Shown: piece after piece, positions 1-40,038 of the stretch | Position numbering within the stretch: the first letter of the stretch is position 1 | Layout: every line of letters starts with the position of its first letter | Source: Paenibacillaceae bacterium | GTDB lineage: Bacteria; Bacillota; Clostridia; Lachnospirales; Lachnospiraceae | Direction: 5' to 3' | NCBI GenBank assembly: GCA_015057715.1 | Contig: SVDS01000030.1 | Coordinates: forward strand, 1 to 40,038 | DNA: 40,038 nucleotides | Made by a program: the position numbers and the translations under genes | Notes under the pieces: generated by a model | The model's input: the letters and a program-made list of their open reading frames with translations, nothing else | What the model was told of the DNA's origin: nothing | Databases searched by the model: none

Positions 1-332
1 GAAGTATGCAGGTCATGACCACATGCATGCATATTTCCATTCAATGATGCAAATGAAATATCCGCTTCTTCTTTTATTGGCAGACCATCCATATCTGCAC
101 GGATAAGAATCACCTTTCCTGGCCGTTGTCCACCAATGGTAACCAATAAGCCTGATTCTCCTACAGGAGTGGGCGTAAGACCGATTGACTCCAACATCTC
201 TTTTACGTAAGCAGCCGTCCTGGGTAAACTCAAATCAAGTTCCGGAATCGCATGAAGATGATGCCTGTACATAACCAACTTTTCCTGCAGCTGATTGGCC
301 ATATTCAAAATGTCTCCGGTTTTTATGATCAC
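1..332 (-). CDS. M20-family amidohydrolase/aminoacylase, N-terminal part (cut by window edge)
   Basis: The first 110 codons of a metal-dependent M20 peptidase/amidohydrolase, the family of hippurate hydrolase and N-acyl-amino-acid deacylases, are visible; the rest lies outside the window. The start is a GTG at 332 with an AGGAGG site at 341-346, eight bases upstream. Family hallmarks seen are an early 'YRHHLHAIPEL' segment, then 'IRADMDGLPI', then 'MHACGHD', which carries metal ligands in this family. It is transcribed from a consensus promoter at 422-450 and lies divergent from the regulator at 564-1877, which probably controls it. The exact substrate (N-acyl amino acid, dipeptide or hippurate-like amide) cannot be told from this fragment. 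Confidence 0.88.
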   Translation of the reverse strand, partial: MIIKTGDILNMANQLQEKLVMYRHHLHAIPELDLSLPRTAAYVKEMLESIGLTPTPVGESGLLVTIGGQRPGKVILIRADMDGLPIKEEADISFASLNGNMHACGHDLHT

Positions 333-400
333 AATTAACACCTCCTATTACTCAAATCGAATTAGCAAACAACAGAATAAAATTGCTGCCTTATATTTTA

Positions 401-480
401 AGACATTTTAAGAACACTTTTATTATACTTATAAGGTCAACCTCTGTCAAGAACATTTTTAGACATTTTAAGAACGCTTT
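401..480. repeat. Pair of 20-bp direct repeats bracketing the amidohydrolase promoter
   Basis: AGACATTTTAAGAAC followed by RCTTT occurs at 401-420 and 461-480, exactly 60 bp apart, differing at one base. A shorter related copy (TCAAGAACATTTTT) lies at 447-460. One copy is just downstream of the -10 box and the other just upstream of the -35 box of the minus-strand promoter. This is the geometry of operators for a regulator binding on one DNA face. Binding by the divergent regulator at 564 is inferred. Confidence 0.6.
422..450 (-). promoter_or_regulatory. Consensus sigma-A promoter for the amidohydrolase
   Basis: On the minus strand, TTGACA (445-450) and TATAAT (422-427) are separated by exactly 17 bp. 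Both hexamers match the consensus perfectly. Transcription would start near 415 and give a leader of about 80 nt before the GTG at 332. Confidence 0.8.
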
Positions 481-498
481 ACCCCAACTCCTTGAAGA

Positions 499-527
499 TT
501 GAAATATCACACTTATTATGATATAAT
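499..527 (+). promoter_or_regulatory. Promoter of the divergent regulator
   Basis: TTGAAA (499-504) and TATAAT (522-527) are spaced 17 bp apart on the plus strand, 37 bases before the ATG of the regulator at 564. The downstream direct repeat ends only 18 bp upstream of the -35, so both promoters could be controlled together. Confidence 0.65.
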
Positions 528-563
528 TCTTTTCATTGAATTTGTTTATGAAAGGAATCTACC

Positions 564-1877
564 ATGAAAATCAAGCTGGGTATAATCACGCCTGAGACCC
601 ATATGGACTATTTTCGCGCCATTGAAGAAGAAATGCGGTCGGTATGTCAGTTTCGGTTTCTTACAATAAGCAACTTCCGGGAAACAAAAGACGTATATTT
701 GAAAAATTTAGGTTTGGTAGATGGGTTTGTTATCAGTGGCAGATTGCTCTACGAATCAATTGATAAGGAATCTTTGGATACCAAAGTTCCCACTCACATT
801 TTGCAGGATAATGAAAACCTTCTTTATAGAGAACTTTTCAGACTACTGGTCACAGAACCTGAGCTTGACATCTCCAGAATCTATGTGGATTATGCATATA
901 TTATTGATTCTTTCAGTGAATTTCAAAAATACCTGACTCATGAGGGGAAGCCTATTGACAGCAACGATTTTTTTGAACGAGTGGATACCATGCTGGAAAA
1001 CCATATAACTTTGTGGGAAGAGAAAAAAACAGACTTGTCCATCACGGCGTTCGGCCACTTTGTTCCAGAACTCAAAAAGCACGGGGTAAGATATATCTTA
1101 ATACGTCCCACTTTGGAAAACGTGAAAGAGACCATAACAGAGATCATCAATGAAATTACCATCCTTAAGCTCAAGAACCAGAGAGCAGTCGTAGCATGCT
1201 TATCGATGGAAACGGTGCAGACGCCAGCAATAGAGCAGCTTCAAGAGCTGAAGGACCTTGTCAGCAAATTTCTGCTCAGCGTGAATCTGGCGGATACCGC
1301 CCAGATTTCAGAAGGCTATGTGAGACTTTACACCACATACGGTAGTTTTATGAAAATCACCTCTGACGCCCATAACTGTACCCTGCTGGAATATCTTGAT
1401 GAGTCTGTAAGCGAAACTGTGAAAATAGGCTGGGGGTCTGGACATGAATATTATCAGGCCAACGAAAACGCCACCAAAGCTTACAGACAGGCGAAAGCCT
1501 TTACGGGCAGCTGCAGCTTTTTTATAAACGAAGATCAGAAGGTGATCGGCCCAATGAAAAGCATGAATGTCATACAGTTCTCCGAACAGGGGGACCCTGA
1601 AATCATTGCGTTGGCTAAAAGTATGGGAATAAATAATATCAATTTACAGAAAATCATATCCTATGCGGAAATCATGAGAACAAACAAATTATCCTCTGAG
1701 GATGTGGCTCAATGCCTGTCCATGACCGTCAGAGGTGCAAATCGTATTCTAAATAAAATTGAAGAAAAAAATTATGTACAAACAGTATTTGAAAAGCGGG
1801 ATAACAGTAAAGGACGACCAAAAAAATACTACGAACTGTTATTTCTTGACAAAGATGGAAACAGATCAGGAGAGTAA
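564..1877 (+). CDS. Transcriptional regulator with C-terminal winged helix
   Basis: A 437-residue protein with an N-terminal alpha/beta region (roughly residues 1-130, opening 'KLGIITPET') reminiscent of sensory domains of PrpR/PucR-type regulators. A middle region (about 200-330) looks like the degenerate GGDEF-like domain of CdaR-type regulators. The C-terminal helix-turn-helix (about 350-430) has 'LSSEDVAQCLSMTVRGANRI' followed by a wing ending 'KGRPKKYYEL'. The start has a GAAAGGA ribosome site. It is divergent from the M20 amidohydrolase and separated from it by repeats that look like its operators, so local control of that gene is likely. The domain names are my reading of the sequence and are tentative; a DNA-binding C-terminus is well supported. 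Confidence 0.65.
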   Translation: MKIKLGIITPETHMDYFRAIEEEMRSVCQFRFLTISNFRETKDVYLKNLGLVDGFVISGRLLYESIDKESLDTKVPTHILQDNENLLYRELFRLLVTEPELDISRIYVDYAYIIDSFSEFQKYLTHEGKPIDSNDFFERVDTMLENHITLWEEKKTDLSITAFGHFVPELKKHGVRYILIRPTLENVKETITEIINEITILKLKNQRAVVACLSMETVQTPAIEQLQELKDLVSKFLLSVNLADTAQISEGYVRLYTTYGSFMKITSDAHNCTLLEYLDESVSETVKIGWGSGHEYYQANENATKAYRQAKAFTGSCSFFINEDQKVIGPMKSMNVIQFSEQGDPEIIALAKSMGINNINLQKIISYAEIMRTNKLSSEDVAQCLSMTVRGANRILNKIEEKNYVQTVFEKRDNSKGRPKKYYELLFLDKDGNRSGE

Positions 1878-1890
1878 CTCCCAGACAGAA

Positions 1891-1935
1891 AGCCACTTTT
1901 TTGCCTTTGAACAAAGGGGAAAAAGTGGCTTTTTA
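1891..1935 (+). terminator. Intrinsic terminator after the regulator
   Basis: AGCCACTTTTTT and its near-perfect complement close a hairpin at 1891-1930, followed by a T-run, 14 bases after the stop codon at 1877. It may also serve the convergent dehydrogenase gene, although the T-run is poorer in that direction. Confidence 0.8.
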
Positions 1936-1958
1936 AGAATTGAGCTGGTTATAGCCAA

Positions 1959-2906
1959 TCAGATTAACTGGTTAAGCCTGCTTTCAGGCTCTTCACCGTT
2001 TTCTACACATCTTATATTTTTCACAAAGAAATCATATCTCTTTTTATGGAGTTTAAGACCGTCAGGCATGCCTGCCGTATGAGGTGTGAGTATCACATTA
2101 CTCAGATTGCGAAGCTCACTGTCAATTGGAAGTGGCTCCGTTTCAAACACATCCAGACATGCACCTGAAATTTCTTTATTTTTTAACGCATCGATTAAGT
2201 CTTCTTCATTTACAATCCGACCACGGGCGGTATTGATAAATAGTGCTGTATTCTTCATTTTCCTGAATACTTCTTTGTCGATCAGCTTTTGGGTTTGCTG
2301 ATTTAGAGCAGAATGTACCGTTACAATATCTGAAGTGCTTATAAGATTATCAAAATCAGTTATCTGAACATTCTCATAAGACTGTACAGCAGTATTTCTT
2401 GTGTAAACCAGCACATTCATATCAAACGCCTTACAAAGCCGGGCTACTTTTTTACCAATAGCGCCAAATCCAATAATTCCAATGGTTTTGCCTTCTAACT
2501 CGCTTCCTGTATACTCCAATTGATTTTGATCTGTCTTATTTTTCATGAAACCGTCAAGAAGCGGTATATTTTTATAGTAAGACAATATGAATGCCATTAC
2601 ATGCTCCGCCACTGCATTGGCATTCACTCCAGCCGCATTGGCCGCCCAGATTCCCAGTTGTGTACAGGCATCGATATCTACGTTATCATATCCCGCACCT
2701 GTTTGTACCAATTTTAATTGTTTCGCTTTTAGAAGTAGATTTCGGTCAATCTTAACATGCTCTGGTATGATTACCTGGCAATCTTCAATATGATGCAGCA
2801 TTTCTTCTCCAGGCGGAACAATTACGATGTCCCATTCTTTTGGAAAACAATTTATAATATTAAATTTTGATGTATCAGTGAAATAGCCGACTATGAGAAT
2901 TTTCAT
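1959..2906 (-). CDS. D-isomer-specific 2-hydroxyacid dehydrogenase (NAD-dependent)
   Basis: A 315-residue oxidoreductase that interconverts a 2-ketoacid and a D-2-hydroxyacid with NAD(H). The Rossmann motif 'GIIGFGAIGKKVA' lies near residue 145. The catalytic triad signatures are present: Arg in 'NTARGRIV', Glu in 'DVFETEPLP' and His in 'TPHTAG'. The start is placed at the ATG at 2906, preceded by AAGGGG, instead of the upstream in-frame ATG at 2942, which has no ribosome site. It has its own promoter at 2980-3008 and appears monocistronic. The substrate is not determined; relatives include phosphoglycerate, glyoxylate/hydroxypyruvate and D-lactate dehydrogenases. Confidence 0.88.
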   Translation of the reverse strand: MKILIVGYFTDTSKFNIINCFPKEWDIVIVPPGEEMLHHIEDCQVIIPEHVKIDRNLLLKAKQLKLVQTGAGYDNVDIDACTQLGIWAANAAGVNANAVAEHVMAFILSYYKNIPLLDGFMKNKTDQNQLEYTGSELEGKTIGIIGFGAIGKKVARLCKAFDMNVLVYTRNTAVQSYENVQITDFDNLISTSDIVTVHSALNQQTQKLIDKEVFRKMKNTALFINTARGRIVNEEDLIDALKNKEISGACLDVFETEPLPIDSELRNLSNVILTPHTAGMPDGLKLHKKRYDFFVKNIRCVENGEEPESRLNQLI

Positions 2907-2979
2907 TTTAAAACCCCTTTCATAATTTTGATATAAAAGCAATCCATTACTAAATTACAATATTTTATTTTCTAAATTT

Positions 2980-3008
2980 AGTATAGTTAGTCCCATTTAT
3001 AGAGTCAA
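2980..3008 (-). promoter_or_regulatory. Promoter of the hydroxyacid dehydrogenase, with inverted repeat in the leader
   Basis: TTGACT (3003-3008) and TATACT (2980-2985) are 17 bp apart on the minus strand. An inverted repeat, ACTAAATT (2949-2956) against AATTTAGT (2975-2982), overlaps the -10 box and the probable transcription start, and could be an operator. Confidence 0.6.
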
Positions 3009-3047
3009 GTTCTATTCTTAATCCTGCCGTTTGATTTTCGCCTTGCT

Positions 3048-3440
3048 CTAACCTAAATATTTTTTCAGAGCATAAACAGCATCATTGCTGATAATATGCT
3101 CCATTTTGCAGGCATCTGCACTTGCTGTCAGTTCATTGACATTACAACATGCAATGAGAAAATTTTTAATTATCTGAAACTTAGTTGTAATAATCTCTCC
3201 CTGTTTACGTCCTTCTTCAGTGAGCTCAATTTCCCCACCTAAAGGTTTGATAACCAGTCCATCATCCTGCAATGCATTTACTGCACAATGGACGCTAGGC
3301 TTGGAAACCCCCAAATATACAGCTATATCAATTGAGCGTACTAATTGAGTTCTTTGAGAAAGCATATAGATAGCCTTTAAATATTCTTCCTTTGATGGAC
3401 TAAGTTTCTTTCTCAATAAATCATTCTTATCCTGTTTCAC
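3048..3440 (-). CDS. DtxR/MntR-family metal-dependent repressor
   Basis: A 130-residue regulator. The N-terminal winged helix starts 'SPSKEEYLKAIYMLSQ', with a recognition segment 'YLGVSKPSVHCAVNALQDDG' and wing 'LTEEGRKQGE'. The C-terminal dimerisation half holds Cys, Glu and His residues in 'CKMEHIIS', the usual metal-ligand position of this family. I place the start at the GTG at 3440, which has a GGAGG site at 3447-3451; the longer frame starting at 3488 begins inside the operator-like palindrome and has no ribosome site. Proteins of this family use Fe(II) or Mn(II) as corepressor. The gene follows a His-rich small gene and a MarR gene with matching upstream palindromes. Confidence 0.8.
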   Translation of the reverse strand: MKQDKNDLLRKKLSPSKEEYLKAIYMLSQRTQLVRSIDIAVYLGVSKPSVHCAVNALQDDGLVIKPLGGEIELTEEGRKQGEIITTKFQIIKNFLIACCNVNELTASADACKMEHIISNDAVYALKKYLG

Positions 3441-3482
3441 AGCTAATCCTCCACCATTAAACTGTAATGCAAAGTGTATAGT

Positions 3483-3499
3483 TACCATACTCTATGGTA
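3483..3499. promoter_or_regulatory. Perfect 7-bp inverted repeat upstream of the DtxR-like gene
   Basis: TACCATA-CTC-TATGGTA is a perfect palindrome between the 78-residue gene and the DtxR-like gene. The same half-site occurs upstream of the two neighbouring genes (3781-3787 and 4288-4300). An operator for either the MarR-like or the DtxR-like protein is inferred. Confidence 0.6.
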
Positions 3500-3502
3500 C
3501 AA

Positions 3503-3739
3503 TTACTTTTTTAACTTTGAACTCTTATTCTTCTCGTTATCCGCCGGTTGATTAATAAGCGAATCAGTTTCTGTAAATACAGAACGGTCATATGGATAAA
3601 TAGGTGCACCCAAGCATTGTGAAAATGAATTAAAAAGTGCTTCAAGTAATTTTTGGTTTACTTTGAGTTTTTGTTGATACTGCTGTTCGCTCACCTCACT
3701 ATGATCATGAGTATGCTGTTTTGTTATTTTCTTTTTCAT
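3503..3739 (-). CDS. Small His-rich protein of unknown function
   Basis: A 78-residue, highly polar protein with an N-terminal 'HTHDHSE' cluster, a central segment that may fold ('LLEALFNSFSQCLGAPIYPYD') and a Lys/Asn-rich tail. It has no signal peptide or membrane segment. The AGGAGG site ahead of the ATG at 3739 is excellent, which argues that it is translated. It lies between a MarR-like and a DtxR/MntR-like regulator, so a metal-related role is possible, but I do not recognise the family. Confidence 0.6.
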   Translation of the reverse strand: MKKKITKQHTHDHSEVSEQQYQQKLKVNQKLLEALFNSFSQCLGAPIYPYDRSVFTETDSLINQPADNEKNKSSKLKK

Positions 3740-3771
3740 GTTAGTTCCTCCTAACCAAAGACTGTAAAAAT

Positions 3772-3790
3772 GCGTATAGATACCATACGC
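3772..3790. promoter_or_regulatory. Operator-like palindrome upstream of the 78-residue gene
   Basis: GCGTAT (3772-3777) and ATACGC (3785-3790) form an inverted repeat that contains the TACCATA half-site (3781-3787) shared with neighbouring genes. It lies between the MarR stop and the small gene, so the small gene may have its own regulated start of transcription. Confidence 0.45.
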
Positions 3791-3803
3791 TTATGCAAAA
3801 TTT

Positions 3804-4277
3804 TTATTTAATTATATTTTCATCAAAACTTTGAATCTTGCTAATTAAGCCTGACAAGAAGTCTGACAAAAATTTTATATCCGATTCTGTAGCATCTTGC
3901 AGTTCATTTTCCACCATGCTGTTTATGATTGCATGATAATACATGTGTTTTTTATGAGCGGTTTCTCCTTTTTCTGTCAGGCTCAGTAAATATCTGGATA
4001 AATTAAGTTCATCCACTTCTTTTTTAACCAGAGCCTTTCTTTCCAGCTTTCTGAGAATTTCGGAAACAGCTCCCTTTGTTACACCCAAAATATCCGCCAG
4101 ACCGCCCACGTGAATGCATGGGTGTTCGGCTATCGCCTTTATTACATGGATTTCAGAGTGGTAAATTGGCACATCCGTTCCGTAATAACGTGTTTTTTTA
4201 TCTAGTTCCATTAATGCAAACGCCAAATCTAAGGATTCATTAGCTATTTCATGTTTGTTGTTTTTAATCTTTTCCAT
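3804..4277 (-). CDS. MarR-family transcriptional regulator
   Basis: A 157-residue regulator with the MarR fold: helix-turn-helix 'HVGGLADILGVTKGAVSEIL' (about residues 56-75), recognition helix 'RKLERKALV' and wing ending 'LLSLTEKGETAHKKH'. Long terminal helices suited to dimerisation complete it. There is no strong ribosome site before the ATG at 4277, and a TATGG-TTG-CCATA palindrome lies 8 bp upstream, consistent with autoregulation. It heads a three-gene cluster with the small His-rich gene and the DtxR-like gene, all with related palindromes. The ligand is unknown. Confidence 0.85.
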   Translation of the reverse strand: MEKIKNNKHEIANESLDLAFALMELDKKTRYYGTDVPIYHSEIHVIKAIAEHPCIHVGGLADILGVTKGAVSEILRKLERKALVKKEVDELNLSRYLLSLTEKGETAHKKHMYYHAIINSMVENELQDATESDIKFLSDFLSGLISKIQSFDENIIK

Positions 4278-4284
4278 ACCAACA

Positions 4285-4303
4285 GTATATGGTTGCCATA
4301 CAC
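4285..4303. promoter_or_regulatory. MarR autoregulatory operator candidate
   Basis: TATGG (4288-4292) and CCATA (4296-4300) flank TTG. Outer bases extend the symmetry to 7 of 8 positions over 4285-4303. It sits immediately upstream of the MarR start codon; a further CCATA overlaps the start codon itself (4274-4278). Confidence 0.5.
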
Positions 4304-4334
4304 TTTTGTCAAGATTTTTTTATGCATAAAGAGA

Positions 4335-4412
4335 AGGGTACATATCTCACGGTATTTCTCATTCTTAAAAAAGAGCAGGGTACATATTTCTATATACCTT
4401 ACTCTTAAAAAA
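4335..4412. repeat. Imperfect 42-bp tandem repeat next to a truncated transporter gene
   Basis: AGGGTACATAT followed by a T/C-rich segment and CTTAAAAAA occurs twice, starting at 4335 and 4377. The repeat lies at the broken end of the formate/nitrite transporter gene and may mark the recombination or deletion that truncated it. Confidence 0.5.
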
Positions 4413-4746
4413 ACAATTTTGTTCTTACCCAACTGACTTTGATTAAACTTACTGTTCTTTCCAGGCAGCCGACTGTAAAAACAAAACAATTTCCAGTAAA
4501 AAGTTCACCTCCAGCAGATGCCAACAGACCAAGGGCCATCCAAAAAGTAAGACCGATTGCTATTTTTCCATAAAATTTCCCTTCTACCTGGGTAATTGAA
4601 GCTACGGAAAAGGATAGGGCAACTCCGATGATAATAAAAAATCCGGACATCATTGCCAATACAATATATTTTGTGAGGTTTCCGCCTATAAAATCGCTTT
4701 TGTTCTTTGCCGACTCCGCAACCTTTTTAATATCATCTGCATACAT
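4405..4746 (-). pseudogene. Formate/nitrite transporter (FNT) family, truncated after the N-terminal third
   Basis: The open frame encodes 113 residues that match the start of FNT-family channels: a cytoplasmic N-terminus, a first membrane helix ('YIVLAMMSGFFIIIGVAL'), a second one around residue 65-85, and the typical 'GGELFTGNCFVFTVG' signature. Normal members have about 250-280 residues and six membrane helices. Here the frame ends after 'VSWVRTKLFF' where the tandem repeat begins, so four helices are missing and the product cannot form a channel. It follows a broken sensor gene in the same direction. Confidence 0.75.
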
Positions 4747-4763
4747 AACTGCACCTGCCTTTA

Positions 4764-5637
4764 TTAAATTTCCTCCATGTTACAGTCAAAAACTTCATCC
4801 AGCCAGTCAAACATGACCTGATTTTTTATATTTCCCCACTCTCTTGTTAACAGATCATCATATAATTTCTTGTCAAACCCAATCGTAATATACCAGTCAT
4901 TAATACCGACAGGTGTACAAATCACATATTTATTATACGTTTGACTTGTAAAGGCAGCTATTTTTTTATTACTATTGATCGCCATCTGCAATTGATCTGT
5001 ATCGGTCTTAACATCCCAATCCTTTAGTAATTGAGTTATTGTTGTTCCCTTAGGTGGTTTTTCTTTCAAGCCTTCTGTGGTTATCACAATGCCATCATCT
5101 ACGCTAAATATAAAATTGGCGTTGTCAAATAATTTATTTTGATGAAAGAGCTTCTTAATGCGGCTAACAGAATAGTACATTAATATGTAATTACTGACAG
5201 TACCCTCCCTGATAACTGGAATAACTAAATGCTTCTGCCTGCATAATCCGTTCTTTTTGAATGTATGCATAATAAGGAGCATTCCCTGCATCTGGATAAA
5301 GCAATTCATCTTTCTCAACATTTACTTTAATACCATTTTGTGTAACTCCTATACCATCCGTATCACAATAAACCACCATATAAGCCTGGGAATTCGCAGC
5401 CAAAGTTCCAATCAAGGGTAATGTGTCTATTGGTTTTTCAATGGGTAGAGCAACTATCATATCACGAAATGCAATTCCCATACGGGTCACATTGTCAAGA
5501 TCCTCATAAATCTGGGAAGAAAACCCTCCTGCTGCTGCGACCTCGTCTTCAACGATAGTAATGGCCGTCTTATTACTGCTAATGCCAAATTTATATAATG
5601 TCACAAGTATTAGTATTAGCAATACGCTTATTGGCAA
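4764..5637 (-). pseudogene. Extracellular Cache-type sensor domain protein, frameshifted and truncated
   Basis: Two overlapping frames read as one ancestral protein: 5637-5191 (membrane helix near its start, then 'EVAAAGGFSSQIYEDLDNVTRMG' in part) and, after a shift near 5205-5220, a frame ending at 4764. The second frame carries the distal Cache half ('FIFSVDDGIVITTEG', 'PVGINDWYITIGF'). Such domains sit outside the cell in histidine kinases, diguanylate cyclases and chemoreceptors; no output domain follows. The only start in frame is a TTG at 5637 with a GGGAGGAG directly abutting it, and a stop lies upstream, so the N-terminus is also damaged. Confidence 0.65.
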
Positions 5638-5780
5638 CTCCTCCCATGATCTGATCTATTTTGACCTCATTAGAACACTTGAATCTATCATATATTTCTA
5701 AACTCAGATTGCACGTTTTACTAAATTCAGTTTACTATATTTCACATAAACCGTCCATAACAAGTACTGGTCTTTCATAT

Positions 5781-5827
5781 AAAAAATGAGCTGGCACTCT
5801 ATGGAATTACGCCTTAGAGTGCCAGCT
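5781..5827 (-). terminator. Strong intrinsic terminator of the AraC-type gene
   Basis: A perfect 13-bp stem (5789-5801 with 5815-5827, core GCTGGCACTCTA) is followed on the minus strand by a U-run (complement of 5781-5786). It lies about 30 bases beyond the stop codon at 5860. Confidence 0.88.
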
Positions 5828-5859
5828 TATTTTCGATTTATATACTCTTATTTTGAGTC

Positions 5860-6735
5860 TTATTTCTGTATAATCGGAATCCATATCTCTGCACTATATC
5901 CTGATTGTAAATCGCCAAAATACATTTCCATATCAAGATCACAATCAGCATGCTCAAAGCTTGCTACCGGGAACCATTCAGAATAGATTCTTCCCCAGAC
6001 TTCATGCAGCTTTTCATCATCTTCTTCACTTTTCCATTCCGTTTGAAATATTGCCCATGTTTGCTTTGGTATGGCCATAGTCTTATATTCAGGTGAAACT
6101 GCCTGATCCTTCTTGATACAGCCAACCATGTAGGACATGTCTCCATTCACATTATGTGCATATGTTACGCCCGCATCAATCGGCTCACCTGTCTTTTTGC
6201 CGGCTGCCTGTATGAGTGCCTGCCCCCGCCCATCCTGTCCACAGGCCATCCAAAACGCAGGGATGTCTTTGTAACATTGACCATTAATAACAGTTGTTTT
6301 CAGCTCAAGTCCAAATACCTCAAATGGTTCTTTCTCTTCAATACGATAATTCATCTCAGATACTCCTTTGATCGATATTGAGAAGGTCATTTTAGGAAAA
6401 GCTTTAAGCGAAACACCTATATCCCGCGCCGATATCGGCATTACACCATGAAGATTTTTAAATGCTCGACTAAATGCTTCTGGCGATTCATATCCGTACT
6501 TTACCGCCACATCGATCACTTTAATATTGCTTGTCTGCAACTCAAAGGCTGCCAAAGTCAGACGTCTTCGTCTGATATACTCGGATAGCGGCACGCCCGT
6601 AATAAATGAAAACATTCTTTGAAAATGATATGTGGAACAACATGCAATCTGCGCCAGTTTCTCGTATGAAATTTCATCCGTGAGATTTAATTCAATATAG
6701 TCTACAGCATTGTTCATTCTGCCAATCCATTCCAT
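5860..6735 (-). CDS. AraC-family regulator with GyrI-like effector-binding domain
   Basis: A 291-residue protein. Residues 1-105 hold the two AraC helix-turn-helix motifs ('ISYEKLAQIACCSTYHFQRM' and 'VIDVAVKYGYESPEAFSRAF', ending in the usual 'FKNLHGVMP'). Residues from about 130 form a GyrI-like/SOUL-type small-molecule binding domain ('MNYRIEEKEPFEVFGLEL' through 'EIWIPIIQK'). The order matches SAF0144/Rob/BmrR-like multidrug-responsive activators. The AGGAGG site ahead of the ATG is strong. Its target is not evident; the adjacent genes are relics. Confidence 0.88.
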   Translation of the reverse strand: MEWIGRMNNAVDYIELNLTDEISYEKLAQIACCSTYHFQRMFSFITGVPLSEYIRRRRLTLAAFELQTSNIKVIDVAVKYGYESPEAFSRAFKNLHGVMPISARDIGVSLKAFPKMTFSISIKGVSEMNYRIEEKEPFEVFGLELKTTVINGQCYKDIPAFWMACGQDGRGQALIQAAGKKTGEPIDAGVTYAHNVNGDMSYMVGCIKKDQAVSPEYKTMAIPKQTWAIFQTEWKSEEDDEKLHEVWGRIYSEWFPVASFEHADCDLDMEMYFGDLQSGYSAEIWIPIIQK

Positions 6736-7144
6736 TAATCTACCTCCTCTCGAGAGTTATATTATCATATCGGACTGTCTGACACCTTGCATTTGATGTA
6801 CAAAAAAATCATGTCGCGCCATGAGGATGCTACTTTATTTAGAAACAACGCATTTTTAACTCTTGTAATCATTGATCTAATATCTTTGACATATATAAGA
6901 CTATTATCATACAATATCTTTATATAATTATCAATAATCTACAGCATTGTTACCTTTATTTGCTCAAACCGAGCTGACTTTTACACGCCTTGAAAAAAGC
7001 TTCAAATTACCATTAAATAATTTACTATTACAATGTAACAAATTGCATCTAAAATGGATATATGTTTTAGAAGGTGATTCTATTGATAAATAAATTATTT
7101 ACTTAAAGAACTATACAAAGTGATATGGCTGGGGAGGTGATTGT
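6736..7144. other. AT-rich intergenic gap
   Basis: About 400 bp between the divergent AraC-type gene and the sigma-factor relic. It is strongly AT-rich with no convincing open frame. It contains a CTCTCGAGAG palindrome at 6747-6756, next to the AraC start, and at its right end a GGGGAGGTGA ribosome site (7131-7140) for the relic. I see no tRNA or clear mobile-element end. Confidence 0.5.
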
Positions 7145-7623
7145 GTGTGGGGAATGGATGGGATTTACAAAGAATACGCAGACTTAATTTATAAACACTT
7201 ATTTTCCTTGTCTTTAAACGCTCAAACAGCGGAGGAATTGACACAAGAGACTTTTTATCGTGCCATGTTATCCATAAATACATATAACGGAAACTGTAAA
7301 ATGTCTACATGGCTCTGCCAGATCGCGAAACATCTATGGTATAAGGAATTGGATAAAAATCGAAGAAAAAAACTGAGTCATTGGATGAAACTCTTCCTGA
7401 TTATTCAAAATCCGTTGAGTCTACTGTGTTAGATAAATAGGATAAAATATCTATATACCGTATGCTTCACAATCTGCCTGAACCTATGAGAGAGGTTATG
7501 TATCTGAGGCTTTGAGGAGAACTTAGTTTCAAAGAAATAGGAGAGCTTTTAAATCGATCAGAGATATGGGCACGGGTAACCTTTTATCGAGGTAAGAAAA
7601 AATTAATGGAGGGATTGGAATGA
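7145..7623 (+). pseudogene. ECF-type RNA polymerase sigma factor, decayed
   Basis: Region 2 is intact in the first frame ('AEELTQETFYRAMLSINTY', 'MSTWLCQIAKHLWYKELDK'), starting at a GTG at 7145. A one-base loss near 7382 shifts the frame. In the corrected frame, an amber codon at 7438-7440 and an opal codon at 7513-7515 interrupt the linker and region 4 ('LPEPMREVMYLRL', 'GELSFKEIGELLN'). The stop TGA at 7621-7623 overlaps the next start as ATGA, the usual sigma/anti-sigma coupling. Three independent lesions make this a non-functional relic. Confidence 0.82.
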
Positions 7624-8577
7624 AAAATACATTAGATTGTAATATCGTTCGGGATATGCTCCCATTGTTTATTGAAAATCTGACCAGTGAAGATAGTAAT
7701 AATGCAATCCATCAGCATCTGAAACAGTGCGAGTACTGCAGTAAATACCTTGAAAATATACAAAAGCCTATTGACTGCCCGATAGTACCAAAAAAGGAAA
7801 TTGACTATATGCGAAAAGTAAAACACTCCTTTAAACAGAGAACCTATATCTTGTCTGGGGTTATCACCATTTTTTGTATTATACTAATTGGAATTTTTCT
7901 CCGCTTATTTATTATTGGGACTCCTGTATTTTTTGGAGATGCACCCATTAATTATGAATGGAATTATGATATGGATAGTAAAGTTTATTGGATACATGGT
8001 ACTATTGAGGGAACAAATACAAGTGCCAGAATCAAAATTTATGAGGATAAAAAAACAATCAAATCAAGATTAAGATATATGAGATTATACCATCTGTTTT
8101 CTATTCCAATAATCAATTCTCAGTTAAAATTCCTTGGAATGGAGAAGCAGATATTGTATGGCAAGGAAAAGGGAGTCAGCAAGTTATTACAAGTTCTCAA
8201 TATTTAAATTTGTCCATTTCCGAATTTCAAAAAGGGGATTATAAAATATTATAGATTTATATGATGTAAATGGGGCATCCATGATTAAAGAGTTGTATGA
8301 TAATGCTACGGAGGTTTCCAGCAAGGCTCTTATGTCTTTTGATGAAGAAAAATATGACAAATACTTTATTATCAGCTTTCCTCTTACCACCGGTATATAC
8401 TCTGGATGGATTAGAGACGATAAGGCATCTCAGAAAGAAGAAGTGGATGAACGTGTTTTTCTATATCAGGAAGACGGACAATATTATTTTTATAAACAGG
8501 GGCAACATTTGAAGAAGGTCTCTGAAGATGATATGAATAAAATATTAGATTATATAAAAACTAAGAAAATTAGCTAA
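7620..8577 (+). pseudogene. Zinc-finger (zf-HC2) anti-sigma factor, decayed
   Basis: The first frame (7620-8207) begins with an anti-sigma zinc-binding segment ('LPLFIENLTSEDSNNAIHQH' then 'CEYC') and one membrane helix near residues 75-98. The frame shifts near 8055 (the next frame reads 'IYEIIPSVFYSNNQF' to 'QKGDYKI') and again near 8247. The last piece, 8281-8577, ends with 'DMNKILDYIKTKKIS'. Read together, they form one membrane-anchored anti-sigma factor with an outer domain. It was co-transcribed with the sigma relic. The final piece could still be translated alone, but its start lacks a good ribosome site. Confidence 0.7.
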
Positions 8578-8673
8578 TAAAGTGTTTTCAGACCAGACGA
8601 TTTTAAATGACTTCTGCTTTAATTAAATATTAAAACTAGATTATTACTAAAGCTAATGCTATTTAAAAAGTAT

Positions 8674-8735
8674 CAAGTTTGGGAAAACTTGCAGTGGTAG
8701 ACCTGGCATGTCTACCACTTGCACTAACATTTTTA
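8674..8735. terminator. Two tandem hairpins with trailing T-run (candidate terminator)
   Basis: AAGTTT-GGGA-AAACTT (8674-8689) is followed by a perfect 10-bp stem AGTGGTAGAC (8693-8702) with GTCTACCACT (8710-8719). A TTTTT run lies 11 bases downstream. It may have ended the decayed sigma/anti-sigma operon. No gene lies between 8578 and 8826. Confidence 0.45.
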
Positions 8736-8826
8736 AATAATCCTATTCATTATAATCCATCTCTTTAGCCAGTATATGACTGACCGTGCCATCTCCCGTC
8801 AAAAGATTCTCTCTGGCTGATTTTAA

Positions 8827-10413
8827 ATTCCTTCAAGGTTCGGTGACACTGCCGAAATGACCGAAGATGAAGTGTTCCAAAATCACTACCAGACATTACA
8901 AAAACTGCGTTCTGACAGTCTGATTATTCTGGATAATTTTAATGTTCTACCAAAAGATGATCCGTTTTTTAAGGAGTTTATCCGGAATGATTTCCAAATT
9001 CTGATTACGACCAGATGTAAAATCACATCTTTTCAGACATTGGAAATAAAAGAATTAGATAAAGAGAATGAATTGACGGCATTGTTTTACAAGCACTGTC
9101 CTTCTGCTAAGAATGAACCTGAGATTACTTTTGACATCATAACCGAACTAAAAGGACATACACTGACCGTCTGCCTTGCAGCATTATCTCTCTCTGCAAG
9201 TGGTATTAGCCAGAGGAATTATTGTTTGAATTAAAAAGCTGTGGATTGAATATTCATTCTGGTGAAGCGGTAGAACTCTACAAAGATGAGGAATTTTTAG
9301 AAGCTTTAATGATTGAACACCTACGAAAACTGTTACAGTTAAACCAATTAACAACGGATCAGACAGATATTTTACGGAATCTCTCATTGCTTCCAAACTC
9401 TGGTGTATTAAAGAATTTATTTAAGAAGTGGCTAAAGCTTGGAACTCTAAACGAAATGAACCATCTAGTACGATATGGTTTTATCATGGATGATGAAGAG
9501 AACAAAAAAATAAGCCTTCATCCCTTAATTCAGGATGTGGCTATATTAGAAACGATGCCTTCGGTATCTAATTGTAGAACTATGATAGACAGCTTACATC
9601 TTATATGCCTGACCCCTGGTTTAGAAGTCAGACGACCAGAGAATGTGATTCAGTCCTTAATTAGTGTTGTGGAGCGTATTCTAGTGGATGAACCAGAAGC
9701 TTATCTTCTATTCCTGCAAGACATGTTTCCTTATTTGGATAAATATCTCGTAATGGATTATCTGCCAATGCTAATGGAACGGATTTCTTATACCATGGAA
9801 AAACATGAACTTAATTCTATTTGTGACAGAGCCTTGTTACTGGATTACAAAGCAGAACTATTTGTTATCCGTAAAGACTACGGAAACGCACTTAAGAAAC
9901 GATTGAAGGTGCTGGAATTACTTCATTCTATTCCTTTATCAGAAATGGATACAAAAACTGCCGCCCTGCTTTCCAATCTGCATAATAATATTTCTAATGT
10001 TTATCTGTTTCTGAAAAACGGCAAAGAAGCAGCGGAACATTTGAAAATAGCACTTGAAATTCGTAGGGAATATGGGATTTTTGAATCCCATGATACTTTA
10101 CAACAGCTAATGAACCTGACCAATATGTTGATTCTGTCAAAGGATTATGATCTTGCAAATCTGGCTTTATCTCTTTATGAATCTTTGGTGATAGAGCATG
10201 AAGGTGATAACAGTTTTGATTATGCAGCTATCCCAGAATAATCCTGAAAAAGCGGAGTTGTGCTTACTGGAAGCAGAACAGAAAATCACTTCTATCACGG
10301 GAACTGACAACGATTATAGCAAGACATGCTATCGGTATCTGCATAATTTGTATAGTCGGTGGCATAAGAAGGAAAAGGCGTTGGAATATAGGGAAAAGTT
10401 ATTAACTCTATAA
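8827..10413 (+). pseudogene. NB-ARC/TPR (STAND NTPase) protein, N-terminus lost and twice frameshifted
   Basis: Three frames read as one protein. The first (open from 8827) has the NB-ARC Walker B-like 'SLIILDNFNV', the 'ILITTRCKI' segment and a degenerate GLPLAL-like 'GHTLTVCLAAL'. A missing base near 9211 breaks it. The second frame, 9222-10241, has the winged-helix region ('ILRNLSLLPNSGVLKNLF') and helical TPR-like repeats. An extra base near 10238 shifts to a third frame with the last repeat (to 10413). There is no Walker A/P-loop upstream, so the N-terminal effector and nucleotide-binding start are gone. Such proteins act as signal-responsive ATPase switches, some of them in anti-phage defence. 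Confidence 0.75.
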
Positions 10414-10600
10414 AAGAAAATAGACCTGTAAGAGGACCTGAGAGAAGTGCTAAACAAGAGTAATCAATTCATAAAATCAGTACTAGCTTTGCAATGTTAT
10501 TTTATTCCAGAACCGGTCACGAACTGGCGCAGAAAAGTATTGTATATGGATGTTAAGATTGATAAATTGTAAATATACTATATGAAGAAAGGATAAAGAC

Positions 10601-11218
10601 ATGGAACGACATGGAATAGGTTATATATCGCCAAGATTTTCGGCTGATGATTTTTTGAGGCTACACCTTACTGTACACAGTTCAGAAGTTGATTGGGAGA
10701 GGGCAATAGAAATATTTAGAGATAGAATAGAAGCACGCTATTTTGATCCAATTACTAACTTGCTTGAACGTGAAGATGATATTGAAAAAAATGGATTTGC
10801 TGTGATGGCTCTGAATTGCTTGCTGGTAGATACTTTTTATCAATTTCGAGATCCAGATAATCTCAACGAACCCCGCAGACGTACAGAAATCTTTAACCGC
10901 CCTAATGGGACAGTATACAAAGAATTTCTTATTATTAATTTTCCACAAGATTTTGATGAATTTAAGGCAAATTTATTTTATAAAGATATTCGATGCGGAA
11001 TTTTGCATTCAGCACAAACAAAACATGGAAGTCAATTAACATATGATAAAGATTATGTTGTGGAAGTATTTGATGGAGATAAACTCCGTGTAGACATCAG
11101 AAACTTTTCAAGAGTAATGCGTAATTACTTTGTTAACTATATTCATCAGTTAGAAGTAGGAGTCTTTTCAAAGAGAGAGTCTTTTGTAAAACAGATGAAT
11201 AAAATTAGTCGAACATGA
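10601..11218 (+). CDS. Uncharacterised protein with a HEPN-like RX4H motif
   Basis: A 205-residue soluble protein. A hydrophobic helix ('FAVMALNCLLVDTFYQF', residues 66-82) precedes a conserved-looking segment 'YKDIRCGILHSAQTK' in which R131-x4-H136 fits the RX4-6H signature of HEPN ribonucleases. The start ATG at 10601 has an AGAAAGGA site. It lies convergent to the Gabija-type pair and shares a terminator with it. HEPN RNases often act as effectors or toxins in defence; that role here is inferred from one motif and the location. I do not recognise a named family. Confidence 0.6.
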   Translation: MERHGIGYISPRFSADDFLRLHLTVHSSEVDWERAIEIFRDRIEARYFDPITNLLEREDDIEKNGFAVMALNCLLVDTFYQFRDPDNLNEPRRRTEIFNRPNGTVYKEFLIINFPQDFDEFKANLFYKDIRCGILHSAQTKHGSQLTYDKDYVVEVFDGDKLRVDIRNFSRVMRNYFVNYIHQLEVGVFSKRESFVKQMNKISRT

Positions 11219-11282
11219 TCCAATCTCAACGAATTCTTATATCTAGATTTTAAGCACCTAAATTAAAATTGTATATTAAATA

Positions 11283-11324
11283 GCACTAAGGAGTAATGTT
11301 TTTATTATCCCTTAGTGCATTTTT
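11283..11324. terminator. Bidirectional intrinsic terminator between convergent genes
   Basis: GCACTAAGG (11283-11291) pairs with CCTTAGTGC (11310-11318), followed by ATTTTT on the plus strand. It serves the HEPN-like gene and probably also the helicase gene arriving from the other side. Confidence 0.75.
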
Positions 11325-11331
11325 AATTCAC

Positions 11332-13056
11332 TTATTCAAATGAAATCGCAATCATCTCATCTGTTGATGTAAGCGGTCTTCCTGTTGCTGTGGTTCGCCC
11401 TTGTTCCGAAAATAAATATAAATTTTTCTTTGCTCGTGAACAAACAACGTATAGCAATTTTTTAGTTTCATCTTCTCGATATTGTTGTGATTTCCGAATT
11501 ATTGTATCCCAGTGCGGAATATATCCATTTAGAATACCAAACGCTATAACGGTATCGTACTCTTCACCTTTCACACCATGAAATGTATTTATTACCACAC
11601 CTTCTTTTTCTTTGAAGCATTGTTTAAAAGTATCAATACTCGTAGATAAATCATACCGCTGTACTCTATCATTAATTTTTGCAATAAAATCTTCATATGA
11701 TTTTTGTAAAAATTGCTCCTGACTCAAATTAACACCCAAAATATGAAAGAACTTAATAATCGACCTTTGAAGATAATCCAAGCCGTTTTCTTCTTCGCAT
11801 AATAAAGAATTAACTACTTTCAAAATCATATATGTATCTACTTTTTCGTGTAGTTCTATTTTATACTCTTCCGATAAAATCTTAACTATTTCATTTGCAA
11901 TTTGTTTTCTAAGCCACGACTTTTTTCCAGGTTCAGTAAATAATAGCCTTGCAAATTGAAAAAATACATTCATAGGATCATACTTTATTGGAGTAATATC
12001 TGGTGCATCAAATTTTACCTCAGGTAAAAGTGTCTTCATTTGTTTTGATAATGGAAATAGTAACCACCATTGTGGGGCAATAATACATATTTCATTCTCT
12101 GGAATCCCATCAGATATCTGTTTTTTTACAATTTTGGCTATTTCTTCAAATAAATCTGATTTAATAATTGTATTATTATAAACTAAGCACCCCATTTCAT
12201 CTTTAATTTCGGATACCGCATATATCGGAACAGCCTTCAGCTGAAAATTAGAATAACAATTAATTATGCGCTGTGTTGTGCGATAACAACCATCTAATTT
12301 TTCTTCTTTAAAAGCAACCCCAAATTCTAATTGTAATTCTTCGGATGTTTTTGCAATACCACCAAGAGCACCGTAGATAGCTTGATCTGTGTCTCCTACA
12401 AAAGTTAATAATATTTTTTTATTAGCCGCTACTATACAGCCCAATATACCATACTGCAATTCATTCGTATCTTGATACTCGTCAACTAAAATTGATCTTG
12501 TAATGCCGCCAATATTCTCAGCAATAAATGAATAGGTCGTAACTAAATCAAAGGATATTTTCAATATATCATTAAAATCAATCTCTTTCTCAGCTAATAA
12601 CTTTTCTTCATACTTCTTCACAATTTCCGGAAAATCAAATGGTTTATTATAACCAATGTCTATACCAAGAGTCTTAACAATTTCATCTACATATTGGCTT
12701 TGTACATACTCATCAATAATATGATATCCTTTTTTTAATCGATTATGGTACATTGTATACGGTCTGATAATAAATTCGAGGCAAAACTGATGTATTGTCC
12801 CTACCCACACTTTATCTTCCGGAATATCCATTTTCTCCAGTCGCTCTCTGATTTCATCAGCAGCTCTATTTGTGTATGTAATTGCAATATTTATTTTTTT
12901 TGAAAGCTCGTATTTTTTTACTATATATGCTAGCTTATAAGTTAAGGTTCTTGTTTTACCACTTCCTGGACAAGCCTTAAGCAAAATGTTACTACCTTCA
13001 ATACATACCTTTTTCTGTTGTGGATTCAATTGCTCTAAAAAAAGCAGATCTTCCAT
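11332..13056 (-). CDS. gajB: GajB-like UvrD/Rep-family helicase (Gabija-type system)
   Basis: A 574-residue superfamily-1 helicase. Walker A 'ACPGSGKTRTL' is at residues 28-38, motif Ia 'AITYTNRAADEI' near 58-69, Walker B 'DEYQDTN' at 192-198, motif III 'GDTDQAIYGA' at 221-230. Late motifs are 'INTFHGVKGEEYDTV' and 'LLYVVCSRAKKNLYLF'. Its ATG overlaps the stop of the upstream OLD-like nuclease gene by one base (TAATG), so the two are translationally coupled. Order and pairing match Gabija, in which GajA cuts DNA and GajB assists; the known GajB is a little shorter. The assignment rests on architecture, not on a similarity search. Confidence 0.82.
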   Translation of the reverse strand: MEDLLFLEQLNPQQKKVCIEGSNILLKACPGSGKTRTLTYKLAYIVKKYELSKKINIAITYTNRAADEIRERLEKMDIPEDKVWVGTIHQFCLEFIIRPYTMYHNRLKKGYHIIDEYVQSQYVDEIVKTLGIDIGYNKPFDFPEIVKKYEEKLLAEKEIDFNDILKISFDLVTTYSFIAENIGGITRSILVDEYQDTNELQYGILGCIVAANKKILLTFVGDTDQAIYGALGGIAKTSEELQLEFGVAFKEEKLDGCYRTTQRIINCYSNFQLKAVPIYAVSEIKDEMGCLVYNNTIIKSDLFEEIAKIVKKQISDGIPENEICIIAPQWWLLFPLSKQMKTLLPEVKFDAPDITPIKYDPMNVFFQFARLLFTEPGKKSWLRKQIANEIVKILSEEYKIELHEKVDTYMILKVVNSLLCEEENGLDYLQRSIIKFFHILGVNLSQEQFLQKSYEDFIAKINDRVQRYDLSTSIDTFKQCFKEKEGVVINTFHGVKGEEYDTVIAFGILNGYIPHWDTIIRKSQQYREDETKKLLYVVCSRAKKNLYLFSEQGRTTATGRPLTSTDEMIAISFE

Positions 13057-15221
13057 TATTCACACCAGCTTTCACAATATTTATCAACCTCAATTAATAA
13101 TTTTGATACAACATCGTTTTCATAGGCCTCTCTAAAATTCTGAATACAACATTTTTTATTTGTAATATCTGTTGCCATCTGAACTTTTTCTTTGAATTCA
13201 ATAATATCATCAGTTTCCTTATATTCACTTATTGAATATTCCACCATCTTAAAAATAATATCTACATTTATTATTTCTCTACTTGCAAATGCAACAGCTT
13301 CTAATATATATTGTGGTATACAAACCGCACTATCAATATAATTTGATAGAATTGTTGCATACCAACCTTTTCCCATATCTCTTGCCAGTGTTAAAACCGC
13401 ATTAGCGCACTCTCCTGAAGAACCGCTTAATAGCTTTTCCTTATGTCCACTTATTGTTTTTTTATCAACATAATTGACTCCAAGAACTTGTTCTATATAA
13501 CTACAGTTGGCTCTTTTTTCTGCAAAAGCAAAATCGATTTCTAGCGTATGAGGAGCATAGAAAGACTTTACCCATATATTTCCGTCATATAGCGTTTCTA
13601 GCTTGTCTTTTCTACTTGCTCCTCTTGTTTGTGCTTCCATCTTATAAAAACTACTGGTACTTTCTACTATTTGAACATCTTCATCAGTAACAATTGCGCA
13701 TGACCTATTTATTCTTATATCTGCAAATAGACTCGCAATATATTCAAAGGAGACACTTCCTACATTTATGAGTCCAATTCCAAGCTCATCCAAAGAAACT
13801 CCGAATGCACTCTTTACAATATTAGGAATTAAAATTTCTTCTCCATCTCCTTCTACTAAAATAACCCCTTTTGAAAAGAGCAATACTGTGCGCTTTGCAT
13901 CCAGATAGCGTTCAATGCAATTTGATAATGTTAAGTTCTTTAGGTTAAGAAATTCTTCACCAAACTCGTCCAGCCCCTTATTTGGTTGCATTGAAATACT
14001 TTTATTATCCAAAGATTTCAAAATATTTATATTTTTAATATCCGAAACTTCAGCCAAATGTGTTGAATGGGTAGTAGTTATTATCTGGGTATAGTCCTTT
14101 GTAACTTTCAACTTATCAAACAAAGTTCTTTGAATATGTGTATGAATGTGCGCCTCTGGCTCCTCAATAATCATAATGTTTATAAGCTCTCTAGTCCTAT
14201 TGATTTCATATTCAACTATTTTCAAAGCCATATAAATCATATTTAGGTGTCCTAACCCTAAAGATTCTATATCATTCTGTTTTGATGGTTTTAAAAATAA
14301 ATATCGCGATAATGATTTTAAATCATCCTTCATCCCAGATTCTAAAATGATTTCTGGAGAATACACCATTCCTATCATATCCAATAATTTCTCATTGATT
14401 TTCTTACCAACAAGTTCTACTTGCTCGACCTCAGATATGGATTTGTTCAAATTCATAATTTCGTCTTTAATTGAGCTGATTTCTGATTCTTTTATCAATG
14501 ATTCTACTGATTCAATAATTCTTCTGATTGGGTTTTTAGGCTTGTTTAATTCACTTTCTACATCTCGTAAAGCATCAATAAATACCACTGATATATGATC
14601 CTGTACATCCGCTATATTTAATTTACATCCTAAAATTTCATCATTATCTTCGTCAGGATTTGTACATTGTCCGTTATCTAAATCTCCAACAATTTTTTTG
14701 TATATTGTTTCATTTATAAAATCCGTTTGTGCTCGACTTGTAAAATAAAATTCATAATCTGCAATTCTTATTTTATTCCGCTCTTTTTCAAATTCTATCG
14801 GATCGGTAATTTCACTTAATTTTTTTCTTATTTGTTTTTGTGGACGAATAAAAAGAGAAATTACACCAATATTGTCTTTTCCACTTTTTATATAGGATTT
14901 CAGAAAATCCTCATTTTCATCATCAGGCACTAGTTCTGCACATATCTCCGTTTGTTTATCTACAGATGTAATATTTCCAAATACTGCCGAAAGAATTATC
15001 CAATGTCCTTTCCAATTATTCAAAGTATCCGAAAAGTCATTATCCTTAAGTCTTTTTGTGTTATAGTAGTATGAATCATCCAACAATATGCGAAGAGCTG
15101 CCATTGCATTTGATTTTCCAGAATCATTCTCCCCAATAATTGTGTTTACTCCTTCAACAAAAGAAAAATGTGTAGCTCTTAAATTTTTGTAATTTACAAC
15201 TTGCAAATGATTTAAATACAT
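13056..15221 (-). CDS. gajA: GajA-like OLD-family ATPase/TOPRIM nuclease (Gabija-type system)
   Basis: A 721-residue protein. The ABC-type ATPase part has Walker A 'GENDSGKS' (residues 30-37), signature 'LGLGHLNMIY' (321-330), Walker B 'IMIIEEPEAH' (349-358) and switch 'TTTHSTHLAE' (382-391). The TOPRIM nuclease part has the catalytic 'VEGDGEE' (456-462) and 'VTDED' (511-515), followed by a long C-terminal region. The start ATG at 15221 has an AAGGGGTGA site lying inside the end of an RloB-like relic frame, whose stop is 2 bp upstream. Coupling to a UvrD-like helicase makes Gabija the best call; a class 2 OLD nuclease with a helicase partner is the same thing in other words. The length is above that of the best-known GajA. 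Confidence 0.83.
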   Translation of the reverse strand: MYLNHLQVVNYKNLRATHFSFVEGVNTIIGENDSGKSNAMAALRILLDDSYYYNTKRLKDNDFSDTLNNWKGHWIILSAVFGNITSVDKQTEICAELVPDDENEDFLKSYIKSGKDNIGVISLFIRPQKQIRKKLSEITDPIEFEKERNKIRIADYEFYFTSRAQTDFINETIYKKIVGDLDNGQCTNPDEDNDEILGCKLNIADVQDHISVVFIDALRDVESELNKPKNPIRRIIESVESLIKESEISSIKDEIMNLNKSISEVEQVELVGKKINEKLLDMIGMVYSPEIILESGMKDDLKSLSRYLFLKPSKQNDIESLGLGHLNMIYMALKIVEYEINRTRELINIMIIEEPEAHIHTHIQRTLFDKLKVTKDYTQIITTTHSTHLAEVSDIKNINILKSLDNKSISMQPNKGLDEFGEEFLNLKNLTLSNCIERYLDAKRTVLLFSKGVILVEGDGEEILIPNIVKSAFGVSLDELGIGLINVGSVSFEYIASLFADIRINRSCAIVTDEDVQIVESTSSFYKMEAQTRGASRKDKLETLYDGNIWVKSFYAPHTLEIDFAFAEKRANCSYIEQVLGVNYVDKKTISGHKEKLLSGSSGECANAVLTLARDMGKGWYATILSNYIDSAVCIPQYILEAVAFASREIINVDIIFKMVEYSISEYKETDDIIEFKEKVQMATDITNKKCCIQNFREAYENDVVSKLLIEVDKYCESWCE

Positions 15222-15225
15222 ATAT

Positions 15226-15570
15226 TCACCCCTTATTCACTTTAGTTTTTATCTCCCCCACCAGCTCATGCACCGTTGTACACGGCCACATCTCCGATGG
15301 TTTTACTTTTCCATCCCTTATACACTGATCAAGTTTTTGTTGTGCAACTCTAATTGCCTTTTCTTCATCACCGCTCTTGCAAATTCTAGGGTACATGTCG
15401 CTATCAGCTTTGGAATACTTTTGTCCTGTCCTATTTTCATACACTTTCCCGAATTCAGAACAACACGTCCATGATTCACGCAATGCAAGCATGGAACCAA
15501 AGTAGGCGTACAACCATATTTCAAAACATGGATTCGACCAGCCTACTCCGATTCCTTTTTCTTTTGCTTA
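15226..15570 (-). pseudogene. RloB-like protein, C-terminal remnant
   Basis: The frame, open from about 15570, reads 'GIGVGWSNPCFEIWLYAYFG' and then to 'VNKG' at 15226. The 'SNPCFE.W' motif followed by a Cys/Lys-rich helix-forming tail resembles the end of RloB proteins, which are found in type I restriction loci. The N-terminal two thirds are absent; a stop codon precedes the fragment and the frame is joined to an HsdR-like start in another frame. The family name is from motif recognition and moderately sure. The fragment ends directly before gajA, so an intact rloB may once have headed that operon. Confidence 0.5.
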
Positions 15571-15661
15571 CTTTATTTTTAGACTGCACTTGCCATCCAG
15601 CTTGTATCAACATCGCATCTATTTCATCACGAGCAATCTGCTCTGGATTTTGATTTATCAT
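15521..15661 (-). pseudogene. HsdR-like N-terminal remnant
   Basis: A 46-codon frame starting at the ATG at 15661 after a GGGGGT site. Its first part, 'INQNPEQIARDEIDAMLIQA' and 'GWQVQSKNK', resembles the conserved start of type I restriction R subunits or similar DEAD-type restriction helicases. The match ends near 15570, after which the frame runs into the RloB-like fragment read in the wrong frame and stops. A deletion joining two genes of an ancestral restriction locus explains this. Confidence 0.5.
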
Positions 15662-15767
15662 CTTTTTTTACCCCCATTCTTAGAAAACAATAGTTGTGAT
15701 AAATATTTCATATATCTCACACAGTATGTCTTCGAAAATATATTTGTGGTACTAAAACATTCCTAAA

Positions 15768-16781
15768 CTACTTAATATCACCATTTTGAATAATCCAATT
15801 TACAATATCAATAAAACCACTTTCATTGAGTTTCTGAAAGCTTTTTCCATTTTCATCAGATAAAAACTGTAAAAATTCTCCCATTTCCTTTCTGTATATC
15901 TGCCCTATTATCTGAAGTTCTTTAGCAGCCTCACAAGTCGCTTCATAATCTCCGATTTTATTCATTTTTTCATTTAGACTATCATATCTATCTTTCCAAA
16001 AGCCTATGTAATCTAGACTTACTTGTGCTCCCTTATAGATATCTGCTCCTATCTTTTCCGGAGCATCTTTTCCATAATATTTTCTTTCATTTTCACTTAA
16101 TACAATAAACAAAAGCTTGTCCCTATAGTGGTGATCTTTTAATGTCTCACCAACTTCATACATACATGCTTGTCTCTTTAGATATGTATCGCTTACTACT
16201 GTTAATACAAAATCATGTTCCTGCAACGTATCCATAAATGCCTTAAAACTGTCTTTGTACCTCAAGTCAGTATAACGTGAGACTTTGATTTTATCCTTCA
16301 ATTTCTCAAGCATTATTTTTTCAATAATATCCACAATTGGGGTATCACACTCTGTGTATGAAATAAACAAAGTTGAAGGGTCGCTAAGTATCTTATTATC
16401 AACTACCTCTACTCCATTATTCTTATAATAATAATACCTACCATCAGTTAATACTTTTTTTTCAGATTTTTCAACTTTGATAACAAAAATACTTCTTCCT
16501 TCTACATTAATATATTTATTTGAGCTAATGATCTCTCCTATCAACTTTTTATATGCTGATTCCATAACGCTATTCATATCAAATGCCAATTGGAATTCTA
16601 ATGGTTTCAATACTCCATTATCTTTTTCAACTCCAATAAGGATATAACCGCCTTCTTTATTAGCTAATCCACATATGTACTTTGCCAATTCCCCAGGTCG
16701 TGACTCTAATGATCTACATATTAAATTATCTAACTTGTTACAACTTATAATATCCAGTACTTCTTTTTGATTTAGTTCCAT
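15768..16781 (-). CDS. AlbA_2 (Schlafen-type) plus TIR domain protein
   Basis: A 337-residue protein. Residues about 10-125 form an AlbA_2/divergent AAA-4-type domain ('LESRPGELAKYICGLANKEG' then 'GYILIGVEKDNG'). Residues about 138-270 look like a TIR domain: first strand 'LFISYTECDT', then 'FKAFMDTLQEHDFVLTVVSD' and 'TYLKRQACMYEVGE', in which Glu209 sits at the position of the catalytic glutamate of NAD-cleaving TIRs. A helical tail follows. Its ATG overlaps the end of the upstream GHKL ATPase by 10 bp, so the two are co-translated. TIR effectors in bacteria deplete NAD or make cyclic ADP-ribose signals on phage infection; this is the inferred role. Confidence 0.78.
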   Translation of the reverse strand: MELNQKEVLDIISCNKLDNLICRSLESRPGELAKYICGLANKEGGYILIGVEKDNGVLKPLEFQLAFDMNSVMESAYKKLIGEIISSNKYINVEGRSIFVIKVEKSEKKVLTDGRYYYYKNNGVEVVDNKILSDPSTLFISYTECDTPIVDIIEKIMLEKLKDKIKVSRYTDLRYKDSFKAFMDTLQEHDFVLTVVSDTYLKRQACMYEVGETLKDHHYRDKLLFIVLSENERKYYGKDAPEKIGADIYKGAQVSLDYIGFWKDRYDSLNEKMNKIGDYEATCEAAKELQIIGQIYRKEMGEFLQFLSDENGKSFQKLNESGFIDIVNWIIQNGDIK

Positions 16782-19700
16782 TCCGTTTTCATTCCTTTCA
16801 ATGGTATCCTATTAAGTCTAGTCAACTTAATAATTTTTCCAAAGGTAAGTTTCTGCGGTTCACTCTGCCCATCTTCTACCCACAATTCCCAATCCATAGT
16901 ATAATCAAGAATATCCTTTTCGGTACTGTAATGAATACGCACTTCACCACCATCAGATGGTCTTGCGAGTAGATATATTTCTTTTCCATCTTTCTTAATT
17001 ACAAATATCGTGTTAATTGCAAATGTAGAATTAACTAATGGTTGTATATTTGAAAGATCATATTCCTCTCTCTTTTCTAGATATGCAAGAATTCTATTTT
17101 TTGACCTATCAAGTATAGACTTTACATATTCAAATGACTTTACTTTATGTTTTGATGGTCTTATAAATTGACTTGCAAACTCAGTGTTATTAAAAGCAGT
17201 TTCTAATGCCTCCTCCGAGTCAATTCCATACTGTAAGAGTATATCCTCTGTAACCTCAATTTTTTCATCAGCATCCGTTCTCTCTTCCACTTGACTTTTA
17301 CGGATGATTTCCTCTAGTTTTTCCGGACTTGAGATATCATATTTCTCCATGATATTATTAAATGTCTCAGCCTGCTTTATATTTAGAGCAATTTCTTCAT
17401 CATCATATAAATAATGTTTATTTCTATAAAGCTCTGGAAAAATATCTTTTGCCTTTTCCTCATGGTCACATAACCATATTAATAACTTTTTAAAATTGTT
17501 CCTTACCTCGATTTCTTTTGAGGTTCTATTTTTGTTTACATATTGTGTGATGACCTGAGATACATCACTATCCTTTTTCTGTCTGCTTTCTGGCAATTCC
17601 AAATAAATATTACTTATCAACAAGTCTGCTTTAATATCATATCCTGCGCTAACTGCTAAATCTTTTAATGTTTCATCCATCTCTGAATCAAGGAAGATAT
17701 CATCTTTTATCATGAATTTTCCATTCTGATTTGGAAGAATAGGCTTCGTTGATTTATTAAGAAGATTGTCATATTCTTGTTTTACTGCAAATTCAACAAA
17801 TTCTGTAAGTAATTCTATTGCATCATTATTCGTTATATCCATGTATTGAGCGAACTTATCAATATCTCCAAATTCACTAATTTTGTCTGCCACATTGGTC
17901 ATTGCATATTTTAAAGCATCTTGTAATAATTTTTCCGAAATCACAGATACCTCTCTCATTTTATTATCAGTCTTAAGTATATCATTTGCATATTTACAAA
18001 TTTTTTTCTGTACAGCAATATCTTCATAATCATTTTGATACATATAAAGCAACTGCAATAGAATATCCGTCTTTTGTTGCCTTGTAGCATCTTCCAGATT
18101 TCCTTCAATAAGTTTTAGAATCTGAACGTTATCATATTCTTTAAATTGAAACCAATCTCTGTTGTTTAAATTTAAACTAAGAAGCCAATTTCTACAGTCA
18201 TCACCTAGGATATTTAACATATCTTTATATTGTTCTAAAATTCCTTTATCAAAATGTAATTCTGTAATTCCAGAAAATATGTCACTCTGATTTGGTATTA
18301 CTTTAATATTGTTAGAAAATAAATATGTCTGCATGGTTTTACTTTCACTTATCAGATCATAATACTGGGATAACCATGTTGTCCATTCAACTTTAAGTAA
18401 ATTTTTCTGTAAATTTTCTACATCTCCATATTCTTGCACTTGCTTTGTCAATGTTCTGAAATTATATCTATTGCAATCATGCCATAACGATTGATACCAG
18501 TTGTTAATATCCTCCTTACATGGAATATACTCTGGTATTAAATCATATAGCAAATTCCATAATTTTTCTCGCGTTACTTCATCTCGATCTGAGATAATAA
18601 ATACCTGCTCATTATCAAAACAATCATACAATTCCATCATTGAACTACTGCTCGTGCGTATAATCGGAGTATGAAGAATAATATTTTTGCATTTTTTTAC
18701 AATTTCCTCTTCCCACTCCCCATCGTACCATTTCTTTTTCACATATGGACTAATACATGTTATATTATAGATTCCATCCCATTCTTTATTTGCCACATAT
18801 TCTAATAATTTCTCATACAATTCGCATGCTTTCTCAATAATAATACGATTTTGCTCAATTTCATTGTCAATCTTTATCTTAGATTTGCACGTAAGGAAAA
18901 TACCATCTCTCGGCTCTGTCGGATTAAAATCACTTGAACATACTAGAACTGGGAAAGGAAAATCTTCTGTACCGATCAATGGGAAATCGCAAAAAAGTTT
19001 TGATTGTTCTTTTGCAAATGGTAAAATTTTCATCTTATCTTCATGGCGCTCCAAGGCAATTGATATTGTGGTACTGTCCTCCGTCTGATTCAAAACAAAA
19101 ATACTCTTTTTATCATTTTCGGTTTCATAAATAATTTCATGAATAAATGCATTTTCCAACTCACATTTATATTTTTTGTTATATCTATAGGTCTCTCCTG
19201 TAGTAGTGAGTGTAATTTCTTCTATATCTCTTAACATGGATAAAACATATGGTGCTGATACCCTTAAGTTTTCTATTCCCTGTTGCGCCACTTCAATTCC
19301 ACTCTCATCCAGTTCATACTCAAAAATAGTATTATACCCATCAATCTCCAACTCATCATCAAATATTGATTGACATTCATGTAGTTGTTCCACTGATTTT
19401 TCCAATGCTGTAATAACTTCATTTCTCTCATGACCAGTTCTGTCCAAAGTAATACAAAACTTTGAGTATTTGTCCTCTTCAATTTCCAAAATCCCAGAAA
19501 TATTAACGATTTCAGATAACAAATGTGTTGTAATAAAGCCTGTCCCGAACTTTCCACTTTTTCTTCCATTTTCATCATTTCTGTCCTTAGAAGATGATTG
19601 ATTAATGAGAGACATCACATTTGTCATAGAAAAAGCTTTACCATTATGCCTAAATAATACACTTCTATTTTCTTCATTGAAGTCAATTTTGATTTTCACT

Positions 19701-19885
19701 TTACCTGTATCACCACATACATCCTTTGCATTTTGGCACAATTCCCATATCCATCGTTTAGCACTATTTTCATTATTACTATAACGAAGTTTCTGTAGTA
19801 ATTGGACAATACGATTGGCTGCACCTGCTCTTAATGTATTATTATCCGCTTCCTCTATACTTCTTTGTAATAGTTCTCTGTTCAT
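16772..19885 (-). CDS. Large sacsin/Hsp90-type GHKL ATPase
   Basis: A 1037-residue protein. The N-terminal ATP-binding fold shows the GHKL motifs: N box 'WIWELCQNAKDVC' (about 44-56), G1 'FRHNGKAFSMTNVMSLINQS' and G2 'GKFGTGFITTHLLSE'. This fits sacsin-like HATPase_c domains found in bacterial conflict systems. The remaining 700 or so residues are helical and acidic and match nothing I can name; the last part ('LLARPSDGGEVRIHYSTEKD') looks like a small beta domain. The start is the ATG at 19885, with GGGAGG just upstream, in place of the in-frame ATG at 19897 inside that site. It lies between an XRE regulator and a TIR gene in one operon. Role inferred: sensor or regulator of the TIR effector. 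Confidence 0.78.
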   Translation of the reverse strand: MNRELLQRSIEEADNNTLRAGAANRIVQLLQKLRYSNNENSAKRWIWELCQNAKDVCGDTGKVKIKIDFNEENRSVLFRHNGKAFSMTNVMSLINQSSSKDRNDENGRKSGKFGTGFITTHLLSEIVNISGILEIEEDKYSKFCITLDRTGHERNEVITALEKSVEQLHECQSIFDDELEIDGYNTIFEYELDESGIEVAQQGIENLRVSAPYVLSMLRDIEEITLTTTGETYRYNKKYKCELENAFIHEIIYETENDKKSIFVLNQTEDSTTISIALERHEDKMKILPFAKEQSKLFCDFPLIGTEDFPFPVLVCSSDFNPTEPRDGIFLTCKSKIKIDNEIEQNRIIIEKACELYEKLLEYVANKEWDGIYNITCISPYVKKKWYDGEWEEEIVKKCKNIILHTPIIRTSSSSMMELYDCFDNEQVFIISDRDEVTREKLWNLLYDLIPEYIPCKEDINNWYQSLWHDCNRYNFRTLTKQVQEYGDVENLQKNLLKVEWTTWLSQYYDLISESKTMQTYLFSNNIKVIPNQSDIFSGITELHFDKGILEQYKDMLNILGDDCRNWLLSLNLNNRDWFQFKEYDNVQILKLIEGNLEDATRQQKTDILLQLLYMYQNDYEDIAVQKKICKYANDILKTDNKMREVSVISEKLLQDALKYAMTNVADKISEFGDIDKFAQYMDITNNDAIELLTEFVEFAVKQEYDNLLNKSTKPILPNQNGKFMIKDDIFLDSEMDETLKDLAVSAGYDIKADLLISNIYLELPESRQKKDSDVSQVITQYVNKNRTSKEIEVRNNFKKLLIWLCDHEEKAKDIFPELYRNKHYLYDDEEIALNIKQAETFNNIMEKYDISSPEKLEEIIRKSQVEERTDADEKIEVTEDILLQYGIDSEEALETAFNNTEFASQFIRPSKHKVKSFEYVKSILDRSKNRILAYLEKREEYDLSNIQPLVNSTFAINTIFVIKKDGKEIYLLARPSDGGEVRIHYSTEKDILDYTMDWELWVEDGQSEPQKLTFGKIIKLTRLNRIPLKGMKTEWN

Positions 19886-19910
19886 CTGTCCTCCCATACG
19901 CCCATGCTCT

Positions 19911-19953
19911 CATGTAAAAACAAATCGAAGTAAACATTGAAATTGTTTACATG
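19911..19953. promoter_or_regulatory. Nested inverted repeats upstream of the GHKL ATPase gene
   Basis: CATGTAAA (19911-19918) pairs with TTTACATG (19946-19953), and GTAAAC (19930-19935) pairs with GTTTAC (19945-19950). These GTAAA half-sites lie between the XRE gene and the ATPase start and fit an operator for the adjacent XRE protein. No clear -35/-10 pair was found next to them. Confidence 0.45.
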
Positions 19954-20012
19954 AATTTTATTCTTCTGCTTCCCTTTAGAAAATAAATTTTGTAGTTATC
20001 ATAAGAAAATAT

Positions 20013-20252
20013 CTATCTATTTGTTGTTATTATATTTGTATCAACTATTTGGACAATATCATCAAATCCGCACCCTAATTCCAAACATATCCTTGCCAGT
20101 ATATCTAAAGATACCTGCTCATTGTTTGACATTTTTGTAAATGTACTTGGCGCAATTTGAGTTTTCTTCCTTAAATCAACCTTAGTCATGTCTCTTTCGA
20201 GCAATAATCTCCACAGCGGTTTGTAACTGATTTTTATTTGTTTTTCTGACAT
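20013..20252 (-). CDS. XRE/Cro-type transcriptional regulator
   Basis: A 79-residue helix-turn-helix protein ('MTKVDLRKKTQIAPSTFTKM', then 'VSLDILARICLELGCGFDDI'), close in form to the YozG/DUF739-like group of small Cro regulators. A GGAGGAAAATAA site precedes the ATG. It is the first gene of the operon with the GHKL ATPase and the AlbA-TIR protein, from which it is separated by 127 bp holding operator-like repeats. It probably represses the system, as small XRE proteins do for many defence and toxin loci. Confidence 0.85.
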   Translation of the reverse strand: MSEKQIKISYKPLWRLLLERDMTKVDLRKKTQIAPSTFTKMSNNEQVSLDILARICLELGCGFDDIVQIVDTNIITTNR

Positions 20253-20300
20253 TTATTTTCCTCCATGTTTTACAAAAAACATTAAAATCCACTAAATAAT

Positions 20301-20329
20301 ATTGTATCAAACTTATTTCGCAATTACAA
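20301..20329 (-). promoter_or_regulatory. Probable promoter of the XRE/GHKL/TIR operon
   Basis: TTGTAA (20324-20329) and TACAAT (20301-20306) are 17 bp apart on the minus strand, about 50 bp upstream of the XRE start codon. Both boxes deviate from consensus at one or two bases, so moderate strength is expected. Confidence 0.5.
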
Positions 20330-20438
20330 ATGCAATTTTGATTTCTCGAAACTATATTTTTACAATTTTCCATAGTCCTACTCTATGAATCTGTGATATA
20401 CTGTATTTATACATCTGCTTACGGGAGAGTTAAAAACT

Positions 20439-20612
20439 CTGCCGGGTAAAGTCAAATTAGCTGCCATAAAAATACTCACTACTTTATTAATTTGCATTAG
20501 CACTGTTTCATTCAGTGCGGAAAGAGAGTCTTATATGGTAAAAAATAATAATGTAACAACCCAAGCAACAGTTACTAAGATTAGCGCGGCGGCTAATCTT
20601 ACTTCCCCGTAA
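20439..20612 (+). CDS. Possible small secreted peptide (no standard start codon)
   Basis: A 57-codon frame with a textbook signal-peptide look: basic 'KVKLAAIK', hydrophobic 'ILTTLLICISTVSFSA' and then 'ERESY' and a short polar tail ending 'ANLTSP'. The only usable start is a CTG at 20439 preceded by GGGAGAG nine bases upstream; an ATG exists only after the hydrophobic core. Part of its 3' end forms a perfect 9-bp hairpin (20577-20600). It could be a peptide pheromone precursor or the remains of a longer secreted protein. Confidence 0.3.
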   Translation: MPGKVKLAAIKILTTLLICISTVSFSAERESYMVKNNNVTTQATVTKISAAANLTSP

Positions 20613-21000
20613 ACGGATGTGTTCTCTATCTTCTTTTATCCTGGTTTCGATAATACCAGCTTGGTTCGCTGTTTTTATTAATTGCTTCTTCTAACCTACA
20701 ATACTCTTCTGTTTCATCTGAAATATAGGTGTCATGTGAAAGTTGGCAAAAAAAGAAGACCGCCTGCTTTCACATCAAAGATGTTGAAAACAAGCGGTCT
20801 TTCGACTTTTTCTTATGAAGTTGTTGATGGTTTATTTTACTGAAATCATCCGATTTATGAACAATATATTTTTGTGTCCACTCATACCAGCTCTATAACT
20901 ACCGAGACTTTAACCTCATTGGAAATCTCTTTTTTTCTTCCAAAATTCGATTTCCCAGTGAACTTAAAAACCCTCGCAAAGTGCGTAAATTCAAGGATTT
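20613..21000. other. Intergenic region with an unplaced coding remnant
   Basis: Nearly 390 bp separate the small frame from the methyltransferase gene. On the minus strand, 20626-20745 reads as the end of a protein ('ISDETEEYCRLEEAINKNSE' then 'PSWYYRNQDKRR' and stop), with no start and no recognised family; it is probably the tail of a deleted gene at the island edge. A strong terminator lies at 20748-20799. Between 20800 and 21000 I see no gene. Confidence 0.4.
20748..20799 (-). terminator. Strong intrinsic terminator downstream of rlmD
   Basis: GACCGCCTGCTTTCACATC (20758-20776) pairs with GATGTTGAAAACAAGCGGTC (20780-20799) with few mismatches. On the minus strand a U-run follows (complement of 20748-20754). 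It closes the transcript of the methyltransferase gene and marks the right edge of the island. Confidence 0.8.
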
Positions 21001-22371
21001 CTATGAACTCACCCTTTGTAGACAACAGACGGTTTCCACATGCGTCGTCCAGGGAAACATATCACACCCTCTCACCCGGTTAAGCTCATACCCGCTCTCC
21101 GCCAGATACTTCAAATCCCTGGCCAGCGTCGCAGAGTCACAGCTCACATACACCACCCGCTTCGGTCCCATCTTCACAATGGTCTCCAGGCATTTTTCAT
21201 CGCAGCCTTTTCTTGGCGGGTCCACAACAATCACATCAGCGTAAACCTGATTCTTTTCAAACTGTTCCGGCAGTACCTCCTCCGCCTTCCCTACAAAAAA
21301 CTCTGCGTTCTCGAACCCATTTAACCTTGCATTCTCCCTTGCATCATCAATCGCCTGGGGAACAATTTCTACTCCATAGACCTTCTTCGCCTTCTGCGCA
21401 AGAAACAGGGATATCGTTCCAATTCCGCAATACAGATCCCATACCGTCTCACCTCCGGTAAGTCCCGCATACTCCAAAGCAGTTTCATATAGCTTCTTAG
21501 TCTGTACCGGATTAACCTGGTAAAAAGAAAGAGGGGAAATACGGTATTGAACGGAACCAATATAATCGGTAATATATCCAGGACCAAAAAGATTCTCCAC
21601 CTTATCACCCAGAATTACATTGGTCTGTTCCTTATTCACATTCAGAGATATACTTGTGATTCCAGGAATCTCAAGCAGGCTACTCACCAGCTCCTCACTG
21701 TGTGGCAGCTGATTCCCGTTAATCACCTGACACACCATCAGCTCACCTGTCTGAAATCCTTTTCGGATCAGCGTATGGCGGATCAGTCCCTTATGGGTGC
21801 TCTCATCATAAGGAGCCAGATGATACCGCTCCATGTGGGTCTTAATACGACCTAATACTTCCCGATTCTCTTCCACCCCTAGCAGACAGTCCTCGCACCC
21901 GATAATGGCATGAGTCCTTCCAGCGTAAAAGCCTGCCACAGGCCTCCCAGCCTTATCCAGCCCCCATGGGAACTGTGCTTTATTCCGATATCTCCATGGC
22001 TCGTCCATCCCCATAATAGGAAGCATGGGAACCTCTTTAAAGCCGCCGATCCGGGTAATATTGCCATAGATTTTGCGTTCCTTATAGCGAAGTTCCTCTT
22101 CGTAGCTCATGGACTGAAGCTGGCAGCCTCCGCACTGTTTCGCCACCGGGCACAAGGGGGTAATTCTGCTTTCTGACGGCTTGATAATCCGTTCTAAATG
22201 CGCAAAGCCATAATTTTTTTTCACCTTCATTGCTTTTGCTTCCACATGATCACCAATTACTGAATCCTTTATAAACCAGGTAAAGCCATCCGTTTTACCA
22301 ATTCCTTCTCCTGTCTCACTTAGATCCTCAATTATTACCTGGATCCTGTCATTTTTCTTCCACTCTGCCAT
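21001..22371 (-). CDS. rlmD: 23S rRNA (uracil-C5)-methyltransferase, RlmD/RlmCD type
   Basis: A 456-residue SAM-dependent methyltransferase. An N-terminal TRAM domain binds RNA. An iron-sulfur cysteine cluster follows ('CPVAKQCGGCQ', plus a later Cys in 'IIGCEDC'). The SAM site is 'VWDLYCGIGTISLFLA', and the catalytic cysteine is in 'VVYVSCDSATLARDL'. The start is the ATG at 22371 with GGAGG at 22377-22381, which is better than the upstream in-frame ATG at 22395. In Gram-positive bacteria this family (YefA/RlmCD) modifies U747 and/or U1939 of 23S rRNA; which site this one modifies is not visible. Confidence 0.9.
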   Translation of the reverse strand: MAEWKKNDRIQVIIEDLSETGEGIGKTDGFTWFIKDSVIGDHVEAKAMKVKKNYGFAHLERIIKPSESRITPLCPVAKQCGGCQLQSMSYEEELRYKERKIYGNITRIGGFKEVPMLPIMGMDEPWRYRNKAQFPWGLDKAGRPVAGFYAGRTHAIIGCEDCLLGVEENREVLGRIKTHMERYHLAPYDESTHKGLIRHTLIRKGFQTGELMVCQVINGNQLPHSEELVSSLLEIPGITSISLNVNKEQTNVILGDKVENLFGPGYITDYIGSVQYRISPLSFYQVNPVQTKKLYETALEYAGLTGGETVWDLYCGIGTISLFLAQKAKKVYGVEIVPQAIDDARENARLNGFENAEFFVGKAEEVLPEQFEKNQVYADVIVVDPPRKGCDEKCLETIVKMGPKRVVYVSCDSATLARDLKYLAESGYELNRVRGCDMFPWTTHVETVCCLQRVSS

Positions 22372-22433
22372 TTCGTCCTCCAATTGACTCCTCATTTGAA
22401 CTAATTGTATCCTGTTTTTTCTCAGGAATCAAG

Positions 22434-22494
22434 AAAAAAACAGGAGCCAAACAACTCCCGCAAGACAGGACGTCTTCCTTCGTTGTTCAGCTCC
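22434..22494 (-). terminator. Intrinsic terminator of the DEAD-box helicase gene
   Basis: GGAGCCAAACAAC (22443-22455) pairs with GTTGTTCAGCTCC (22482-22494), with an inner AAGAC/GTCTT stem. On the minus strand a U-run follows (complement of 22434-22440). It starts 7 bases after the stop codon at 22502. Confidence 0.8.
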
Positions 22495-22501
22495 CGAAAA
22501 T

Positions 22502-24190
22502 TTATTTGCCTTTTCCGTTGGCTTTTTCCATATGGATATTTTTACCTTTGATTTTAACATCTTTCATTGCAGTTAATACGGCGTCAGCGCTTTCTCTTGG
22601 AACTTCTACAAATGTATATTTGTCATACATGTCGATGCTTCCAACCATCTTGCCTGGCATACCGGATTCTCCAGCAATGGCACCAAGAATATCTCCTGGT
22701 TTAACATTCTGGTTCTTACCGATGTTAATGAATAAGCGGGCCATGTCATCTCTGGTAGAAGAATCATATCTTCCACCGTTTCCGCCGCGGCCGCCGCTGT
22801 TGCTATTGCTTCTGCCTCTGCCTCTGCTGTTTCCGCCTCCGAAGCCTTCCAGCTCGTCAAGGGAACGGGGCTCTCTGGTATCGATGATGTCTTCGTTTTC
22901 CTCACCCATCATCATACGTAAGAGGGCTGCTGCCAGATCAAGAGAGGTATAATCCTCTTCCAACAGCTTCTTCTCGATAATATTAACGGTCTTGCTTAAA
23001 TCTGTATCACCAATGGTTTCTGCAACGCCTTCCAGGATCTTGTCTACCTTAATTGCAGTTACATCGTTAAGTGATGGAATTGCCTGAGGTACGATCTTGG
23101 TCTTGCAGTAACGCTGAATGTCACGAAGCTTGTATACTTCCTTGCCAACCACGAAGCTGAATGCGATTCCTTCACGTCCGGCACGACCGGTACGGCCGAT
23201 ACGGTGTACATAGTATTCGTCATCCTGTGGAAGATCATAGTTAAATACCGCTTCTACGTCGTCTACATCGATTCCACGGGCTGCTACGTCAGTAGCCACA
23301 AGAATCTCTGTCTTACCGTTACGGAAGCTGTTCATGACACGGTCACGCTGGATCTGCTTTAAGTCTCCGTGAAGACCTTCTGCAAAATATCCTCTTCCCT
23401 GAAGAGACTGTACCAGCTCATCAACCTGCTTCTTGGTGTTACAGAAAACAACGGAAAGCTTTGGTGCATACATATCTAACAGACGGCACATTACTTCCAA
23501 TTTGCTCTTTGGTTTTACTTCATAGTAATACTGGGTTACTTTCGGGACTGTCAGTTCTTTCTTCACTACTTTAACATTTACCGGCTCCTGCTGGAACTTT
23601 CTTGCAATATCAAGAATTGCCGGAGGCATGGTAGCGGAGAACATAACGGTCTGACGCTCTTCGGGAAGCTGGCTTAAAATCGTTTCCATATCCTCTAAAA
23701 ATCCCATGTTCAGCATCTCATCTGCCTCATCCATAACAACTGTTTGGACAAAATCAAACTTAACGGTTTTCCGGCGCATATGATCCATAACACGTCCCGG
23801 AGTTCCGATGATGACCTGAGTACCGTCTTTTAAAGAACGGATCTGTTTCACAATGTCCTGGCCTCCGTAGATAGGGAGAACCTTCACACCATGCATATAT
23901 TTAGCAAGCCTGCGGATCTCATCTGCCACCTGAATAGCAAGCTCTCTGGTTGGACAGAGGGCCACCGCCTGAAGCTTTTTTACCTTAGGGTCAACTTTCT
24001 GTAACAGGGGAATACCAAAGGCAGCGGTCTTTCCAGTTCCTGTCTGGGCCTGACCAATGATATCTCTTCCCTCCAGCTGTACCGGTATTGCCTGGGTCTG
24101 GATCGGAGATGCCTCTTCAAATCCCATATCTGCTACTGCCCGCAGAATTCTTTCATCTAATTGTAACTCATCAAATCTAACTGTTTCCAT
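22502..24190 (-). CDS. DEAD-box ATP-dependent RNA helicase (CshA/DeaD-like)
   Basis: A 562-residue helicase with all core motifs: Q motif region, 'AQTGTGKTAAF', 'PTRELA', 'TPGRV', 'DEADEML', 'SATMP', 'ATDVAARGID' and 'HRIGRTGRAGREG'. A Gly/Arg/Ser-rich linker (about residues 445-470) leads to a C-terminal DbpA-type RNA-binding domain ('MARLFINIGKNQNVKPGDIL' to 'KIKGKNIHMEKA'). It unwinds RNA in ribosome assembly, mRNA decay or cold adaptation. It has a consensus promoter (24325-24353) and a leader of about 130 nt with a 10-bp hairpin, so post-transcriptional control is possible. Confidence 0.95.
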   Translation of the reverse strand: METVRFDELQLDERILRAVADMGFEEASPIQTQAIPVQLEGRDIIGQAQTGTGKTAAFGIPLLQKVDPKVKKLQAVALCPTRELAIQVADEIRRLAKYMHGVKVLPIYGGQDIVKQIRSLKDGTQVIIGTPGRVMDHMRRKTVKFDFVQTVVMDEADEMLNMGFLEDMETILSQLPEERQTVMFSATMPPAILDIARKFQQEPVNVKVVKKELTVPKVTQYYYEVKPKSKLEVMCRLLDMYAPKLSVVFCNTKKQVDELVQSLQGRGYFAEGLHGDLKQIQRDRVMNSFRNGKTEILVATDVAARGIDVDDVEAVFNYDLPQDDEYYVHRIGRTGRAGREGIAFSFVVGKEVYKLRDIQRYCKTKIVPQAIPSLNDVTAIKVDKILEGVAETIGDTDLSKTVNIIEKKLLEEDYTSLDLAAALLRMMMGEENEDIIDTREPRSLDELEGFGGGNSRGRGRSNSNSGGRGGNGGRYDSSTRDDMARLFINIGKNQNVKPGDILGAIAGESGMPGKMVGSIDMYDKYTFVEVPRESADAVLTAMKDVKIKGKNIHMEKANGKGK

Positions 24191-24266
24191 AAATGATTAA
24201 TTCCTTTCTCATTGCCAGCCGGGTTCTTATGTTGCCGACGGCCGCACAAACACACTATCGCAAACA

Positions 24267-24311
24267 AAACGAGAGGTATCAGGCACGTTTCAGACCTTCA
24301 TCCTCTCGTTT
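24267..24311 (-). promoter_or_regulatory. Hairpin in the 5' leader of the DEAD-box helicase mRNA
   Basis: AAACGAGAGG (24267-24276) pairs perfectly with CCTCTCGTTT (24302-24311), closing a 25-nt loop. It sits near the 5' end of the leader transcribed from 24325-24353. No T-run follows, so it is not a terminator; an mRNA stability or autoregulatory element is possible. Confidence 0.5.
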
Positions 24312-24324
24312 CACACGAAAGTAA

Positions 24325-24353
24325 AGTATAACAGGTTTTTTTTTTCATGTCAA
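24325..24353 (-). promoter_or_regulatory. Promoter of the DEAD-box helicase gene
   Basis: TTGACA (24348-24353) and TATACT (24325-24330) are spaced 17 bp, with an A-run of ten in the spacer on the minus strand. The match to consensus is nearly perfect, which implies strong expression. Confidence 0.8.
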
Positions 24354-24407
24354 GGGATTCATATTAATTTTTCTACTGTTGAATGGGAATTTTATTCCTG
24401 TTTCCTG

Positions 24408-25337
24408 TTATTTTTTTAACCACCCTTTTTTTGTAAAATACCATATTTCCAATCCAATCAAGAGGATGCTTAAAAGAATACAAAAAGGATATCCATAAGT
24501 CCAGTTAAGCTCCGGCATATTTTTAAAGTTCATGCCGTACCAGCCTGCTATGAGAGACAGGGGAGCGAAAACAGCGGTCACCATGGTCAGAAAGGATAAG
24601 GCATGGTTCTGCTTCATTTCCATTCTCACCTGATACATCTCCCGAATCTGCTGAGCGTATTCTCTCAGTTCTCTCCCGTATTCCGAAAGCCTTGCCATTC
24701 TACCGGCAAACAGGTGAAACAGTGCCCGTTCTTCATCCTTTAGCAGACCATTATAATTCTCCGTTAAAGTCTGACTCATATTCATCAGCTGGCCATAATA
24801 AGACGCCACCTTTGCAAGTTCCTTCCTGGCCTTTAAAATGATTCCCAGAACGTCTTCCTTATCCCTTCTGCCGCTCATGATTCTGTCTTCCATTTCCGTT
24901 AAGTATTCCTCATATTTCTGAAGATATTCAATGTCATCTCTGACCTGATATTCTAAAAACTCAAACAGGAGATGAGCCGGATACGTCTTCTCAAAAATCT
25001 GAGTTTTATCAATCTCCTTTAACATTCTATCAGCTTCCCCGCTGTCATCAATGAGGATCAGGCGGTTTTCATTCATATAATAACCAAATATCAGTGGACG
25101 TTTTAAAGGATTTTTTTTCACAGGTATTACCAGGGTACCTACCACACAGTCCTTTAACAAATCTGTTCTGCAGTACTGTCCCCGTTCCAGACTCCGGATT
25201 AGTATATGATCCTCGTAACGGGTATGATGTCCCTTTAAAAATTCTTCCCTGCTTAAAATATCAATCAGAACATCATCTTCCGATACCGTTTCTTCTCCCT
25301 TTACAGGAATCAGTCTTTTGTCCAATTTATATCTCAC
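24408..25337 (-). CDS. corA: CorA-like divalent-cation transporter
   Basis: A 309-residue membrane protein. A large cytoplasmic N-terminal part with a long acidic helix precedes two C-terminal membrane helices. The first helix ends in 'YGMNF', the GMN selectivity signature of the CorA family; the second ends near 'LIGLEIWYFTKKGW'. It forms pentameric Mg2+ (or Co2+/Zn2+) channels in the inner membrane. The start is a GTG at 25337 with AGGAGG upstream. Confidence 0.9.
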   Translation of the reverse strand: MRYKLDKRLIPVKGEETVSEDDVLIDILSREEFLKGHHTRYEDHILIRSLERGQYCRTDLLKDCVVGTLVIPVKKNPLKRPLIFGYYMNENRLILIDDSGEADRMLKEIDKTQIFEKTYPAHLLFEFLEYQVRDDIEYLQKYEEYLTEMEDRIMSGRRDKEDVLGIILKARKELAKVASYYGQLMNMSQTLTENYNGLLKDEERALFHLFAGRMARLSEYGRELREYAQQIREMYQVRMEMKQNHALSFLTMVTAVFAPLSLIAGWYGMNFKNMPELNWTYGYPFCILLSILLIGLEIWYFTKKGWLKK

Positions 25338-25427
25338 ATCTGTTTCCTCCTAAAACCCGATACTCGGTCCTTTTTCTGACCTGCCTGTTCTAAGTTTAGT
25401 ACCTGATATTTCACTTGTCAATAGAAC

Positions 25428-25481
25428 AGGCCTTTTGGGCAAACGCTTCGGACTCCCATCCTAGTTTCACCAAAAAGGCCT
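25428..25481 (-). terminator. Hairpin at the end of the amino-acid transport operon (candidate terminator)
   Basis: AGGCCTTTTGG (25428-25438) pairs with CCAAAAAGGCCT (25470-25481) with one bulge. The U-tract beyond it on the minus strand is weak (TGTTCTATTG), so it may act with partial efficiency. It lies just downstream of the stop at 25510. Confidence 0.5.
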
Positions 25482-25509
25482 ATTTTAATAGGAAACTTCT
25501 GAATTCATT

Positions 25510-26106
25510 TTATGATTCAAATAACTGATGTACAATCTCTGCGATTAACTTTGCGGTTCCAGTCACGCCAAGTAAAGAGGAGTCAATCATCAGCTGCTTA
25601 TGCTCCGGATCACCAGGTAAATAGCCTGCATATTTTTTATGATATGCATTCCGGGCTTTGTCTACGGAAAGAATCATTCGTTTCGCCTCAGCCTCTGTCA
25701 TACCAAGTGTATCCACACAGTTTTGCAGACGTTTCTCATGAGAAGCGTAGATAAAAATATTAATATTATTTTTTTCCTTTTCAAGAAGAAAATCAGAGCA
25801 TCTGCCAACCAGAATACAGCTTGATTTTTTTGCCAGATTAAGAATAATATCCTTCTGCACATCAAATATAATATCCTGCATATATTCCTCGTCAGTTCCA
25901 AGAGGGAACATTCTTGGCAGAAAGCTGTGCCTGGATTTTTCCTCCTCATTGCTGACTGTTGAAACCGGCAGATTCAGCTTATTGGCAACTTCCTCCACAA
26001 TATCCCGGTCATAAAACTCCACTCCCAGAATCTGTGACAGTTCCCTGGCAATAGATCGCCCCAGACTGCCAAACTCACGGGTAATGGTGATCGTAAACTT
26101 CTCCAT
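25510..26106 (-). CDS. Cytidylate kinase-like family protein
   Basis: A 198-residue P-loop-type kinase of the cytidylate kinase-like group. It begins with 'ITITREFGSLGRSIARELSQ', where the glycine-rich loop is degenerate (REFGSLGRS), and continues with 'EFYDRDIVEEVANKL' and 'CILVGRCSDFLL'. Members are common in clostridia and often of unknown substrate; true Cmk is usually longer with a different P-loop. It is the last gene of the polar amino-acid ABC operon, 16 bp after the permease. Confidence 0.8.
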   Translation of the reverse strand: MEKFTITITREFGSLGRSIARELSQILGVEFYDRDIVEEVANKLNLPVSTVSNEEEKSRHSFLPRMFPLGTDEEYMQDIIFDVQKDIILNLAKKSSCILVGRCSDFLLEKEKNNINIFIYASHEKRLQNCVDTLGMTEAEAKRMILSVDKARNAYHKKYAGYLPGDPEHKQLMIDSSLLGVTGTAKLIAEIVHQLFES

Positions 26107-26121
26107 AACAGATGTACCTCC

Positions 26122-26784
26122 CTAACCGGTTACAATTGTTTTCTGATATCCCCTGACTACACAGCTAAGGGCAAAACAGATGGCAAAATAGCAAAGTGCC
26201 TCGAAAGCAAACAGCATCATCATTCCTCTGACATCGTAAATACTGCCAAGGACAACGGCGCAGTTTCTCATGAATTCGGCTACGTCTACCATCTTTAAGA
26301 ATGAAGTATCCTTAATGATGGTAATAACCTGGCTTAAGAGAGCCGGAATTACCTTCTTATATGTCTGTGGCAGTACAATGTACCACAATGTCTGCAAAAA
26401 GCTAAAGCCCTGGGACTGGGCTCCTTCAAACTGTCCCTTGGGAATGGAATTTAATCCACCCCGAAAGATCTCCGCCACAACTGCAGAAGTGAACAGGGTA
26501 ATGGCAAATACCGATACTCCTACTTTATTTCCTTTTACGGTAAAATAGATCCAGAGAATCCATAAAAGGTTAGGGGTACAGCGGAAGAATTCTGTATAAA
26601 CTGCTACCAAAGTTCCCGCCCACTTCCATTTACCAGAAGAATAAGTACGAATCAGTGCCAGTATGGTTCCGAAAAATATACTGAGGATCGTAGCCAGTAC
26701 GGCGATCATGACCGTCATCTGTAAGCCCTTCAGCATAAACAGTACATTAGCCGGTGTAAATATCTTTTGAAATAATTCTAACAT
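26122..26784 (-). CDS. Polar amino-acid ABC transporter permease (second)
   Basis: A 220-residue inner-membrane protein of the HisMQ/GlnP family, with about five membrane segments. The EAA loop 'SIPKGQFEGAQSQGFSFLQT' (about 117-136), which docks to the ATPase, is well conserved. Its start overlaps the end of the preceding permease by 7 bp, so the two form a heterodimeric channel. Confidence 0.9.
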   Translation of the reverse strand: MLELFQKIFTPANVLFMLKGLQMTVMIAVLATILSIFFGTILALIRTYSSGKWKWAGTLVAVYTEFFRCTPNLLWILWIYFTVKGNKVGVSVFAITLFTSAVVAEIFRGGLNSIPKGQFEGAQSQGFSFLQTLWYIVLPQTYKKVIPALLSQVITIIKDTSFLKMVDVAEFMRNCAVVLGSIYDVRGMMMLFAFEALCYFAICFALSCVVRGYQKTIVTG

Positions 26785-27512
26785 GCTGCCTCCTCGTCTG
26801 CCTGTATATCAAGCTTTTTTGCAACTGGCAGCCGCATGGAGCGGATCTCTAAATATCTTGCCAGTCTGGCTAACGGGAAACAGATAATAAAGTACATCAC
26901 TGCACTTGTAAAATATGCCTGGGCAAAATACCCTCTGTCAGCGCCCCATGAATCGGTAAAATACATCAGATCCATGCCCGCAACCATGGCAAGTATAGAA
27001 GTATTCTTAACCAGATTTAAAGCCTGATTGGCGAGAGGCGGCATAATAATCTTAATAGTCTGAGGCAGAATGATATGATACATGGTTTCCAGATAGCTAA
27101 AACCCTGGGATGCTGCTGCCTCAGACTGCCCCTTTGGTATGGCTTCAATTCCGGTTCTTATGACCTCAGAAATATAGGCACCATGATAAACTCCTACTCC
27201 GATGACCCCTAACACGAACTTAGGGATGCGAAACCCGGAACTGGAAAACAGCATGGGAAGAACCGAGTAATAACACATGACCTGTAAAGCCAGAGGCGTA
27301 TTCTGTATGAATTCCACATAGATTCGTGAAATGATCTTAAGCAGCTTCCACTTGGATGAAGAGAACATGCCGAATATCACTCCAAGGACCAGCGCAACCG
27401 CCAGTCCTACCAGTGATATTTTAAGCGTCATAAGAAATCCAGGGATATAATATTCGGGGAACGCCGCAAAGAGGGCGCTCCATCGTTTTCCATCAAAAAG
27501 ACCTTTAATCAT
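26778..27512 (-). CDS. Polar amino-acid ABC transporter permease (first)
   Basis: A 244-residue HisMQ/GlnP-family permease. It has several membrane helices and the EAA loop 'AIPKGQSEAAASQGFSYLET' (about 143-162). It partners with the overlapping permease at 26122-26784, with the ATPase at 28478 and with the lipoprotein at 27539. Confidence 0.9.
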   Translation of the reverse strand: MIKGLFDGKRWSALFAAFPEYYIPGFLMTLKISLVGLAVALVLGVIFGMFSSSKWKLLKIISRIYVEFIQNTPLALQVMCYYSVLPMLFSSSGFRIPKFVLGVIGVGVYHGAYISEVIRTGIEAIPKGQSEAAASQGFSYLETMYHIILPQTIKIIMPPLANQALNLVKNTSILAMVAGMDLMYFTDSWGADRGYFAQAYFTSAVMYFIICFPLARLARYLEIRSMRLPVAKKLDIQADEEAAC

Positions 27513-27538
27513 GTCATTTTTCCTTTACTTAAAACAGC

Positions 27539-28435
27539 TTACTGTAATCCCCACTGATCCTGAAGTTTCTTCATGGAACCATCAGAAAGCATGGAAGTAA
27601 CTTTTTTCTCAACAGCCTCTGCAAGACCTGTGTTTTCCTTTGCAGCTGCAACACCGTAATCCTGCTCAGCGAAGCGGTCTTCCAGAATCATATTGCCATC
27701 ATTTACATAACCTGCAAGAATTGCGCGGTCAACAGAGAAGCAGTCAATCTGCTTGGTTGCCAGTGCCTGAGCCAGTGCAGGATAACCGTCAAATTCCTGG
27801 AACTGCGGATTTACCTTTAATCCCTTTTCATCCACGTACTTTTTAAATCCGTCCTTTGTTGTGGAAGACTGTGCCACACCGATTACTTTACCGTCTAAAT
27901 CCTGAATGGATTTAATTCCGGAATCTTTATTAACTAAAAGACCAACTGCATCGGTATAGTATGGTGTGGAGAAATTATAGGTTTCTTTTCTTTCTGGTGT
28001 AATGGTAAAAGTTGCAATAACCAGATCGATTTCCCCATTCTCTAATAAAGGTCCTCTTGTTTTAGCCGTTACGCCCTGGAATTCCACCAGTTTCTTTTCC
28101 TTTGCCTCGGCTGCGCTGCATCCAAAGATAGATCCGGCGATCTCATATGCAAGATCATCTTCAAATCCTTCGTACTGACCAGTTGCTGTATTCTGTAAGC
28201 TGAACTTTGGAATATCCGATTTACAGCCTACTTTTAACACTCCGCGGTCAATTATCTTCTGTACGTCTTTTGCAGCTGCTCCTGCTGCACCTGCTCCGGT
28301 TGTTGCCTCTGCAGAAGAACCTGCTGCTTTGGTATCCGCCGGTGCTTTCGTTGCCTCCGGTGCTTTGGAACCGCATGCGGTTAAGGTCGCTGCCATAGCA
28401 AACGTCAGTGCCAGGGATAACATTTTCTTCATCAT
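27539..28435 (-). CDS. Amino-acid ABC transporter substrate-binding lipoprotein
   Basis: A 298-residue solute-binding protein of family 3. The signal peptide 'MMKKMLSLALTFAMAATL' ends in lipobox LTAC, so the protein is lipid-anchored on the outer face of the membrane. An Ala/Thr-rich linker follows, then the binding domain ('GVLKVGCKSDIPKFS', 'GFEDDLAYEIA', 'IDLVIATFTITPERKETYNF'). The start is the ATG at 28435, after AGGAGG. The ligand is a polar amino acid (glutamine, glutamate, cystine or similar); the exact one is not visible. Confidence 0.9.
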   Translation of the reverse strand: MMKKMLSLALTFAMAATLTACGSKAPEATKAPADTKAAGSSAEATTGAGAAGAAAKDVQKIIDRGVLKVGCKSDIPKFSLQNTATGQYEGFEDDLAYEIAGSIFGCSAAEAKEKKLVEFQGVTAKTRGPLLENGEIDLVIATFTITPERKETYNFSTPYYTDAVGLLVNKDSGIKSIQDLDGKVIGVAQSSTTKDGFKKYVDEKGLKVNPQFQEFDGYPALAQALATKQIDCFSVDRAILAGYVNDGNMILEDRFAEQDYGVAAAKENTGLAEAVEKKVTSMLSDGSMKKLQDQWGLQ

Positions 28436-28477
28436 AATTGTTTCCTCCTCAATCATCTTATTATATTAAACATCACC

Positions 28478-29209
28478 CTAATGAAGGATTTTGCTTAAGA
28501 ACGCTTTTGTCCGCTCATGTTCCGGACATTCAAAGAAGTGTTCCGGTGTTCCCTCTTCCAGAATATACCCACCATCCATGAAAATTACACGGTCTGCGAC
28601 CTGACGGGCAAAGCCCATCTCGTGTGTTACACAGATCATGGTAATATTCTCATGAGCCAGCTCCACCATAACATTTAATACCTCCTGCACCATCTCAGGA
28701 TCCAGTGCTGAAGTGGGTTCATCAAATAAAATCAATGGCTGCTTCGTGCATAATGCTCTGGCAATTGCCACCCTCTGCTGTTGTCCGCCGGAAAGCTGTA
28801 CCGGATAATTACCCGCTTTTTCTTTTAAACCTACACGTTCCAGACAATTCATCGCTATCTTTTTTGCTTCTTCCTTGGGTACGTGCTGAAGTTTAACGGG
28901 TGCCAGTGTCAGATTTTCCAGAACAGTCAGATGGGGATATAAATTAAATTGCTGAAATACCATAGACGAGTATTTTTTTGCCATTTCCAAATGATTTTTC
29001 TTTGTTACCTGTGTTCCTGCCACGGTAATGGTCCCGCTGGTAGGCTCCTCTAAATAGTTAATGCAACGGATAAACGTGGATTTTCCGGAGCCGGATGGTC
29101 CGATGATAACCAGTTTTTCCCCTTCCCTGACCGTAAGACTGATATCCTTTAACACCTCAAGGTCTCCGAAGTTCTTTTTTAAGTTTTCAACTTTCACCAT
29201 ATCTGGCAT
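28478..29209 (-). CDS. Amino-acid ABC transporter ATP-binding protein (GlnQ-type)
   Basis: A 243-residue ATPase with Walker A 'GPSGSGKST', signature '[15 protein letters not shown]', Walker B '[14 protein letters not shown]' and the H-loop '[20 protein letters not shown]'. It powers the transporter encoded downstream. The start is the ATG at 29209 with an AGAGGGG site, in preference to the in-frame ATG at 29251. It is the first gene of the operon, whose promoter lies in the end of oppF. Confidence 0.92.
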
Positions 29210-29238
29210 GTTTCCAGCCCCTCTCTGCGTAATTTCTG

Positions 29239-29281
29239 AAAAAAAGCACAAAGACGCCTAAGAATCTTAAGTTCTTAGGCG
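29239..29281 (-). promoter_or_regulatory. Leader hairpin with U-run before the amino-acid transport operon
   Basis: CGCCTAAGAA (29255-29264) pairs perfectly with TTCTTAGGCG (29272-29281). On the minus strand a U-run (complement of 29239-29245) follows 9 nt after the stem. It is a terminator-like element in the untranslated leader between the promoter at 29314-29342 and the ATG, so attenuation is possible. Confidence 0.5.
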
Positions 29282-29313
29282 CCTTTGCCTGGTTGCGTTT
29301 TAATATTGTTGTT

Positions 29314-29342
29314 ATTATAAAAAGTTTTGCATCAAAAGTCAA
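29314..29342 (-). promoter_or_regulatory. Promoter of the amino-acid transport operon
   Basis: TTGACT (29337-29342) and TATAAT (29314-29319) are 17 bp apart on the minus strand. The -35 box overlaps the last codons of oppF, giving the amino-acid operon independent transcription. Confidence 0.75.
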
Positions 29343-30334
29343 GAATTATTTTCCCCTGCATAGGGACAGGATACAAAATGACCGGGAGAAATTTCCACCA
29401 TTTCCGGTATATGGTTTTTACAGTCTTCCCTGGCATACATACACCTGGTATGGAAATGACAGCCAGTGGGAACATTCATGGGGCTTGGAAGCTCACCGCT
29501 TAGCATCACCCGCTTTGACTGGGCTGCCAGCTTTGGATCTGCCAGCGGAATGGCAGAAAGCAGCGCCTTTGTGTAGGGGTGAAGGGGATTTTCATAAAGC
29601 TCATCACTGTCTGCTATCTCCACCAGCCTTCCCAAATACATGACACCGATCCTGGTGGAAATGTGGCGGACCATGGATAAATCGTGGGCAACAAACAGAT
29701 AGGTAAGTCCCATCTCCTTTTGTAAATCCTCCAAAAGATTAACTACCTGAGCCTGTATGGATACGTCCAGGGCGGAAATGGGCTCGTCACACAGAAGAAA
29801 CTCCGGTTCCACTAATAATGCTCTTGCAATTCCGATTCTCTGACGCTGTCCGCCAGAAAATTCATATGCATATTTATACATATCATCCGGCTTTAATCCA
29901 ACCTTTTTTAAGATCTCTTCCATTCTGCCTTCCATTTCATCATTGGATAAGCCGGAAACTGCAGTCAGGGACTCTTTTAATATCTCCCGCACATTGTGGT
30001 GGGGATCTAAGGAAGAATAGGGATCCTGGAAAATGATCTGCATCTGTTTGTGAACAGGAAGAAGCTGCCTTCCCTTTAAGCCGGTGATATCCTGATCTTT
30101 AAACAAAATAGAACCGGATGTGGGATCATACATACGGATTAAAGTACGGCCAAGGGTGGATTTTCCGCACCCGGATTCTCCTACCAGACCAAAAGTCTCT
30201 CCTTTTCGGATGGCCAGATTAATATGATCCACTGCCTTTACCTCCGCTTTTTTCCTTCCAAAGAAATCTCTGGCTGGAAAATACTTGCAAAGATCTCTGG
30301 CTTCCAGAAGTATCTCACTATTTTTATTATCCAT
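29339..30334 (-). CDS. oppF: Oligopeptide-type ABC transporter ATP-binding protein OppF
   Basis: A 331-residue ATPase with Walker A 'GESGCGKST', signature 'FSGGQRQRIGIARAL' and Walker B 'DEPISALD'. The C-terminal oligopeptide/HPY extension carries 'PTGCHFHTRC' and 'AREDC' cysteines. Its ATG overlaps the end of oppD by 8 bp. It forms the ATPase dimer with OppD. Confidence 0.92.
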   Translation of the reverse strand: MDNKNSEILLEARDLCKYFPARDFFGRKKAEVKAVDHINLAIRKGETFGLVGESGCGKSTLGRTLIRMYDPTSGSILFKDQDITGLKGRQLLPVHKQMQIIFQDPYSSLDPHHNVREILKESLTAVSGLSNDEMEGRMEEILKKVGLKPDDMYKYAYEFSGGQRQRIGIARALLVEPEFLLCDEPISALDVSIQAQVVNLLEDLQKEMGLTYLFVAHDLSMVRHISTRIGVMYLGRLVEIADSDELYENPLHPYTKALLSAIPLADPKLAAQSKRVMLSGELPSPMNVPTGCHFHTRCMYAREDCKNHIPEMVEISPGHFVSCPYAGENNS

Positions 30335-31355
30335 GGGATTCTACCTCCCCTTCCTTATGATCCAGCTCTTCCCCGGAATAGATGCACATGGCTCTCTGGG
30401 TTTCGCTGTAAGTGCGGTACTGGGGAATTTCTTTCCTGCAGTCTTCACAGGCGAATTTGCACCGTTCCGCAAAAGGACAGCCAGATGGCGGATTAATCAG
30501 TGATGGTGCCATGCCCGGTATTGGTTCCAGGCGTTCTTTTCCTCCTGAACGGGGTTTAGGTACTGCATGAAGAAGTGCCCTGGTATAAGGATGCTTAGGG
30601 GAATAGAAGATCTCCTCTGTGGTTCCCTCCTCCATTAAAAGTCCGCCGTACATAACAGCGATTCTATGGCTTAAACTGGCTACCACCCCTAAGTCATGGG
30701 TGATGAGAATAATGCTCATACCAGTTTCTTCCTGAAGACTTTTAAGCAGATCCAGGATCTGTGCCTGAATTGTCACGTCAAGAGCAGTGGTAGGTTCATC
30801 GGCAATTAAAAGCTTTGGCCTGCAGCAAAGAGCCATGGCAATTAAAACCCTTTGTCTCATTCCTCCGGAAAATTCGTGTGGGTACTGTCCCAACCGCTTC
30901 TCCGGTGAAGGGATTCCCACCTGGTTTAATACTGCAACCGCTTCTTTTCTTGCTGCTTCTTTATCCATTCCCCGGTGGCGTTTCAAAACCTCCATTAAGT
31001 GAGAGCCGATGGTCTTTAAAGGATTTAAGGCAGTCATGGGATCCTGGAAAATCATGGCCATTTCTTTTCCCCGCATCTTTCTTAACTGCTCCGGATCCAT
31101 AGCCAGCATATCCTGCCCGGCAAACGTAAGTTCATCAGCCTTTACCTCTGCATTATCAGGCATTAGTCCCATAACCGATTTCATAAGTACACTTTTTCCG
31201 CTTCCTGATTCTCCAACCACTGCCAGAATCTCACCGGATTCCACATACAGACTGACTCCACGCACTGCCTGCACGGTCCTGCCATGAGTATGGAAGGTGG
31301 TCCGAATGTCTGCAGCAGACAGTATTTTATCTTTCTTTTTTAATGTCTCTTCCAA
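30327..31355 (-). CDS. oppD: Oligopeptide-type ABC transporter ATP-binding protein OppD
   Basis: A 342-residue ATPase with Walker A 'GESGSGKSV', signature 'FSGGMRQRVLIAMAL', Walker B 'DEPTTALD' and the C-terminal Cys-containing extension ('PSGCPFAERCKFACEDC'). The start is a TTG at 31355, supported by AGGAGGG eight bases upstream; no ATG is in the right place. Confidence 0.92.
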   Translation of the reverse strand: MEETLKKKDKILSAADIRTTFHTHGRTVQAVRGVSLYVESGEILAVVGESGSGKSVLMKSVMGLMPDNAEVKADELTFAGQDMLAMDPEQLRKMRGKEMAMIFQDPMTALNPLKTIGSHLMEVLKRHRGMDKEAARKEAVAVLNQVGIPSPEKRLGQYPHEFSGGMRQRVLIAMALCCRPKLLIADEPTTALDVTIQAQILDLLKSLQEETGMSIILITHDLGVVASLSHRIAVMYGGLLMEEGTTEEIFYSPKHPYTRALLHAVPKPRSGGKERLEPIPGMAPSLINPPSGCPFAERCKFACEDCRKEIPQYRTYSETQRAMCIYSGEELDHKEGEVESHG

Positions 31356-31370
31356 TTCTTCGTCCCTCCT

Positions 31371-32249
31371 TTACTCTTTCTCACCGCTCATTACCTTTGG
31401 TTCTACATAGACGCGGAGCAGATTACCCAGCTTATTAAAAGCAAAAATTGTAATAATAATTAAAAGACCTGGAATTAAAGCCATATGAAAACTGTTCTGC
31501 ATGGTTCCCTGGGCATTTTGCAGAAGGCTTCCCCAGGAAGACATGGGCTGCTGAATACCAACTCCAAGAAAGCTTAAGGAAGATTCCGTCATAATGGCAT
31601 CGGCCATGCTGGTAGTAGCTGCCACAATAATAGTGGGGAAAACCGACGGTATAATATGGCTGATAATTATCTTCCATTTACTGACTCCGGAAAAACCAGC
31701 ATAAAGAATAAACTCCCTTTCTTTTAAAGACAGCGTCTCGGCCCGTACAAGCCGTGCAATCTCCATCCATGTAAAAAGACCAATAACCAGTATAATAGAC
31801 TGAATTCCCGGCTTTAAGAAAATGCTGACAACGGTAACCAGTACCATCCACGGTATGGAATGAAGGATATCAACAATTCTCATCAGAATCATATCCACGA
31901 TTCCGCCGGTCAGACCTGCAATGGTTCCTGCAGCCACACCAATGGTTAAACTTGTGAGCATGGCTAAAAACGCTACGATCAGGGAAACCCTGCCGCCATA
32001 GATCACCCTTGCAAAATAATCTCTTCCCACTTCATCTGTACCAAACCAATGGGTAAGAGACGGTTCTTTCAGTCTGTTGGCAATATCCGTTGCATTGGGC
32101 TCCATGGGAAGAAACGGTGCCAGAAGCGCAAACAGGATAATGATACTTAAAAAGATCAGGGAAATAACTGCTGCTTTATCATGTTTTAAGGCCAGCTTAA
32201 CACTGTCAATCCGAATTGATTTATCTTTATTTTTCGTTTCTTTTTTCAT
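31371..32249 (-). CDS. oppC: Oligopeptide-type ABC transporter permease OppC
   Basis: A 292-residue inner-membrane permease. It has an N-terminal cytoplasmic and first membrane segment ('VISLIFLSIIILFALLAPFL') typical of OppC_N, then the 'WFGTDEVGRDYFARVIYGGR' motif and the EAA loop before 'HIIPSVFPTIIV'. It pairs with OppB, located 6 bp upstream. Confidence 0.92.
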   Translation of the reverse strand: MKKETKNKDKSIRIDSVKLALKHDKAAVISLIFLSIIILFALLAPFLPMEPNATDIANRLKEPSLTHWFGTDEVGRDYFARVIYGGRVSLIVAFLAMLTSLTIGVAAGTIAGLTGGIVDMILMRIVDILHSIPWMVLVTVVSIFLKPGIQSIILVIGLFTWMEIARLVRAETLSLKEREFILYAGFSGVSKWKIIISHIIPSVFPTIIVAATTSMADAIMTESSLSFLGVGIQQPMSSWGSLLQNAQGTMQNSFHMALIPGLLIIITIFAFNKLGNLLRVYVEPKVMSGEKE

Positions 32250-32255
32250 ATCCTG

Positions 32256-33209
32256 TCACCCCATTTCCTTAATCCGCGGATCAATCAGACAATACAGGAT
32301 ATCCGACAGTAAATTTCCTAAGATAACCAAAGTGGAGGACAATACCAGAATGATCATGACGATGGGATAATCCATACCCTGAATCGCTTTGATGAAATAA
32401 GGCCCCACTCCTGGCCAGCTAAACACGGTCTCTGTGATAATAGCTCCTGTTACCAAAAGCGGCAATGCCATACCAAGGCGCGTGATCACAGGCAGAAGCA
32501 CATTCTTGCATACATGCTTAAACATGATTTCACTTTTTGTCGCGCCAAACGCCCGCTGAACCAGAACATAGTCCTCAGAGAATTGTGTCAGAGTAGAAGA
32601 ACGGACAAATTTAATGTTAGCCGGCATAAAGGATACGGTGAGAGTAAGAAACGGCATGATAAAGTGCTTTAAAAAGTCAGCTATGGAGGATTCCTTCCCT
32701 ACTGCATGCATTCCAACAATGGGCAGAAGCTTAAGCTTATAACCCAGAACAAAGATGAGAAGCATGGCAAACCAGAAGGAAGGAACTGCAATTCCCACGG
32801 AAGAAACCGCATCTATAATCTTATCTGCTTTTTTATTTTTATTGGCACCAGCAATAAGACCCAGAACAACCGCCAGGATATAAGCAGTTATAAAAGCAGG
32901 AAGCACAAGTTTTACCGTATTGGGAAGTCTCACCGCAAGATCTGCCGCAATACTTTGTTTTGTCACGATGGAATATCCGAAATTACCGTTCATAATCCCG
33001 TCAAGCCAGCGGACATACTGAACATACACCGGCTGGTCATAACCGTATTTTGCTTTGATTAAATTAATTGTCTCCTGTGACATCTTTGGGGTTGTCATGG
33101 CGTCAATGGCATCATAGGGCGCAAAATGCATCAGCGCAAAGCATAGAACCGTTATGAGAAGGACCATAGGGATGGCTGTTAATATTCGTTTCAATATATA
33201 TCTGGCCAT
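32256..33209 (-). CDS. oppB: Oligopeptide-type ABC transporter permease OppB
   Basis: A 317-residue permease starting 'MARYILKRILTAIPMVLLIT', the classic OppB N-terminus. About six membrane segments follow, with the EAA region 'VLVQRAFGATKSEIMFKHVC' and the late motif 'FSWPGVGPYFIKAI'. It forms the channel with OppC. Confidence 0.92.
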   Translation of the reverse strand: MARYILKRILTAIPMVLLITVLCFALMHFAPYDAIDAMTTPKMSQETINLIKAKYGYDQPVYVQYVRWLDGIMNGNFGYSIVTKQSIAADLAVRLPNTVKLVLPAFITAYILAVVLGLIAGANKNKKADKIIDAVSSVGIAVPSFWFAMLLIFVLGYKLKLLPIVGMHAVGKESSIADFLKHFIMPFLTLTVSFMPANIKFVRSSTLTQFSEDYVLVQRAFGATKSEIMFKHVCKNVLLPVITRLGMALPLLVTGAIITETVFSWPGVGPYFIKAIQGMDYPIVMIILVLSSTLVILGNLLSDILYCLIDPRIKEMG

Positions 33210-33234
33210 ATCATTTCTCCTTAATAAAGAAAGA

Positions 33235-33264
33235 GGTGTCTGCTGCTAAGGCAGCGAAACACCA
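33235..33264 (-). terminator. Weak hairpin between oppA and oppB
   Basis: GGTGT with TGCTGC (33235-33246) pairs with GCAGCG and ACACC (33251-33264), with small mismatches. A U-rich but broken tract follows on the minus strand. Such elements between a binding-protein gene and its permease genes commonly lower expression of the latter or protect upstream mRNA. Confidence 0.45.
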
Positions 33265-33289
33265 TTCTCTCTCTTTTTTGCAGTTGCAA

Positions 33290-34924
33290 TTACTTTTTCT
33301 GTAACTTGGAGGTATCCTCAAAGGTATAAACAGGAACCAGCTTTGCATCTTCAATACCTGATACATTTTTAGAAACCACTAAAAGGCGTTTGTTGGAATA
33401 TAACGGATAGAAGCAGGCTGTATCCTGAATCTTCTTCTGAATATTGGTGTAAATTTCTTTCCGCTTTGTCTCGTCTGTTTCTTTACGTCCCTGTGCAAAC
33501 AGTTCGTTGATTTCAGGCTGATCATAATACATATAATTGTATGCAGCTCCTGTTTCAAATAAGCTGGAGAAGGTGTCAGGGTCAATTCCCATGATATAAC
33601 CACCAAAGTACATATCATAGGTATTGTTCTTATCCTTCATCTGCTGGCTGAGTGCCTTGGAATCGATACCAGAAAGAGTCACTTTAAATCCAGCTTTCTC
33701 AAGCTGTTCCTGTACCAGTAAAGCTGAAGTAGACTGTAAGCTGTCTGATCCGCTGTATGCAAGTTTCAGTTCAGGCTTCTGTACGCCGGAAGCTGCAAGA
33801 TACTCTTTGGATTTATCAAGGTTCTGCTCGTATTTCTCCACATCTTCTGTAAAGAACTTGCTGTTAGGTGGCATGAAGCTCCATGGCAGATCGTAATAAT
33901 CAGAGCTTAAGAGAGCTGCATCTGCAATTGCCTTCTTATCAAGAGCATACAGAATTGCTTTTCTTAAATCCTCATTCTGAACCCGGGCTGCATTGATCAT
34001 CATATATGCCACACGGCCTTCCTGATAAGGATAAACAGTTAAGTTAGCAGAATCCAGATTCATCTGAGCAACCTGAGCCGGAGTTCCAATCCATGCATCT
34101 ACTTCGCCGCTCTGAATTGCTGTCATGGCTGTATTCTCATTTTCAATAATACGGTATACGATATTATCAATAGAAGGTGCTCCCAGGAAATAGTTCTCAT
34201 TCTTTGTGAACTTCACATAGGAACCTGCTGAGTATTCAGACATTACATAAGGACCGGTTCCCACTGGTTTTGTATTGACATCATTATTTTCAAAATTAGT
34301 TACATTCTCATACACATGCTTTGGCATGATGAAAATCTGGGAGAACATCTCCACTGCTGCGGAATTTACAAATGGCATGGTTAATTTAACTGTATAATCA
34401 TCAACCTTTTCAATCTTTACCGCACCTTCCTTATATACTAACTGGGAATAAGCCCAGCCTGCGTTCTCTTCTTTCTCCATTGCCTCGAATGTAAAGACAA
34501 CGTCATCAGCGGTAAATTTCTCTCCGTCTGACCACTTTACATCGTCGCGTAAATGCATGGTATAAGATAAATTATCATCGGAGGTATCAATGCTCTTTGC
34601 AAGGAAATAGTTAATTCCGTCCGCATTATACATATATAACGGGGAATAAATCATCTTGAGAGTCATAAGACCAAAACGGTCACTGGTTGTAATTACATTT
34701 ACATTGGCACCGGGATCACCTGCAATTGCATAGGTAAAGGTACTCTCTCCTCCTTCAGACGGTTTAGCCGCCTCTGCTGTCGTCTCACCAGCCCCTGCTG
34801 AGCTGCCGGATACTGCTGTTGTTCCTTCTGCTGCCGGATCTTTGCCGCCGCACGCGGTAAGTCCTCCAAGCACCATAACTGTTGCCAAAAGAATGCCCGC
34901 ACGTTTCATAAAATTCTTTTTCAT
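33290..34924 (-). CDS. oppA: Oligopeptide-type ABC transporter substrate-binding lipoprotein OppA
   Basis: A 544-residue family-5 solute-binding protein. The signal peptide ends in lipobox LTAC with the lipid-anchored Cys25, followed by a Gly/Ser/Thr-rich linker. The domain shows the family pattern: 'YMHLRDDVKWSDGEKFTADD', 'VGTGPYVMSEYSAGSYVKF' and 'FEDTSKLQKK' at the end. It is the first gene of oppABCDF and has its own promoter (34990-35019). Family 5 binds peptides but also nickel and some oligosaccharides, so the cargo is open; sugar-related neighbours upstream keep that alternative alive. Confidence 0.9.
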   Translation of the reverse strand: MKKNFMKRAGILLATVMVLGGLTACGGKDPAAEGTTAVSGSSAGAGETTAEAAKPSEGGESTFTYAIAGDPGANVNVITTSDRFGLMTLKMIYSPLYMYNADGINYFLAKSIDTSDDNLSYTMHLRDDVKWSDGEKFTADDVVFTFEAMEKEENAGWAYSQLVYKEGAVKIEKVDDYTVKLTMPFVNSAAVEMFSQIFIMPKHVYENVTNFENNDVNTKPVGTGPYVMSEYSAGSYVKFTKNENYFLGAPSIDNIVYRIIENENTAMTAIQSGEVDAWIGTPAQVAQMNLDSANLTVYPYQEGRVAYMMINAARVQNEDLRKAILYALDKKAIADAALLSSDYYDLPWSFMPPNSKFFTEDVEKYEQNLDKSKEYLAASGVQKPELKLAYSGSDSLQSTSALLVQEQLEKAGFKVTLSGIDSKALSQQMKDKNNTYDMYFGGYIMGIDPDTFSSLFETGAAYNYMYYDQPEINELFAQGRKETDETKRKEIYTNIQKKIQDTACFYPLYSNKRLLVVSKNVSGIEDAKLVPVYTFEDTSKLQKK

Positions 34925-34989
34925 AATTTTCTCCTTTCATATACTGTCCCTTAAAACTTATCTGTCATTAATCAGAAAAAGTTAAAATC

Positions 34990-35075
34990 ATTATATAACG
35001 AACTACCTACTTTTATCAACATATTTCGACATAAATCCTATTTTTCTATAGTTTATATATGTTTATAGTAGTTCG
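34990..35075 (-). promoter_or_regulatory. oppA promoter with a distant 8-bp inverted repeat
   Basis: TTGATA (35014-35019) and TATAAT (34990-34995) are 18 bp apart on the minus strand. CGAACTAC (34999-35006) lies inside the spacer and its exact complement GTAGTTCG lies at 35068-35075, 61 bp apart. The positions suggest one regulator binding both sites. Confidence 0.55.
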
Positions 35076-35091
35076 CCATAAGCCAAGTAGT

Positions 35092-35121
35092 AAAAAAGAC
35101 AGTTGTCAAGCCGGACAACTG
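35092..35121 (-). terminator. Intrinsic terminator upstream of oppA
   Basis: CAGTTGTC (35100-35107) pairs with GACAACTG (35114-35121), followed on the minus strand by a U-run (complement of 35092-35097). It ends the transcript of the 546-residue gene and so separates that operon from oppA. Confidence 0.82.
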
Positions 35122-35181
35122 CCTCTTTTGGCATATGATATATTTATTATGAACAATCTTGCAAATATGACTCTGTTTTTT

Positions 35182-36822
35182 TTATATATTTCGAATGGAA
35201 AACGTTCTTTCATAAGGAGTATAGTCATTTAAGTAGAGAGTAAAACCGGTGGTGTTGATTTCCTCTCCTGAGTAATGGCCGCCAAACTCATGTGTTCCGT
35301 AACCCGGTCCGATGAGAAGCTTCTGATCTTCGTGAATCAGATTGACGAATCCGTCCCTGAGAACCATCTCTCCTGCCTTTTCCGCTCTCATGTGGAAGTG
35401 CTCGTTTTCCAGAACGCTGCCTGCCGGAATACAAATTTCGACACGAAGAGGAGCTTTATCAAGTCCCTCGGCCTTGACAGTTACTTCCATACCGTCAGCT
35501 AATTCTTTCAGTGTAACTGTCATATGAATTTCACTGCTGTTTAAAATCTCACGTTTCTTATGATCCATCTTCCACCAGTCGGTTGTATCCTGCTTTTCCT
35601 TAAAGGGTAGATAATACCAGCCTTTGGCTACAGAGGTCAGAACACAGACCCCGTCTTTTTCTTCAATGGTCTGGGGCACGAAATTACGAATATCACAGTA
35701 ACTTTCTCCTATTTTTAAATATACCAGAGTTTCTTTAAATTTCAAGAACAAAAATGCACTTTTTCCTTTGAGAATACTGTAGCCGTAATTGGAAGTCTTT
35801 CCTCTGATTACGCCTGCTTCCTCAAAATGCTTGTGGTAGGTATCCAGAAAGCCGTAGCCCTTAAACTCATACTGTTCCATAAAATCATGAAGCATGATTA
35901 TATGCAGGCATTCCGGTGCCATATCACCCCGCTCCATATTGTCTTTGATGATTTTATGAGCGGCGCGGTCAAAGATTTCTTCTCCCGTTTTTGCAGCCAT
36001 ATATAAATACTGGTAGAAATACTTGTCCGGATAATCGGCTTTACCCTGATCCTGCCTTGTTGAGTTTTGTGTGAAAATGGTATCGTCCGGGTCAATGTAA
36101 AAGAGCATCATTTTTAAGTTTCGCTCTACATAGCCAAGGTAATTTTCATCGCCGGTTTCCTCATACATAGCCATCATGGCATTGTTAACCACTGCATTGT
36201 AATTGCCGGTGGAACGTTCTGCGTATTCCCCTTCCTCGTTACCGTCAATTCCTTCTGCCAGATACTGATCAGCCCGGGCAAGAAGCTGAGCCGCAAATTC
36301 AGGATTGTCTTCTTTTACAAGATTCGCACCCTGCATCAGAGCTGCGGTAATGCCCCAGCGGTGGTTCGGGGTGTGAAAACCACCAGTTAAAAGTGCGTTT
36401 AAGGATTCTTCCAGTATAAAACGGTAACCATCTTTCAGTTTGTCCAGTTCGCCTTCCTCTGTATATTTTAAAAACAGACGGTAAGTTGCCATGAGACGTT
36501 TAAAGCAAAAAGAGGTGTCCGGCGCAGATTTAAAATTACAGGATGGATAATCAAAGCTTCCATCTTCTCTCTGGCAGTTTGCAATAAAGGTTACGGCTGC
36601 TTCCATGGCACGAAGAAGAGCAGCATCCTTGTAATATCTGCTCTCTGAATTTAAATAAACCGAAGCAGCATCTGCCATCACATAGATGGTTGGCTTTACC
36701 TCTAAAATAGCACGTTTCATTCCGCCATAAAATGGATCCTTCTCATTGGTGACCTGAGTGCTTAAAAAATGATCCACCCGCTTCTCTGCGGAACGTATCA
36801 GATGTCCCATATATCGTTTCAT
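35182..36822 (-). CDS. Uncharacterised 546-residue protein, alpha/alpha-toroid-like
   Basis: A soluble protein with no signal peptide, therefore probably cytoplasmic. Residues about 1-330 are helical with repeated aromatic-rich motifs ('GSFDYPSCNFKSAPDTSFCF', 'GGFHTPNHRWGITAAL'), which fit an (alpha/alpha) toroid of the kind in polysaccharide lyases and unsaturated glycosyl hydrolases. The rest, from about 350, is beta-rich ('LFLKFKETLVYLKIG', 'GTHEFGGHYSGEEINTTGFT'), like the beta-sandwich half of heparinase II/III-type lyases. His and Tyr residues in 'TPNHRWG' and 'ERSTGNYNAVVNNA' could be catalytic. It sits 20 bp after a ROK kinase gene, so a role in sugar breakdown is inferred; I cannot name the family. 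Confidence 0.55.
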   Translation of the reverse strand: MKRYMGHLIRSAEKRVDHFLSTQVTNEKDPFYGGMKRAILEVKPTIYVMADAASVYLNSESRYYKDAALLRAMEAAVTFIANCQREDGSFDYPSCNFKSAPDTSFCFKRLMATYRLFLKYTEEGELDKLKDGYRFILEESLNALLTGGFHTPNHRWGITAALMQGANLVKEDNPEFAAQLLARADQYLAEGIDGNEEGEYAERSTGNYNAVVNNAMMAMYEETGDENYLGYVERNLKMMLFYIDPDDTIFTQNSTRQDQGKADYPDKYFYQYLYMAAKTGEEIFDRAAHKIIKDNMERGDMAPECLHIIMLHDFMEQYEFKGYGFLDTYHKHFEEAGVIRGKTSNYGYSILKGKSAFLFLKFKETLVYLKIGESYCDIRNFVPQTIEEKDGVCVLTSVAKGWYYLPFKEKQDTTDWWKMDHKKREILNSSEIHMTVTLKELADGMEVTVKAEGLDKAPLRVEICIPAGSVLENEHFHMRAEKAGEMVLRDGFVNLIHEDQKLLIGPGYGTHEFGGHYSGEEINTTGFTLYLNDYTPYERTFSIRNI

Positions 36823-36842
36823 AATTATTGTCCTCTTTTCTT

Positions 36843-37793
36843 CTAGTCTAATAAAGCAGCTCCGATCAGCCCTGCATCATTGTCCAACACAGCTGGAACA
36901 ATTCTAGTCCTGCGTTTAGAGGTTCTTGCATAGTCGCCCTGATCAATCACCTTTTTCAATGGTTCTAACAGCAAATCGCCGGCTTTGCTGATGCCTCCGC
37001 CGATGCAGATTAACTCCGGCTGGAATATATTGATTAAATCCAGCAGACCTGCTGCCAGATATTCAATGTACCGGTCAAAAACCTTAAGCGCCGTTTCATC
37101 CTGTCTTCTCACACCGTCAAAAAGTGTCTTGCCTTCCACAAGCTCAATCTCCCCGTCGCAAAGTTCCCAGAGGATCGATTGTTTATTTATAAGCATCGCC
37201 TCTTTTGTCTGGGAAATCAGGGCAGTGGCAGACGCATAAGCCTCAAAACATCCTTTTCTACCGCAATTGCAGGGAATTCCGTTCCGGTCTATGGTGAAAT
37301 GCCCAAATTCTCCTGCTGCATAATTAATTCCCTCAAAAAGTTTTCCGTCAAGTATGATTCCTCCGCCTACACCGGTTCCCAGAGTAACCGCCAGCATGGA
37401 GCTCACACCTTTACCGCTTCCTGCTATATATTCTCCCCAGGCAGCTGCATTGGCATCATTATCAAAACGAATTTTTTTACCAGGAAGTGCCTTCTCCATC
37501 ATGGAAACAACCGGCTCATCATAAAATCCCAAATTATTGGCATATTCCACCATGCCTGTTTCCTTGTTGGCTGTTCCCGGCACTCCAAGTCCTACCGCCT
37601 CAATCTCTTCCCAGGCAATATTTCCTTCCTTTGCAGCCTTCTTAGCCAGCTCCGCCATATCCTGAACAATTTCCCCTGCACTTCTTCCGCTTCTGGTTGG
37701 TACAGACAGGCGGGTAAAAAGTGTTCCGTCTTCTCCTACCAGACCTGCGGCTATATTGGTTCCGCCTAGGTCTATTCCGATATAATACTTCAT
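36843..37793 (-). CDS. ROK-family sugar kinase (glucokinase-like)
   Basis: A 316-residue kinase. The ATP phosphate loop is 'GIDLGGTNIAAGLV', and the sugar site includes 'FDNDANAAAWGEY'. The second ATP motif is 'LGTGVGGGIILDG'. The zinc site 'GHFTIDRNGIPCNCGRKGCFE' is complete. It phosphorylates glucose, N-acetylated amino sugars or related hexoses with ATP. ROK proteins can also be repressors, but no DNA-binding N-terminus is present here. It lies in one transcription unit with the PHP protein and the toroid-like protein. Confidence 0.9.
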   Translation of the reverse strand: MKYYIGIDLGGTNIAAGLVGEDGTLFTRLSVPTRSGRSAGEIVQDMAELAKKAAKEGNIAWEEIEAVGLGVPGTANKETGMVEYANNLGFYDEPVVSMMEKALPGKKIRFDNDANAAAWGEYIAGSGKGVSSMLAVTLGTGVGGGIILDGKLFEGINYAAGEFGHFTIDRNGIPCNCGRKGCFEAYASATALISQTKEAMLINKQSILWELCDGEIELVEGKTLFDGVRRQDETALKVFDRYIEYLAAGLLDLINIFQPELICIGGGISKAGDLLLEPLKKVIDQGDYARTSKRRTRIVPAVLDNDAGLIGAALLD

Positions 37794-37859
37794 TTTCTAT
37801 CCGCTCCCTTCCGCGCACAACTGCCGGAGCCAAACAACGCCCCGGCATCCTTTTCTATA

Positions 37860-38582
37860 TTATACTCTCCGTTTCCGATGAAACCAGGACTCTAACTGCT
37901 CCATGTCTGCATTTACCACCAGCTCTTTTGGAAAGTCCAGGCTGTTTAACATGGAAAGTGCTTCTTCAAACACTCCCACGCTGCGGCAAAAGTGTGCATC
38001 AGAGCTGACTATGACAGGAACACTGTATTTCATACAGAGTCTGGCAATGGCCCGGCAATTTTGTGCAGAACTTTTCCTGACACGAAAGGTTCCTTCATTA
38101 ATCTCTACCACCTTACCATTCTTTCCAAACTCCGGTATCACCCGTTCATAATCATATTCATAACAGGCAGTTCCGCTGTGACCAATAATATCCACCAGCG
38201 GATTTTCTGCTGCATGAAGATACGTTCTTGTATGATCCTTTACGCTTCCGGGTGGTATCACATCATCATGAAAAGAAGCTATGGTATAGTCCAGACGGTT
38301 TATTATGGTATCAGGGCTTAAATCAATTTCACCTTCAAAGTTAGTAAAATTCAGTTCCGCACCACGATATACGCGGATACCGTCTACCCATTCTGGTATC
38401 ACCCTGAGATTTCTAAAATGACCCTCAGGAGCCCCATCAGGGTGAGCCGGACAGTGGTTGCTGATTCCTACAGCTATTAAACCGGCATCTTTTGCTGCCG
38501 TTATGGTTTCATAAACGGTACTGTAAGCGTGCCTGCTTATATCTGTATGAGTGTGTAAATCCGCAGCAAGATGCTTTATCAT
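37860..38582 (-). CDS. PHP-domain phosphoesterase (YcdX-like)
   Basis: A 240-residue metal-dependent phosphatase. The PHP metal ligands are visible in order: 'DLHTHTD', 'ISNHCPAHPD', 'RGAELNF', 'ASFHDD', 'IIGHSG' and 'VSSDAHF'. Length and motif spacing fit the YcdX/PHP_HisOL group. The substrate is unknown; the close family contains broad-range phosphatases. It precedes the ROK kinase gene by 66 bp on the same strand. Confidence 0.85.
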   Translation of the reverse strand: MIKHLAADLHTHTDISRHAYSTVYETITAAKDAGLIAVGISNHCPAHPDGAPEGHFRNLRVIPEWVDGIRVYRGAELNFTNFEGEIDLSPDTIINRLDYTIASFHDDVIPPGSVKDHTRTYLHAAENPLVDIIGHSGTACYEYDYERVIPEFGKNGKVVEINEGTFRVRKSSAQNCRAIARLCMKYSVPVIVSSDAHFCRSVGVFEEALSMLNSLDFPKELVVNADMEQLESWFHRKRRV

Positions 38583-38705
38583 AAAATTCTCACTTTACTT
38601 TTTCTCATTTTTCTTACCCAATGAGTATATCCCTTTTTACCAAATAGCTTCTACCTTATTTTTGTCTTTCTTTCAATATTTATTGCAATTTTTGTTTTTA
38701 TCAAT

Positions 38706-39398
38706 CTACCCGTTGACGGTATCAATCCGTTTATCATTGGAAAGGCGGATAACCAGATCATTTTTTTCATAGCCGGCAGGATAAAGCAGATCCAGTTCGA
38801 TCTTGGTTCCATCCTTGGATTTCCCTATCTTCACATTCAGAACCTTAACCTTATCTTCATTGAGCTTATGAAACAGCTCTGTAATAACTGCGTCATAATG
38901 GGATGTGGTGATTTTCAGCATGCACCGGTAAGGTTCCTTGGACAAAAAGGGAACATCGTGGAGCAGAACCTGTATCATAATCAACAGAAACGCAGAACCG
39001 CAGCCCAGATAATAAGCACCGGCCCCTACCGCCATTCCCACTCCTGCAGTTGCCCAGATCCCGGCAGCAGTAGTCAGACCGCTCACTGAATTATTCTTTA
39101 CAAAAATAACGCCCGCTCCCAGGAAACCAATTCCCGATACAATCTGTGCAGCAATTCTGGAGCCGTCAAAATTGGGAATATCCCGGAAGCCGTACTTGGA
39201 TACAACCATCATAAGAGCAGCTCCCATAGCCACGATGGCATGGGTTCTCATTCCAGCTCCCTTATTCCGGTTTTTTCGTTCGTATCCGATTAAATATCCT
39301 GAAAAACCGGCCACGATGATTCGTAAAAGCAAACTGGTCTGATAGACCAGATCATAACGCTCCACCCAGCCAATCACCATCTGTTCCAATTGATACAT
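38706..39398 (-). CDS. MgtC/SapB-family membrane protein
   Basis: A 230-residue protein with four or five membrane segments in the first 155 residues. The MgtC signature 'GYLIGYERKNRNKGAGMRTH' is followed by 'VSKYGF', 'SRIAAQIVSGIGFLGAGVIF' and 'GLTTAAGIWATAGVGMAVG'. A soluble C-terminal ACT-like domain follows. MgtC-type proteins affect Mg2+ homeostasis or modulate the F-type ATPase; the role here is not known. A GGAG-type site precedes the ATG at 39398. Confidence 0.9.
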   Translation of the reverse strand: MYQLEQMVIGWVERYDLVYQTSLLLRIIVAGFSGYLIGYERKNRNKGAGMRTHAIVAMGAALMMVVSKYGFRDIPNFDGSRIAAQIVSGIGFLGAGVIFVKNNSVSGLTTAAGIWATAGVGMAVGAGAYYLGCGSAFLLIMIQVLLHDVPFLSKEPYRCMLKITTSHYDAVITELFHKLNEDKVKVLNVKIGKSKDGTKIELDLLYPAGYEKNDLVIRLSNDKRIDTVNG

Positions 39399-39547
39399 GA
39401 CAACTCCTCTTTTCTGTAATGAACTATATCTTATAAAATATGCTATTAATTTAACATGTTTGAACGGAAACGTCAGCGCAGAAATTGCTTTTCCTATGCT
39501 GGTTTCTATGCACTTTTTGTACTTTATAAGCCAACTGAAGCATATTG

Positions 39548-39578
39548 AAAAAAAGACCTGCCAGATAAGAGGCAGGTC
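39548..39578 (-). terminator. Intrinsic terminator after the inositol dehydrogenase
   Basis: GACCTGCC (39555-39562) pairs with GGCAGGTC (39571-39578), with a U-run on the minus strand (complement of 39548-39554). It lies 7 bases downstream of the stop codon. Confidence 0.88.
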
Positions 39579-39585
39579 CTTTGTC

Positions 39586-40038
39586 TTACATTGTAATTTC
39601 GGAGATTTTAACCGGTCTGTGCTCTTTCACAGATTTCTTTGCTGCGATTCCCATTAATACCGGTTTTAAACCATCTAATACGCCAAGAGGAGTGTCTGTA
39701 TTGTTCTCAATGGCTTCAATAAAGCAGTTCACTTCTTTTGCGAAGGACTGCATATAACGCTCTAAGAAGAAGTAAAGAGGTTTCTCGCCAGTCACACCAT
39801 CAGCAGTGCTTAAAACTGCACTGGATTCTGTGTCGTTGGAGGTTGCAACCATACCCTTGGAGCCGAATACTTCTGCTCTCTGGTCATAACCGTAAGCTGC
39901 TTTTCTGGAGTTATCAATGACTGCAATTGCACCGTTCTCCATCTTGATGGTGATAACAGCAGTATCTACATCGCCAGCTTCTCCAATAGCAGGATCAACT
40001 AAAACTGCAGACTGTACATAGATCTCTTCTGCATCACA
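39586..40038 (-). CDS. iolG: Gfo/Idh/MocA oxidoreductase, inositol 2-dehydrogenase-like, C-terminal part (cut by window edge)
   Basis: The last 150 residues of an NAD-dependent oxidoreductase. The frame is open from the window edge ('EEIYVQSAVLVDPAIGEAGD', then 'AVITIKMENGAIAVIDNSRK' and 'AAYGYDQRAEVFGSKG'), a run typical of inositol 2-dehydrogenases (IolG). The C-terminal half forms the substrate-binding beta-sheet; the Rossmann domain lies beyond 40038. It is the last gene of its transcript (terminator at 39548). IolG oxidises myo-inositol to scyllo-inosose. Confidence 0.8.
   Translation of the reverse strand, partial: CDAEEIYVQSAVLVDPAIGEAGDVDTAVITIKMENGAIAVIDNSRKAAYGYDQRAEVFGSKGMVATSNDTESSAVLSTADGVTGEKPLYFFLERYMQSFAKEVNCFIEAIENNTDTPLGVLDGLKPVLMGIAAKKSVKEHRPVKISEITM

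What the first reader, a model, noticed from the sequence alone, without database searches (positions are those of the whole stretch)
15768..20252. XRE regulator + sacsin-type GHKL ATPase + AlbA_2-TIR operon: candidate new anti-phage system
Seen: three minus-strand genes in order, XRE, a 1037-residue protein with GHKL motifs, and a 337-residue protein whose first half is AlbA_2-like and second half TIR-like; the last two overlap by 10 bp. Known: bacterial TIR domains cleave NAD or make signalling nucleotides, and GHKL ATPases act as conformational switches. Inferred: the ATPase senses infection and releases the TIR effector, while the XRE protein keeps expression low. I cannot match this set to a named system (not Thoeris or Gabija by architecture).
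Basis: partly seen in the sequence, partly recalled or inferred. Interest (0 to 1): 0.82.

Follow-up and report, generated by a model that had tools for sequence, protein, structure and literature searches.

The report
Tiamat-like ATPase with swappable TIR effector
Two overlapping genes look like a bacterial anti-virus alarm in which an Hsp90-like switch protein is paired with an interchangeable killer protein, which could explain how a little-understood bacterial immune family (Tiamat) carries out its attack.

Summary
The genes are real: XRE (20013-20252), a GHKL/Hsp90-like protein (16772-19897, 1041 aa from the first ATG, 1037 from the likelier start) and AlbA_2-TIR (15768-16781), the last two overlapping by 10 bp. 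The best PADLOC match of AlbA_2-TIR is only E 5e-4. The pairing is not accidental: in 11 of 15 TmtA loci whose downstream side is visible, an AlbA_2 protein follows on the same strand (-10 to +24 bp in the 10 measured). Its AlbA_2 half is constant while its other half changes: TIR_2 (8), CAP12-type TIR (1), HEPN-like (1, by motif), nuclease-like (1, by motif). Two partnerless TmtAs carry NOV_C in their own chain; two cyanobacterial plasmid TmtAs have neither, which is against a strict rule. The XRE gene has no homologue in 9 other paired loci. Best reading: an Hsp90-like sensor switch with plug-in effectors coupled through AlbA_2, a two-gene variant of Tiamat. I have no phage or NAD data; the TmtA-AlbA_2 contact is inferred.

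The parts
16772..19897 (-). tmtA: GHKL/Hsp90-like (sacsin-type) ATPase, 1041 aa from the first ATG, 1037 aa from the likelier start at 19885
   Evidence: PADLOC TmtA PDLC03967 E 9.3e-133; NCBIfam P_loop_sacsin above cut-off; E52, N56, A57, D59, G115, G118-G120 and T190 invariant in 11 aligned TmtAs (that these are the GHKL motif positions is recalled); Foldseek top hits Hsp90
15768..16781 (-). AlbA_2-TIR effector, 337 aa; overlaps tmtA by 10 bp
   Evidence: Pfam SLFN_AlbA_2 and TIR_2 above cut-off; AlphaFold mean pLDDT 86.8; structural hits to TIR domains and to 3lmm; E209 column Glu in 15 of 15 TIR rows
20013..20252 (-). XRE/Cro-type regulator, 79 aa; probably a local accessory, not a part of the conserved unit
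   Evidence: HTH_26 E 9.5e-16; no phmmer homologue at E 0.01 among ORFs of 9 other paired loci
19910..19958 (.). nested inverted repeats between XRE and tmtA, candidate operator
   Evidence: arms of 15 nt (80%) and 9 nt (100%); weak, no shuffled control was run

Best explanation
A two-gene, Tiamat-type abortive-infection system. TmtA is an Hsp90-like ATP-driven clamp that acts as sensor and switch. The downstream protein is a plug-in effector: its AlbA_2 half docks it on TmtA (inferred) and its C-terminal half is the toxin, here a TIR with the expected catalytic Glu. On infection TmtA would change state or assemble, bring TIR domains together, and trigger NAD+ cleavage or synthesis of a signal, stopping the cell before phage is released. 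Relatives carry other putative toxins on the same AlbA_2 plug, and some TmtAs instead carry a NOV_C domain in their own chain. Shown by sequence or model: the pairing, the constant AlbA_2, the changing C-terminal half, the Hsp90-like and TIR folds. Inferred: docking, trigger, NAD chemistry, defence.
For: Adjacency: 11 of 15 TmtA loci with a visible downstream side are followed by an AlbA_2 protein on the same strand, with gaps of -10 to +24 bp in the 10 measured. AlbA_2 is uncommon: 19 matches in 7 paired genomes, 7 of them the ones beside TmtA, and in G022 and G127 the only one found. In the family search of 397 genomes the four full-length AlbA_2-TIR hits (E 1.7e-35 or better: G000, G022, G106, G127) all lie beside TmtA. 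Effector exchange: TIR_2, CAP12-PCTIR_TIR (E 5.3e-40), a half with an R-x4-H motif and a nuclease-like half. Cis alternative: NOV_C in the two family TmtAs without a partner, L060 and L061, and in none of 10 partnered TmtAs scanned. AlbA_2 and a HATPase_c_4 domain share one chain in L004:12341-13762. Gabija directly downstream.
Against: No contact, phage or NAD evidence. Two cyanobacterial plasmid TmtAs with the same type of C-terminus have neither an adjacent AlbA_2 gene nor NOV_C, so the partner is not universal. The HEPN-like and nuclease-like assignments rest on motifs read by eye; Pfam gave no hit above cut-off there. Only 15 informative loci; the paired ones come from the window's own class as the tools group it, two named genome contigs (L002, L003) and two viral contigs. 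The order of branches among divergent TmtAs is unresolved and a single origin of the TIR type is not ruled out, so exchange as against lineage sorting is not proven. AlbA_2 and TmtA identities correlate over all 45 pairs (r 0.95) but not among the 35 divergent pairs (r 0.01).
Confidence: 0.6

Rival explanations
1. Toxin-antitoxin-like arrangement: the TIR protein is active by default and TmtA, as a chaperone, holds it inactive; phage attack on TmtA frees the toxin.
For: Hsp90-like fold; tight coupling of the genes; L004 keeps only a frameshifted AlbA_2-TIR and no TmtA match in the 17 kb held.
Against: L002 keeps an uninterrupted AlbA_2-TIR ORF (326 aa, about a dozen residues shorter at the end) beside a TmtA that lies in several frames, which a freely active toxin should not allow. 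Both are MAG contigs, so sequence errors are possible.
Confidence: 0.17
2. AlbA_2 is the sensor: it binds phage or damaged nucleic acid and triggers its own C-terminal toxin; TmtA is a helper that remodels the complex.
For: The Pfam family is Schlafen AlbA_2, and Schlafens act on nucleic acids (family knowledge). Solved Schlafen chains are matched by sequence only at chance level for the window protein (E 0.32 and above) and weakly for the G028 partner (E 0.048).
Against: The acidic residues of the Schlafen RNase core (positions recalled, not from a call) are not seen in the window protein in the alignment, so cutting is unlikely; binding is not excluded. TmtA identity exceeds AlbA_2 identity in 43 of 45 pairs, a weak hint that TmtA is the more constrained part.
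Confidence: 0.15
3. TmtA works alone, as in the single-gene Tiamat, and AlbA_2-TIR is an independent neighbour kept by defence-island clustering.
For: Two cyanobacterial TmtAs lack an adjacent AlbA_2 gene; the region is a defence island with Gabija.
Against: Immediate same-strand adjacency in 11 of 15 loci while the upstream genes differ between most loci, and AlbA_2 is uncommon in these genomes.
Confidence: 0.08

Closest known systems
Tiamat (TmtA)
   Same: The ATPase is a clear TmtA homologue: PDLC03967 E 9.3e-133, two stretches, the best over residues 12-640.
   Different: Tiamat is, as I recall, described as a single gene (the founding paper is not held); here a second gene with AlbA_2 and a toxin-like domain is coupled to it and NOV_C is not found.
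GHKL-Shedu, VcSduA (PMC12137116, passages read)
   Same: A GHKL ATPase that the authors propose controls a toxin domain.
   Different: In VcSduA the nuclease (DUF4263) is in the same chain; here the toxin is a separate, exchangeable protein, and DUF4263 is not among the Pfam hits.
Thoeris, CBASS/Pycsar and SPARTA TIR effectors
   Same: TIR domains as abortive-infection effectors; the G028 relative carries the CAP12/Pycsar type of TIR.
   Different: No Thoeris, cyclase or Argonaute model was listed for the ten window proteins scanned (the GajA and GajB lists are capped at 25, other window genes were not scanned); the input module is an Hsp90-like ATPase.
Schlafen-HEPN fusions (PMC3710099, passages read)
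   Same: That paper notes the Schlafen domain as an N-terminal partner of MAE_18760-type HEPN domains; the partner in L074 has a similar layout.
   Different: The passages that I read do not mention coupling to a GHKL ATPase gene or exchange with TIR.

Membership tests
Tiamat | TmtA homologue | tested here: met
   PADLOC PDLC03967 E 9.3e-133
Tiamat | single-gene system (recalled) | tested here: not met
   An AlbA_2-X gene follows in 11 of 15 loci; in 4 of 15 none does (for the neighbours scanned)
Tiamat | protects against phage | not testable with these tools
   needs plaque assays
Gabija | GajA and GajB | tested here: not met
   The finding's genes are neither; a GajA-GajB pair lies beside it at 11332-15221
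Thoeris | ThsB TIR with a ThsA partner | tested here: not met
   No ThsB or ThsA model listed at E 1 for the window's TIR protein or the other proteins scanned (GajA and GajB lists capped at 25). A relative's TIR (L037) matches ThsB weakly, E 0.00099
Shedu type with GHKL | DUF4263 nuclease domain | tested here: not met
   Not among the Pfam hits of the ATPase at E 1
TIR NADase effectors | TIR fold with catalytic Glu | tested here: met
   TIR_2 above cut-off, TIR structural hits, E209 column Glu in 15 of 15 TIR rows
TIR NADase effectors | NAD cleavage | not testable with these tools
   needs an enzyme assay

The most novel reading that the evidence does not exclude
One clade of Tiamat is a modular immune platform: a constant Hsp90-like sensor (TmtA) and a constant AlbA_2 plug, onto which evolution mounts different toxins (TIR, CAP12-type TIR, HEPN-like RNase, nuclease), while other TmtAs keep a NOV_C domain in cis. 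AlbA_2 would then be a general adaptor that links GHKL ATPases to effectors.
Probability: 0.5. Interest if true: 0.74.

Novelty: new variant of a known kind. Interest (0 to 1): 0.64.

Why it matters
How Tiamat works was not explained in the passages on it that I read. The finding gives it a testable division of labour: an Hsp90-like switch and a plug-in toxin, with AlbA_2 as the coupling. It also suggests a role for the AlbA_2/Schlafen domain in bacteria, and a search rule (TmtA without NOV_C: look at the next gene) that a profile of TmtA alone does not apply.

Tried and rejected
Relatives of the AlbA_2-TIR protein in plasmids and phages: no match. TmtA in phages: no match; in plasmids: 3 records, the same 3 with a second query. 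The G028 partner in plasmids: 1151 records, none covering 80% of the query; the rows shown match its CAP12-TIR half. The L074 partner in plasmids: none. TmtA by PADLOC profile in 391 class genomes: 3; by alignment in 388 phylum genomes: the window's own only; in 22 genomes of G681's order: 1, itself; a second family draw gave no new genome (5 of 199, all known); two genera gave 1 of 8 and 1 of 61, both known. So the pair is sporadic. Eight viral-contig scans gave two TmtA contigs (L070, L071), the first found again as L072, and two contigs related to the G028 partner (L076, L077) that I did not examine. Weaker partial hits (for example G318 and G188, residues 26-207, E about 1e-5) were not examined. 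XRE as a core part: rejected (no HTH family in the upstream neighbours of L037 and L074 scanned). Mirror-tree correlation as proof of coupling: rejected, because it vanishes among divergent pairs. Effector exchange by tree: undecided. Structure search by VIA-align: library not available. Literature: the listings show no title or abstract start that describes a TmtA and AlbA_2-effector pair; one search was swamped by an unrelated test name (616 papers, 30 listed), and the library holds open-licence papers only.

Dropped before counts: L069 (169-aa TmtA fragment on a Priestia plasmid), L059 and L062 (contig ends inside TmtA), L004 (no TmtA match). L002 is counted as paired although its TmtA is broken, but is not among the ten measured gaps.

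Full report
What is there. The window is one whole contig (C283) of a 5.4-Mb genome in 283 contigs. On the minus strand lie XRE (20013-20252), a 1041-aa GHKL protein (16772-19897) and a 337-aa AlbA_2-TIR protein (15768-16781), the last two overlapping in ATGGAACTAA. Directly downstream is a Gabija pair, GajA 13056-15221 (E 3.5e-236) and GajB 11332-13056 (E 2.8e-204). G+C is 0.29-0.34 per kb in 11-21 kb and 0.40-0.49 to the right of it. In the one congener searched (G321), rlmD and the DEAD-box helicase are colinear with the window, but the 15 kb on the island side of rlmD have no blastn match in the window. Together this marks a variable defence island.

What the large protein is. PADLOC names it TmtA of Tiamat (PDLC03967, E 9.3e-133, best stretch 12-640 of 1041). 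NCBIfam gives the sacsin N-terminal ATP-binding domain above cut-off. In the 11-row alignment the residues expected for GHKL motifs (motif positions recalled) are invariant: E52, N56, A57, D59, G115, G118-G120, T190. The AlphaFold model (mean pLDDT 70.0, pTM 0.51, under 50 beyond residue 979 and in several loops) matches Hsp90s first (264 hits at E 0.001 or better).

What the partner is. SLFN_AlbA_2 and TIR_2 are both above cut-off. The model has mean pLDDT 86.8, pTM 0.59. Foldseek gives four hits at E 0.001 or better: first the C. diphtheriae protein DIP2311 (3lmm, which I recall as an AlbA_2-type protein), then TIR domains 3ozi (two chains) and 7xoz (target TM 0.54-0.61). The column of Glu209 is Glu in 15 of the 15 TIR-bearing rows of alignment A3. 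The best PADLOC match is PDC-S15 at E 5e-4.

The pair is conserved. A search of 397 family genomes found TmtA in 10 at E 1e-10. Six of these (G000, G022, G028, G106, G127, G273) have an AlbA_2 protein directly downstream; two (G047, G338) do not; two contigs end inside TmtA (G122, G136). Further loci: L003 and L002 from named genome contigs, viral contigs L070 and L071, G681 of another family, and two cyanobacterial plasmids. Of the 15 loci with a visible downstream side, 11 are paired. In the ten measured pairs the gap is -10 to +24 bp. For the four unpaired loci the neighbours that I scanned show no AlbA_2. AlbA_2 is uncommon: 19 matches in 7 paired genomes, and each of the 7 TmtA genes has one of them next to it; in G022 and G127 it is the only one found. 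The reverse holds for the TIR type: the four full-length AlbA_2-TIR hits in the family search all lie beside TmtA. The exception is L004 from another collection, a frameshifted AlbA_2-TIR with no TmtA match in the 17 kb held. The unit is sporadic: 1 of 8 and 1 of 61 genomes in two genera that hold it.

The effector half changes. Eight partners carry TIR_2 (seven by Pfam; L002 by alignment); two of these, L034 and L070, have a further GAF-like end whose Pfam models are below cut-off. G028's partner carries CAP12-PCTIR_TIR (136.6 bits against 24.7). G681's partner has a half with RHLYSH, an R-x4-H motif as in HEPN RNases, read by eye; Pfam shows there only a chance-level match (GCIP_C, E 0.15). 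G273's partner has a half with a D...EA pattern like PD-(D/E)xK nucleases, read by eye, with no Pfam match, a weak PADLOC match to LmuA (E 0.0015) and an AlbA_2 score just below cut-off (24.7 against 25.3) and just above (26.2).

Cis or trans. L060 and L061, the two family TmtAs without a partner, carry NOV_C at their C-terminus, above cut-off. None of the ten partnered TmtAs scanned shows NOV_C (L002 not scanned). NOV_C as a nuclease-like domain is recalled, not tested. The cyanobacterial TmtAs have the same type of C-terminus as the partnered ones but neither NOV_C nor an adjacent AlbA_2 gene: a result against a strict rule. On the tree the NOV_C pair separates with full support, the window's own TIR clade is well supported, and the divergent types are unresolved.

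Why AlbA_2 may be the plug. It is the only part shared by all 11 partners. It occurs in one chain with a HATPase_c_4 domain in L004:12341-13762, both above cut-off, so AlbA_2 together with a GHKL-type ATPase has a precedent. The acidic positions of the Schlafen RNase core (recalled) are not seen in the window protein, which argues for binding rather than cutting. Docking itself is inferred.

XRE. No phmmer homologue at E 0.01 was found among ORFs of the nine other paired loci or of six further loci; upstream sequence is short in some (about 380 bp in L074). Inverted repeats lie between XRE and tmtA (15 nt, 80%, and 9 nt, 100%) and just before the start of XRE (7 nt), so XRE may regulate this copy. 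Promoter-like sites are no more frequent than in shuffles (28 against 30.3, sd 4.8).

Literature. The founding Tiamat paper is not held; that Tiamat is single-gene is recalled. I read passages of PMC12629846, PMC10952713, PMC12409356, PMC12137116, PMC3710099 and PMC11811056. The nearest ideas in print that I saw are the GHKL-gated nuclease of VcSduA and Schlafen-HEPN fusions. The listings named under Tried and rejected show no such pair.

Verdict. A real, conserved two-gene unit, filed as a new variant of Tiamat: TmtA homology is met, the single-gene definition (recalled) is not, and function is untested.

Noticed in passing
   Followed up: partly
window 15226-15690: Gene remnants between Gabija and AlbA_2-TIR: a C-terminal RloB piece (Pfam E 1.1e-5, below cut-off) after a short frame that reads by eye like the start of a type I restriction HsdR.
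   Followed up: no
L036:6022-7646, L038:4583-6096, L039:6768-8272: A second recurring two-gene TIR unit: a small Cys-rich protein overlapping a gene for an unassigned N-terminal domain fused to a TIR related to the window's (31-37% identity). Zinc-ribbon models match the first gene of L036 only below cut-off.
   Followed up: partly
L071:5623-8304: On a viral contig the TmtA frame is fused to a phage-tail-like start in one ORF, with AlbA_2-TIR behind it: insertion into a prophage or an assembly error.
   Followed up: no
L034:2740-4920: A CD-NTase gene (SMODS, AGS_C) and a SMODS-associated NUDIX gene lie upstream of the TmtA pair.
   Followed up: no
L074:61-1074: A protein that reads by eye like a SIR2-type NADase lies near the TmtA and AlbA_2-HEPN-like pair; Pfam gave nothing above cut-off.
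   Followed up: no
L003:1491-2813 and L059:6098-7447: FRG-domain gene directly upstream of TmtA in two related loci.
   Followed up: no
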